DNA of 64,000 nt from Lautropia mirabilis (GTDB lineage: Bacteria > Pseudomonadota > Gammaproteobacteria > Burkholderiales > Burkholderiaceae_B), in NCBI GenBank assembly GCA_945876565.1, contig CAMCOS010000006.1, positions 1 to 64,000 on the forward strand. Reading direction: 5' to 3'. This document shows, piece after piece, positions 1 through 64,000 of the stretch. Position 1 is the stretch's first letter, and each line of letters begins with the position of its first letter. The notes beneath the pieces are model-generated. The model was not told the origin of the DNA, did no database searches, and saw only the letters and a list, made by a program, of their open reading frames with translations. A program made the position numbers and the translations under genes.

Positions 1-129
1 TTACAAAAAATCGATCGATGGAGGGCCCTGATGCGCTATATCATCGCGGAAATTATCGGCGCCAAGCAACCAATTGCAGCCCGTTACATACCCCAAACAC
101 CGCCAGCACTCGCCTCGCCGGCCGGGTAA
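1..129 (+). CDS. possible C-terminal fragment of a CDS entering from the left (LQKIDRWRALMRYIIAEIIGAKQPIAARYIPQTPPALASPAG*)
   Basis: Open frame from base 1 to TAA at 127-129; too short to identify. Confidence 0.35.
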   Translation, partial: LQKIDRWRALMRYIIAEIIGAKQPIAARYIPQTPPALASPAG

Positions 130-186
130 CAGAGGAATTTAGGTTAATGGACCTTTGTACTCAGGGCTTGGCCTCAGTGCTTGGCC

Positions 187-1521
187 TCAGTGCTTAGCAA
201 TCGAGCGGTGAATCCGTCGCACCACCTGCCACACCAACAATACCGTGGGCACGATCGCCACACCGGCCACGAGATCAGGCGCAAACGGCAACCAGCCCGC
301 CGTCTCGCCGGCCTTGGCTAGATAGTGGATCAAGCTGACCACGTAATAGGAAATCGCTGCAATCGACAGACCCTCAACCGTTTGCTGCAGTTTTAACTGC
401 AAGGCTTGTCCGCGGGTGAGTTTTTCCAGTAACTGCTGGTTCTGCTGCTCAGTCATGATGTCAACCCGGGTACGCAACAGGTCGCTAACGCGACTGATGC
501 GCTCAGACAAAGAGTCAAGTCGCTTGGCCGTGGCAGCCACGGTTGCCATGGCTGGGCCTAGCCGGCGATCAATGAACTCGCCGACCGTCTGTATACCCGA
601 TACTGGCGCCTCACGCAGCTCCTTGATCCGCTGCAAAACAATGTCATGGTAAGCGGCAGTCGCAGAAAATCGATAATTATGATCTGCATTGGCGCGCTCG
701 ATGGCAGCGGCCAATGAAGCCAAGTTGCGCAACAAATCATGATCTTGGCTATTGCTACTTTCGACCTCGCGGGCGATGATTGCCAACTGATTCTCAGCGT
801 CAGCCAGTTGCACCCCCAGTGCCTTGGCCACGGGCAAGCCCTGCAAGGCGACCAATCGATAAATTTCCATCTCAATCAATCGGTTCGCGGTGCGCCCGAC
901 CCTGGCTGGCGCTGTTTGATCTGGCGTCAATACCAGCATGCGCTCTACGCCATCGCTTTGCACCCGAAAGTCGGTGAGCACCAACGAGTGTCCTTGCGTG
1001 CCTAGCCTAGAGACCAAAAGTGTTGAGTCACTGAACCAGGCTTGACCGAACAACGTACCCTGCACCAACACGTCTTGGGTAGTTGCAAGTGCAGTGACCT
1101 CGACAGCCGCCACGGTCTGGCCGGGAACGGCTGATAGCCATGGTGTAAAGGGCGCCAAGGCAGTGCGTACCCGGGCAAGCCACACCACTGGGCTGCTCGT
1201 GGCATTGTCTGAATCGGAAACCGTCAGTGGTAACACGATGGTGTAGCGGGTAAATTCAGTGTGGCGCTCCCACTTGATTTCGCCATTGGCCAAACGCAAT
1301 CTAGCGAAGCTGCCAACCGTGACACCCAGATCGGTGCCGGAATTGAGTTTGGCCAAGTGGGCTAGCTCTTGCTCAATCGCGACGTCACGATTGAGCACCG
1401 CCAAACAAAACACCACGGCCGGGTGTGGCACCAGCCCCACCGGACGAGCGTGCACTTCGTCGTGCAAACGACGGCGCTGCTCAAACTCAGCTGGCAACAT
1501 TGGGCAAACTTGAATCGACAT
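187..1521 (-). CDS. DUF3422 family membrane protein
   Basis: 444-aa ORF; N-terminal RRRLHDEVHARP motif and C-terminal TM segments typical of DUF3422. Confidence 0.85.
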   Translation of the reverse strand: MSIQVCPMLPAEFEQRRRLHDEVHARPVGLVPHPAVVFCLAVLNRDVAIEQELAHLAKLNSGTDLGVTVGSFARLRLANGEIKWERHTEFTRYTIVLPLTVSDSDNATSSPVVWLARVRTALAPFTPWLSAVPGQTVAAVEVTALATTQDVLVQGTLFGQAWFSDSTLLVSRLGTQGHSLVLTDFRVQSDGVERMLVLTPDQTAPARVGRTANRLIEMEIYRLVALQGLPVAKALGVQLADAENQLAIIAREVESSNSQDHDLLRNLASLAAAIERANADHNYRFSATAAYHDIVLQRIKELREAPVSGIQTVGEFIDRRLGPAMATVAATAKRLDSLSERISRVSDLLRTRVDIMTEQQNQQLLEKLTRGQALQLKLQQTVEGLSIAAISYYVVSLIHYLAKAGETAGWLPFAPDLVAGVAIVPTVLLVWQVVRRIHRSIAKH

Positions 1522-1628
1522 GAGCGCAAGTTAACCCGATTTTGTGCAAATGCACAATCACTGGCATCGCCTCATGGCGATTGACTGCATCGCATGAACA
1601 ACACATTGGTATGATGAAGCTCTGACTA

Positions 1629-2231
1629 ATGACCCCTGAGGCACGCATGCAAGATGACAACATTCCGCAGCTGACCCCTTTGCAAAAACAAATTTTCGGG
1701 GAGGCGGTCAAGCATTCGGGCAAGCTCATCGCTATCGGAATCTTGCTCGTTGTCTGCGGCACCATCGGGCTGATCGCTGAAACAGCATTCTCGTATGCGT
1801 CCATTTCCATCTTGGGGGCAGTGGCACTCGTGGGTGGCATGTTCATGGCCATCCATGCGTTTCAGTCCAAGGGCTGGAAAACATTTCTAATCCAGTCGCT
1901 GTTTGCAGCACTCTACATCGCCCTCGGTGTCTACATCTGGGTCGCCCCGCTAGAAGCTCTGCAGGGGCTAACCATCTGGCTTGCCGCCCTCTTTTTATTG
2001 ACTGGCGTGATGCGCGTGATTGCCGCGATTCAGAATAGATCAGGTGGCAGCATGCTCTGGCCCGCGGTGTCTGGCGTATTAACCATTATTCTGGGTGTGA
2101 TGATTCTAAATAGCTGGCCCGAAAGCAGCACTTGGGTACCAGGTCTGTTGCTGGCCATCGAATTGCTGCTACAGGGCTGGGCACTGATTTTTATCGGCTT
2201 GGCGATTAAGCGTTCATCACAGAAGCCATAA
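1629..2231 (+). CDS. HdeD/DUF308-family membrane protein
   Basis: Six hydrophobic segments; HdeD-like pattern (GIWLAALFLLTGVMRVIAAI). Confidence 0.75.
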   Translation: MTPEARMQDDNIPQLTPLQKQIFGEAVKHSGKLIAIGILLVVCGTIGLIAETAFSYASISILGAVALVGGMFMAIHAFQSKGWKTFLIQSLFAALYIALGVYIWVAPLEALQGLTIWLAALFLLTGVMRVIAAIQNRSGGSMLWPAVSGVLTIILGVMILNSWPESSTWVPGLLLAIELLLQGWALIFIGLAIKRSSQKP

Positions 2232-2280
2232 CAGAAGCCATAACAAAAGCCACAACAAAAAACCATTACAAAAGCCATAG
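2220..2280 (+). repeat. degenerate 12-13 bp tandem repeat (cagaagccataa), about 5 units
   Basis: cagaagccataa|cagaagccataa|caaaagccacaa|caaaaaaccatta|caaaagccatag read directly. Confidence 0.9.
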
Positions 2281-2324
2281 AGCGGCGAGCCATCGAACGA
2301 GATGGCACACACAACGGGGAACAC

Positions 2325-3311
2325 ATGAAAGCAGCCTGGTATTCACAAAACGGCAAAGCCAGTGAAGTTCTAACCGTCGGTGACTGGCCGACGCCGCAAC
2401 CCGGTCCAGGCGAGGTGCTGGTGCAATTACATGCATCGGGCGTGAACCCATCGGACGTGAAATCACGCGCAGGCCGCCCGCTTCCCTTTGATCGCATCAT
2501 CCCGCACAGCGATGGCGCGGGCGTGATTACCTCGGTTGGTGCGGGCGTTGACTCAGCGCACGTGGGCGAACGCGTTTGGATCTGGAATGGGCAATGGCAG
2601 CGCCAAATGGGTACCTGCGCTGAATTCATCGCCTTGCCCGCAGCGCAAGCAGTGCACTTACCGGGTCACGTGAGCTTTGAAGCAGGTGCTTGCCTGGGCA
2701 TTCCAGCGCTCACTGCCTGGCAGGCAGTCGAGCACGCCGGCGACATTAAGGGCAAAACAGTCTTGGTGATTGGCAGCGCCAATGCCGTGGGCGCCTATTG
2801 CGTACAGATGGCTAAACGCAAAGGTGCCCGTGTGGTTGGCACGGTTGGTGGTGTCGAAAAAGCCGAACGATCCAAAGCGCTGGGCGCCGATGACACCGTG
2901 AACTACAAAGAACCGAACTGCGTTGAACAGATTGTTGATTTGGTGGGCCCAGGCGGTGTCGATGTGGTGATTGACATGGATTTCTCCAACGTGGATCAGT
3001 TTGTCACCGGCGGCGCTTTAAAACCCTACGGCACGATTGTCTGCTACGGCTCAAATGACATGAGCCGTGTCACCTTCGATTTCAAGGTTTGGCTCTACAA
3101 CTCAGTGACACTCAAACTGTTTCTGGTCTACGACCTGACTGATACCGAGCGTCATCGAGCGATCGAGGGCCTCAGTGAGCTCGTCCGTCTGAACGCACTC
3201 AGGCATGACATTGGTGTGAGATTTGGCTTAGACGATGTGGCGCTCGCCCATCAAACCGTTGAACAAGGCCAGTCGCTTGGCAACGTAGTAATCGACCTAG
3301 TTGCCAGGTGA
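2325..3311 (+). CDS. NADPH:quinone reductase / zinc-type alcohol dehydrogenase-like (MDR family)
   Basis: MKAAWYSQNG..., GVNPSDVK, GxxxxVGAYCVQMAK nucleotide-binding region. Confidence 0.85.
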   Translation: MKAAWYSQNGKASEVLTVGDWPTPQPGPGEVLVQLHASGVNPSDVKSRAGRPLPFDRIIPHSDGAGVITSVGAGVDSAHVGERVWIWNGQWQRQMGTCAEFIALPAAQAVHLPGHVSFEAGACLGIPALTAWQAVEHAGDIKGKTVLVIGSANAVGAYCVQMAKRKGARVVGTVGGVEKAERSKALGADDTVNYKEPNCVEQIVDLVGPGGVDVVIDMDFSNVDQFVTGGALKPYGTIVCYGSNDMSRVTFDFKVWLYNSVTLKLFLVYDLTDTERHRAIEGLSELVRLNALRHDIGVRFGLDDVALAHQTVEQGQSLGNVVIDLVAR

Positions 3312-3857
3312 ATTGCTGACACGACGCTGGCGCTTACGGTAACGCAACACCACCGCAAGCCGCCACAGCACAGTCACTGCGAAGTAGCAAAGCACGGCGC
3401 CGACACAGGCAAATATGGCCAGCCCCGTAAAGAGCGGTGCCGCGATTGCACCAATTTGATCAAGCCAGCCCGTATTCGTCATACTGACCTGACTCATTTG
3501 CTCAGCCAGCATGGCTTCTGTAACTTTCGGGCCATCATCGCCGAGCACGATCTCACCAAACTGGTATGCCAAAAAATACACTGGCGCAAACGTGAAAGGA
3601 TTGGTCACGAGCGTACTGCCCACGGCCATGGGCAAGTTGGCACGTAAAAACATGGCCATGACCGCCGCAAACGGAATCTGTGCCAAGGGGATCAGCAAGC
3701 CCCAGAACACCCCGATCGCGAGCCCCAAGGCGATACTGCGCCGATTGATTTGCCAAAGGCTGGGCTTGGTCAGTGATGGACCAAGCCAGCGCAACAGCTT
3801 GTGCTGTGAGACCTTGTCGGAGGCTGGCAGGTATTTCTTAACCCGCTTAGCAACCAT
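3297..3857 (-). CDS. DUF2062 domain-containing protein
   Basis: SLWQINRRSIALGLAIGVFWGLLIPLAQIPFAAVMA pattern. Confidence 0.85.
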   Translation of the reverse strand: MVAKRVKKYLPASDKVSQHKLLRWLGPSLTKPSLWQINRRSIALGLAIGVFWGLLIPLAQIPFAAVMAMFLRANLPMAVGSTLVTNPFTFAPVYFLAYQFGEIVLGDDGPKVTEAMLAEQMSQVSMTNTGWLDQIGAIAAPLFTGLAIFACVGAVLCYFAVTVLWRLAVVLRYRKRQRRVSNSPGN

Positions 3858-3882
3858 CGCTGCCCCTAGACATGGTTAGCCT

Positions 3883-4614
3883 CTACTTCAAAAGGTATTC
3901 AAAGGTGCTGACCACTCGCAAACGCTTGCCAATGGTCAAACCCGAACTGAATCCATCCGAGCCATCATCATCAAGAATCTGGATGGCACCCTGATTGGCT
4001 CGGCGCAGGCCGCCAAGCATGGCGCCCGCATCCGCAGCAAACTGCTCAGCTTGCTCGCGCGCATTGCTCACCGCTGCCTCTAGCAACTGGGGCTTGACTT
4101 CATTAAAGCCCCGCAAAAAATAGCGCGGCGCACCACCCATGGGCCCTTCTTGGGACAATGGCACGCCTTGCGTGATCAAGGGGTCAACCGCGTTTGATGC
4201 CCTGGCCACCAAATCCACACGTGCCGAGCGCACCAAGACAGAACCTTCGCCTGTGTACCGCAAAGCCACATCCTGTTGGCCGTATTCACGAGCCATCAGG
4301 TCAGTGATGCGCAACGGACGCAACTCAATTTCCTGGTCGGTAAAGCCTTGTCCCCGCAAAAAGGCAGCGACTGCCTCGCGGTCTGATGTCAGCTCCGCGC
4401 GCACGGTCTGGTAATCAGCCCCGGCACGGCGAAACGACAAAGTCCAGATGGCAAAGTCGCTTTTGACATCCTGCTCAGCCAAGCCCTTAATCGTGATGAA
4501 GCGTTCAGCCTGGCGGAAACCTTCCAAACCCTGGCCCACAAACCAGCCGCCAACACCAACACCGGCGGCAATCAGGATTGCGGGCAGAATTTTCTGGCTA
4601 AAAGATGACATCAC
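3883..4614 (-). CDS. SIMPL domain-containing protein
   Basis: ITIKGLAEQDVKSDFAIWTLSF, typical SIMPL/DUF541 sequence with N-terminal TM. Confidence 0.85.
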   Translation of the reverse strand: MMSSFSQKILPAILIAAGVGVGGWFVGQGLEGFRQAERFITIKGLAEQDVKSDFAIWTLSFRRAGADYQTVRAELTSDREAVAAFLRGQGFTDQEIELRPLRITDLMAREYGQQDVALRYTGEGSVLVRSARVDLVARASNAVDPLITQGVPLSQEGPMGGAPRYFLRGFNEVKPQLLEAAVSNAREQAEQFAADAGAMLGGLRRANQGAIQILDDDGSDGFSSGLTIGKRLRVVSTFEYLLK

Positions 4615-4636
4615 AACCTCCGGTTAGCCACCTAGC

Positions 4637-7408
4637 TTACTGGTTTTCCAAGAAACTGCGCAGCTTATCCGCACGGCTTGGGTGACGCAGCTTGCGCAAA
4701 GCCTTGGCCTCGATTTGACGGATACGCTCGCGGGTCACATCAAACTGCTTGCCTACTTCTTCAAGCGTTTGATCTGAGCTCATTTCCACCCCGAAACGCA
4801 TGCGCAAGACTTTGGCCTCACGAGGTGTGAGCGAATCAAGCACTTCTTTGACCACATCACGCATCGAACCATGCAATGCCGCCTCTGCTGGCAACAGATT
4901 GTTCATGTCCTCGATGAAATCACCCAAATGCGAATCGTCATCATCACCAATCGGCGTTTCCATCGAAATGGGCTCTTTGGCGATCTTAAGGATCTTGCGG
5001 ATCTTGTCCTCGGGCATGTCCATCTTGGCTGCCAAGGTCGCTGGATCGGGCTCAGCACCGGTCTCTTGCAGAATCTGGCGGCTGATGCGGTTCATCTTGT
5101 TGATGGTCTCGATCATGTGCACCGGAATCCGAATGGTGCGCGCCTGGTCAGCAATCGAACGCGTAATCGCCTGACGAATCCACCACGTGGCGTAGGTTGA
5201 AAACTTATAGCCACGACGGTATTCAAACTTGTCGACCGCCTTCATCAAACCAATATTGCCCTCCTGAATCAGATCGAGGAACTGCAAGCCACGATTGGTG
5301 TACTTCTTGGCAATCGAAATCACCAGACGCAGGTTGGCTTCGGTCATCTCACGCTTGGCCTTACGGGCCTTGGCCTCACCGGTGGCCATGCGCTTGTTGA
5401 CTTCTTTTAAGTCTTTCAGGGGTAAGACCACGCGATTCTGCAGGTCAATGAGCTTTTGCTGAAGCTCTTGAACAGCGGGCACGTGCCGCTCAAGCACGGT
5501 CGCGTAGGCTGGTGCACCCTTGATTTCCTGCAACACCCAATCCAGGTTGGTTTCATTGCCCGGAAACACTTTGATGAAATGCTGACGCGGCATACCAGCC
5601 CGATCCACGCAGGTGTAGAGCACCGCACGCTCAAGCTCACGCACTTCCTCGACCTGGTTGCGCAAGGTGTCGGCCAGACGCTCAACCATTTTGGCGGTAA
5701 AGCGAATGCCCATCATCTCGTTCAGAATGGTGTCTTGTGCCTGCATGTAACCATCAGAGCGGTAGCCCTCTCGCTGATAAGCAGCACGCATTTTTTCAAA
5801 TTCGCGCTCGACGATCTCCAGCTTAGCCAGCGACTGCACACGCAAATCCTCGAGCTGCTTGCTGCTCATGCCACCGGCTGGACCGTCCTCATCGGTTTCA
5901 TCAGAAACGCCCGCACCGGCATACTCCTCGCCATCATCGGTAACCAGACCGTCGACGATTTCCTCAATTTGCGCTGCGCCTTCCTTGACGCGCTTGACAT
6001 GCGACAAAATCTCGTTGATCGTTGTCGGACAAGAAGAAATGGCCATGACCATGTGCTTTAAGCCATCCTCGATGCGCTTGGCGATCTCGATTTCGCCCTC
6101 TCGGGTCAGCAACTCAACCGTGCCCATCTCACGCATGTACATGCGCACAGGGTCCGTGGTTCGCCCAAAATCCGAATCCACGGTGGTGAGCGCCGCATCG
6201 GCCTCATCATCCACGTCATCATCACTTGCCGCCACCGGGGCGTTCTCGCTCATGAGCAGTGTTTCAGCGTCGGGCGCCTGGTCATAAACAGCAATACCCA
6301 TGTCACTGAACGTGCTGATGATGCCATCAATGGCCTCGGCATCCACGAGATCATCTGGTAGATGGTCGTTGATTTCGCCATAAGTCAGATAGCCACGATC
6401 CTTGCCTAGCTTAATCAACTGTTTTAAGCGATTGCGACGTGCTTCGTATTCCTCGGGCGTCATCGGGCCCTTGGAAATCAGGTCGCGTGCATCTGCTTTG
6501 CCGCGTTTGCCGCGTTTGACTGGCTTGATTTCCGGGATGACTTCGCCGTCCGTGGTGTCGACCTCGTCATCAAAACCGTCATCCTGGTTGGCATTTTTTG
6601 AAGGACGCCCGGGACGACGACCGGTCGGCACCTTGCCTTTGGCCTTCGGCTTGGCTGGCGCCAAATCATCGTCATCATCAATGCTGCCATCGGCATCTGT
6701 GTTTTTGGCTCGCACTTTAAGCGTGACAGCCGTGTCTTTTTCTGCCTTGGCTGATTTGTCTGCCTTGGTTGCCGCCTTAGTTCCAACCTTGGCTGCGACC
6801 GTCTTTTCAGCAGGCTTGGCCAGGGGTTTCCCAGCGGCCTTAGGTGCGGCCTTGGGATCTGCTTTCGGTGCCGATTTCATCGGGGTGCCAGCTGCTTTTT
6901 TAGCCTCTGGTTTTGCTGCCGACTTTGTAGCGACCTTGACCGCTGGTTTTGCTGCGGATTTAGTGATGGTTTTAGCTGCGGATTTCGCGGCCTTTGTGTC
7001 TGTGGCTTTCGCCTTTGCTACCGACTTCATGGTGTCCTTCTTGGGTGATACTGACGCCTTCTTTGCCACTGTCTTGGGCTTGGAAGTCGTCACTGGCTTC
7101 TTGGTGGTAACCGGTTTGGTCGCTGCTTTAACGGCAGATTTAGTGACAGTTTTTGTGACAGTCTTAGCAACAGTTTTAGGCACTACCTTTTGAGCGGGCG
7201 CCTTCACTGCCTTCACTGCCTTCACTGCCTTTTCTGTCTTGACGGCCTTACCGGTTGTGGCTTTACTGACGGATGACTTAACAACGGCGGCCTTCTTGGC
7301 AATCGGTTTAACAGTGACCTTGCTCGACTTGGCAGCGGAAGCCGCCATTGTCTTGTTTTTGGTTTGCGTCTCAGTTTGTGTTTTGGTCTGGCGGCGTGTC
7401 GTCATCAT
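4637..7408 (-). CDS. rpoD: RNA polymerase primary sigma factor RpoD (sigma-70) with a long Lys/Ala/Thr-rich N-terminal extension
   Basis: [79 protein letters not shown]. Confidence 0.98.
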
Positions 7409-7769
7409 TGTCCCGTGGTTGGTTCAGGTGATACGTATCATTTCGCCACCATACCGCCGGCGGCGCAGGACCAGGACAAGCCTGACCCCTAATTTGAGGT
7501 GACGCGATCGCTCACGACTACCACCAGCACATCGCCGGGTTGTCATTAGACGCCGCAACACTTCGGGTATTGCCATCGTTGCTTGCTTGAGACGAATCAC
7601 AGGCTTTTTCGCCAACGAACCCCGAGCCAGTGTCCCTGAGCCGACGTTCTACGCGGCGGGTGGCACGACGGTTTTTGAGTGAAATCGTGAAGCAACCCGT
7701 GATTGTACCTGCAACTTGGTATTTTCACTAAAAGCCTTCAAATCGAATCAATTTTCCCAATGAACTCGC

Positions 7770-9701
7770 TTACTCAACACCTCGATTTATTTTTGTTAGA
7801 CCAGCGATGCGCCTGGCAAGTTCCTGATAACGGGCAACTGCCCCTGCACCACTCAAACCTTGTTCGATTAAGCCAGCCTGCTCACGCTTTAAGCTATCGA
7901 GCTCAATGCGGGTCAGCGCATCTTCCCACTCGGCTTTGGGCTCAGGCAAATCCATTTGTGCCATCAGCTCGCCTGACAGTCCGTTGAGCACATCGACCAG
8001 ATCGCTTTCTGGGTCCGCCGCTTCAACCAATGCCCCCAAATGGCGGGCGCCCGTGGCTTTTACCAACAGCACAAACTCCTTGACCAGGACTAAATTGGCA
8101 TCGCCCTCAAGCACCTCAAGCTGCTGCTCGCCCAGCTGCTCGGCTAACACCGGGTGCGCCAATAGCAATGAAAGCAAGCGCTTCGCTAAAGGTGCCACTG
8201 CCCGGCGCCGCGCGGATGGTGGCGTCCAAGGTGGCGCCGATTCACCAGGCAGTCGGTCACCCCACACTGGATCACCCGTCACTTGATCACCCACCGCACG
8301 ACCGCCATCGCCACTCTCGGACCCAGACATCCGCGGCACATACTCTTGCCCACCTTGCACCGGACTAGACCCTGAGGCTGCCGCGCTTGGCTGGCGTTGA
8401 GTCAGACGGGGGTGATTAGCCATCAGACCATCAAGCTCCTCGCGAGTCAGGCGCACCCGATTGGCAAACTCGTTCAGAATCTGGTGCTTCAGTGCGCCAT
8501 CAGGAATCTGCGCCAGGATCGGCACCGCCTCATGCACACACGCTGAACGGCCCTCAGGCTCATCAAGCCTATGTCGCTCGAAGAGCTCACCCAGCAAAAA
8601 CGAAGACAAAGCCACCGCGTCTTTAATGCAAGCTTTAAACGCTGCTTGGCCAAACTCGCGAATGTAGGTGTCCGGATCATGTCCAGACGGCAAAAACAAA
8701 AACCGCACCGACAAATCGTCGCGCAACAGTGGCAAAGTGGTTTGCAAAGCTCGCCAGGCCGCCCGACGACCGGCGCTATCACCATCAAAACTAAACACGA
8801 TGCGATGCGTCAATCGAATGAGCTTGCGCAAATGATCGGGGGTGGTGGCAGTGCCCAGCGTGGCCACGGCGTTTTCTACGCCGAGTTGGGCTAGACCGAC
8901 CACGTCCATGTAGCCCTCGACCACAACCACTTGGTCTTCGCGCCGAATCGAATGACGCGCCTCCCAGGCGCCGTAGAGTTCTTGGCCTTTGTTAAACACT
9001 GGTGTCTCGGGCGAGTTCAGATACTTTGGCTCGCCCTTGTCGACAATACGCCCACCAAACCCGATGAGCTCACCCTTCATGTTTCGGATCGGAAACATCA
9101 CACGACCACGAAACCGGTCATAGCGGCGTCCATCCTCGGACTCGATCACCAGGCCCGCTTCGACCAGCAATGGATCCTCGTAACGACTGAACACCTTGGC
9201 CAAGCCTTGACGCCCATCAGGCGCCCAACCCAGACCATATTGAGCGGCGATTTGACCCGTCAGCCCGCGCGACTTCAAGTACTGCACTGCTGGTGGATGG
9301 TCACGCAGCTGGGCTTTATAAAACGTCTGGGCTTTCTCAAGCACGGCAGCGTGCGCGTTCTGTTCTTGACGACGTTGCGCTGCCCGCTGTCGCGTGGCTG
9401 GGCTCACCTCGGTTTCAGGAACCTGCATGCCAACGCCCGAAGCGAGGCTGCGCACGGCCTCCTGAAAGTTCGCGCCGGTGTGCTGCATCATGAAGCCGAT
9501 CGCACTGCCATGCGCACCACAGCCAAAGCAATGGAAAAACTGCTTGGAAGGGCTAACGGTGAAGGAGGGGGATTTTTCTTGATGGAAGGGGCATAGGCCA
9601 AGCAGGTTGGCACCACCCTTGCGCAACTGAACGTAGCGACCCACCACGTCGACAACGTCGACGCGGGAGAGCAGCTCTTGTATGAATGAATCCGGGATCA
9701 A
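7770..9701 (-). CDS. dnaG: DNA primase DnaG
   Basis: CPFHQEKSPSFTVSPSKQFFHCFGCGAHG zinc finger and TOPRIM core. Confidence 0.98.
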   Translation of the reverse strand: MIPDSFIQELLSRVDVVDVVGRYVQLRKGGANLLGLCPFHQEKSPSFTVSPSKQFFHCFGCGAHGSAIGFMMQHTGANFQEAVRSLASGVGMQVPETEVSPATRQRAAQRRQEQNAHAAVLEKAQTFYKAQLRDHPPAVQYLKSRGLTGQIAAQYGLGWAPDGRQGLAKVFSRYEDPLLVEAGLVIESEDGRRYDRFRGRVMFPIRNMKGELIGFGGRIVDKGEPKYLNSPETPVFNKGQELYGAWEARHSIRREDQVVVVEGYMDVVGLAQLGVENAVATLGTATTPDHLRKLIRLTHRIVFSFDGDSAGRRAAWRALQTTLPLLRDDLSVRFLFLPSGHDPDTYIREFGQAAFKACIKDAVALSSFLLGELFERHRLDEPEGRSACVHEAVPILAQIPDGALKHQILNEFANRVRLTREELDGLMANHPRLTQRQPSAAASGSSPVQGGQEYVPRMSGSESGDGGRAVGDQVTGDPVWGDRLPGESAPPWTPPSARRRAVAPLAKRLLSLLLAHPVLAEQLGEQQLEVLEGDANLVLVKEFVLLVKATGARHLGALVEAADPESDLVDVLNGLSGELMAQMDLPEPKAEWEDALTRIELDSLKREQAGLIEQGLSGAGAVARYQELARRIAGLTKINRGVE

Positions 9702-9737
9702 GGCAGGCGCGCGGTACGCGACAGCTTGCGCCCGCGA

Positions 9738-9950
9738 TTAATAGAGGCGTGGAGGCAGTTGCTGGCTACGAATGCGCTTGTAATGGCGCTTGATGGCAGC
9801 AGCATGCTTGCGCTTACGCTCAGCAGTGGGCTTCTCGTAGAACTCACGAGCACGTAACTCGGTCAACAGACCCGTTTTTTCGATGGAGCGCTTAAAACGA
9901 CGCATCGCAACTTCAAACGGCTCATTTTCTTTCAGGCGAACAGTTGTCAT
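9738..9950 (-). CDS. rpsU: 30S ribosomal protein S21
   Basis: 70 aa, [47 protein letters not shown]. Confidence 0.98.
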
Positions 9951-10039
9951 AGGTTATTTCGGATCAAAAATAGATTACGCGAAGCCTTAAACTATAACAT
10001 AAGCAAAGCCGCAAAATGTTCAGGCACTGGCAAGGCCGC

Positions 10040-10114
10040 TACAATTCGAATACTCAAAATCGACCAAACACAGCCGGCCCAGCGATTTACGCACTTTTTT
10101 GGTGCGTTTTTTTT
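10040..10114 (+). ncRNA. candidate small RNA: TACAAT -10-like hexamer at 10040-10045, terminator at 10089-10114
   Basis: Plus-strand terminator with no plus-strand gene upstream; -35 weak. Confidence 0.3.
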
Positions 10115-10623
10115 AGCTCATCGAGTGTTAGCGTGTCATAAGCCTCAAATGGCTGATGGATCCAGGGGTTATCTTCGAGATAGACACTATGATAGTCGGG
10201 CTTCACCACCGAGTGCGCTTTCCACCACACCACGGCCGTGCGCAACTCTTTGATGGCTGGATAGGATGACAGCAAATGACCGCGAACCTTACCAAAGGTG
10301 AGCCCGGTATCCACCATGTCGTCAACCAGCAACACCCGACCGCAGGGGCTGCCGTAGGCCATCGAAATATAAGGCGCAATATCGAGCTGACCTTGCTCAC
10401 GGCCAGCATTCTCGCGATAGCTGCTCGCCGACAAAATCGCCAGCGGAATTCGGTTTAGCCTCGATAACACATCGCCGACTCGCATTCCCCCGCGAGCCAA
10501 GCAAATGATCTGGTCATATGCCCAGCCAGAGTCGTGGATCTTGATCGCCAGATCCTCAATCAAGCGGTTGTACTCATCCCAGCTGTACCAGACGTCACGC
10601 GCGGTGTTGGGTGGATTGGCCAT
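10087..10623 (-). CDS. phosphoribosyltransferase (hypoxanthine/xanthine type)
   Basis: VLLVDDMVDTGLTF PRPP-binding motif. Confidence 0.85.
   Translation of the reverse strand: MANPPNTARDVWYSWDEYNRLIEDLAIKIHDSGWAYDQIICLARGGMRVGDVLSRLNRIPLAILSASSYRENAGREQGQLDIAPYISMAYGSPCGRVLLVDDMVDTGLTFGKVRGHLLSSYPAIKELRTAVVWWKAHSVVKPDYHSVYLEDNPWIHQPFEAYDTLTLDELKKTHQKSA
10089..10114 (+). terminator. Rho-independent terminator on + strand
   Basis: ACGCAC-TTTTTTG-GTGCGT followed by T8 (10107-10114). Confidence 0.7.
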
Positions 10624-10639
10624 CTTGCAACTATTTTAT

Positions 10640-11944
<1,305 letters not shown>

Positions 11945-13135
11945 TCAAGAATTGGAGTTGGGTTTCACGGGACAGACGACCCATTGCTGGTCTTGACGCA
12001 CCAGCTCCCGATCAAAAATAAACTCATCGTGCCAGGCTGACTCGCCAGGCAACAATTGCACCACGATTTCACCCCGCTCGCGCAGCGTTGCCACAGTTTG
12101 CGCCAAGGCTTTGTCATCATCCCCAGCTGCCGGGGCCAGAATCGCAGCTGCCGGGCTCGCTTGACCAAACGATCGAGCCAAGCGAATCAGGTCCATGCTA
12201 AAGCCAGTGGCTGCACGTGCACGGCCAAATGCGGCACCCACATTGTCGTAACGGCCGCCACGCACGAGCGCATCATGCCAATCGGCCGCGTAAATAGAAA
12301 ACGTCACGCCCGAGTGGTAGCCATACACACCCACATCGGCCAGATCGAGACTGACCATGTCACCGGACAATTTGCTGACCAAGGTTTTTAAAGACTCTAG
12401 CGCCTCGCTCACCCCGTCAAATGAAACCAGGCTAGCGGCGCGCTCGAGCACCTCAGCGCCGCCATACAGTCTTGGCAAGAGCTCAAGCGCCACCACCACG
12501 GCTTCACTCACCGCGCCTTGCCCCGATGCCTCATCGCGAAGCGCAGCAATACCAGGCAAATCCTTGTCGCGCAGCAATGCCAGAATCTCGTCAGTGCGTG
12601 CTTGGGCAGCCGGGTCACTCTGAATGATCGCTTGCACCAAGCCATCGTGGCACAGCACGAGCTGACCATTGGAGACACCCGCAAGCTTTAAGCTTTGCAT
12701 CGCCAAGCGGATGATTTCGATGTCAGCCTCAATGCCGGCATGACCGTAGATCTCAGCACCAATTTGAAGTTGCTCGCGGCTATCAACCAAGCCGGCCGGA
12801 CGAGCATGCAACACGGGCCCGCAATAGCACAGGCGCGTCACGCCTGGCCGGTTCAGCAAGTGCGCATCAATCCGGGTGATTTGAGGTGTCATGTCAGCGC
12901 GCAGTCCGAGCGTGCGGCCTGAGAGCTGATCGACTAACTTCAATGTTCTTAGGCTGAGATCTTTGCCCGCTCCCGTTAACAAGGACTCGATGTACTCGAG
13001 CATGGGCGGCGTGACGGTCTCAAAGCCGAAGGTGCGAAACAAATCGAGTAACTTGCGACGCAAGTCCTCAATCTGTCGTGCCTGTGCTGGCAGAATATCG
13101 GCCAGATAGTCAGGCAATAGCCAGTTGCCGTTCAT
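11945..13135 (-). CDS. hisZ: ATP phosphoribosyltransferase regulatory subunit
   Basis: HisRS-like protein starting [16 protein letters not shown], adjacent to purA. Confidence 0.92.
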
Positions 13136-13151
13136 GATGGTTTTGTCTTAC

Positions 13152-13193
13152 CCCAAAAGAAAAGCGGCTTGGGGTGCGAACCCAACAAGCCGC
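13152..13193 (-). terminator. Rho-independent terminator between hflC and hisZ
   Basis: GCGGCTTG/CAAGCCGC stem with TTTTCTTTT on the minus strand. Confidence 0.65.
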
Positions 13194-13258
13194 CAATTCA
13201 AACTTCATCGTCCTATTACTAAGCTTGCACCGCATTATAGCGTGCAAGTTCTACTGCG

Positions 13259-14134
13259 TTAGTTACCGGTCGGAGACTTCATGAATCTAAAGAAATCCGA
13301 GCTCGGGTCAACGACCAACACATCGCTGGATTTACCAAAGGCTGCCCGATACGCTTCAAGACTCTTATAAAAACTGTAGAAGTCTGCGTCCTTGCCGTAG
13401 GCATCACCGTAAAGCGCTGCCGCACTGCCATCGCCCTCACCCATGACTGCCTGTGCTTTGGCGTAAGCTTCGGCAAGAATTTGTTCGCGCTCGCGATCAG
13501 CAGCTGCCCGAATCTTTTCACCTTCGGCCGCACCGATTGAACGTAACTCGTTAGCCACCCGCAAACGCTCAGACTCCATACGGCGATAGACAGACTCAGC
13601 AATTTCCGGTGCAAATTCGATGCGCTTTAAACGCACATCAACAATATCAACGCCGAGTGGCGCTGCGCGCTCACGCACGATGTCACGAACCTCCGCCATG
13701 ATCACATCACGCTCAAGCGCCACCACGTCGCGCACCGTCCGAATGTTGACCGACGCGTTCAAGGCATCGCGAATCTGAGCCTGCAAACGCAACTGAGCAG
13801 CACGTTCATTACCCGCGAATGTCACGTAGTAGAGCCGAGGGTCTATGATGCGCCATTTGACGAACGAATCGATCAGCAGGTTTTTCTTCTCGGATGTCTG
13901 GATGCGCTCAGCCTCTTGGGTGTCAATGGTCAACAGCCGCTTATCTAAAAACACCACGTTTTGAAATGGCGGAGGCAATTTGAAATACAGCCCCGGCTCT
14001 CTGATGACCTTGCGAACCTCACCCAAGGCGAACACCAGCGCGAAATCGCGCTCGCGAACGATAAAAACTGACGTCGATAGAATCCCGACCACCACAGCCA
14101 AGACAACGAGCAGCGCAGCAATTTTGTTACTCAT
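13259..14134 (-). CDS. hflC: protease modulator HflC
   Basis: SPFH protein, VREREFALVFALGEV-like N-terminus, downstream of hflK. Confidence 0.96.
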   Translation of the reverse strand: MSNKIAALLVVLAVVVGILSTSVFIVRERDFALVFALGEVRKVIREPGLYFKLPPPFQNVVFLDKRLLTIDTQEAERIQTSEKKNLLIDSFVKWRIIDPRLYYVTFAGNERAAQLRLQAQIRDALNASVNIRTVRDVVALERDVIMAEVRDIVRERAAPLGVDIVDVRLKRIEFAPEIAESVYRRMESERLRVANELRSIGAAEGEKIRAAADREREQILAEAYAKAQAVMGEGDGSAAALYGDAYGKDADFYSFYKSLEAYRAAFGKSSDVLVVDPSSDFFRFMKSPTGN

Positions 14135-14143
14135 GTTGATCCC

Positions 14144-15490
14144 CTAGCGCGATGCGTCACGGTCACGCGAAATAGAACCGAATGTTTCGCGCAGGTTGGG
14201 ACGTTGGTTGTTGTTGGCATTGCTCGAGGTCGGTGACGTGGTGAGGGAACTGCCAGTCGGTGCCGGCGAGTTCACGCCCGAGGTACCCATGAACGTCGAG
14301 GGCTCACGTGCCGATTGCTGCATGATTCGGTCTAGCGGCAAATAGAGCATGCTGTTACTTGACTCAGTATCAATAAAGACTTTGCTTGAGCGAGCAAACA
14401 TGTCCTGCATGGTTTCCAGATACATACGCTCACGCTGCACACCTGGTGCACGTTGATACTGCGTCAGGATACTGAGAAATCGCGATGTATTACCTTGGGC
14501 ATCACCAATGACCTTGGCGCGGTAACCTTCTGACTGCTCCATCATGCGCGAAGCCTGACCTCGCGCCAATGGGACGACCTGGTTGCGGTAGGCTTCACCT
14601 TCGTTAATCTGGCGCTCCCGGTCTTGCCCTGCCTTGACCGCATCGTCAAACGCGGCCTGCACTTGCTCCGGTGGCTGCACGTTCTGGATGGCCACGGCAC
14701 TGACTAGAATACCGGTCTGATAGCGATCAAGAATCACCTGCATCAGCTTTTGTACCTCAGCGGCCACTTGCGTACGACCCTCATAAAGCACAAAATCCAT
14801 CAGGCTGCGACCAACCACTTCGCGCATGGAACTCTGCGCCACTTGGTGCACAGCCTCATCCGGGTCACGCGTCTTAAATAGATAGTCTGGCGCACCATCG
14901 GGCTGAACACGGTACTGCACCACGAACTGCACGTCGACAATGTTTTCATCCGAAGTCAGCATCAGCGCCTCTGGCGGCACTTTATTGCGCGCATTGCCTC
15001 GGAAGCCAACTTCATAAGTACGCAGCTGAGAAATATCAACGATTTCGGTCTGCTGAATCGGGTATGGAAGTCGCCACTGGAAGCCAGGCGTGGCCGTGCT
15101 CTTGTATGCGCCAAACTGGGTGATCACACCCACCTGGCCTTCCTGCACGATAAAAAAGCCGCTGGCAAGCCACAGGGATACCGCCACAGCACCGATGACG
15201 CCAAACCCAATGCGTGCCTGCCTAGGTGTGGGGCCGCCTGGGCCGCCTGGGCCACCTGAGCCGCCGGGCCCCGAAGACCCACCCTCGGGCGGTTGCGGTG
15301 GCCAGGGACGGCGTGGGCCGCCACGTTTGCCAAACAGGCCACCTAGCTTGCGATTAAAGTCGCGCCAAACTTGATCAAGGTCTGGAGGACCATCTTGGTT
15401 ATTGGGTCGGCGTGGTGGTTCCTGGCGTTTCTGGTCATCAGAATCGCCGCGTCCCCAGCCGGGATCATTCAAATTGAAGAGTTTGGTCAT
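14144..15490 (-). CDS. hflK: FtsH protease activity modulator HflK (start trimmed to internal Met, MTKLFNLNDPGWGRG)
   Basis: Gly/Pro-rich N-terminus, TM, SPFH domain; ORF track start at 15529 would overlap hflX further. Confidence 0.95.
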   Translation of the reverse strand: MTKLFNLNDPGWGRGDSDDQKRQEPPRRPNNQDGPPDLDQVWRDFNRKLGGLFGKRGGPRRPWPPQPPEGGSSGPGGSGGPGGPGGPTPRQARIGFGVIGAVAVSLWLASGFFIVQEGQVGVITQFGAYKSTATPGFQWRLPYPIQQTEIVDISQLRTYEVGFRGNARNKVPPEALMLTSDENIVDVQFVVQYRVQPDGAPDYLFKTRDPDEAVHQVAQSSMREVVGRSLMDFVLYEGRTQVAAEVQKLMQVILDRYQTGILVSAVAIQNVQPPEQVQAAFDDAVKAGQDRERQINEGEAYRNQVVPLARGQASRMMEQSEGYRAKVIGDAQGNTSRFLSILTQYQRAPGVQRERMYLETMQDMFARSSKVFIDTESSNSMLYLPLDRIMQQSAREPSTFMGTSGVNSPAPTGSSLTTSPTSSNANNNQRPNLRETFGSISRDRDASR

Positions 15491-16571
15491 TCGTCGCATC
15501 GGTTCCTGCACAATTGGCGAATTCGGCAATGGCTTGGCGCACCAGGTTCAAGCCCTCGCGGCGCTGTGCACTGATATAAACTTTGTGAATGGTACCATGG
15601 CTGTCGCGCTCAATTCTCGCAGGCATTCCAAGGTTATCTATCTTGTTGTAAACAAGGATCTGAGGAATATCGACCGCACCAATATCGGTCAACACTTCTT
15701 GCACCTGATGAATCTGATCGTCTCGCTGCTCACTCGAGGCGTCTACCACGTGTAGCAGTAAATCTGCATGAATGGCTTCTTCGAGTGTTGCCCGAAACGC
15801 TGCGATCAAGGTGTGGGGCAGATCCCGAATGAATCCGACCGTATCGGATAACGTAATCGAACCAGCACCCTCGATCCAGATGCGCCGCGTGGTTGTATCT
15901 AGCGTGGCAAACAGCTGATCAGCCGCATAAGCGTCCGCACGGGTCAAGGCATTAAAGAGCGTCGATTTGCCCGCGTTGGTGTATCCCACCAACGAGACCG
16001 ACAACGATGCACCCCTGGCACGAGCGCGTCGCTGGGTTACCCTTTGGCGCTGCACTTTGTCGAGCCGCTCGCGCAAAACGCGAACTTTGGCGCCAATCAT
16101 GCGCCTATCCATTTCTAATTGCGATTCACCCGGGCCACGCATACCGATACCACCGCGCTGGCGTTCAAGGTGAGACCAAAGACGGGTCAGACGAGTCGCC
16201 AAGTGCTGCAATTGAGCAAGCTCAACTTGCAATTTTCCCTCGTGACTTTTAGCGCGCAGCGCAAATATATCGAGAATCAGCGCAACCCGGTCAACCACCC
16301 TGCGATTGAGCTTGCGCTCGAGGTTTCTTTGCTGCGCAGGCGACAGGGGCTGGTCAAACAGCACAATGTCCGCACCGCTAGACTCGCATAGGTCAAATAC
16401 TTCTTCCACCTTGCCAGAGCCGATGTAGGTTGCCGCGTCCGGACGATCACGCTTGGCGGTGACCTGGGCCACGATATCCGCCCCTGCCCCACGCGCCAAC
16501 ATATCGAACTCATGCCGGTGCGGCTCATAATCGGGCAAACCAAGATCCACCCCAATGATCAATGCTTTCAT
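15465..16571 (-). CDS. hflX: GTPase HflX
   Basis: GYTNAGKSTLFNALT, LSDTVGFIRDLPHTLIAAFRATLEE. Confidence 0.97.
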   Translation of the reverse strand: MKALIIGVDLGLPDYEPHRHEFDMLARGAGADIVAQVTAKRDRPDAATYIGSGKVEEVFDLCESSGADIVLFDQPLSPAQQRNLERKLNRRVVDRVALILDIFALRAKSHEGKLQVELAQLQHLATRLTRLWSHLERQRGGIGMRGPGESQLEMDRRMIGAKVRVLRERLDKVQRQRVTQRRARARGASLSVSLVGYTNAGKSTLFNALTRADAYAADQLFATLDTTTRRIWIEGAGSITLSDTVGFIRDLPHTLIAAFRATLEEAIHADLLLHVVDASSEQRDDQIHQVQEVLTDIGAVDIPQILVYNKIDNLGMPARIERDSHGTIHKVYISAQRREGLNLVRQAIAEFANCAGTDATNDQTLQFE

Positions 16572-16604
16572 TGAGCCCGCCTCAACATCCTGGGATCGAA
16601 AAAA

Positions 16605-16841
16605 TTACTCAGCGGCGTCCTCAGCTGGCAATGAGACCGGCTTGGCAGGCACCACCGTGGAGATAGCGTGTTTGTAGACCATCTGGGTGACCGTGTTTCT
16701 TAACAAGACAACATATTGATCGAAAGACTCAACGTGACCCTGAAGCTTGATGCCATTGACCAAGTAAATCGAGACCGGAATATGCTCCTTTCTCAAGGCA
16801 TTCAAAAACGGGTCTTGCAGAGTCTGGCCCTTGTTGCTCAT
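16605..16841 (-). CDS. hfq: RNA chaperone Hfq
   Basis: [45 protein letters not shown]. Confidence 0.99.
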
Positions 16842-16856
16842 TGATTAACTCCAAAA

Positions 16857-16895
16857 TTTTTAGTCGTTCTTTTTAGTCGTTCTTTTTAGTCGTTC
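16857..16895 (-). repeat. three perfect tandem copies of a 13-bp unit upstream of hfq
   Basis: tttttagtcgttc x3 (minus strand GAACGACTAAAAA x3), read directly. Confidence 0.97.
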
Positions 16896-16990
16896 TTAAT
16901 TGGGCGGCTATCTATGGAATACCACCAACAACATCCAACACTCGAATGCCGACACTCTACAGACTTTTGACTGGGTTTGCCAGCTAAGCC

Positions 16991-18064
16991 CTAGGGCCGC
17001 ACACAAGCTTTCAGCGCTTGGATAAGACTCTCGCATTGCCCCGAAGTTCCCACGGTGATTCGCAAGAACTGATCTATCCGAGGACGTTTGAAATGACGCA
17101 CCAAAATGGCGCGTTCGCGCAGCCAGTGCGCAAGTGCTGCACCCTCGTGGTCGGGGTGGCGAGCGAACACAAAATTAGCTGACGATGGCAACACCTCAAA
17201 CCCCAACGCCTTTAGCTGCGAGGTCAGCCACTGGCGCGTTTCGATCACTGTCTGGCACGCGGCTGCAAAGTAAGCATCGTCTTCAATGGCAGCCGTCGCA
17301 CCAATTTGAGCGAGCTGATCGAGCGGATAGGAATTGGTGCTGTTCTTGACGATCTCCAGCCCCTGGATCAGCTGAGCTGACCCCATGGCGTAACCCACTC
17401 GCAGCCCCGCCAAGGAGCGTGACTTTGATAATGTGTGAGACACCAGCAAATTGGGATAGCGATCAATAAGCGACACCGCACTTTGCCCCCCAAAATCCAC
17501 ATAGGCCTCGTCAATTAAAACAACGGCAGCGGGGTTGGCCGCGACAATCCGTTCGATATCATCAAGACCTAAGGCAATCCCCGTGGGCGCATTCGGATTG
17601 GCAATGATGATGCCGCCGGCTTTGGGGTGGCCCTGACCAAGATAGTCATTAGCCTGAATACGGAAATTTTTGTCGACCGGCACGATGTGGGTCTGGATGC
17701 CATGCAGCTGCGCATAGACCGGATAAAAGCCGTAGGTCAGATCAGAAAACAACAATGGCCGTTCTTGCTTGAAAAATGCAAAAAACGCCAAATTCAAGAC
17801 ATCATCCGAGCCGTTGCCCACAAACACCTGTTCCCGTCTGAGACCATAGCGCTTGGCGATCGCATCCTTAAGCTCAGAGGCCTCTGGATCTGGGTACAGA
17901 CGCAGCCGATCGGTGGTTGCGGCTTTGATTGCCTCAAGCACCCGCGGCGATGGACCTAACGGATGCTCGTTCGTGTTTAGCTTGATGAGATTATCAATTT
18001 GCGGCTGTTCGCCTGGCACGTAGGGGCTGAGCGAGCGAACAGACGGACTCCAGAATTGGCTCAT
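16991..18064 (-). CDS. hisC: histidinol-phosphate aminotransferase
   Basis: [49 protein letters not shown] region. Confidence 0.93.
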
Positions 18065-18070
18065 GATGGC

Positions 18071-19438
18071 TTAATCATCAACATAAGGGTTGTGGGATGA
18101 CTTGAACTCAATGCGCAAGGGCGTGCCGGCGAGTTCAAACGCATCCCTGAATTTCGATTCAAGATAACGACGATAAGGATTGGCAATGGCGTCAAGCGCA
18201 TTGCCGTGCACAATAATAAGTGGCGGGTTTTGACCGCCCTGGTGGGCATACCGCATCTTGGGCCGAAAGATTCCTTTGCGCGGTGGTGGTTGTTGCTCAA
18301 CCGCGCTTTGCAGCACCCGGGTCAGCTTGGGCGTCGACAGCTTGGCAAAGGCCGCGGCGTGCGCAGCCACCACTGAACGCATGACAATGTTCACGCCCTG
18401 ACCGCGCAAGGCCGAAATGTGATGAACCTTGGCAAAACTCAAGAACTTCAGTTTGCGCTCGAACTCGCGCTTAATACGTTCGCGGCGCTCGCCATCGACG
18501 TTGTCCCACTTATTGATGGCGACCACCAGCGCGCGCCCTGACTCGAGCACAAACCCAGCAATGTGCGCATCCTGATCTGAGATCTCCTGCTGAGCGTCAA
18601 GCATCAGCAAGACCACATTGCACGCTTCAATGGCCTGCAAGGTCTTGATCACCGAAAACTTCTCCACAGCCTCAAACACCTTGCCTCGGCGACGCAATCC
18701 CGCCGTGTCAATCAATGTGTATTGCCGACCGTCGCGCTCAAACTCCACTTCAATGGCATCTCGCGTGGTTCCCGGCAGGTCAAACGCAATGACCCGGTTC
18801 TCACCCACGAGGGTGTTGATCAAAGTCGACTTACCAACATTAGGCCGCCCCACGATGGCCAGTTTGATGCGGTGTTTTTCACCGTCAACGAGTTCAGGGG
18901 GCTGATCCTCATCGGGTTCAGTTTCATCGGATGGAGGTTCAGCAAACGGCGCCAATGCTTGCTCGATCAAGGACACCACACCGTCGCCATGTGATGCCGA
19001 AATCGCATGCGGTTGGCCAAGCCCAAGCTCATGAAACTCAGCCACGGCTGCCGTGTGGCTCATGCCCTCAGCCTTGTTCACACACACAAGCACCTGTTGC
19101 CCGGATTTACGCAATAACGCCGCGATATCCTGATCATGGGCGTTGATACCTGCCCGCGCATCCACCAGAAAAATCACGACATCGGACTCAGCAATAGCCT
19201 GCTCGGTCTGTTTGGCCATGTGATGCAAGATGCCAGTCTTGGCCACCGGCTCAAAACCGCCCGTGTCCACCACAATAAACGGGATATCACCAACCCGACC
19301 CTCGCCATAATGCCGATCACGGGTCAAGCCCGCAAAGTCAGCCACCAAGGCCGCTCGCGAACGGGTCAAACGGTTAAATAAGGTGGATTTGCCCACATTG
19401 GGCCGTCCCACCAGCGTTACGACAGGTTTAAGCGCCAC
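18071..19438 (-). CDS. der: ribosome biogenesis GTPase Der (EngA)
   Basis: Two G domains: [16 protein letters not shown] and [16 protein letters not shown]. Confidence 0.98.
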
Positions 19439-19442
19439 GATT

Positions 19443-20603
19443 TCAATTCAACCGAATAAAGACAACCGAGCTGTCACCCGCCTGAACCAAAGCGCCACCA
19501 TCCATGCTTTGAACGGGTGCTGACATCGCCTCACCGCCCACATTGATGCGTCCAGCCAATTGGCCCGTGTCGCTAGACAAGGCGTGCACATAACCCTCAA
19601 GATCACCCATCACAACCCAGGACCCAACCACACCGGGCTCAGTCAAGCGCCGATTGCGCAAAGCATCCTGAACCCAGACCGTGTCACCATCTTCAAGCCT
19701 GTAGGCATGCACCCGATCACGATTGTCTGGCACGTAAACACGCACCGTGTCGGCATTCATGCCCACGATGCTAGAAAGACTATTCGCCCAAACGGTGCGA
19801 CCGCCTTCTTTGGCATTAAAGCAAGTCACTCGCCCCTGATAGGCTGCCGCGCACAAAAGGTCGCCGCGCACCACGGGAATCCCAACCACATCATTGACGC
19901 GCTCCAGATCACTCGCCCCGGTCGGCACTGCCACGATGCCTTCCCAGACCACAGCGCCGCTACCTGGCTCAACGGCCAGCACCCGCCCACCCGGCATGCC
20001 AGACAGCACCAGCCCCTGGATTTTGCTCATTCGCGCCGGCGCTCGTAAAGCCAATGCCGGGCCTGGACGCTGCACGTTCCAAATGCGCTCCCCGTTAGTG
20101 GCATTAAAAGCCTGCACACGGTAATCCCCGGCACGAACCACCACCACACCGTCACCGACCCAAGGCACCACGCTCACTGCACTGGACGCCTGGGCGCGCC
20201 ATTTGACATCCCCATTGGCGTCCAGCGCAATGACTTCACCAGTCGGTGTGACCACCGCCACGGTCTGACCATCGGAGCCAACGCCGGCTGCCAGACTTTT
20301 TGCCACTTGTTTGTTCCAGACTGTGGCACCCCCGGTAGCATCAATACGCACGACATTGCCATCGCGCGAGGCAGCAAACACCGAATCCCCCACAATGGCA
20401 GGCGCAAAGCCGTACGAGGTGCCGCTGCCCACTGGAACGCGCCAAGCGATACTGACATTAACTGAAGGCGTGTATTGGGGCAGCTCAACGGGGTCGTTGC
20501 GTGTATCCGAACCAGCACATCCAACCAGCGTCACACTCACGACACTTGCCAACCACATCAGCCAGCGGCGCGACACCTGCGGGAATTTCTGTTTCGCCAA
20601 CAT
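19443..20603 (-). CDS. bamB: outer membrane protein assembly factor BamB
   Basis: Lipoprotein signal ([11 protein letters not shown]), PQQ-like repeats, upstream of der. Confidence 0.93.
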
Positions 20604-20614
20604 ATCACAACCCC

Positions 20615-21247
20615 TCACGAGCCCATGGTGTCGATTTTGAGCTGCACCACATTGGTCAGCGCGTCGGTCGGGCCAAGCAGCTCAATGGCTTGTTGCCACG
20701 CAGCCACCGCTTGATCGCGCTTGCCCTGGGCAGACAACACATCACCTCGGCGATCCGCATAAAGCGCCGCGAAGGATTCGGGTGGGGTATCTAGCACCAG
20801 CAAGGCCTGATCGTAGTTACCCTGGTCCAGCAAAATGCCGGCCAACCGTAGCTTGGCAACAGGCGCCAAGGCAATGTGGTTGCTTGCGGCAAGCCACGTC
20901 AGTGGCTGCTTGGCTGCATCAAGCTCGTTGCGAGCGCTGAGCGCATCAGCGGCCACGAGCGCCGCACGGGCGGCATAATCAGTCTTGGGAAACTCGGTCT
21001 TCAGCGTCTGGAGTGCAGCCTCGATACGTGGCACGCTATCGGGCCCCTCTTGAGCGGCAGCCCGCTCAAGAGCGTCGTAATAACCCCGGGCTTGTTGTGA
21101 CTGATTGTTGTCGTACCAGTTCAGACCCTGCCAACCAAGAACAATCACCAGCGCCAACGACAGCAACCCCAAGGTGATGGTGCCGTACTTGTCCCACCAG
21201 GCTTTAATCTGAGCTAACTGTTCCTGTTCTTCTAAATCGTAAGCCAT
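20615..21247 (-). CDS. YfgM-like TPR membrane protein (ancillary SecYEG translocon subunit family)
   Basis: MAYDLEEQEQLAQIKAWWDKYGTITLGLLSLALVIVLGWQGLNWY; between hisS and bamB. Confidence 0.88.
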   Translation of the reverse strand: MAYDLEEQEQLAQIKAWWDKYGTITLGLLSLALVIVLGWQGLNWYDNNQSQQARGYYDALERAAAQEGPDSVPRIEAALQTLKTEFPKTDYAARAALVAADALSARNELDAAKQPLTWLAASNHIALAPVAKLRLAGILLDQGNYDQALLVLDTPPESFAALYADRRGDVLSAQGKRDQAVAAWQQAIELLGPTDALTNVVQLKIDTMGS

Positions 21248-21251
21248 GGAG

Positions 21252-22568
21252 TCAAACCTCTTTAACTGAGTCTGTGATTAATGTTGCTCGAAGGTGCGAC
21301 GCCAAATCGGCAAATCCGATGCGCAGTTGTTGCGTATGACCAACCTCAGTCCTTAACCACTTGACCGAGGCTTGCTGGCTGGCCAGTTCATCTTCGCCTA
21401 GGATAACCGCAATCTGTGCACCACTGGCATCAGCGCGCTTGAACTGGGACTTGAAACTCCCCGCATCACCGGCGCTGGCGTGAACAATCGCCGACAATCC
21501 CTCCTTACGCAACTGTTCAGCTAGCTTGGCGCATTGACGCTGAGCCGCTTCACCCTGATGAATCAAGTAAACATCGCATTCGGGTACAACTGCTTGTGGC
21601 TGACACTGACTCCACAGATCGATCAGGCGCTCCATGCCAATGGCGAACCCCACCGCCGGTGCTGGCTTACCACCAAGCAAGGCAATCAAATCATCGTATC
21701 GTCCACCACCACAAACGGTTGCTTGGGCACCGAGTTTGTCAGTCACCCACTCAAACACCGTTAAGTTGTAATAGTCTAGACCTCGCACCATGCGTGGATT
21801 GATGCGATAGGCAATGCCCGCATCGTCTAGTCGCTCGCATACGCCAGCGAAATGCGCCCTGGATTGGTCGCCTAGAAAGTCAAATAGCTTGGGTGCCTCA
21901 TTGGCCATCTCCTGCATGGCCGGGTTCTTGGTGTCAAGCACGCGCAGTGGGTTGCTATACATGCGGCGCAAGCCATCCTCATCAAGTACGGCGCGGTTCG
22001 CTTCCAAGTGTTTGATCAAGGCTTCCCGGTGCGCTTGGCGCTCAGGCAACTGGCCTAGCGAATTCAGCTCTAACTCGATGCCATCAATACCAAGTAACTT
22101 CCAAAGACGCGCGATCATCACAATGAGTTCGGCATCCACATCCGGCCCAGAAAATCCAAGCGCCTCTACATCAAGCTGATGAAACTGGCGATAGCGGCCA
22201 CGTTGCGGGCGCTCATGTCTGAACACCGGGCCCATGCTGAAGATTCGGCGCGGGCGATCGTAGAGCAGATTATGCTCGATGGTGGCTCGCACGAGACCCG
22301 CGGTGAACTCCGGCCGCATGGTGAGCGACTCGCCATTCAGACTGTCGACAAAGGTGTACATCTCTTTCTCGACAATGTCGGTCACCTCACCAATGCCGCG
22401 CGTAAAGAGCCTGGTGTGCTCAAGCACCGGCGAGCGCATGTTGAGATACCCGTATTGCTTGAGCCATTGGCGCAACACCTGCTCAATCGCCTCCCAAGCG
22501 CCAGAGGCGCCGGGCAAAACATCGTTCATCCCGCGAATCGCAGCGACTTTTTTGAATTCAATTGTCAT
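21252..22568 (-). CDS. hisS: histidyl-tRNA synthetase
   Basis: [10 protein letters not shown], class II aaRS motifs, [12 protein letters not shown]. Confidence 0.98.
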
Positions 22569-22583
22569 CGTTAAAAAACCTGC

Positions 22584-23888
22584 TCAGGATGCATCAGACC
22601 TATGGACATCAGTTGCGCCCTGCCGGCGCCCATAGCGTTTCTCAATGTAGCTTTGGACGATCACCTCAAACTCCTCGGCAATGCGGTCCCCCTTCAGCGT
22701 CACCGTCCTCACACCATCGACATAGACAGGTGCGGCCGGCACCTCACCGGTGCCAGGCAAACTAATACCGATATCAGCATGACGACTCTCGCCTGGGCCA
22801 TTGACCACGCACCCCATCACCGCCACATTCATCGACTCCACGCCAGGATACTGTGTGCGCCATATGGGCATTTGCTCACGCAGGTAACGCTGAATGTTGT
22901 CAGCAAGCTCCTGAAACACCGTGCTGGTGGTGCGTCCACATCCCGGACAAGCAATCACCATTGGGGTAAAAGCACGCAAGCCCATGGTCTGCAGAATTTC
23001 TTGTGCCACCACCACTTCACGACAACGATCCCCACCAGGCTCAGGCGTAAGCGATATCCGAATGGTGTCGCCGATTCCTTCTTGCAATAAAACCGCCAAG
23101 GCAGCTGTCGAGGCCACAATGCCTTTGGAGCCCATGCCAGCCTCGGTCAAGCCTAAATGCAACGGGTAGTCACAACGTGCCGATAGATCGCGGTATACCG
23201 CGATCAGGTCTTGAACATGACTCACTTTACAAGACAAGACAATGGCATCGCCTGGCAAGCCAAGCTCTTGGGCTCGCTCGGCGTTACTGATTGCTGAAAC
23301 CACCAAAGCCTCGCGCATGACTGACTGCGCGTTATGCGCAACCGCACGCTGACTGTTCTCATCCATCATACGAGCCAGCAGTTCCTGATCCAGACTGCCC
23401 CAGTTCACACCAATTCGCACGGGCTTGTTATGGCGGCAGGCGACCTCGATCATCTGCGCAAAATTGTCGTCGCGCCGCTTGCCACCACCCATATTGCCTG
23501 GATTAATACGGTACTTTGACAGGGCTTGCGCACAATCGGGGTATTGGGTGAGCAGCTTATGGCCATTAAAGTGGAAATCGCCGCACAGCGGCACAGAGAT
23601 GCCCATGCGATCGAGCTGCTCGCGAATCGCCGGCACGGCCTGCGCCGCTTCGGGCGTGTTGACCGTGATGCGTACGATTTCCGAGCCAGCCAAAGCCAAC
23701 TCTTTGACCTGTATGGCGGTCGCAATCGCATCAGCCGTATCGGTATTCGTCATGGACTGCACCACCACCGGCGCATCCCCACCAACCCTAACCACCTGAT
23801 CACCCCAAACCACTCGGGCTTGTCTGGTCAATCGTCGGGGCATCGGGCCTACATAGGCGCTAGACTGATTTGCGGCATTAGCTGACAT
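22584..23888 (-). CDS. ispG: 4-hydroxy-3-methylbut-2-en-1-yl diphosphate synthase
   Basis: [31 protein letters not shown]. Confidence 0.98.
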
Positions 23889-24375
23889 CAGATGAGCCTT
23901 TTAACCACTTGGGCATCACGCTATCTGGCACGATCCCTTGCCAGACGGCTATACCAATAATGATGGCGATCACCACAACAATCAGCACGACCCAGGCTGC
24001 TGAGCCGGACGAGGACACCTCTTGCATCGATGCGCCGATGGCCCTTGTCGAAGTGTGATTGGCAATTCCACCGTGACTGTCGGGCAGGTGCTGTCTCAAC
24101 ACAGGCTCCACCGCATCAAAATCCACGCCGAGCAAGCGGGCGTAGTTTTTTGCGAGTGTTTTCAGGCCAATGCCTTGTGGCAACTCGTTCCAACGCTCGG
24201 ATTCAAGCGCGTCAATTACGCGGGGAGGGTATTTGAGCCTGACCGACACATCATCTAGCGACATTCCGCGCCCTACACGAATCGTGCGCAACGCAGCTAG
24301 CGCGGTGACGGGCTCGGTGGGCTCAGGTGGAGACTCGAACTTTAACGGCACTGTACTAAGATCATCTAGGCTCAT
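23878..24375 (-). CDS. rodZ: RodZ-like helix-turn-helix protein, short form (HTH plus one TM, little periplasmic sequence)
   Basis: HTH region [30 protein letters not shown] and [22 protein letters not shown]; 165 aa; between rlmN and ispG. Confidence 0.75.
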
Positions 24376-25544
24376 GAGCGAACCTCCGTGACTGCAATTT
24401 GCTTTAGTTGGTGTGCAGACGCTTGGGCCGCGCGACGCTCTGTCAACTTGGTCCGATCTTTGATGTCACCGGCCAACTGACCACAGGCCGCATCAATATC
24501 ATCCCCGCGGGTTTTACGAATGGTAGTCACCACACCAGCCTCTTGCAACACCCGGGCAAACGCGTGCACCCGGTTTGACGAAGAACGCTGTAAGCCCGAA
24601 TCGGGAAACGGATTAAAAGGAATCAGGTTGATCTTGCAGGGGACTTGGCGGGCAATATCAATGAGCTCACGCGCTTGCTGTAAATCATCGTTGACTTCTT
24701 GCAGCATGACATATTCAAACGTAATGAAATCTCGCGGCGCCACTCTCAGGTAGCGCTCGCACGCGGCAAGCAACTCGCGGATCGGATATTTTTTGTTTAG
24801 TGGCACCAAATGATCACGCAAAGCATCATTGGGTGCATGCAGTGACACCGCTAACGCAACCGGGCAGTCATTGGCAAGCCGATCCATGATCGGTACCACG
24901 CCAGAGGTCGAGACGGTGACGCGCCGACGTGAGAGCCCGTAAGCATTGTCATCGAGCATCAAGCGCAAAGCACCAAGAACTGCTTCATAGTTAAGCAAGG
25001 GCTCACCCATGCCCATGAAAACCACGTTGCTAATGACTCGATCATTGACTGGTGGCTGCTCGCCCAATCGGGTCACTGCTGCCGTTGCCAGCAAATCATG
25101 TCGGGCCCACCAAAGTTGCCCAACGATTTCAGCGACGCTCAAATTGCGGCTAAATCCTTGATGACCAGTCGAACAAAAGGGGCAGGCTACCGTGCAGCCA
25201 GCCTGGCTAGAAATGCACAAGGTGCCGCGATCATCCTCAGGGATAAACACGGTTTCAATGGCGTTATGGTTGCCAACGTCAAACAACCACTTGTGGGTGT
25301 GGTCGACAGCCACATGGCGCTTGAGCACTGCTGGCGCAGCTATCGAGCATTGACTGGCGAGGCGATCACGAAAGGCACCGGCTAGGTCCGTCATCTGGCT
25401 GAAATCATCTTGACCCCGCTGGTGAATCCAGCGCATCAGTTGCTTGGCACGAAACGGCTTATCACCCCAGGAGCCGATCATCTCGACTAGGGCAGTCTGA
25501 TCCAACCCGATCAGGTTGGTGGGTGACTGTGAGACCGAATCCAT
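24372..25544 (-). CDS. rlmN: 23S rRNA/tRNA adenine C2-methyltransferase RlmN
   Basis: Radical [35 protein letters not shown]. Confidence 0.97.
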
Positions 25545-25613
25545 GGGTGACTTTATCAGCCAAGCAAGTCATCGATCGCTGCACCATTGGCCACGATCGA
25601 TGACCAGGTAAGC

Positions 25614-26039
25614 CTAGCGGCTGTGAATATTCATTTCTGGGAAGAAAAACGCGATTTCATTGGCAGCCGTCTCAGGCGCATCAGAACCGTGCACGGCATT
25701 GGCGTCAATGCTGTCGGCAAAGTCAGCACGAATCGTGCCCTTTTCTGCCTTCTTGGGGTCGGTAGCACCCATCAAGTCGCGGTTCTTTTGAATCGCATGC
25801 TCGCCTTCAAGCACTTGAACCATGACCGGTCCTGAAACCATGAAGTCGACCAAGTCCTTGAAAAAGGGACGCTCCTTGTGCACTGCGTAAAAGCGGCCAG
25901 CCTCCTCGGGCGAGAGCTGCATCATGCGGGCGGCAATGACTTTTAGACCAGCCTGCTCAAAGCGGACCAGAATTTGGCCAATCACATTTTTAGCCACGGC
26001 ATCGGGCTTGATAATCGACAAAGTACGTTGTACAGACAT
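25614..26039 (-). CDS. ndk: nucleoside diphosphate kinase (start trimmed to [15 protein letters not shown])
   Basis: [34 protein letters not shown]. Confidence 0.98.
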
Positions 26040-26207
26040 GAATGCTCCAGTAATTCTCAATAAAAACAATGACTTTGGGAAATTCGAGACAGCTGTGCAT
26101 TCTAGCATGCCGCAGTTACCAGCATGCCTTTAGAATGATGGGTTTAGCGCCCATCATCCTGACCCGGGCGCCTGGCAAACCACACACCGTATTGGCTTGA
26201 ATCACCC

Positions 26208-29090
26208 ATGACTGACAAACCCACCTCTGCCGCAGACAGCTTGAGCAAAAGTTTTGAGCCTGCCGACATCGAACGACGCTGGTATCCCAAGTGGGAGAGT
26301 GCCGGGTATTTTCAAGCGGGCCAGCACGTGGCCAATGCCGACCCAAGCCTGCCGCCCTATGTCATTCAGTTCCCGCCACCGAATGTGACTGGGACACTGC
26401 ACATGGGGCACGCTTTTAACCAGACCATCATGGACGGGCTGATTCGCTACCACCGCATGCGTGGCCAAGATACCGTATTCGTGCCGGGCACTGATCATGC
26501 AGGCATTGCCACCCAAATCGTCGTTGAACGTCAGCTTGATGCGCAGAACATCAGTCGTCACGACCTCGGACGTGAGAAGTTCACGGACAAAGTTTGGCAG
26601 TGGAAACAAGAGTCTGGCGGCACGATCACCGGCCAAGTCCGTCGTATTGGCGCCTCTGCTGACTGGCCACGTGAATACTTCACGATGGATGAACGCATGT
26701 CCGAGGGCGTGGTGGAGACGTTTGTGCGCCTTTTTGAGCAAGGGCTTATCTATCGGGGCAAGCGCTTGGTCAACTGGGATCCCAAACTACTGACAGCCGT
26801 ATCGGACCTTGAAGTTCAATCGGTTCAGACCGAAGGGTCGCTTTGGCATATCTGTTATCCATTTGTTGATGGACCGCAGACGATCGAAGAAGACGGTCAG
26901 ACCGTGACGCTCAGCGGGATGACCATTGCCACCACCCGGCCTGAAACCATGCTGGCGGACGGCGCACTGTGCGTGCATCCAGATGACAAACGCTATCAGC
27001 ACCTGATCGGCAAAATGGTGGACCTACCCTTGTGTGATCGACAGATTCCGATAATTTCGGATGACTTCGTGGACATGGCATTCGGCACCGGGGTCGTCAA
27101 AATAACCGGCGCGCACGACTTTAACGATTACGCATGTGCCATGCGGCACAACCTGCCATTGATCGTGATTTTCACGCTCGAGGCCAAGGTCAATGACAAT
27201 GGCCCCGTTCAGTTTCGCGGCATGGACCGCTTTGATGCACGCGAAGCGGTCGTCCAAGCGCTAGAAGATCAAGGCTTTCTGGTCAAGGTTGAGCCGCACA
27301 CGATGATGCAACCCCGAGGCGATCGCACCGGGGTGGTGCTTGAACCCATGCTCACTGACCAGTGGTTTGTGGCCATGAGCAAGCCCGCCCCCGAAGGGAC
27401 ACTGCAGCCAGGTAAGTCGATTACTGAGGTGGCACTCGAGGTGGTTCGCAATGGGCAGGTTCAGTTCTACCCTGCGAACTGGACCACCACGTATAACCAG
27501 TGGCTTGAGAACATTCAGGATTGGTGCATCTCGCGCCAACTTTGGTGGGGTCACCAGATTCCGGCTTGGTACGGTGAGAACGGCGAAATCTTTGTCGCCA
27601 GAAACGAAGCCGATGCGCATGCCAAAGCTCAAGCCGCTGGTTACAAAGGAACGCTAACCCGCGACCCCGATGTGCTTGATACCTGGTTCTCGTCCGCCTT
27701 GGTGCCATTTACCACCATGGGCTGGCCCGACAAGGCCCCGGACCTAGACAAATACCTGCCCTCCAGCGTGCTCGTCACAGGTTTTGACATCATCTTTTTC
27801 TGGGTCGCGCGCATGGTGATGATGACCACCCATTTGATTGGCAAGGTGCCGTTTAAGCATGTTTATGTGCATGGGCTGATCCGGGATGCCGAAGGCCAAA
27901 AAATGAGCAAGTCCAAGGGCAACACGCTCGACCCGGTTGACTTGATTGATGGCATTGACCTTCAAAGCCTGGTGGCCAAACGGACCTACGGCTTGATGAA
28001 CCCCAAGCAAGCAAGCAGCATCGAGAAAGTCACCCGCAAACATTTCCCGGATGGCATTCCAGCGTTTGGCACGGATGCCTTGCGCTTTACGATGGCAGCC
28101 TACGCCTCACTTGGGCGTAACATCAACTTCGATTTAAAACGCTGCGAGGGTTACCGCAACTTTTGTAACAAGCTCTGGAACGCAGCCCGCTTCGTGCTCA
28201 TGAACACGGCTGACTACAACCCGGCCACGGCGGCTAGCCAAGCTGCCAAGCACGATGGCTTGCCTGAGCGCTGGATTCTGACGCGCTTGCAACAAGTCAA
28301 GCTAGATGTTGCCAAAGGGTTTGAGGACTATCGCTTTGACAACATTGCCAACGCGCTTTATCACTTCGTTTGGGACGAATACTGTGACTGGTATCTGGAA
28401 TTGGCCAAAGTACAGATCCAATCAGGTGATGCCCACACCAAACAAGCTTGCCAAGCCACGCTGATTGAGGTGCTGGAAGAAGTGTTACGGCTGCTTCACC
28501 CGATCACCCCATTCATCACCGAAGAGCTCTGGCAAAAGGTCTCGCTCGTGGCCGGCACGCGACTTGAATCCGAGGAGACCAGCATCAGCATTCAGCCCTA
28601 TCCAAAGGCTGAGCCAACACTGATTGATGCCGATGCCGAGGAATTGTTCACCAGCCTCAAAGAGCGCATCGAGGCAGTGCGCGCACTGAGAAGCGAGATG
28701 CAGCTCTCACCTGCTGAGCGGGTGCCGCTCATTGCACAAGGCCCTCAAGACAGCTTGAAAGCGCAAGCGCCCTACCTGGCGTTTCTGGCCAAGCTCGCCA
28801 GCGTCGAGGTCGTCGATACCTTGCCGCCAGACAGTGGCGCGCCAATTCAGGTCGTGGGTGACAGCCGACTGATGCTTAAGGTAGAAATTAATGTCGAGGC
28901 CGAAAAAGCCCGCTTGGACAAAGAAATCACCCGGCTTGAACTCGAGATTTCCAAAGCAAATGGCAAGCTGGCCAACGAGTCGTTTGTGCAAAAGGCCCCA
29001 CCACAGGTCGTGGCCCAAGAAAAAGAACGGGTGGCCAACTTTTGCGATACCTTGCAAAAGGTTCAAGCACAGCGCGCTCGTCTCGGTTAA
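26208..29090 (+). CDS. valS: valyl-tRNA synthetase
   Basis: [26 protein letters not shown]. Confidence 0.99.
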
Positions 29091-29098
29091 GTGCCGGG

Positions 29099-29848
29099 TT
29101 AGTTTGAAGCCGTTTGAACGAGAAAGGACTCGTCTTGCTCGCTAAGCCAGCCAGCAAGACGAGCCTTCTCGATGAGATCAGGTCGATATTTTTGCGTCAA
29201 CGCCAAAGATTGCTGACGCCGCCACCGTGTGATGTTGTCGTGGTGCCCGGACTTCAGCACATCAGGGATACCCTGACCTTGCCATATTTCGGGGCGAGTG
29301 TAGTGTGGACTATCCAAGAGGCCTGAAAGGCTAGGCTGAAACGAATCCTGCGCGTGAGAGTCTTCTTGCATGGCACCGGGCAACAAGCGCACGGCCGCAT
29401 CAATCATGGGCACAAGCGCTGGCTCTCCACCAGACACCACAAAATCGCCGACCGACCAACACTCATCGACATGCATGTCGATAAAGCGCTGATCAATACC
29501 CTCGTAGCGCCCGCAAATGACGACGGCGCCAGGGGATTCAGATAAGGTCTGCGCCCGTGCTTGGTCAAACCGCTTACCCGAGGGCGCCAGTAGCACCACT
29601 GGCACCGGATTCGAGCGCTTGGCCTTGGCCGCCGCTAGCGCATCAGCCAAAGGCTGAGCCAACATCACCATGCCAGGCCCACCACCATACGGGCGGTCAT
29701 CAACCGTGCGATGTACATCGTGCACATGGTCGCGAATATTCCAAGCTTTGAGTTGCCAAAGGCCTTTGGCGTGTGCTCGACCGGTAATCCCTGAGGCGCA
29801 CAAGGGCTCAAAATAATCCGGAAACAGCGTCAAAATGTCGATGTGCAT
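29099..29848 (-). CDS. trmD: tRNA (guanine-N1)-methyltransferase
   Basis: [37 protein letters not shown]. Confidence 0.98.
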
Positions 29849-29971
29849 GCGGTTAAATGCGGTTGTTTTTAGAATATTGGCGACATCGCTCTTGGCAACC
29901 GATGAACGGGTGAAGCACTACTCTGTTTAAAATTTCGTTGCCGGCATCATGGAAAGCCTCAAAGAGCCCAT

Positions 29972-30313
29972 CTAGCCATCGTTATCTGAACTCTCGGGTT
30001 TGCCGCCACCGGATAACATCGCCCAAGCGCCAACGACCAGCGCTGCCACACCAACCCAGCGCACGGCCTTAAATCGGCGATTCGAAAGCAGCGCAGTCAA
30101 CACATAAGGGTATCGACTCACCAGGCGAAAGCCGCTCGATACCAGCCCTTGGCTTTTGCCAGGCAACCAGCGCATGAGCGCCAGGCTGGGATCCAAGCTA
30201 TCGGCCAAACCACCAGCCCGTCTGGCGATGGCGTCTCGTTCAATCGCCGCGCGCGCGCGCAACATTTCAATGCGAACAGCGCGCTCGAACGCCATGTTGC
30301 CTCTAATAGTCAT
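29972..30313 (-). CDS. YqjK-like small membrane-associated protein
   Basis: Arg/Ala-rich N-terminus and C-terminal TM; third gene of a yqjD-yqjE-yqjK-like set. Confidence 0.55.
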   Translation of the reverse strand: MTIRGNMAFERAVRIEMLRARAAIERDAIARRAGGLADSLDPSLALMRWLPGKSQGLVSSGFRLVSRYPYVLTALLSNRRFKAVRWVGVAALVVGAWAMLSGGGKPESSDNDG

Positions 30314-30732
30314 GACAGATCATCCCGCTTGGAAACAGCTGCGTTTGTCTCGTGGTCACTGTTTGACAGTCGCGCCAAACAACGAACATCGCGCTGCAGC
30401 TCCTCAATGGTCGCTGCGAATGGATTGAGCCCACCAGCGCGCACACGTTCACGCACCCGCCACATCAAGACAGCGCCAACGATGGCATAAGTCAAAGACA
30501 AGCCCAAAACCACCCAATCGCGATAGGGCGTATCCCAAGCGAGCACGACGAGTAACAACGTAAATAGCCCGAGTGCGAACAGCAAGGCAAGTAGTCCAAT
30601 CACCCACAACGCTAAAAGCTTGGGCAAGTCTTCTCGCGCTTGCTGCCACTCAAGGCCAAACATTTCGACCCTGGTTGCAACGGCCTGCACCACATCAGCA
30701 GACAGACCTTTGACGCTGTCGCGAATCGACAT
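30310..30732 (-). CDS. YqjE/phage holin (Holin-X) family membrane protein
   Basis: MSIRDSVKGLSADVVQAVATRVEMFGLEWQQAREDL, two TM segments; start trimmed from 30798. Confidence 0.75.
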   Translation of the reverse strand: MSIRDSVKGLSADVVQAVATRVEMFGLEWQQAREDLPKLLALWVIGLLALLFALGLFTLLLVVLAWDTPYRDWVVLGLSLTYAIVGAVLMWRVRERVRAGGLNPFAATIEELQRDVRCLARLSNSDHETNAAVSKRDDLS

Positions 30733-31049
30733 TATCGACGTGCGATCAACAAGCCAAGCAACAAGCCGGCCACACCCGCGATGGTCGCAGCCTGCCAAGG
30801 ACGCTCATGCACATAGTCATCAGTCACGCGCACGGCTTGGCGGCCACGATCGAGAAGCGTATCCTGCACGTCGTGCAACGCCAAACGACTGCGGCGAAGC
30901 GTCTCTAGCGCTTGCTCACGCAGGTGATCCGCTTTTTCTCCACTGGCACTTGCAGCTTGGCGCAGCAGATCCTCTGCCTCGTCGAGCGCGTGCTTGATCG
31001 GATCAACCAATCGAGCTTCTTCTTCAGCTATTTTGTTGCGTATCACCAT
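30732..31049 (-). CDS. ElaB/YqjD/DUF883 family ribosome-associated membrane-anchored protein
   Basis: DEAEDLLRQAAS...DYVHERPWQAATIAGVAGLLLGLLIARR. Confidence 0.9.
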   Translation of the reverse strand: MVIRNKIAEEEARLVDPIKHALDEAEDLLRQAASASGEKADHLREQALETLRRSRLALHDVQDTLLDRGRQAVRVTDDYVHERPWQAATIAGVAGLLLGLLIARR

Positions 31050-31165
31050 GGTGAACTCCTTGTTTAACAACCTCTAACTCAATAGTAGACCTATTTCGTT
31101 AAGACAAGACAACCCCACCAAAGGTTCAGTCATCGCCGCGACGTTTTTAGCGAGGGACGGTACCG

Positions 31166-31840
31166 CTAAAAATCACGCGGCCAATGCGTGGCAATCGTAC
31201 GTGCATTGATATCAATATCGCCCACATGAGCGGAAACGAATGGAATCAACGAATACACGAGCTTACCTTTGTCATCGACGCAATCGACGAGTTGGCCATC
31301 GCTATTGAACATCTGTTGCTTGACCATCAGGATTGGATGGGCTGGATTGTCTTGCACCGAATCAACCACACCCAAATGCGCTGATTCACCTTGCGCGCTG
31401 GTGGTGACTGTGCAACCAATCAAATCAACCCAGTAGTACTCGTCAGCACCAAGTTTGGGGAACGCACTGCGTGACACCAAAACCGTCTGCCCTTTGAGCG
31501 ACTCGGCCTGATCACGATCATTCAGACCTTTGACGCAGGCAATCCACGTCGCACCGTGTGGTTTAGCCCAAACGAGGTGAGTGGCCTTGGCTGAATTTGA
31601 TTTGTGGTCACTTGCCTGAAGCGGCGAGACCGGTGTACGCAACCACCAGGTTTTAGACGCACCGAGCGCTTGAGAGTCAGATGAAAAAGGCTGGACTTTA
31701 ATCCAGCCTTTTATCCCGTGCGCGCCGATGACGCGACCGAGCTCAATCAAATCGGCTGGCACTGACAGTGAATCCGAAGGGATGGGGCCTGCGTTAGACT
31801 TGGCCGCTGCTTTGTCGTCCAAGCTCATCGACCGACCCAC
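31166..31840 (-). CDS. rimM: 16S rRNA processing protein RimM
   Basis: LIELGRVIGAHGIKGWIKVQPFS; YYWVDLIGCTV. Confidence 0.95.
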   Translation of the reverse strand: MGRSMSLDDKAAAKSNAGPIPSDSLSVPADLIELGRVIGAHGIKGWIKVQPFSSDSQALGASKTWWLRTPVSPLQASDHKSNSAKATHLVWAKPHGATWIACVKGLNDRDQAESLKGQTVLVSRSAFPKLGADEYYWVDLIGCTVTTSAQGESAHLGVVDSVQDNPAHPILMVKQQMFNSDGQLVDCVDDKGKLVYSLIPFVSAHVGDIDINARTIATHWPRDF

Positions 31841-31855
31841 CCTTTCTAAAACGAA

Positions 31856-32110
31856 TTAGACAGCGACCTGCTTGCTGTACTCTTTAACCAGTCGAGCCAC
31901 TGACGGCGAAAGTTGAGCACCAACACCCTGCCAATAAGTCACGCGGTCCATCTGAATACGCAGCTTCTCATCTGCATCGCCAGCAACCGGGTTATAAAAA
32001 CCAACGCGCTCAATGAATCGACCGTCACGACGGTCGCGCGAATCAGTTGCAACTAGGCTATAAAACGGGCGCTTTTTAGAACCGCCGCGAGCCATACGAA
32101 TCACCACCAT
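31856..32110 (-). CDS. rpsP: 30S ribosomal protein S16
   Basis: [40 protein letters not shown]. Confidence 0.99.
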
Positions 32111-32171
32111 AGGTAATCTCTTCTAAAAATAAGTGACAAAATTTGGGCTAAGCCCTAAATTCTAGCACGGT

Positions 32172-32420
32172 TCAGGCACGCCGTTGCAAGTAATGATGCA
32201 CCTTTTGGCCTACATCCTTGTGCGCCAAAAGTGGATTGCCAGTCTGCCGACAAAACGCATCAAAGTCCTGCTTGGCTTTGCGATCGGTCGTAATCACTTC
32301 CAAAACCTGACCCGGCTCAAGTGTGGACAAGGCTTTTTTGGCCTTCAGAATGGGCAACGGGCATTCAAGCCCCGTTGCGTCAACCGTCGCTGCCGGATGG
32401 TCTATGTCAATCTCAGTCAT
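32172..32420 (-). CDS. TusA-family sulfurtransferase
   Basis: VDATGLECPLPILKAKKAL, CPxP motif. Confidence 0.93.
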   Translation of the reverse strand: MTEIDIDHPAATVDATGLECPLPILKAKKALSTLEPGQVLEVITTDRKAKQDFDAFCRQTGNPLLAHKDVGQKVHHYLQRRA

Positions 32421-32425
32421 CGTGA

Positions 32426-35047
32426 TTAAGCCTGCACTTTGCTTTGAACCCAGCCAGGCACCGACTGCAGGGCTTGCGCTAACTTGGCAGGCTCGGTACC
32501 ACCACCCATGGCCATATCCGGACGGCCACCGCCCTTGCCTCCAACCTGATTCGCCACAAATCCAAGCAAGTCGCCGGCCTTGACCTTGTCCATCAGATCC
32601 TTGGTAACGCCTGCCACCAGGCTGACTTTGTCGTCTGCCACGGTCGCCAAGACCACCACGCCCGACTGTAGCTTGTCTTTGAGTTGATCAACCATGGCAC
32701 GCAAACCCTTGGGGTCAGCGCCAACCACGTCATGGACCAATACCTTGACACCAGCCACGAGCTGCGCCTGGTCCACAAGCGCAGCACCAGCACCGGCACT
32801 CATCTTCGCTTTGGTCTGCGCCAACTCGCGCTCGGCCAACTTCAGCTGCTCTTGCAACTGAGCCACTCGGCTTGCCGCCTCAGAAATGGTTGACTTCACC
32901 ATGGCTGCAATCTGAGCCGCGGTGGCGTTCAGTGATTGCGCCCAATGCAACACGTTGTCACCCGTGATGGCTTCGACACGACGCACACCGGCGGCCACGC
33001 CCGACTCGGAAATGATCTTAAAAACACCGATATCACCGGTTCGATCCACGTGGGTGCCACCGCACAACTCTCGTGAGGAGCCGATGTCCAACACACGCAC
33101 GGTATCGCCGTACTTCTCGCCAAACAAAGCCACCGCACCTGACTTGACCGCATCGTCAAACGCCATAATGCGGGCATCAGTTGGCGCGTTGGCCAGAATC
33201 TCTTGGTTAACGATTTCCTCAACTTGCGCAATTTGCTCACTGGTCATCGGTGCATCGTGCGCAAAGTCAAAGCGGGTCTTATCAGTATCGACAAGCGAGC
33301 CACGTTGCTGCACATGCCCACCAAGCACCTCACGCAAGGCCTTGTGCATCAGATGAGTGGCGGAATGGTTTCTCACCGTACGGGCACGTCGCACCGTGTC
33401 AACCGTCGCTTTGACTGAGGCACCGACCTTAAGTGAACCTCGGGTCAGCTGGCCATGATGGCCAAACACACCCGCCTGAATTTTTTGGGTATCAGCCACC
33501 ACAAACTCACTGCCATCGGCCATTAGCTGACCCGCGTCCCCCACTTGACCACCGGATTCGGCATAAAAAGGTGTTTCATCCAGCACCACCACAGCCGCCT
33601 GGCCGGAAGAAATCTCGTGCACCGGGGTGCCATCAACATAAACCGCCACGACCCGGGCATCCCAGCTCAGCGCGTCGTAACCATGAAATACCGTCTGCCC
33701 GCCTTCGTAATGCAAACCATCGGCTGACTTAAACCGGCCAGCCGCACGGGCTTGGTCGCGCTGCTTGGTCATGGCTTGCTCAAAACCAACCATGTCGACC
33801 TCAATTGACTTTTCGCGGCAAATATCAGCCGTCAAATCAACCGGAAATCCATACGTGTCGTAGAGCATAAAAAGCGTTTGACCGTCGAGTGTCTGACCCT
33901 GCTTGAGCTCAGCGAGCGCGGCGTCCAGAATTCGCATGCCATTCTCAAGCGTCTCGCCAAACCGCTCTTCTTCCTGCATTAACACCCGGGCAACACGCTC
34001 TGCGTTGTTGGCTAGCTCCGGGTAGGCCTGACCCATTTCAGCCACCAGGTCCTTGACCAGCCGATAGAAAAACGGCTTGGACTGCCCCAGCTTGTACCCA
34101 TGACGCAGCGCGCGTCGAATGATTCGGCGCAAAACATATCCACGACCTTCGTTACTCGGAATCACGCCATCGACCACTAAAAACGAGCAAGCACGAATGT
34201 GATCCGCAATCACCTTCAGTGAGTTATTTTGCAGATCCTTGCAACCCGTTTCACGGGCAGCTGCTTTGATGAGGTGATCAAACAGATCAATCTCGTAATT
34301 TGAGTGCACATGCTGCAAAACAGCCGCAATACGCTCCAGTCCCATGCCAGTGTCCACACATGGCTTGGGCAACGGATGCATGACCCCGTCACTGCCACGA
34401 TCGAACTGCATGAACACCAGGTTCCAGATCTCGATGTAACGGTCACCATCTTCTTCGGGCGATCCGGGCGGGCCTCCCCACACCTCGGCGCCATGGTCAT
34501 AAAAAATCTCTGAACACGGGCCACACGGGCCAGTGTCTGCCATCTGCCAGAAGTTGTCCGAGGCGTAGCGTGCGCCCTTGTTGTCACCAATGCGGATGAT
34601 GCGCTCAATGGGCACACCGATCTCCTTGGCCCAGATGTCATGGGCCTGGTCATCCTCATGGTAGACCGTCACCCACAAACGCTCGGTGGGCAGTTTGTAT
34701 ACGGTGGTCAGTAATTCCCAGGCGTAGCGAATCGCATCACGCTTGAAGTAGTCCCCGAAACTAAAGTTACCCAGCATCTCAAAAAACGTGTGGTGTCGTG
34801 CGGTGTAGCCAACGTTCTCAAGGTCATTGTGTTTGCCACCCGCGCGCACGCTGCGCTGTGAGCTTGTTGCCCTCTTATAGCTGCGCGCCTCCTGGCCAGT
34901 GAACACGTCTTTAAACTGCACCATGCCAGAGTTTGTAAAAAGCAAGGTTGGATCATTACCCGGCACCAGAGAAGACGAAGGCACAATTGTGTGCCCTTTG
35001 CTTTCGAAGTACTTGAGAAACTTCTCACGAATTTCAGAAACTTTCAT
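32426..35047 (-). CDS. alaS: alanyl-tRNA synthetase (start trimmed to [19 protein letters not shown])
   Basis: [16 protein letters not shown]-terminal HxxxH editing region ([16 protein letters not shown]). Confidence 0.99.
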
Positions 35048-35080
35048 GAAACAGACCGCCGAGACAAATTTGATGATTTG

Positions 35081-35086
35081 ATTATA
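35081..35086 (-). promoter_or_regulatory. consensus TATAAT -10-like hexamer overlapping the pilV-like stop codon, candidate alaS promoter
   Basis: Minus strand ...CGCCTATAATCAAATC...; no good -35 recognised. Confidence 0.35.
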
Positions 35087-36140
35087 GGCGCAGGCAGGCA
35101 CGTCCATTCATCAAATCCACAGCATCAACACCATCAACGCTAGCGCCAAGTAAAAAGGGGGTAAACCCGGCCGGGCAATTGCATTCCGGCTCGCGCCCAA
35201 AAACCGACCACAGCGCCGAGGCCCTAAACAAGGCATAGACCACAGAATTCAAATGAGGCTGCGGCAAACAAGCCCTAACGTGGTCATGCTCTTGGGTAAC
35301 GTTATCCCAGCGACCTTGGCGACAAACACGCAACTTGCCGTCAGGGCCCACCATTACCAAGCCGTCTGGGTGACAAGTGCCATCGGCTGTGGCTAGACGG
35401 CCAAGCTGTGCGCCGGCTGCTAGGGTGACAGGCCGACTTTCATGAAGCCTGACGTAAGGCGGTGGGCGATCCGAGCGCCATGCCAATAGCCCAACCGTGC
35501 CCACCGGCAAGTCCAAGCCTTGAGCCAACGGATTGGGCAACTGATAGCTTGCGCCTTTCAGGCGATCAGGCGCCAAGTCCGTCACAGCCAGACCTTGTCC
35601 GCCGAGAGACTCAAGCATGGCACTCGGATGCACTGCCTGTGACCCAGGTCGAGGAATCGCTAGGACCAACACGCTAGCCGGACACTTTCCATCATTGCAA
35701 CTGCCAGTGGTGTCTAACCTAACTAGCTTTACCTCGTAAGGCATCTTCGGTTTAACCGTCAACGCCCCTGAAAGCCAACCGCCTTGCTTTAAACGCCCAA
35801 GCCAAGGCTGAACTGGGACTAACACGTCCATCTGCATTGGCCCAAAGACACCCGCATTCGGATAAGTGCTGGCATCTTCATGCTTTAAGGCGTCTGAAAC
35901 CGCGCCAGCAACCGCCTGCAGCCAATGCGCATAACCTTGAACCGCAGCTTGCTCAGCCTTGTGGGCGAACTCACTGGCTGCCCAGACAGCCGCCATGATC
36001 GCCAACGTCGCCACGATCATCCACTCCACGAGCGCCTGTCCTTGCTGACTATGGCGCCCGGCCACCCCCGGCTTGCGCGCGTTCAACCAGCGACTCACTG
36101 AAACACAAACACAAAGCGGTTGTTGTCGCCGCGCTGACAC
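35082..36140 (-). CDS. PilV-like minor pilin/tip protein of the type IVb pilus locus
   Basis: N-terminal [20 protein letters not shown] prepilin-like segment with Glu at +5; C-terminal [25 protein letters not shown] motif resembling PilV-type proteins; last gene of the pil operon. Confidence 0.6.
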
Positions 36141-36784
36141 TGGGCATCAGCCAGCACGGGCTGGTAGGCCATGGGCGGTGAGCTGAAATCATTTTTCACC
36201 ACCACCTTGCCCGACTTGCCATCGACTGTCACCTCACTGGCCATGCGCTGCAAAGTGGTCGCTAGCATCGGGCACGCGGCATGGTTGACGTGATCAAGCG
36301 TCAGACTAAATGCCGACCCCATGGACTGGTCTGGTGCGGCTGCCGCTGCCACCATGATCTCACCATTGCCTGATACTCCCTGCCCGCCTAGCCCGTGCAC
36401 TACAACGGCACTTGCCCCCTCACCACGCAATGTCACGGCTGAACTGCCACGCATGCCATTAACCAGCACCCGCCGGTCGACATTGGCATAAGGCGCATCA
36501 CTGCCACCAATACCAGCGACTTTCATGCGAGCCACAAACCGCTGTAGATCAGAGGCCACTTTGGGCACCTTGTTTTCAATCACATAGTCTTGCAACGCTG
36601 GTATACCGACAATCGCCAGAATCACCATCAAAGCAGTCACAATCGAGACCTCAACCAAGGAGAACCCAAGCTGCCGCACGCGCGGCCCGCCATATCGGTT
36701 CCCAATCAAGGCGGGTGTCACGTTTGGCTGTGTTGCTCGAGGCAGCACTTTGTTATTCCACATTTCGGGCAAAGTCAGGTTCAT
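36095..36784 (-). CDS. type IVb major prepilin PilS-like
   Basis: Long leader then QLG|FSLVEVSIVTALMVILAIVGIPALQDYV; two Cys near the C-terminus. Confidence 0.85.
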   Translation of the reverse strand: MNLTLPEMWNNKVLPRATQPNVTPALIGNRYGGPRVRQLGFSLVEVSIVTALMVILAIVGIPALQDYVIENKVPKVASDLQRFVARMKVAGIGGSDAPYANVDRRVLVNGMRGSSAVTLRGEGASAVVVHGLGGQGVSGNGEIMVAAAAAPDQSMGSAFSLTLDHVNHAACPMLATTLQRMASEVTVDGKSGKVVVKNDFSSPPMAYQPVLADAQCQRGDNNRFVFVFQ

Positions 36785-36971
36785 ACTGTGTTTCCTTAAA
36801 AAGTAATCTGCTTAACGTTTCAAGTGTTTCAAGTGTTTTAGGCGTGTCAAATGTATTCAAACTGTTCGTCTCATCAGGCGCTTTTGGCATAGGCTTTTGT
36901 GAACTACTCGTACAAACAGCCTCCAAGCCTCGATCACCAGACAGCACGAACCTGCACGAGCGCTGATCAAC

Positions 36972-38105
36972 TCAGGACAAGCTATAAAACAAGGTCAAGC
37001 CTTGCCTGAACTCTTCGATCGCACGCAAATGCCAGAAACCCATTGCCATGACACTTGCCAATGCCGCTATCAGCAAAATCCAGCGCAGCAACACGGCCCG
37101 GCGAGCCATCTGGCCTTTAAGCAAATCAGCAATGGCACCAGACGCATTGCCTAGACCCTGCGCCAAGCCACGTACACGAACCACGTCAACAAAACGCCAC
37201 CAAATGTCATCAGCCAGCAGGCCCGTGTTCAAACTCGTGAGAGCATCAGCGCCAGCATCCATCTGACTAACCATGGATGACAGGTGGTGGCTGAGCCAGG
37301 GACTCGCATGATGCTGCTGGGTTGTCAGCACGGTTCTAAGCGACACACCGCTTGGTGATAAGGCGTTGAGCAATGTCGCCGAGCCAGTTAAAAACCGCAT
37401 GGCATTCAGATCTCGATACAAACGCCAAATGCCAAACCGGTCCAGCACAGCGCGGGCAGGTCCAACCAACCAAATTAGCGACCACCACAACGCCGTGCCC
37501 GCCAGCACCACGGCCAAAAGCAACACCAACCAATAAACCTGCACGGTATGCACCCAAGCGATTAAGCCCTGCAGTGCAGGACCGTGGTACTCGGGTGGGA
37601 CATTGGCAAACGCGCTCATGAGTCTAGGCATTGTCCAAAGTGGCATCACAAAAAGGCAGGCAGCCGCCACCAAGGCTGCGAGCAAACCCACCGCAATCGT
37701 TTGCCAAAAGTTTCCCACACATTCATTCCAAAGGCGGATCTGACCGGACAGACTTTCCAAGGTCTGAACCAAGGCAGCCTGACCGGCTTGCTCAGCCAAC
37801 GCAATGGTCTGTAAATCCGACGCAGGCAAGGTGTCGTGCCACGTTAGAACCAGATTGCCGCCAGTGGCGGCATAACGGGTTGCCCACCAAGCTGCCAGCT
37901 GCCCACGTGCCGAACCCCTACCATGTCGCCAACTGTCTTGCTCGAAGGTCAAAAGCAAGGTTTGCTCCAACGCGCGGTTGCTAAGCAACTCTGCCAAAAA
38001 CTCGTAGTATTCAGCCCGCTGGCGCTTAAAGCGCCAGGCCGCCAAACGCACACCAAGCGGTAGCGCCCGAAAAGCTGACCTATGTCGATGCCACCAGCGC
38101 ATCAT
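36972..38105 (-). CDS. type IVb pilus inner membrane platform protein PilR-like (GspF/T2SSF family)
   Basis: Three TM regions, T2SSF-like layout, adjacent to assembly ATPase. Confidence 0.82.
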   Translation of the reverse strand: MMRWWHRHRSAFRALPLGVRLAAWRFKRQRAEYYEFLAELLSNRALEQTLLLTFEQDSWRHGRGSARGQLAAWWATRYAATGGNLVLTWHDTLPASDLQTIALAEQAGQAALVQTLESLSGQIRLWNECVGNFWQTIAVGLLAALVAAACLFVMPLWTMPRLMSAFANVPPEYHGPALQGLIAWVHTVQVYWLVLLLAVVLAGTALWWSLIWLVGPARAVLDRFGIWRLYRDLNAMRFLTGSATLLNALSPSGVSLRTVLTTQQHHASPWLSHHLSSMVSQMDAGADALTSLNTGLLADDIWWRFVDVVRVRGLAQGLGNASGAIADLLKGQMARRAVLLRWILLIAALASVMAMGFWHLRAIEEFRQGLTLFYSLS

Positions 38106-39826
38106 GCAGCAGCCTGCTGCAGAGGCGGCGCAAAGCGCACCGCATAATCGCGAGGATCGATGCGACCTTGATGCATGTGCGCAGACGCCACTTGTGCCAC
38201 GGGTCGATAACCTGGCAAATCAGATGCGCTCGTGCCAGCGTGAAGCTGCCAGCAAGCCACTTGAGCCCAAAGAGATTGCCCAGCTAGCGCGGAATAGAAC
38301 GCAGGCAAGTTGGCAGGCTCAATCATCTCGGCCACCAAAAGCCTCGAGCGGTAGCCCTTGCCTTGCCAGTCATCGCCACCTTGGCAGTCAGCGCAGCCAG
38401 ACAAATGCCTAAAACGCCAGTCGTGCCAATCACCCAAGGTTGTGCGAGCCAAGCCATCTAGCCAGGCAATCTTTTGGGCAGGACTTGCCACTGGCATGCC
38501 AAGCAAGCCATCATCCCTATCGAGCCACTCGGTTGCTGGCAGTGCACACCGCCTACAAAGCTGTTTAAGCAAGACCTGGTACACCAAAAGCTTCACAAAC
38601 CCAGGCATGGCCAAAAGGCTCTCAGGAACACCAATTAAGTCTGAGCTCAGGCGCGTCAGAATCTGCAACGCTGAACTTGCGTGCACGGTGGTGTAGACGT
38701 TGGTACCAGCTAGCACTAGGTCCACCACCGCCTGTCCGCCAATCCTGTCACGCAGCTCTCCAATCAGAACGTCATGGGCCGCACTGCGCTTGATGGTCTT
38801 TAACTTATTGGCTAGCTGAACAGCTACAGCCTGTGCCTCGAATCCAGCTACCGCACATTGCAATGCATTGGCAATCACGTACTCCACCGGGTCTTCTAGC
38901 GTGATGATCTTGCGGGTTTGGGGAATCAGAGACATCAAAGCAGCCAAAGAGGTTGATTTCCCTGATCCAACCAATCCGGCGAAGACCACCAAACCGCCGT
39001 TGCCCTGCGTGGCGCGTGTCAGCCGCTCATGCTGCATGGGCTCATAGCCAAGCTCATCGAGCGATGGCGGCACCTGCCAGCACGCCCGATTCAGCAACCG
39101 CCAGCAAACACTCACACCACCTTGCAATACCAGCGATGCCCACCGCACCCCCACCTTGTTACCAGCGATTGTTCGCTCAAAACGACCCTGCTGCTCACAG
39201 GTCAAATCAAATACAGCACCATTGCCGCCTTGAACAGTCATCCAGCTCACGGCCAATAACTCATGCACCATCTGCACTGAGAGCTGCGCGAACTGAACTG
39301 GCCTGACACAACAGCCGTTGACCGTGAATGCCACGTCGGCCGATGTTTGTGACTGCCGAATCGTAAGATGAATGTCGCTGGCGTCACATTTCAATGCCCA
39401 GGCAATCAAGTCATCGAGCAGTGACACCAGCACATGACTAGGGGTGCTAGCCGTAACGCCTAGTGTTTGCTCGCGACCGCGGACTCCCTTTATCCTTCTG
39501 TTTAATTCACCTAAACGGGCTGGCGGCACAATTTGACGCGATGGTGTGGCGATTGGCATTCCAATTTGCGCCAATGCCAGCACTAACGCACGGGTCTGCT
39601 CGGCATGCGCATGCTCAGGCAACACCCAGACTTGCGCATGGCCGCTTGGCAAGCGAACTGGGCACATACTGCTAGCGAGTTGCGGCTCATGGATCTGTAG
39701 CCGATCAAATAGCGGCTCAATTTCATCAAGAACAATCGCAGCGTCAGCGCCTAGCCTACCAATCGCCTCATGCATCAAGCTCTCACCCACCTTCAAAACG
39801 CATGCACCACTGACGGTGCGCTTCAT
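38102..39826 (-). CDS. type IVb pilus assembly ATPase PilQ-like (GspE/PulE family)
   Basis: Walker A GLVGSGKSTSLAAL; KIITLEDPVEYVI; HDVLIGELRDR. Confidence 0.9.
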   Translation of the reverse strand: MKRTVSGACVLKVGESLMHEAIGRLGADAAIVLDEIEPLFDRLQIHEPQLASSMCPVRLPSGHAQVWVLPEHAHAEQTRALVLALAQIGMPIATPSRQIVPPARLGELNRRIKGVRGREQTLGVTASTPSHVLVSLLDDLIAWALKCDASDIHLTIRQSQTSADVAFTVNGCCVRPVQFAQLSVQMVHELLAVSWMTVQGGNGAVFDLTCEQQGRFERTIAGNKVGVRWASLVLQGGVSVCWRLLNRACWQVPPSLDELGYEPMQHERLTRATQGNGGLVVFAGLVGSGKSTSLAALMSLIPQTRKIITLEDPVEYVIANALQCAVAGFEAQAVAVQLANKLKTIKRSAAHDVLIGELRDRIGGQAVVDLVLAGTNVYTTVHASSALQILTRLSSDLIGVPESLLAMPGFVKLLVYQVLLKQLCRRCALPATEWLDRDDGLLGMPVASPAQKIAWLDGLARTTLGDWHDWRFRHLSGCADCQGGDDWQGKGYRSRLLVAEMIEPANLPAFYSALAGQSLWAQVACWQLHAGTSASDLPGYRPVAQVASAHMHQGRIDPRDYAVRFAPPLQQAAA

Positions 39827-40251
39827 AAGCCTGTCCTAGGCAGACACACCGTCTGCAGTTTTGCGCCTTGCGCAAACGAGACGCACGGTGGCTTGATCAG
39901 ACGAAGTCGCAATGAACTTTTCTGCAGGTTCAACGGCAGCTGACGCCCTTGTTCAAAGACCACTTCCCGACCATTGACCAAGATCGTCGCCCGCAGCTGT
40001 GGCAAAACACCATAAATTGACAACAGTGACGCAGCTGGCTCTGCGCCGGCTGCGTCTTTTTGCTGTTTGGATTGCCACTTGGCCAACACATCAGACTCGG
40101 CCTTCATCATGGCCAGCACCGTCATCGGCGCCATCTTTTTTGGTTGGGATGCTGCTTGGGGCAACACCTGCTCTGGCGCTGACATCGCTGGATTACCTAG
40201 TAGCATGCCAACCGTCAGAACGCTTTGCCAAATCCGGCTAGTTCGTTTCAA
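39823..40251 (-). CDS. type IVb pilus biogenesis protein PilP-like
   Basis: Signal peptide, small periplasmic protein, position between pilO- and pilQ-like genes. Confidence 0.72.
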   Translation of the reverse strand: MKRTSRIWQSVLTVGMLLGNPAMSAPEQVLPQAASQPKKMAPMTVLAMMKAESDVLAKWQSKQQKDAAGAEPAASLLSIYGVLPQLRATILVNGREVVFEQGRQLPLNLQKSSLRLRLIKPPCVSFAQGAKLQTVCLPRTGL

Positions 40252-41569
40252 GCCACTCTCCTTGTAAGTTCAACATCAAATACCCGTGTAATTTGTCAAT
40301 CTGAGCGCCATGCACAACAGCAAGGTCGGCCTGATGCCATCGCAATGGCAAGTTCAATTCATTGATGCGATCGGCCTGTCGCAAAGCAAGACGAATCGAC
40401 AAGGCTCGGCTTGATAGTCTTAATACCTGTGTGGTGTCGGATTGATCTTCGGACCCCATGACCCAGTCTTGGCTCACTGGCATCACCTGATGTGCGGATT
40501 TCTCAGATCCGAGCGCCAGCGTGGCGACCCGAGCACTTAAGCGCTGCAACTGAGTCAACCCAAACGAATGGCCGACTATCAAATGGGGCTCAAAAGGCTT
40601 TATGGCCAGCTTGATTCGGCGCGTCAGAAAGGCACGGTCAAGCGACTCTGGTTCAAATACCCATCCGTGTGTTTGGTGACGCTCTAATCCCTCGTTATCG
40701 GCATCTGGTGCTCGTCGTTTGTAGCTTGCCTTACAAAATCCGTTGTCTTGCTCGATCCGGCAACTCACCCCTTGCAAGAGCCAACCCTGTGGATCCACCG
40801 GCAAGGTATACCAGCCCTGCAATAGCGACTGAAGACTTGTCCGATGATGCACATACGCTCGAGAGCTCATATGCCCGGGGCTGACTTGAGCATGAACGAC
40901 CGATTGCTCGGCGCCTTGCTCTGACAGGCTTTCGTTGAGTACCAAGCCGATGGCCGCACAGATCAAAACACCAAGCACAAGGGCTAACCACCAGGCATCG
41001 CTCGATGGCAATCGCTCAAACCGAGATTGCTTGAATAGACTGGCCTGTAAAAACTCGGGCTGCTCTTGGTCTGCGTCTTCGGTAGCCCATGACCATTGAA
41101 GCCGCTGGCACTGAAGCTGAGCGTGACGCTCGTTCAGCGTATCGAGCAAGGCCTCAGCCTGCTCAGTGGTATCGACCCATCGGTCAGTGTCACTGATGAC
41201 ACAACCCTGCGATGAAGCCACCAGCCAGAGGCCCACGCCGCTGACCTGTAAGCAAAGCGCATGCTCGCCGCACGGGTGTGCGGCCGCGAATGCTGCAGCC
41301 GCACTCGCGCTTTGACGGCTCAGCTCCAGACCTTGAGCTGTCGATGGCACCCCAATCAAGCGCACGAATTTGCCATGACTGACTGCCCAAACCAGACCTT
41401 GTTGGCGCAAATTGCGTTGCAAGACTTTTTGCCCAGACGAACCCAGCGCTGGCAACCACCGCATGCCAAATACCCAGTTGATATTTGACTTTGGATCACG
41501 CCACCCCAAAGCACGGTTGTCTGGCTCCAATACAGGCGCTGTTTGCTGCACTATGGCGTTAAGCACCAT
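40238..41569 (-). CDS. type IVb pilus protein PilO2-like
   Basis: Single TM in mid-protein (WWLALVLGVLICAAIGLVL), size and position match PilO2. Confidence 0.78.
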   Translation of the reverse strand: MVLNAIVQQTAPVLEPDNRALGWRDPKSNINWVFGMRWLPALGSSGQKVLQRNLRQQGLVWAVSHGKFVRLIGVPSTAQGLELSRQSASAAAAFAAAHPCGEHALCLQVSGVGLWLVASSQGCVISDTDRWVDTTEQAEALLDTLNERHAQLQCQRLQWSWATEDADQEQPEFLQASLFKQSRFERLPSSDAWWLALVLGVLICAAIGLVLNESLSEQGAEQSVVHAQVSPGHMSSRAYVHHRTSLQSLLQGWYTLPVDPQGWLLQGVSCRIEQDNGFCKASYKRRAPDADNEGLERHQTHGWVFEPESLDRAFLTRRIKLAIKPFEPHLIVGHSFGLTQLQRLSARVATLALGSEKSAHQVMPVSQDWVMGSEDQSDTTQVLRLSSRALSIRLALRQADRINELNLPLRWHQADLAVVHGAQIDKLHGYLMLNLQGEWLETN

Positions 41570-43163
41570 CTTGCACCTGTACGGTCACAAAAATCAGCGT
41601 CATGGTGGTTTGATGGCTAACCTCATCCGCCCCACCGAATACCTTGGGCGCATGCGGCGAACGACGCGTCTGGTTCACCTCGTTGGCTTGCTGCTCAAAT
41701 CCCGCAATCAATGTTGGTCGCCCTGGGTACAGCACCACCTGCTGAACCGTGCCATTGCCACGCAGATCAAGCTGCTGAATTTGAACAGCACCCTGGCTGC
41801 CACCAAATGAAAGCGTCTTTAATGGCATAGCGACCGTGTCATCAAACGACACAGACAACAACACCTGCCCATCATCCTGAACATCCGGCACCAGTGTCAG
41901 AAACGCCCCAACCGTCTCTCGCTTCTGGCTCACTGCAATGCCGGGCAATGCATTCTGGTTGTTTTTATCTGACGAATTAGCCGCCACTGACTTTACCTGA
42001 TCAACGTATGTGAACGTTGATCGCACCGCGTGGGTCACTGGCCGACGATTTAGCGTCATCACGGGCACCGTGGTGTGCCTGATCACATCGGCATAACGCG
42101 AAACCGCCTTCAGCAGTAAGCTGCTATTGAATCCAGACACACCCCCAGAGCCGGCCACCTTCATCAGCGTTGGCGCAGGCCCAGCAAATGCCCCGACGAT
42201 ATCCATGCCACCGAGATCGGAAGCCAATGCAAACTGCCAGTCGATCCCCTGCTCATGACGTTGGTCACGCGTGACGGTGACCTGCTCGAACACCAACCTC
42301 ACCCGACGGCTCAGTTGTCGATTCAGGCGCTCCAGATACTGAGACACACGTTCTAATGCGGGCGGTGTGTCTGTCACCACAATCGAATTCAAACTACCGG
42401 GCTGCGCGGCCACCACGGCAGCTCGCGTCAATAACGGTTCAAGCTGCTTCACAACGTCTTGCACCAATGCCTGACTAGGCAATGACAGCTCGGTGTAGGC
42501 TGCGCTATCAAACCCTTGGCTGTCTTGGTTGCTAGACTTGCCTAGCCGCATATCCGACTTGGCAGCAACCGACAGCCCCCGCACATCAAACACCTTGGTG
42601 CGCGTGCGGTAGAACTCAATCGCCTTGCCATCGAACTGCCAGTAAACCTGATAAATTGCTGCCACATGGTCAAGAATTTTCGGCAGCGGCTGTGCACCGA
42701 CTGGCATACTCCAGAGCACCTGCGCAGATGGCTGTGTACTGCCACCTGTCACCGATAGACGAGAGACAAAATCCTCGATGGGCAAAAGTGCATCGGGATT
42801 CACGCGCACAGGAATTTGGGTTGCCTGTGCGATGCGATTGGCCACCTCAGCCAAAGACTTTGGCTTACTGGCATAGATTAATGTGGTGTTGACATTCGCT
42901 CTGAGTGCGACGGGCAAATCAAATTCGCGTGCCAAGGGCATGGGCTTGCCAGAGACCCAGGGCTTGTTCACACGAACATCGGCCCGATCCACATCTGACC
43001 CATTCGCCACCTCTTTCGCATACCGTTTTGCGGTCTGTTGCATGCCTTGATGACGCTCACGAGCATAATCACGCGTTTGACGACTTAGATCATCGATGGC
43101 GCACGAGCAAAGCAGGCCTGCCAAAACAGCCGCCACAAGTGATTTCATGGCAACGCTGCTCAT
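41559..43163 (-). CDS. PilN-family type IVb pilus outer membrane secretin (lipoprotein)
   Basis: Lipobox LLCSC, secretin-like C-terminal half. Confidence 0.88.
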   Translation of the reverse strand: MSSVAMKSLVAAVLAGLLCSCAIDDLSRQTRDYARERHQGMQQTAKRYAKEVANGSDVDRADVRVNKPWVSGKPMPLAREFDLPVALRANVNTTLIYASKPKSLAEVANRIAQATQIPVRVNPDALLPIEDFVSRLSVTGGSTQPSAQVLWSMPVGAQPLPKILDHVAAIYQVYWQFDGKAIEFYRTRTKVFDVRGLSVAAKSDMRLGKSSNQDSQGFDSAAYTELSLPSQALVQDVVKQLEPLLTRAAVVAAQPGSLNSIVVTDTPPALERVSQYLERLNRQLSRRVRLVFEQVTVTRDQRHEQGIDWQFALASDLGGMDIVGAFAGPAPTLMKVAGSGGVSGFNSSLLLKAVSRYADVIRHTTVPVMTLNRRPVTHAVRSTFTYVDQVKSVAANSSDKNNQNALPGIAVSQKRETVGAFLTLVPDVQDDGQVLLSVSFDDTVAMPLKTLSFGGSQGAVQIQQLDLRGNGTVQQVVLYPGRPTLIAGFEQQANEVNQTRRSPHAPKVFGGADEVSHQTTMTLIFVTVQVQDGA

Positions 43164-43885
43164 GGACGATCTCCTTGATCAGCCATCGGGTCGCACGACT
43201 GCGCAGCCGGAATCACTCGCAACACATGATTGGCATAAAAACAGGGTTTCACCGCCTGACCTGATATCCGCGCCGACTCAAGTAGTCCGCGAACAGCGAG
43301 CTCAAAATCAGCGTTAAAAACTGCTGGGGCCGTGATTGGAAAGTCTACTGGCAGTGACCAATGGGCGTCATCGAAGAACCAATTTGCTTGTTCTGACCAG
43401 CGCCGCAATGCTTGGCGAATACTGCCATCAGACAAGCGCACATCGAACCCTGTCGGTTGACTGACTGGCGTATTGACGCATGGTGTGGCCCCCGCTTGCC
43501 GATATGCAGCCATGGCTTGCAATTGACCGCCCTGAAAACGCAGTCGTTGCCAAGAACCCTCGATAACCGTGTACTGCCCATGTGGGTGCTGATCAACCAC
43601 TTGCCAGCCATCAAGATGCTCAACAAAGATCGTTGGCACAGCTTGGTGCGCATGCCATTGCAGCCAGATGCGCCCTTGATCAGAAAACACTTGGCGCGGG
43701 GCAACCCTCCGGTCACCGCTCAAATGCCAGTTAAAGTCAGGGTCACCAACAATCGGATGGGCAGGCTGCCGGGGTGCAGATTGTGTGTAGTGAGCTGCGT
43801 CGGTATCGTGAACCGCACAGCCTGACAGCACGCTGGCGAGGCCTAGCAGCAAGCCCGCGCACGAGAACTTGGAACAGATCTCCAT
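43160..43885 (-). CDS. PilL-like / TcpQ-domain lipoprotein
   Basis: Lipobox LSGC; C-terminal LSDGSIRQALRRWSEQANWFF TcpQ-like region. Confidence 0.78.
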   Translation of the reverse strand: MEICSKFSCAGLLLGLASVLSGCAVHDTDAAHYTQSAPRQPAHPIVGDPDFNWHLSGDRRVAPRQVFSDQGRIWLQWHAHQAVPTIFVEHLDGWQVVDQHPHGQYTVIEGSWQRLRFQGGQLQAMAAYRQAGATPCVNTPVSQPTGFDVRLSDGSIRQALRRWSEQANWFFDDAHWSLPVDFPITAPAVFNADFELAVRGLLESARISGQAVKPCFYANHVLRVIPAAQSCDPMADQGDRP

Positions 43886-43894
43886 GAATGCTTT

Positions 43895-43909
43895 CCCTTA
43901 AAGTAAGGG
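43895..43909. promoter_or_regulatory. inverted repeat CCCTTA-AAG-TAAGGG 9 nt upstream of the pil operon start codon
   Basis: 6-bp arms, 3-nt centre, overlapping the likely Shine-Dalgarno (AAGGGA on the minus strand). Confidence 0.5.
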
Positions 43910-43977
43910 CAGCATCTTGAACGATCAATGCCATCGAAACAATTGTGCAGATTACGACCGGACACGCAAGTCCTCGT

Positions 43978-44012
43978 AAAAACACGGCCAGCATTCAGCT
44001 GGCCGTGTTTTT
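43978..44012 (-). terminator. bidirectional Rho-independent terminator after ugpB
   Basis: 15-bp perfect stem AAAAACACGGCCAGC-ATTCA-GCTGGCCGTGTTTTT. Confidence 0.85.
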
Positions 44013-44034
44013 ACTACATACACTCTACAAAAAC

Positions 44035-45324
44035 TTAACGCATCAGCTTTGCAGCTTCGGCCTTTGCATTCATCAGTGCAGTCATGGGTGGCGTTTTGTC
44101 AGTTAGCGCCAGGTCAAACGCTTGATTGAACAAAACCAAGATCTTGGGATAGTTGCGCACATCGAACCCAGTGGACTTTTTGCTATCGCCATTGGTCATC
44201 TGATCAACAATTTTACGTGCGCCCGGAATGCGGTTGTAAAAGGACACATCCGCTGCCCTGAATGCAGCATCGGTCAACGGCAGGTAACCCGTCTTCTGAT
44301 GCCACTCGGCCGCCACCACTGGCTTGGCCAGATAGGAAATCAACTCAGCTGTGGCCTTTTGGCGGGCATCCGAGTTACCTTTGACTGCCCACAACGCACT
44401 ACCACCGATAAACGGAGCACCGGGCTTGGGTGTTTCCTGTTCGTAATACGGCACCGGTGCAACCCCAAAACGCATATTGCTTTGCAGCACCTCACCCAAG
44501 GCACCGGAACCTGCGGTCAGAACGGCGCAACGACCTTGCGTGAAGCCCTCAGTGGCTTGGCCCTGCGCACTGTGCTGCAATAACAACTCAGTCTTTCGCC
44601 AGCTGACCATCAATGACAAGTGACGAACGTATAGTTTGCTGAAATTAAATGACAGATTCGGCGAAGGCTTCATGCCATTGTCTGGCGTCAAATAAAATTC
44701 GTCATTGATTGGTGCTAGGTTCTCGATGTGAACCTTGACTTGATCGCTCGTGACGTACGGGCAACGGACGTTGCCATCGTTACGGAGTTTCAACAGGTGT
44801 GCCTGAAGCTCTGACCATGTGGCTGGCGGCGCATCAGCGTCCAGACCCGCGCCCCGGTACATCTCAACGTTGTAAAACATGATCGGCACTTCGGCCATGT
44901 AGGGAAATGCCAAAAGGCGACCGCGACTGTCACGCACGAAATCAGTGGTTTTTTCCAGGAACCAGGAGGAGTCGGGAACTGGGTACTTTGCCAACAATTG
45001 GTACAAGGGCAAGATATCCTTGTGCTGGGCCACCACCTCTGGGGAACGATTATCTCTTAACTGGACCAAATCCGGTTTGGCACCCTTGCCGGCGATCGCC
45101 TCGGCAGCATCTTTTTCCAGGCTGTCTTGATCCCGATAGTGGGTCAAATCCACCACGACATTGGACTGAGACGAGTTGAAGCGATTAATCAAACTTTCAA
45201 ATTCGGCACGATTGGGCCCCGACAGAGTGTGCCAAACTTCAATCTCAGTCTTTTTTGCCAGCGCAGGGGCAGACAATAAAGCGGACATTCCCAGAATGAC
45301 CAAGCTCTTAACGATTGGTTTCAC
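44035..45324 (-). CDS. UgpB-like extracellular solute-binding protein (glycerol-3-phosphate type)
   Basis: Signal peptide; KTEIEVWHTLSGPNRAEFESLINRFNSSQ. Confidence 0.85.
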   Translation of the reverse strand: MKPIVKSLVILGMSALLSAPALAKKTEIEVWHTLSGPNRAEFESLINRFNSSQSNVVVDLTHYRDQDSLEKDAAEAIAGKGAKPDLVQLRDNRSPEVVAQHKDILPLYQLLAKYPVPDSSWFLEKTTDFVRDSRGRLLAFPYMAEVPIMFYNVEMYRGAGLDADAPPATWSELQAHLLKLRNDGNVRCPYVTSDQVKVHIENLAPINDEFYLTPDNGMKPSPNLSFNFSKLYVRHLSLMVSWRKTELLLQHSAQGQATEGFTQGRCAVLTAGSGALGEVLQSNMRFGVAPVPYYEQETPKPGAPFIGGSALWAVKGNSDARQKATAELISYLAKPVVAAEWHQKTGYLPLTDAAFRAADVSFYNRIPGARKIVDQMTNGDSKKSTGFDVRNYPKILVLFNQAFDLALTDKTPPMTALMNAKAEAAKLMR

Positions 45325-45336
45325 GTGCTATTCCTC

Positions 45337-45361
45337 AAAAAATTGCCCGGCAAGCCAGGCG
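45337..45361 (-). terminator. weak candidate terminator between ugpB-like and dadA genes
   Basis: Minus strand CCTGG-CTTG-CCGGG-CAATTTTTT; one G:U pair. Confidence 0.4.
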
Positions 45362-45374
45362 GTGATAATACATT

Positions 45375-46631
45375 TCAAATACCCATGAACGGAAACTCTG
45401 GCTGCGGCGGTTTGCCACTGACCACATCCGCAATGGCTTTGCCTGAGCCCGGACCCATGGTCCAGCCCAAGGTGCCATGGCCCGTGTTTAGATATAAATT
45501 CGGGATGCGCGTGCGGCCAATTAACGGCACATTTGATGGCGTCGAAGGCCGTAAACCGGACCAGTACTTGACGCGATCGAAATCCAAGACACTTTCAAAC
45601 AACTCACGCGCGAGGTCAGTCATGGCCTGACACCGAACCGGGTTCAGCGTGCGTGAGTAGCCAGACAGCTCGGCCGTACCGGCCATGCGCAAGGTATCAC
45701 CCAAACGCGAGAACACCACCTTGTGCTTGCTGTCTGTCAGGCTGACCACCGGTGCCAACTCAGGCTTGATAATCGGAAAGGATGCCGAATAACCCTTGGT
45801 CGGGTAGATCAAGCAGTGAATACCAAGTGGGCGCATCAGTTGCGGCGTAAAACTGCCGAGTGCCACAACAAAAGAATCGCCCTCAATTCGATCGTAACTA
45901 CCATCACTGCGTATGACCTCGACCGCCGCAGCGCGACCGTTCTCACAAATCACGCGCGTGATCCGAGTGGAAAACTCAAACTGCACAGCTGCCTTCTTGG
46001 CTAGCTCGGCGACTTGGACAGTAAACGCATGTACATCACCGCTTTCATCGGTTTCAGTGAAATCACCACCCACAATGCTCGCGCGATGCGCAGCCAAGGC
46101 AGGCTCAATCGCAACCACCTCATCTGCGCTGACCACGCGTCGATCGAGTCCATAGTCGCGCATCACATCCGCGGCCTTCTGCGAGCCGTCAAACTCCTCT
46201 TGATCGCGATAGAAATTCAAGATGCCGCGCTGCAACTGATGATATTCAAGACCAAGTTCTTGACGCATCTGCGTCAACGTCTCTTGGCTGTATTGCGCCA
46301 AGCGCACCATGGCTCGGATATTGGGCGCCAAGCGCGATGGCAAACACTCTCGCAAGAATGCCAAGCCCCACATCCACTGTCGCCAGTCAAACTGTGGGCG
46401 AAACAGCAGGGGCGCATCGTCCTTACCCATCCATTTGAGCAATTTGAGTGGCGCCTGCGGGTTAGCCCAAGGCTCAGCGTAAGACACAGAGATTTGGCCG
46501 CCATTGGCAAACGAGGTTTCTTGTGCTGGCCCAGCCTCACGGTCGATGACCACCACCTCATGGCCTTCTTGCCGCAACCACCACGCAGAGCAAACACCAA
46601 TGACTCCGCCACCTAGGACCACAACCTTCAT
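45375..46631 (-). CDS. dadA: D-amino acid dehydrogenase small subunit (start trimmed to MKVVVLGGGVIG)
   Basis: MKVVVLGGGVIGVCSAWWLRQEGHEVVVIDRE, FAD-binding; HGTLGWTMGPGSGKAIADV. Confidence 0.93.
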   Translation of the reverse strand: MKVVVLGGGVIGVCSAWWLRQEGHEVVVIDREAGPAQETSFANGGQISVSYAEPWANPQAPLKLLKWMGKDDAPLLFRPQFDWRQWMWGLAFLRECLPSRLAPNIRAMVRLAQYSQETLTQMRQELGLEYHQLQRGILNFYRDQEEFDGSQKAADVMRDYGLDRRVVSADEVVAIEPALAAHRASIVGGDFTETDESGDVHAFTVQVAELAKKAAVQFEFSTRITRVICENGRAAAVEVIRSDGSYDRIEGDSFVVALGSFTPQLMRPLGIHCLIYPTKGYSASFPIIKPELAPVVSLTDSKHKVVFSRLGDTLRMAGTAELSGYSRTLNPVRCQAMTDLARELFESVLDFDRVKYWSGLRPSTPSNVPLIGRTRIPNLYLNTGHGTLGWTMGPGSGKAIADVVSGKPPQPEFPFMGI

Positions 46632-46682
46632 CGCCTCACCCCTGAACCGTTGACACGACAAATCACTATGCGAAGTGTAGCT

Positions 46683-47726
46683 TCAAGACTTTGCACTGTC
46701 TGCCGCCGAAGTGAATGCATCAGCAAAAAACGCATTCTCAGGCAAACCGCGGTCAGACACGAACTCTCGACGCGCTGACTCGACCACGATCGGTGCGCCA
46801 CAGGCATACACCTCATGACCACTCAAATCAGGCATATCATCCATGACAGCCTTGTGCACAAAACCGGTTCGCCCGCTCCAGCCGTCCTCTGTCAAAGCAT
46901 CTGAAACCACCGGGACATACTCGAACCGCGGTAACTGCTGCTCCCAACCACGGGCCAAATCGTCCATGTAGAGATCTTGCGGCCGGCGCCCACCCCAATA
47001 GAGCACAGCCGGCCGATCAATGTTTTGCTCAATCATGTGCTCGATGATGGCCTTGATCGGGGCAAAGCCCGTGCCACTGGCCAAAAACACGATCGGCTTT
47101 TCACTTTCCTCGCGCAGAAAAAAAGAGCCAAAGGGGCCTTCGAGACGCATGATTTCACGCTCTTTCATCTGCGTGGTGCCTGCACCAAACACATGATCGG
47201 TAAAGAGACCACCTGGCATATGACGCACATGCAATTCAAGCGCTGCTGCCTGATTGGGGGAATTTGCCATGGAATAGCTGCGACGACTGCCGTCTTTCAA
47301 AATCACTTCTACGTATTGACCAGCGTAGAAACGGAAGGTTTCCGAAGAGGGCAATTGCAGAGTCAGAATCGCCACATCAGGCACTGCCATGTGTATACGG
47401 GTCACCCGAGCAGGCAGCTTGCGAATTTGAATATCAGAAGCCAGACGAACTTCGCGCGACTCAATCACCATGTCAGACAAGGGATACGCTTGACACAAAA
47501 GCGTAAAGCCTTGTTCTAGCTCTTCAGCCTGAAGTACCTGAGCTGGGGCCAAACCAGCATCGAACTTGCCCTCTAACACTTTGCCCTTGCAACTTGAGCA
47601 AGCGCCAGCCCGGCAGCTGTAGGGCAGAACAATACCCGCTGCCAGGGCCGCGTCCAGAAGATTCTGATCATCGCTGGCGGTGAACTGGTGACGGGTTGGT
47701 TCAATTGTTATGCTGTAAGTTGCCAT
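46683..47726 (-). CDS. 2Fe-2S ferredoxin/FNR-type NAD(P)H reductase (CDP-6-deoxy-delta-3,4-glucoseen reductase-like)
   Basis: LPYSCRAGACSSCKG 2Fe-2S motif, RSYSMAN FAD motif. Confidence 0.88.
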   Translation of the reverse strand: MATYSITIEPTRHQFTASDDQNLLDAALAAGIVLPYSCRAGACSSCKGKVLEGKFDAGLAPAQVLQAEELEQGFTLLCQAYPLSDMVIESREVRLASDIQIRKLPARVTRIHMAVPDVAILTLQLPSSETFRFYAGQYVEVILKDGSRRSYSMANSPNQAAALELHVRHMPGGLFTDHVFGAGTTQMKEREIMRLEGPFGSFFLREESEKPIVFLASGTGFAPIKAIIEHMIEQNIDRPAVLYWGGRRPQDLYMDDLARGWEQQLPRFEYVPVVSDALTEDGWSGRTGFVHKAVMDDMPDLSGHEVYACGAPIVVESARREFVSDRGLPENAFFADAFTSAADSAKS

Positions 47727-47767
47727 GATGCTTAATATTTCTTAATATTTGTGGGTGTGGGTGTGGT

Positions 47768-50089
47768 CTAGCCAATGTCGGAAGTCGACGGCGAGCTTTG
47801 CAACACAGGCGACTTCAAACGGGTTTGTAGCGCCTTGCCTTTGCGAGCCCGTTTTGACAAATAGGGTTCTAGCGTATCACCCACGAGCACATCGGTGCGG
47901 GTTTGATTACGATAGCTACCAGTCATTGACAGTCCAGAAGCACCAACCATGGCCACTTGAGCCAAATAGTCCGGCTGATCAACCGCAAGCAACACGGTGC
48001 CTCGTCCACCACCTGTCAATTGTTTGACCTCGCCTAATTCAATTACGGAAAGTCGCGCCCGCGCTGACAAAAGCGCCAGATGCGTATCAGTCGGACCGAC
48101 ACGCACGGGTCGCATCAAGGTATCACCAACTTCCAGCGTGATGAATTGTTTACCGGCTTTTTGACGCGACACCAAGGCACTGGCAGGCGCTTTGAAACCC
48201 AAACCGGCGGCCGTGGTAAAGAGCCATTGGACGTCCAGACCAGACGCCATCAGGTGAGCAACTTGCGAGCCAAGCTCCAGATCAACCATCGCCGTCACTG
48301 GGCTGCCATCGCCGCGCGCGGATGGCAAGCTCGCGACTGGCACTGAATACAAGCGGCCACTACTACCCAGTACAAACAGATAGTCTGTGCTGCGGCACTC
48401 ATAGCTGCCATAGTAGCCATCACCAGCCTTAAAGCCAAACTGGGTGGCATCATGACCGTGGCCTTGGCGCACACGCACCCAACCCTTTTGCGAGGCAATG
48501 ACCGTAACCGGTTCATCGTTGACCTTAACCTCAAGCACTGCGCGCTCGGCCACTTCGATTAACGTGCGGCGAGCATCACCGTATTGCTTGGCGTCGGCCT
48601 CGATTTCCTTGACCAACAAGCGGCGCAGCACAGCGGGCTTGTCGATCAGATTGTGCAACTTGCTCTCTTGCTCACGCTTATCGGCAAGCTCTTGCTCAAT
48701 CTTGATTCCCTCTAATTTTGCCAACTGACGAAGTCGCATCTCAAGAATATCTTCAGCCTGGCGCTCGGTAAGCTTAAACCGAGCCATCAGCGCTGGCCTA
48801 GGCTCATCAGACTCACGAATGGTCTGGATCACCTCATCCACGTTTAGATAAACCAGCATTCGGCCTTCAAGCACATGGATCCGGTCTAGCACTTTGTCAA
48901 GGCGATATTGACTACGACGCAGCAAGGTCGCTGCACGAAACTCGATCCACTCAAGCAACATTTCCTTCATTGCTTTCTGTCGTGGCCTGCCATCGGTGCC
49001 TACGCACACCAAATTAGCCGAGACATTGGTCTCAAGACTGGTTTGCGCCAGCAAGGTTGTCACAAACAGGTCACGATCCACTTTGGATGTCTTGGGCTCA
49101 AATACCAAGCGAACCGCTGCATCTTTGCCCGACTCATCGCGCACCGCATCCAGCAGACCCAGCATTTGAGCCTTCGCCTGCTGCTGCTCGTTGGTCAACG
49201 ATTTCTTGCCAGTTTTAACCTTGGGGTTGGTGATGTCCTCGATTTCTTCAAGTACACGCTGGCAAGACGTGCCCGGTGGCAACTCATGCACCACAAGCTG
49301 CCACTGGCCTCGAGCCATTTCCTCAAACTGCCACCGCGCCCTGACCTTGAGTGACCCTCGGCCAGTGGCGTAAATGGCCGCAATGTCCTGAGGTGCCGTG
49401 ATGATATGACCGCCCCCGGGAAAATCGGGGCCTGGCAAGATGGTCTGCAGTTGATCATCACCGAGCTTGGGGTCATTGATCAACGCCACGCAGGCTGCTG
49501 CAATCTCATTCAGATTGTGCGGCGGCATCTCAGTGGCCATACCCACCGCAATACCAGAGGCTCCATTCAACAGGAGCATTGGCAATCGAGCAGGCAATTG
49601 CGCTGGTTCAAGCTGGCTGCCGTCGTAATTCGGCACGAAATCCACCGTGCCCTCATCTAGCTCGTCAAGCAAAATGCGTGAGATCGGTGTCAGCCGGGCT
49701 TCGGTGTAACGCATGGCAGCCGCGTTGTCACCATCACGTGAGCCAAAGTTGCCCTGACCATCAATTAGTGGATAACGCAAGGTAAACGATTGCGCCATGC
49801 GCACCAACGCATCGTAGGCCGCCTGGTCGCCGTGCGGATGAAATTTACCCAGTACATCACCCACCACCCGCGCGGATTTAACCGGGCGCGAGCCAGACTG
49901 CAAACCCATGGCCTGCATGGCAAACAAGATGCGGCGCTGCACGGGCTTTTGTCCATCGCCAAGATCAGGCAAGGCTCGGCCCTTGACCACAGACACCGCG
50001 TAATCTAGATAGGCTTGCTCAGCATACAGTCCTAGCGTGAGCGCATCGTCTTCGTTGGCAAATAAGTCGGGTTGTTGGCTGTCAATCAT
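47768..50089 (-). CDS. parC: DNA topoisomerase IV subunit A
   Basis: [40 protein letters not shown]; adjacent to parE. Confidence 0.97.
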
Positions 50090-50130
50090 CTCAAACTTTT
50101 TTGGTTACATTCCAGGGTCCAATCTCAGGC

Positions 50131-52095
50131 CTAAATATCCACCTGAGCAAGATTGCCCTTATCTTCAATCCACTGGCGACGCTGGCTGGATTCGCCCTTG
50201 CCCATTAGCATGCTGAACATCTGACGGGTTTGGTCAAGGTCAAGCTCACCGTACCGCACCTGCAACAGCCGCCTCGTATCCGGGTTTAGCGTCGTTTCCC
50301 AAAGCTGCTCCGGACTCATTTCGCCCAATCCTTTGAAGCGGCCAATTGACCAGGTACCCTCGCGCACGCCTTCCTTGCGCAGCTTGTCCAAGAGCGCCTC
50401 TAGCTCGCCCTCATCCAGACAATAAAACTTGCGCATGGGTCGCTTGCCCTGAGCCGGCACATCCACACGGAACAAGGGCGGTCTGGCAATGTACAAATGA
50501 CCGGCCTCTACTAGCTTGGGAAAGTGCTTGAAAAAAAGTGTCAGCAACAGGACCTGAATGTGAGAACCATCCACATCGGCATCGGACAAGATACAAACCC
50601 GTCCGTAACGCAACTGCGACAAATCAGCGGTGTCGTTTGGCCCATGTGGATCAACACCGATGGCCACAGAAATATCGTGAATCTCATTATTTGCAAAGAG
50701 GCGATCCTTATCAACCTCCCATGCATTCAACACCTTGCCGCGCAAAGGCAATATGGCTTGAAATGACTTGTCGCGCCCCATCTTGGCCGAACCACCAGCC
50801 GAGTCACCCTCCACCAGAAACACTTCGGTTCGAGTGAGATCAGTCGATTCGCAATCGGTCAGCTTGCCTGGCAGCACCGCCACACCGGAGCCGCGTTTTT
50901 TCTCGACCTTTTGAGCCGCACGGCTGCGGGCCTGGGCCTGGCGAATCGCAAGCTCAGCGAGCTTGCGGCCATATTCAACATTAGAATTAAGCCAAAGCTC
51001 CAATGCGGTCTTCACAAAACCGCCCACCAATCGCACGGCATCGCGGCTATTTAAGCGCTCCTTGATCTGCCCCTGAAACTGGGGGTCAAGCACTTTGGCT
51101 GACAACACAAAACTTACGCGCGAGAACACATCCTCGGGTAACAACTTCGTGCCCTTTGGCAATAAGCTGTGTAACTCGGCAAACCCCTTGACCGCGCCAA
51201 ATAAACCCTCGCGCAGGCCCGACTCGTGGGTGCCGCCTGCCGGGGTGGGGATCAGGTTGACATAGGATTCCCGCGCGATAGCCCCATCCTCAGCCCAGGC
51301 CACCACCCATTGAGCACCTTCTCCCGTGGCGAAATCGTCATCGCCGTCCTGGGCAAACTGCTCGCCTGCAAACAAAGGCACCAACAACGGCGTACCATCA
51401 AGCGCATCAGACAGATAACCTTGCAGCCCGTCCTTGAAATGCCAAGTCTGCACTTCACCAGTTTTTTCGATGGAGAGTTTGACAGTCACACCAGCAAGCA
51501 ACACCGCTTTGCTGCGAAGCAAGTGCGTCAACTCACCCGCCGGCAGCGTTGCAGAATCAAAGTACTTGGCGTCCGGCCAAACAGTGACACGTGTCCCTGT
51601 GCGTTTTTTTGGAACTTCGCCCACTTGCTTCAAAGGCTTTGCGACCGACCCATTTTCGAAGGTCATTTGATGTTCGCCACCATCGCGCCAGACTGTCAGG
51701 TCTAACCTCGTGGCCAGGGCGTTAGTCACCGAAACACCCACGCCATGTAGCCCACCAGAAAATGCGTAGGCGCCTGCAGCAGCGTGCTTATCGAACTTGC
51801 CACCGGCATGTAAGCGCGTAAAGACAAGCTCGGCAACCGGAGCCTTTTCCTGGGGGTGTAAGCCAACCGGGATGCCACGGCCATCATCTTGCACGGTGAC
51901 ACTGCCATCAGCGCGCAAAGTCACCTCAATGGTTGAGCAATGTCCGGCAAGCGCCTCATCGGCAGCGTTATCAATCACCTCTTGGATAATGTGCAGCGGA
52001 TTTTCCGTCCGGGTATACATCCCCGGGCGCTGTCGCACCGGCTCAAGACCTTTCAGAACCCGAATCGATGATTCGTCGTAACTAGTTGAAGCCAA
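50131..52095 (-). CDS. parE: DNA topoisomerase IV subunit B
   Basis: LEPVRQRPGMYT; EGDSAGGSAKMGRDKSFQAILPLRGKVLN. Confidence 0.97.
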   Translation of the reverse strand: MASTSYDESSIRVLKGLEPVRQRPGMYTRTENPLHIIQEVIDNAADEALAGHCSTIEVTLRADGSVTVQDDGRGIPVGLHPQEKAPVAELVFTRLHAGGKFDKHAAAGAYAFSGGLHGVGVSVTNALATRLDLTVWRDGGEHQMTFENGSVAKPLKQVGEVPKKRTGTRVTVWPDAKYFDSATLPAGELTHLLRSKAVLLAGVTVKLSIEKTGEVQTWHFKDGLQGYLSDALDGTPLLVPLFAGEQFAQDGDDDFATGEGAQWVVAWAEDGAIARESYVNLIPTPAGGTHESGLREGLFGAVKGFAELHSLLPKGTKLLPEDVFSRVSFVLSAKVLDPQFQGQIKERLNSRDAVRLVGGFVKTALELWLNSNVEYGRKLAELAIRQAQARSRAAQKVEKKRGSGVAVLPGKLTDCESTDLTRTEVFLVEGDSAGGSAKMGRDKSFQAILPLRGKVLNAWEVDKDRLFANNEIHDISVAIGVDPHGPNDTADLSQLRYGRVCILSDADVDGSHIQVLLLTLFFKHFPKLVEAGHLYIARPPLFRVDVPAQGKRPMRKFYCLDEGELEALLDKLRKEGVREGTWSIGRFKGLGEMSPEQLWETTLNPDTRRLLQVRYGELDLDQTRQMFSMLMGKGESSQRRQWIEDKGNLAQVDI

Positions 52096-52431
52096 GTTAT
52101 CCCCAATATCTGTGGAAAAGCACCCGCATTTTAGGGAAAAAGTGTTTGTTTTGTGCGGGCAACAGTAGGACGCTCAAAACGTAAGCAATTTCCGAGGTAC
52201 ACATCCAATAGTCTGAAAAACAGTGTTATGCTCCACAGCATTAGTCTATGCTCTATAAAACAAAGCCTTGCCCTTTGTCAGACTGCAGCGCTTTTGTAGG
52301 TCACGAGTCGTTGACCGCGGGTCTATTAAAACGATACGCTTGGTGCGAGTGACAGTTGAAGGTGTCCGTTTTGAGGACGCCAATCAAATCTGAGTTGCTA
52401 CCAAATCGTTATTTCATTTGAGATCAAAATC

Positions 52432-52758
52432 ATGAGTGAACATATTAAGAATGTCAGCGATGACAGTTTTGCAGTCGATGTATTGCAGTCTGACAAGCCA
52501 GTGCTTGTAGACTACTGGGCTGCCTGGTGTGGCCCCTGCAAGATGATTGCCCCCATCCTTGAGGAAGTGGCCGCCGAGTTTGCTGACAAAGTAACCATTG
52601 CCAAGCTCAACGTCGACGAAAACCAGCAAACCGCTGCCAAGTTTGGTATTCGTGGCATCCCGACGCTGATGCTGTTTCAAAACGGCGAGGTCAAGGCCAC
52701 CAAAGTTGGCGCGGTCTCCAAGAGCCAATTGACAGATTTCCTCAATCAGTCAATTTAA
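52432..52758 (+). CDS. trxA: thioredoxin
   Basis: [21 protein letters not shown]. Confidence 0.98.
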
Positions 52759-52849
52759 GACCATTGCCTCGCGCAGGCCCGAGCCCGGGTCTGCCACCAA
52801 CCCACTAAAGTTTTTTCCCTTTCACCTTCAATCCGACACACACACCTCC

Positions 52850-54106
52850 ATGCACTTGAATGAACTAAAGGCGCTGCACGTCTCGCAGCTGCTAGAAATG
52901 GCTGCAAGCCTCGAAATAGAGAACGCCAGCCGCTTGCGCAAACAGGAATTGATGTTTGCCATCATGAAGCGTCGCGCCAAACAAGGCGAACAAATATTTG
53001 GCGACGGCGTGCTCGAAGTGTTGCCAGACGGGTTTGGTTTTTTACGATCGCCCGAGACCTCTTATCTGGCGAGCACCGATGATATTTACATCTCGCCGTC
53101 ACAGATCCGTCGCTTTAATTTACACACAGGTGACTCGATCGAAGGTGAAGTACGCACGCCCAAAGACGGCGAACGCTACTTTGCGCTGGTGAAGGTGGAA
53201 AAAGTCAATGGACTACCACCAGAGTCGATCAAGCACCGAATCATGTTCGAGAACTTGACGCCACTGCACCCCGACGACCCGATGCGCCTGGAGCGCGACA
53301 TCAAAAGTGAAGAAAACCTGACTGGTCGCATACTCGATATCTTTGCACCGATCGGCAAGGGCCAACGTGGCTTGATTGTGGCTAGCCCCAAATCCGGCAA
53401 GACGGTCATGATGCAGCATATCGCCCATGCCATCACGAGCAACTATCCTGATGCTGTCATGATCGTGATGCTCGTAGATGAGCGTCCGGAAGAAGTCACC
53501 GAGATGCAACGCACGGTGCGCGGTGAAGTGGTGGCATCCACATTCGATGAGCCAGCCACCCGACATGTGCAAGTGGCTGAAATGGTGATAGAAAAAGCCA
53601 AACGTCTGGTCGAACTCAAGAAAGACGTGGTGATCCTGCTCGACTCGATCACGCGCTTGGCACGCGCCTACAACACGGTTGTTCCATCATCAGGTAAGGT
53701 TTTAACCGGTGGCGTGGACGCCAATGCCTTGCAGCGCCCCAAGCGATTTTTTGGTGCGGCACGCAACCTAGAAGAAGGCGGTTCTCTGACCATCATCGGC
53801 ACTGCCCTGATTGAAACCGGCAGCCGCATGGACGAGGTGATTTACGAGGAATTTAAAGGCACCGGCAACTCTGAGGTGCACCTTGAGCGTCGCTTGGCAG
53901 AAAAACGCGTCTATCCGGCGATCAACCTGAACAAGTCAGGCACACGCCGTGAAGAACTGCTGATCAAAGGCGATTTACTGCCCAAGATCTGGGTTTTGCG
54001 CAAATTCATCCACGACATGGACGACGTCGAAGCCATGGAGTTCATCCTCGACAAAATGCGTTCTACCAAGAACAACAGCGAGTTCTTTGACATGATGAAG
54101 AAGTAA
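52850..54106 (+). CDS. rho: transcription termination factor Rho
   Basis: [37 protein letters not shown]. Confidence 0.99.
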
Positions 54107-54113
54107 ATCGCAC

Positions 54114-57100
54114 CTAATTCCGGATCTCAGGCTGCCGGTTCGCCGGTTCAACCTGACTGCTTGGGCTAGGCCCTGCGACAACCTCTGGGTCGAGCCACGT
54201 CCCTGTGACATGGTAGCGCTGCGACAAAACAGCCTCGACCGGATTGCGCAACAGATATTGCCCAACCAAAGCGCTCAAACCAACAATCGGATTAATCAAA
54301 AACCCGGTGGCCAGTGCGGTGCCACTCATATCAAGATTGGGTCGCACCACGGCATTGATATCCCAAGTCTCGTTAACCATATTCGATTGCCCTGACATGG
54401 AAATCGTGGCAACTGGACTGTTAACCCTTGCATCTTGAGTATCAATCAAGCCGTTCTTGACATTAAGCGATGCCGTGATCGATGCCCAAGGAAAGCCTTG
54501 CGCAAATGACTCGCCCGGGTTGATGTTGGCATTCAGTATGCGATTAAATGATTGCAAAGAGAGCAACTCGAGCACCCGGGCACTGTGTGAATTGACATGG
54601 TCAAACACGCCTTCTGTCAGATTGACTTTGACATCGCCCGACAAACCCGAGTAATCGTACTGCCATGGGAAGCGCTGCCATTGAATGTTGGCCTTGACCG
54701 TGCCGTTGCCTTTACGCACTCGCTCGCCAAATCCCATGTACTTCGTCATCTCTCCTAGGTCCGAAATCTCCAGCTCGACGTCTAAGGTCACGCCAGGGTC
54801 TTGATCAAATCGACAACTACCGGAAGCAGAAAGGTGTCCGCCCGGATTGATGATCTGCAGATCTGAAATTCGCCACTCTTTGTTATTGGATGAATTGCGA
54901 CCAGCCAATTTGAGTTCGCCCAGTCGAGCCCCGTACAGCGTGAAGTCCTTGATGACGATATCAAGCTCTGGCAAAGTTGATAACGCCCCATTCTCTGGCA
55001 ACGCCGCAACAGCTTCCCTGGATTTTTTAACCGCTTGCGGCTCAGCACTTTCGTGAGTGCCTATCTCAAGGCGGTCAAGCCGAACATGAATACCGTCTTG
55101 AAGCTTCCCCCGATCGATTGCCCACTGCACCGAACCGATGGCCTGATCTGAGGCCAAACTCAGCACGTACTGGCGGGCGTTTTGAACAGACAAATCTGCC
55201 GTGACGTCGTCCAATCGACTTGCGCCGATCAAGAGCTGGGTGGTCTGAAATTTCGCCCCAACCAAAGCCGGAAACAAGCTGGGACCCTTAGCACTTGAAG
55301 CCTCCAGCTCGCGTGCCATCGTTTGAACCACGGACATCCAGTCATCCAGATTAACCGTTGGCAGCAGTGCTGAAACCGTTAGCCCGCTACCGGCGATTGG
55401 TTTGGCTGAGCCAAGCGCGACGTTAACGCGTTGAAAAAACGTCGAGTTTGCCGTGGTGTTGGTTGCCAAGGACGTGGCTGCCACAGCCAGGCGGTTAGCC
55501 ACCGACAAAGTCCAGTTTTCAGGCTGCGTCCCAGTCAGATTGCCTTGCCACTGCAAGCGCGTCCGAGCACTCTGGCCCGCAGACAAAGCAAACGGTGCGG
55601 GCAGCGAAATTTGCGTGCCGACCAAATTCGAGTCCATTGACACATCAAACTTGTCATCTTTGAGCGTCACCGAAAAACCGTAGACCATCTTTCCTTTGAG
55701 CCAATCAGCCAGGACCCCACTATTGGTGAACTTGGCTAGTTCAGCCCAAGATAACTCACCCTTGCCGTTAATGGTGTGCAATTTTTCATTCACACCACCA
55801 TCGATCTCAATGGCGCCGCCTAGGAGGTTAGCTGAGATGCCTTGTGACTCAAAACCCGTTTGCGTCAAGAGAGCAACACCCTGGATATTGGTCAAGGGTG
55901 GTCCGTCCTCGTAAGCCACCGAGCCCCCGTTAAACGCTAGATCACCCTTAAACGCGGTTTGCTCAACATCAGCTAACGGCACACGCAAGCGCAGTGGCAT
56001 CGTCCAATCGCCCTGTCCCTTAAAGCCCCTGACAAACTCTGGCGCAACATCACGCAATGCGGTGGTCGTAAATAAGGCCAGGTAATCATCCGCTTGCGCC
56101 TTGGTTTGTGCCGTGATGGTCAGCACAGGATCACCCTCGAGGTCAACGAGTTCAGCGGACAGCGCCGACAGGCTTATCCGCTCCCCCTTGGGTAAGGCCA
56201 GCGAACCAACTGTTATATCAACCCCAATTCGATCATTCAATAGATTCAACTTGCCATTCATATTGGCCAGTGGTGGCCATGGCAACTCACCCGCTACCGT
56301 TGCAGGCGCATAGTCTACCGCCCAGTCTTGGATACTGCCATCAATTCGGAAAGTGCCTGGACCATGACCGCTACTAAACGGGAAATCATCGGCCATTCCA
56401 TCAATCTCAAACGACGCTTGCGTGACGATCCCGGCAGTAAAACCAGTGGTCAGCCAATCGTGGGCGTCTGTGCCGATGGCATCCGGCAGATATCGATACA
56501 AACTAGGGAGCTTGAAACGCGCCAGCGTTCCTTTCAGATCCAGACGCCCGCCTTTGCCCTGTTGGTCAAACGCCCAAGAGCCACGAGCCGTGATCAATCC
56601 ATCCGGATTGGCAAATGCAAGATCCTGGACATCGAGTCGGTATTCATCTTTGGCAGGTCGGGTCAACGATAGGTCTGCACTGAGCTGATCAGCCTGAATC
56701 GGTTGCATACCTGATGCTGGTGACTGGAAGACGCTGTTTTGCAGCGTCAAGCTGCTAGCTAGAAGCTCGCGCGACTTGGAAGTGGCAACATAGTCTGGGA
56801 ACTCAATATCAGCGCCCACAATCGACAACGGCCCAGATGCCTTCCAGCGAAACTCGCCGAGCGTGAACCAATTCTCATCCAATTCGGTTGGTCTGAAGGA
56901 GAAATCACGACCAGCCAAGGTCAACGTAAAGTTAGTGAATTTGCCATCGAAAAAATCGAGCCACAGTCGGCCAGCAAAGCTGCCCTGTATCTGAGGCATG
57001 TCAATCCAGGACGGCATGGCTTGCGGATAGAGTTCGCTGATGTTGGCGTAGAGGTAACCATCTGGCTTGTCATCAAATAAACGCGACAAAGTGCTCTGAA

Positions 57101-57776
57101 CTGAATCCATATTGGCAACCACCTCAAGCACGCCACCCCAGTGCTCTGGCAGATTAGCCTTGAGATCGAGCTTGTGACTAAGCAACCCGTTGTCAACCGT
57201 AAGATCAATATCATCGACCACCAGTGGTACTGCCTTGCGCTGCTGGTCGATCCAAACCAAGCGCGCGTTTTCAATGTTGATACGGCCTTGCCTTAAGAGC
57301 CACTGCACGGTGTCTGACTGCAAGAAACTGGTATTCGCCTGACCGCCCGGCTCAATATCAAACCCAGCCACTTGAATCTGCCCCTGCGGATCGCGGCGGG
57401 CCAGCAGAATAACGTCGCTCACGCCAATGTATCTAAACACGGGCCTTTGCTCTAACAAACTACGCCATGACACGATCGCATCGGTCATGGGCACGCCGAG
57501 TTGGGCAACGCCCTGCCTATCTAGGATTGTCAGATTGGTGATTTTGAGATTGGCATTAAGACCCCGCCAATCGGCACTGATTGCATCAAAACGCACGGGC
57601 GTGCCCACCGCTGCGCTTAAAGCCTGCTCAATCTGGGGACGCCACTGATCCACTTGAGGCAACAACCAGTAGCGGGTAGCCAGCAAGCCCACGGCTGCGA
57701 CAAAATACGCCACCATGCCAGCAATCAACGCAATACGAAGCAAAAGTTTGACAACACCCAAAAGAATACCTGCCAC
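54114..57776 (-). CDS. YhdP family AsmA-like protein
   Basis: 1220 aa, N-terminal TM, AsmA/DUF3971-like architecture. Confidence 0.9.
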   Translation of the reverse strand: MAGILLGVVKLLLRIALIAGMVAYFVAAVGLLATRYWLLPQVDQWRPQIEQALSAAVGTPVRFDAISADWRGLNANLKITNLTILDRQGVAQLGVPMTDAIVSWRSLLEQRPVFRYIGVSDVILLARRDPQGQIQVAGFDIEPGGQANTSFLQSDTVQWLLRQGRINIENARLVWIDQQRKAVPLVVDDIDLTVDNGLLSHKLDLKANLPEHWGGVLEVVANMDSVQSTLSRLFDDKPDGYLYANISELYPQAMPSWIDMPQIQGSFAGRLWLDFFDGKFTNFTLTLAGRDFSFRPTELDENWFTLGEFRWKASGPLSIVGADIEFPDYVATSKSRELLASSLTLQNSVFQSPASGMQPIQADQLSADLSLTRPAKDEYRLDVQDLAFANPDGLITARGSWAFDQQGKGGRLDLKGTLARFKLPSLYRYLPDAIGTDAHDWLTTGFTAGIVTQASFEIDGMADDFPFSSGHGPGTFRIDGSIQDWAVDYAPATVAGELPWPPLANMNGKLNLLNDRIGVDITVGSLALPKGERISLSALSAELVDLEGDPVLTITAQTKAQADDYLALFTTTALRDVAPEFVRGFKGQGDWTMPLRLRVPLADVEQTAFKGDLAFNGGSVAYEDGPPLTNIQGVALLTQTGFESQGISANLLGGAIEIDGGVNEKLHTINGKGELSWAELAKFTNSGVLADWLKGKMVYGFSVTLKDDKFDVSMDSNLVGTQISLPAPFALSAGQSARTRLQWQGNLTGTQPENWTLSVANRLAVAATSLATNTTANSTFFQRVNVALGSAKPIAGSGLTVSALLPTVNLDDWMSVVQTMARELEASSAKGPSLFPALVGAKFQTTQLLIGASRLDDVTADLSVQNARQYVLSLASDQAIGSVQWAIDRGKLQDGIHVRLDRLEIGTHESAEPQAVKKSREAVAALPENGALSTLPELDIVIKDFTLYGARLGELKLAGRNSSNNKEWRISDLQIINPGGHLSASGSCRFDQDPGVTLDVELEISDLGEMTKYMGFGERVRKGNGTVKANIQWQRFPWQYDYSGLSGDVKVNLTEGVFDHVNSHSARVLELLSLQSFNRILNANINPGESFAQGFPWASITASLNVKNGLIDTQDARVNSPVATISMSGQSNMVNETWDINAVVRPNLDMSGTALATGFLINPIVGLSALVGQYLLRNPVEAVLSQRYHVTGTWLDPEVVAGPSPSSQVEPANRQPEIRN

Positions 57777-57886
57777 TGACGTGATGAATCGAATATCTTA
57801 CTGCTACAGTTAGTCTGACGTTATAGCAGGTCTAGTGCGAGCGACGCGCAGATCCGATAGTTTTATCCCGGCACCAAGCACAACTT

Positions 57887-60712
57887 ATGTCTGAAGATAT
57901 TCTGCAACCTGCCCTTCAATGGTCTGGCGCTTTGCGCAGACGGATTCAAGCCAGCCAAGCGCTTGAAGACTGGCTCACTCGTGCCTGCCAACACGAAGTA
58001 ACAAGCATTCAGATCCACGCCTGGTTCGCCGAACTTGCTGGCATCCCCGCGCAAATCGCCATTTTGCCATTCAGCGATTGCCGCCGAGTGCTCAGAAAAC
58101 TGCGCGAGCGGGTGTTCTTTGCCGTCATGGTTCGCGACCTGGCCCAGCAAGCCAGTCTGGCAGAAGTCACCGGCGCCATGACGCTGCTGGCTGACCTCTC
58201 GGTCGAACAGGCCTATCGCAGCGTCATGCAAGAGATGGTTCAACGCCATGGCATGCCCATGGATCCTGCTGGCGCACGCCCGATGGAAATGGTCATCGTC
58301 GGCATGGGCAAACTCGGCGGTGGTGAGCTCAACGTGTCTTCGGACATCGACCTCATCATGCTCTACGGTGATGAGGGCGAAACCAAAGGGCCTCGTCCGA
58401 TTTCACACCATGAGTTCTTTGGCAATGTCACGCGTCGCATGATGCCCATCATCTCCGAACCGGATGAACACGGCCAAGTGTTTCGAACGGACCTGCGCCT
58501 CAGACCAGATGGTGATTCGGGGCCACTGGCTTGGAGTCTTGATGCCTTTGAACAATATTTATTCACGCAAGGCCGCGAGTGGGAGCGCTACGCCTGGCTA
58601 AAGGGGCGCATCATGCCAGCCAAATTCTTTGCCGACAGCGACATGGGCCTGACCCATCAGCATGTTGAAAGCATGCGATTGCCATTTGTCTATCGAAAGT
58701 ATTTCGATTTTGATGCGCTCTCGGCTTTGCGTGACTTGCGCGAACGCATTCGACAAGACTGGCAGCGCCGTGCTTCGGCTCGCCAAGGCGTTGACACCGA
58801 ACGCAACATCAAGCTTGGCAATGGTGGCATACGCGAGGTGGAGTTCGTGGTTCAACTCACCCAGCTCATTCGCGGCGGCAAGATGCCCACGTTGCAACAA
58901 CGCTCGTTGCTACAAGCACTACACGCTCAGGCGCGCGCCGGTCTGCTGCCACAGTCAACGGCGCAAGAACTCGCATCTGCCTACGAATTCCTGCGACGCG
59001 TCGAACACGCTTTGCAATACCGTGAAGATGCGCAAACCCATCTGTTGCCAAGTGACCCCGCACTGAGAGCCGCATTGGCTTTGGCACTGGGCTTTGAGCC
59101 AGCAGCGTTTGAAAGTCGGCTTTCGCAGCACCGTGCTGAAGTTGCAGCGGTTTTTCGTGATGCATTCCGCATCGCAGGACTCGGCGCGCAAGATCAACCT
59201 CAAACGCCAGTGGCTGATGCCTCGCCCATGTCGCCGGAAGAAAGCAGCAATGAATCGGATAAATCAGCCCAAGGCGTACCGCCAGCCAACCATGACAAGG
59301 ACTTTGCTGGGTTGCTGCCCTTGTTTGGCGCTGACAGCACCCCCCTACGTCAGCGTATTGACTCGTTCCTAGAAAGTCATCGTATCCGAGGCCTACCTGC
59401 ACAAAGCAGACAGCGCGTTGATGACCTATTACCCCTGCTGTTACAGGCTGCACTAAACACCGACAGCCCCACTGTCACGGTCACCCGCTTGCTGGATTTG
59501 ATCGAAACAATCGCTCAACGTAGCGCTTACCTGGCTCTCTTAATTGAGTACCCGCAAACCCTCGCCCGGGTGGCACGCATCATGGCGGCTAGCCCCTGGG
59601 CGGCCCAGTATGCCATTCAGCACCCTGTGGTGCTTGACAGCTTGATTGACTGGGGCACGCTGATGGAGCCAATCGATTTTGATCGAGTACGGTTGAACCT
59701 GAGAGCCGACATGCAAGCCTGCGTCCTTGCCGATGGACAGGCTGATGTTGAACAACAAATGAACTTGATGCGTGACTTGCAGCGCCAGTTGAGCTTTCAG
59801 CTTTTGGCGCAAGACTTGGCAGGCATACTGTCAGTGGAGGTGCTGGCGGATCAACTTTCGGCGCTCGCAGATCTGTTGCTTAGCGAAACCATCGATCGTG
59901 TCTGGCCTCTGGTGCTGCGTGTCGGGCCCAACGAGGCACGAGCGCCGCGATTTGCCATCATTGCCTATGGCAAGCTAGGCGGCAAGGAGCTCGGCTACTC
60001 CTCTGACTTGGACTTGGTCTATCTTTTTGATGATCCAGATCCCGATGCGGCTGAGCAGTACACCAAGCTTGCGCGTCGCCTAACGTCGTGGCTCTCAACG
60101 ATGACCTCCTCGGGGCGTCTCTACGAAGTCGATTTGCGACTACGACCCGATGGGGACGCAGGTCTTTTAACTGTATCGGTCGATGCCTTCCGGACATACC
60201 AATCCGAACATGCATGGGCCTGGGAACACCAGGCGATCACCAGAGCAAGGTTTGCGGCAGGAGATCCCGCGGTTGGACACGCGTTTGAGGCCATACGCCA
60301 AGATGTGCTTTGCATGCAACGGGATCAACAGAAGCTCGAGCAAGATGTACGCGAGATGCGTCAAAAAATCAGTGACGGCCATCCTAACAAGAGCGGACTC
60401 TTTGACTTGAAACACGACCCTGGTGGGATGGTCGACTTGGAGTTCGTCACCCAGTGCTTGGTGTTGTGCCATGCCCGCACACACCCAGAGTTGATACCCA
60501 ACCTTGGCAACATTGCACTTTTGGGTATTGCGGGCAGACTTGGTCTCATTCATCAAGAGATTGCGCAAGGCGCCATCAACGCTTATCGCGAGCTACGCAA
60601 GCGACAACACGCCCTGCGCCTGCAGGGCGCGGATAAAGCCCGCGTGCCGCTAGCCGAAATGCAGTCGGTTAAGACTGCCGTGCGTAAGCTTTGGGATGCG
60701 GTGCTTGGCTAA
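57887..60712 (+). CDS. glnE: bifunctional glutamine synthetase adenylyltransferase/deadenylyltransferase
   Basis: Duplicated nucleotidyltransferase domains: [22 protein letters not shown] and [22 protein letters not shown]. Confidence 0.98.
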
Positions 60713-60745
60713 GCCAGATAGTCTGCGGTTTATGTGGTCTTAGGT

Positions 60746-61102
60746 TTATGCGGTCTTGGGCGTACCCAGCGTGGATAAGTAAACCCACAGCACACCAATC
60801 GCCGAGGCCGGCGCCAAGGCCATACCGTAAGCCATGATGTAGTCGATCGGACCGCGCAAGTCACCGACTGGCGCCAAGGTCCACACCGGCACAAGCGGGG
60901 TTAACACCGCCGCCACAACCAACATCACCACCATGCCGCGCCAAAAGAGCCTGGCAAACGGCTGATGTCCAGCGCGTTGTCTGACAAAGGCTTTGAATAG
61001 CAAAACCAGCATGATCATGGCCACCACAGCCCCGATCACGGTCAACCAACCAAAAGTCTCCCAAAGGGTGACCACAATCATTGCAACGCTAATTTCATCC
61101 AT
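60746..61102 (-). CDS. DUF5368-like small membrane protein
   Basis: Three TM segments, directly downstream of the SQR-like gene. Confidence 0.65.
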   Translation of the reverse strand: MDEISVAMIVVTLWETFGWLTVIGAVVAMIMLVLLFKAFVRQRAGHQPFARLFWRGMVVMLVVAAVLTPLVPVWTLAPVGDLRGPIDYIMAYGMALAPASAIGVLWVYLSTLGTPKTA

Positions 61103-61116
61103 GATTCACCCTCTCG

Positions 61117-62415
61117 TTAAGCGTAGCCGCGTAGCATGGCTTTGTAGGTGCCAAGCAAAGCTTTTTCCTCTATAAACCAAGACACCCAAAGCTCTTTGAG
61201 CGGATCGATGAAAGGGAAAGATGGCACCAAATTATCTTGGTAGTCAAACTCGATCAACATCGCCTTGCCTAACCCAGTCACCAATGGGCACGAGGTGTAG
61301 CCGTTGTAGAGCTTAGGCGACTCCAAGCCGTTGGCCGCAGCCACCATGTGGTCAACGGCAACCGGCACCTGAAACTTCACGCTAGCGGCGGTTTTGCCCT
61401 TGGGCACACCAGCCACATCACCCACCGCAAACACATTGGGGTAACGCGGGCTGCGCAATGTCGTTTGATCAACCTCGACCCAGCCACCCACGGCTTGCGG
61501 GCCAGATTGCCAAGCCAGTGCGCTATTGCGCACCGAGGGTGGCGCACTCATGGGGGGGATGACGTGAATCATGTCGTAATCCAGCTTTACCAAGCCCTCT
61601 GGCGTCTGATAAGTCGCTGTCTTGGCATCGGGATCGATGCTGTGAATCACATGGCTATAAAGTGTATCGATCTGACGTTGCGCAAACATCTCCTTGACCC
61701 GAGTATTGACCACCGGCACGGCAAACAAGCCCTGATTATGCGCGGCATAGCGGATCTGGCAAGCGGAGCGGCGACCGGCCCGCTGCGCCTTGTCCTCGGT
61801 GATAAAGGTCATTTTTAAAGGAGCACCAGCACACTTAATGTCAGTGGCTGGCCGCCCAAAGAGCGCCACACCACCCTTGGCGATGTACTCATCGATGACG
61901 CGCGCTGAGGCCGCCGCAGCTTCTGGACTGGCATAAATACTGGCAATGCCTTTCAAACCAATCAAATCCCGACTCATGCCAAGAATTTGGTCATAGTCAA
62001 GCGACAGACCTGTTGCCACAAAGAGCCAATCATACGAGTGTTTTTGGCCGCTGGTGTCGGTGACTGCATTGGCATCCGGATTGAACTCAATGATGTTTTG
62101 CTCGACCCATTTCACCCCTGAGGGGATGTATCGCTTATTCGCCTCAACTGTCTGGCTAGGCTTCCACCAACCTGCCCCAACCAGCGTCCATCCTGGCTGG
62201 AAGTAATGCTCACGACGCGCATCGAAGATGGTGATGGTCGAATTGGGCATTTGTCGCGCCACACGCGAGGCAATCGATAAGCCAGCAGCGCCAGCACCCA
62301 CAATTACCACTCGCGCCCGGGCCTCTGATTTGGCGACCACCGCTGGCCCCCAGCCCGCCGCCGCTAAAGCAGCCGCCCCCGCTAAAAATGCACGTCGCTG
62401 CACGATTGCCTCCAC
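61117..62415 (-). CDS. sulfide:quinone oxidoreductase-like FAD protein with probable Tat signal
   Basis: QRRAFLAGAA Tat-like start; VVIVGAGAAGLSIA; DIKCAGAPLKM and YTSCPLVTGLGK cysteine motifs. Confidence 0.82.
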   Translation of the reverse strand: MEAIVQRRAFLAGAAALAAAGWGPAVVAKSEARARVVIVGAGAAGLSIASRVARQMPNSTITIFDARREHYFQPGWTLVGAGWWKPSQTVEANKRYIPSGVKWVEQNIIEFNPDANAVTDTSGQKHSYDWLFVATGLSLDYDQILGMSRDLIGLKGIASIYASPEAAAASARVIDEYIAKGGVALFGRPATDIKCAGAPLKMTFITEDKAQRAGRRSACQIRYAAHNQGLFAVPVVNTRVKEMFAQRQIDTLYSHVIHSIDPDAKTATYQTPEGLVKLDYDMIHVIPPMSAPPSVRNSALAWQSGPQAVGGWVEVDQTTLRSPRYPNVFAVGDVAGVPKGKTAASVKFQVPVAVDHMVAAANGLESPKLYNGYTSCPLVTGLGKAMLIEFDYQDNLVPSFPFIDPLKELWVSWFIEEKALLGTYKAMLRGYA

Positions 62416-62456
62416 CTGAAAAACATGAAACTATGTCGTGATTGGCTTTAAGATCT

Positions 62457-62470
62457 TTGAGCCAGATCAA
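62457..62470. promoter_or_regulatory. FNR/CRP-family box, 9/10 (TTGAG-CCAG-ATCAA)
   Basis: Matches TTGAT-N4-ATCAA except one base. Confidence 0.55.
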
Positions 62471-62510
62471 TTCCTGTCTTCTATTAAAATGTAATTGCAA
62501 CCCAAATCGA

Positions 62511-62524
62511 TTGATGTGAATCAA
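62511..62524. promoter_or_regulatory. FNR-type box, perfect (TTGAT-GTGA-ATCAA)
   Basis: 10/10 match to TTGAT-N4-ATCAA, read directly. Confidence 0.7.
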
Positions 62525-62527
62525 GTA

Positions 62528-63232
62528 ATGCCTAATTCAACCGACCAAACCCACCAAACCCACCAAACCGACCCAACTGACTCGCTACGCCCAAGCTTGC
62601 AGCTGCCTGACGGCAGGCAAAAAGTGTTGTTGCATTCATGCTGCGCGCCCTGTTCGGGCGAAGTAATGGAGGCGATGCTGGCCTCAGGCATTCAATATGA
62701 CATTTTTTTCTATAACCCCAATATCCACCCCGTCAAAGAATATGAAATCCGTAAGCAGGAGAACATCCGGTTTGCTGAACGCCATGGGATTGGGTTCATT
62801 GATGCCGACTATGACGTTGATAACTGGTTTGAGCGCATCCGGGGCCTAGAAAATGAGCCCGAGCGCGGCGAGCGCTGCACCCAATGCTTTGACATGCGCT
62901 TTGAACGCACCGCGCTTTTCGCACATGAGCACGGCTATGACACCATCACCAGTTCCTTGGGGATCTCAAGATGGAAAGACATGAACCAAATTAATGGTTC
63001 TGGCCAGCGGGCAGCTGCACGCTACGACAATCTGGTGTACTGGACCTACAACTGGCGCAAGCACGGAGGCTCTCAGCGCATGATCGAAATCAGCAAGCGC
63101 GAGGAGTTCTATCAGCAGGAGTACTGCGGTTGCGTGTATTCATTGCGTGACACCAACCGCCATCGAAGGACACAGGGACGCGAGCGCATCAAGATTGGCG
63201 TGAAATTTTATGGCAAGCTTGATAACACTTGA
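62528..63232 (+). CDS. queH: epoxyqueuosine reductase QueH (start at ATG 62528; track start 62495 is TTG)
   Basis: [55 protein letters not shown]. Confidence 0.93.
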
Positions 63233-64000
63233 GATGGCCTGACCAAGGTAATTGCCTCTTTTTCTAGCAGTTCACCAAAGACCTGACTCCCTAAAGCCTG
63301 ATACTCGATGACCCGCGCCGCACCAATCGGGTCCCCGGGTAGCGCTTGGCAAGACGGATGAGTCATCACCAACGAACCAGCGTTCGCTTTGGCCAGCCAG
63401 CCAGCCATCATTTGCATAAAAGGCCGGTGCTCAGCGGTAAAGTCATACACCCCAAAAAACCCGTGATTCAAACCAATTCTTTGGCCAGCAGCCATCGCTA
63501 CCAGCGTACCCATGCCCAAGTGGCTCACCACCCAGGACTTAAACTGCTCTGCCCAAGGCGATCCTGACAAATCACCAGCGCGCGTGTCGCGCAACCAAAA
63601 ACCTGGCGGCAAGGCTTGTGCACCCAGCGCTTGAAGCAACTCATCCCGAATAACGGGCAACTGGTGGACATGCAAATGACCGTCGACATAGTTCGGACTG
63701 CGACCAAGGAGGACTTTAAAACGACTTAACTGACGCTCAATGCTGGCACGCACCCATTGTCTGGATAAAAGCCTCGCGTGAGATCGCACGATCAGGTGGC
63801 TCAGTGGCATCACGGCATCCACGGACAACTCACCAAGCACTTCCGAGAAATTCAGGTGCAAGCCGACATCCATATTGACTTGATCGAGCGCACGAATCGA
63901 CTCTGGATCAATAGCCGCATCGACGAGCACGCTCGTCGCCGTCAAGCGGCCTTGCATGGCGAGGTCTACAATGGCGCGATCAACGTTTTGGTCGACGCCA
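63208..64000 (-). CDS. HpnK/ChbG (YdjC)-like carbohydrate deacetylase, 5' end beyond window
   Basis: Frame stays open to 64000 ([27 protein letters not shown]); [22 protein letters not shown]. Confidence 0.85.

Follow-up and report, generated by a model that had tools for sequence, protein, structure and literature searches.

Among the closest known systems to the pil operon treated here is the thin (type IVb) pilus of R64/IncI plasmids, encoded by pilL–pilV. The genes L, N, O2, P, Q, R, S and V have homologues there and are arranged alike, but the present locus lacks pilM, pilT, pilU, a shufflon and rci, and it is chromosomal, without tra genes. The shufflon and its recombinase are a specialisation of R64 and its relatives. 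Closer in gene content are the pil modules of pA82 and of a Variovorax plasmid (MPF_I), which have the same minimal set in the same order; these differ in lying beside DotD/TraH, DotA/TraY or coupling-type genes. The PilL protein of the locus has a VirB9-type domain in addition to what R64-type PilL contains, whereas the plasmid modules encode a TcpQ protein without it.

TcpQ-type proteins assist type IVb secretins, and VirB9 C-terminal domains build the outer ring of type IV secretion system (T4SS) core complexes. In the Xanthomonas T4SS, VirB7 (with its N0 domain) and VirB9 are two proteins, whereas here there is one chain, and the operon encoding it specifies a pilus and its secretin but no T4SS. 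The VirB7 N0 domain has been proposed to form an additional ring around the pore (PMC3093366).

Three type IV pilus (T4P) loci, A, B and C, are shared by the genus Bordetella, B and C being runs of eight consecutive locus tags (Linz et al. 2016, PMC5045587), and B. petrii was reported to have all three (PMC5045587). Because B. petrii carries a pil locus beside alaS (L154 in this analysis), the pil operon is very probably one of loci A, B or C. These were left uncharacterised by Linz et al. 2016 (PMC5045587), and no domain analysis of them was found. The locus as such is already known, though unstudied; no earlier description seems to exist of its constant position across the family, of its sister group on plasmids or of the VirB9–TcpQ chimera.

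Organisation of the operon

The window, i.e., the whole stretch of 64,000 nucleotides that was analysed, contains at 35082–43885 eight minus-strand ORFs, which constitute an R64-type (type IVb) pilus operon with the order pilL-N-O-P-Q-R-S-V (Table 1). A first-pass annotation made from the sequence had described these ORFs, and all are present in the order and at the coordinates it gave. It had also put the overlaps among the first six genes at about 4–14 nt; they measure 4 nt (L/N), 11 nt (N/O), 14 nt (O/P), 4 nt (P/Q) and 4 nt (Q/R), and a gap of 187 nt separates pilR from pilS. The start of pilV is most likely the GTG at 36098, rather than 36140, giving a 4-nt overlap (GTGA) with the pilS stop. 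An apparent overlap of the alaS and pilV ORFs is ruled out by the alaS start, an ATG at 35047 (MKVSEIREK...), which leaves a spacing of 34 nt. With alaS following pilV so directly, the annotated lack of a shufflon holds, as does that of a nearby tRNA (none in the 64-kb window). The absence of pilM, pilT and pilU from the operon is likewise seen in the ORFs of the window and in the syntenic loci.

The hairpin that separates pilL from the substrate-binding gene upstream is probably the terminator of the latter; it was not called by the pattern scanner. A promoter scan found none. Conservation over tens of genera rules out a chance origin of the ORF set.

Table 1. Features of the pil locus and its flanks, by position in the window
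Feature	Position	Strand	Description	Basis
alaS	32426..35047	-	flanking marker	start codon reading, synteny
PilV-like prepilin	35082..36098	-	G/QALVE; Cys-rich C terminus; GTG start; probable tip adhesin	
PilS-type major prepilin	36095..36784	-	G/FSLVEVS	PF08805, N_methyl
PilR-type platform protein	36972..38105	-		ComGB, family profile
PilQ-type assembly ATPase	38102..39826	-	Walker A GLVGSGKST; CxxC...CxxC	T2SSE, sequence
PilP-like periplasmic protein	39823..40251	-		TIGR03021, family profile
PilO2-like protein	40238..41569	-		family profile match to R64-type and pA82 PilO2
PilN-type secretin	41559..43163	-	lipoprotein; Cys21 invariant in alignment	TIGR02520, alignment
PilL-like lipoprotein	43160..43885	-	lipobox Cys23, VirB9/CagX C-terminal domain, linker, TcpQ domain	
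TcpQ domain of PilL	43211..43447	-	residues 147-225	
VirB9/CagX C-terminal domain of PilL	43523..43753	-	residues 45-121	
Hairpin	43976..44014	-	17 bp; between substrate-binding gene and pilL; -31.4 kcal/mol, z -9	
ABC substrate-binding protein gene	44035..45324	-	flanking marker on the pilL side	synteny

Assignment of the Pil proteins

Domain libraries recognise most of the encoded proteins. PilL matches Pfam CagX (2.1e-8) and TcpQ (1.1e-16), PilQ matches T2SSE (2.7e-41), PilR ComGB (6e-4) and PilS PF08805 (2.1e-6; 28.3 bits against a cut-off of 22). Several library matches fall under the curated cut-offs, including those of PilN (TIGR02520, 1.4e-43, 149 vs 288 bits) and PilP (TIGR03021, 2.7e-5). 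Profiles built from family members recover pilN, pilO2, pilP, pilQ, pilR and pilV of an IncI-type plasmid, with E-values of 4e-47 for R64-type PilN, 1.7e-5 for PilP, 2e-16 for PilR and 2.9e-17 for PilV. PilO2 of the window has no match in the domain libraries by its own sequence; its family profile finds R64-type PilO2 at 6e-8 and that of pA82 at 4e-83. The identity of the system as an R64-type type IVb pilus, proposed initially along with a check by profile searches, is thus borne out by matches to the TcpQ, PilN secretin, PilP, T2SSE, ComGB-type platform and PilS families, with PilO2 placed by homologue profiles and PilV, more tentatively, likewise. The VirB9-like domain of PilL was absent from the first-pass annotation.

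The window copy of PilV has no Pfam match; Shufflon_N is matched by 15 of 26 PilV homologues, though not by this copy. Its structural model has a long N-terminal helix (residues 35–87), and a Foldseek search of the model against the PDB gives nothing significant, the type IVb pilins CofB and PilS appearing only at E>1. The Shufflon_N matches and the position of the gene suggest that PilV may be the pilus tip protein.

An ancestral position beside alaS

The operon was at first described as inserted directly upstream of alaS, with its minimal gene set and its position as the special points. Comparison of this region in relatives, also suggested at that stage, gives a different picture: the locus is ancestral there, and both gene set and position are common across Alcaligenaceae-type genera. 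A PilN search of 269 genomes of the Alcaligenaceae-type family yields matches in 213 at E<=1e-3 (about 185 strong, 28 weak); beyond it, matches within the order are all distant and come from 12 of about 386 genomes. In most genera of the family, the same slot has the order ABC substrate-binding gene, pil, alaS. Among 36 loci of 20 kb with a visible neighbour, 27 have pilV adjoining alaS and 29 have pilL adjoining the substrate-binding gene. The corresponding counts are 53 and 56 among 65 loci of named genomes, which include Achromobacter, Bordetella petrii and genomospecies, Pollutimonas, Candidimonas, Paralcaligenes, Sheuella, Zwartia and others. Some Pusillimonas-like and Neopusillimonas genomes carry the operon at another site.

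The distances of PilL, N, O, Q, R, S and V follow those of AlaS with Mantel r values of 0.76–0.86, the flanking substrate-binding gene giving 0.77, and GC content is flat across the locus. Neither a genomic island nor a recent insertion is compatible with the family-wide synteny, flat GC and co-divergence with AlaS. In three Achromobacter genomes that lack the operon, a deletion scar consisting of the 5' half of pilL still lies between alaS and the substrate-binding gene. The operon is most likely vertically inherited and became established next to alaS close to the root of the Alcaligenaceae.

Relation to plasmid-borne modules

On pA82, a plasmid of A. xylosoxidans, the pil genes have the same L-N-O-P-Q-R-S-V order without pilM, pilT and pilU, and come directly after genes for a DotD/TraH-family protein, for DNA transfer and for a further ATPase. 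The same minimal set stands behind DotA/TraY on the Variovorax plasmid. In a tree of PilN and PilQ with an R64-type plasmid as outgroup, the chromosomal genes are monophyletic (support 0.99), and their sisters are pA82 and two Achromobacter second copies; the Variovorax plasmid branches next.

The locus had been interpreted as a domesticated conjugation pilus. Descent from a plasmid lineage is supported by the tree, but the minimal gene set is ruled out as a sign of domestication by the plasmid sisters, which have the same set beside tra/dot genes. Since pilM, pilT and pilU are also absent from pA82, their absence predates chromosomal life. The lineage most likely stems from MPF_I-type plasmids of Burkholderiales and would have passed from plasmid to chromosome. 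In this way, a mating pilus of plasmid type would have become a core trait in the family to which Achromobacter and Bordetella belong.

PilL, a VirB9–TcpQ chimera

In PilL, a lipoprotein signal precedes a VirB9/CagX C-terminal domain, which in T4SSs belongs to the ring in the outer membrane, and a TcpQ domain. CagX and TcpQ are both present in 28 of 28 PilL sequences (the window copy and 27 homologues), and both halves are seen in 78 of 80 named loci, the remaining two starting near a contig end. The AlphaFold model of PilL (mean pLDDT 84) gives 12 Foldseek matches in the PDB at E<=0.001, all to C-terminal domains of VirB9, TrwF, TraO or CagX, the best at about 1.5–1.8 angstrom over about 90 residues. 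With the PilL sequence profile, TrwF is recovered at 5e-8, and the TcpQ part of the profile shows a weak match to the N0 domain of Xanthomonas VirB7 (E 0.06–0.14).

The plasmid and second-copy relatives have a TcpQ protein without the VirB9 domain. The fusion is a mark of the chromosomal clade, absent from its plasmid sisters. In a class-wide search of 369 genomes, the sole other two-domain match comes from genome G316, where a VirB9–TcpQ–TcpQ protein is encoded between VirB4/VirB8/VirB9/VirB10-type genes and a type IVb pilus cluster, forming a composite locus that parallels the present one only distantly. No relevant paper linking VirB9 with TcpQ or PilL was found in the open-access literature (subscription papers lay outside the search).

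By analogy with these systems, it is possible, if tentative, that PilL is a structural hybrid, placing a VirB9-type outer-membrane ring around a T4P secretin and merging a VirB7 anchor and an N0-like module in a single lipoprotein. Such a hybrid may have arisen at least twice, on Alcaligenaceae chromosomes and in the composite VirB/T4b locus of G316. If true, this reading would make the hybrid an extant link that connects outer-membrane complexes of the secretin-based and the T4SS type. The VirB9–TcpQ protein is a concrete and testable case of T4SS and T4P outer-membrane parts in one polypeptide, and it bears on the evolution of outer-membrane secretion rings.

Predicted function of the pilus

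The genome contains a single Peptidase_A24 (prepilin peptidase), encoded outside the operon next to coaE, in agreement with the initial proposal of a peptidase acting in trans. Only two T2SSE-type ATPases are present, PilQ of the locus and CpaF of a Tad system; PilT, PilB, GspE and VirB11 are therefore missing, and no retraction ATPase is encoded. The only N_methyl matches are pilS and pilV, the sole detectable class III prepilins of this genome, and the same search detects no T2SS pseudopilins elsewhere. Genome searches that covered T4SS coupling proteins, VirB11/DotB-type ATPases (by T2SSE) and CagX/VirB9 domains gave no match other than PilL. For these parts, and together with the ancestral position, this supports the absence of a conjugation apparatus; the first-pass annotation had noted that tra genes are lacking near the locus.

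The reading favoured here, at a probability of roughly 0.55, is that the operon encodes a non-conjugative, vertically inherited type IVb pilus for adhesion or aggregation, with its secretin held by a VirB9-like PilL ring and PilV at the tip. In this scheme, whose ring, tip and adhesion roles are inferred, the one prepilin peptidase of the genome would process PilS, the ATPase PilQ would polymerise it on a PilR/PilO2/PilP base, and the pilus would exit through the lipoprotein secretin PilN. PilL would be the outer-membrane lipoprotein that holds the secretin, its TcpQ domain binding PilN and its VirB9-type domain forming, by analogy, a T4SS-like outer-membrane ring around it. PilV would cap the pilus as a binding tip. 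In the absence of a retraction ATPase, the simplest role would be mainly adhesion and aggregation.

The main rival is a DNA-uptake (competence) pilus, in which the type IVb pilus captures DNA and ComEA and ComEC import it. The genome has no type IVa pilus (neither a second PilB/PilT-type ATPase nor other N_methyl pilins), so that, apart from the Tad system, the operon encodes its sole type IV filament; ComEC and a ComEA-like helix-hairpin-helix protein are kept. However, a retraction ATPase that could draw the DNA inwards is missing, and ComEC and helix-hairpin-helix proteins are widespread and no proof of competence, which leaves this role unlikely. T4P and T2SS machineries are homologous, and a short pseudopilus that pushes out protein, as in some type IVb systems, would agree with the missing retraction ATPase and with the lack of T2SS pseudopilins elsewhere in the genome. 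Such a secretion device is nevertheless highly improbable, as the operon contains no candidate exoprotein gene at any of the syntenic loci, PilS is a full type IVb-type pilin and PilV is a Shufflon_N-type protein. Least probable, and already largely refuted, is a still-mating ICE or plasmid system with its tra genes elsewhere in the genome: the plasmid relatives do carry such modules beside transfer genes, but the missing coupling protein, VirB11/DotB ATPase and second VirB9 and the ancestral syntenic position speak against it.

A domesticated relic on its way out, without present function, would explain the repeated losses, namely the scars in three Achromobacter genomes and the truncation of pilN/pilO in two genomes from a different genus, and it would fit the finding that T4P loci have degenerated in B. 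pertussis and B. holmesii (PMC5045587). Losses and degradation in several lineages do indicate that the operon is dispensable. Yet the window and most relatives have all eight ORFs intact, retention has been long and dN/dS is well below 1 (0.10–0.27, from one pair with unsaturated sites), so that purifying selection argues against a relic, which is considered improbable. Codon-rate tests within the genus of the window are uninformative because synonymous sites are saturated. Among close relatives, PilV (52–55% identity) and PilO (49–51%) change fastest, compared with 76–84% for PilN, and the rapid change of PilV is expected of an exposed tip.

Prepilin peptidase

The only A24 peptidase found in the genome containing the window is a short protein of 227 aa, encoded at the usual pilD-coaE position; Peptidase_A24 is its sole Pfam match, and no N-terminal methylase-type domain was detected in it with Pfam. 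The Tad pilus locus of this genome has no prepilin peptidase of its own within the stretch read; with a single A24 peptidase available, the Tad and T4b pilins would both depend on it.

Features at loci outside the window
Feature	Position	Genome or replicon
Single prepilin peptidase gene (Pfam Peptidase_A24)	L004 6734-7417	G000
Tad pilus locus	L005 5306-13162	G000:C20
pilL remnant ORF	L191 8622-9152	Achromobacter G021
pilL remnant ORF	L192 9095-9550	Achromobacter G012
pilL remnant ORF	L193 8308-8754	Achromobacter G009
Second T4b pilus cluster	L202 8074-18014	Achromobacter G024
Second T4b pilus cluster	L203 2649-11886	Achromobacter G025
Composite VirB and T4b pilus locus	L224 116-19878	G316 (different family of the order)
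VirB9/TrbG and TcpQ/PilN locus	L159 4732-11755	Cupriavidus plasmid

Degraded and related forms of the pil locus

Degraded forms of the pil locus occur in G063 (L195), G057 (L196) and G054 (L197), where pilN and pilO are truncated or the start of pilL alone is left, still flanked by the substrate-binding gene and alaS. L058 of G158, at the same contig place as locus L126 (Mesopusillimonas faecipullorum), lacks both usual flanking genes; only pilL and pilN were recognised, the remaining operon genes being either missing or too divergent. In three Achromobacter genomes, a deletion extends from mid-pilL to alaS, and the VirB9-like half of pilL is left as a small ORF. As this ORF is intact and similar in all three, it may be either a deletion scar or a retained gene.

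The second T4b clusters of the two Achromobacter genomes G024 and G025 are divergent, carry no VirB9 domain and are sister to that of plasmid pA82.

In G316, VirB4, VirB8, VirB9, VirB10, a VirB9-TcpQ-TcpQ fusion, the PilN secretin and T4b pilus genes form a single run, which also includes two more ATPases. The Cupriavidus plasmid carries two VirB9/TrbG-family genes, the second adjoining a transglycosylase, TcpQ and PilN, possibly an intermediate arrangement.
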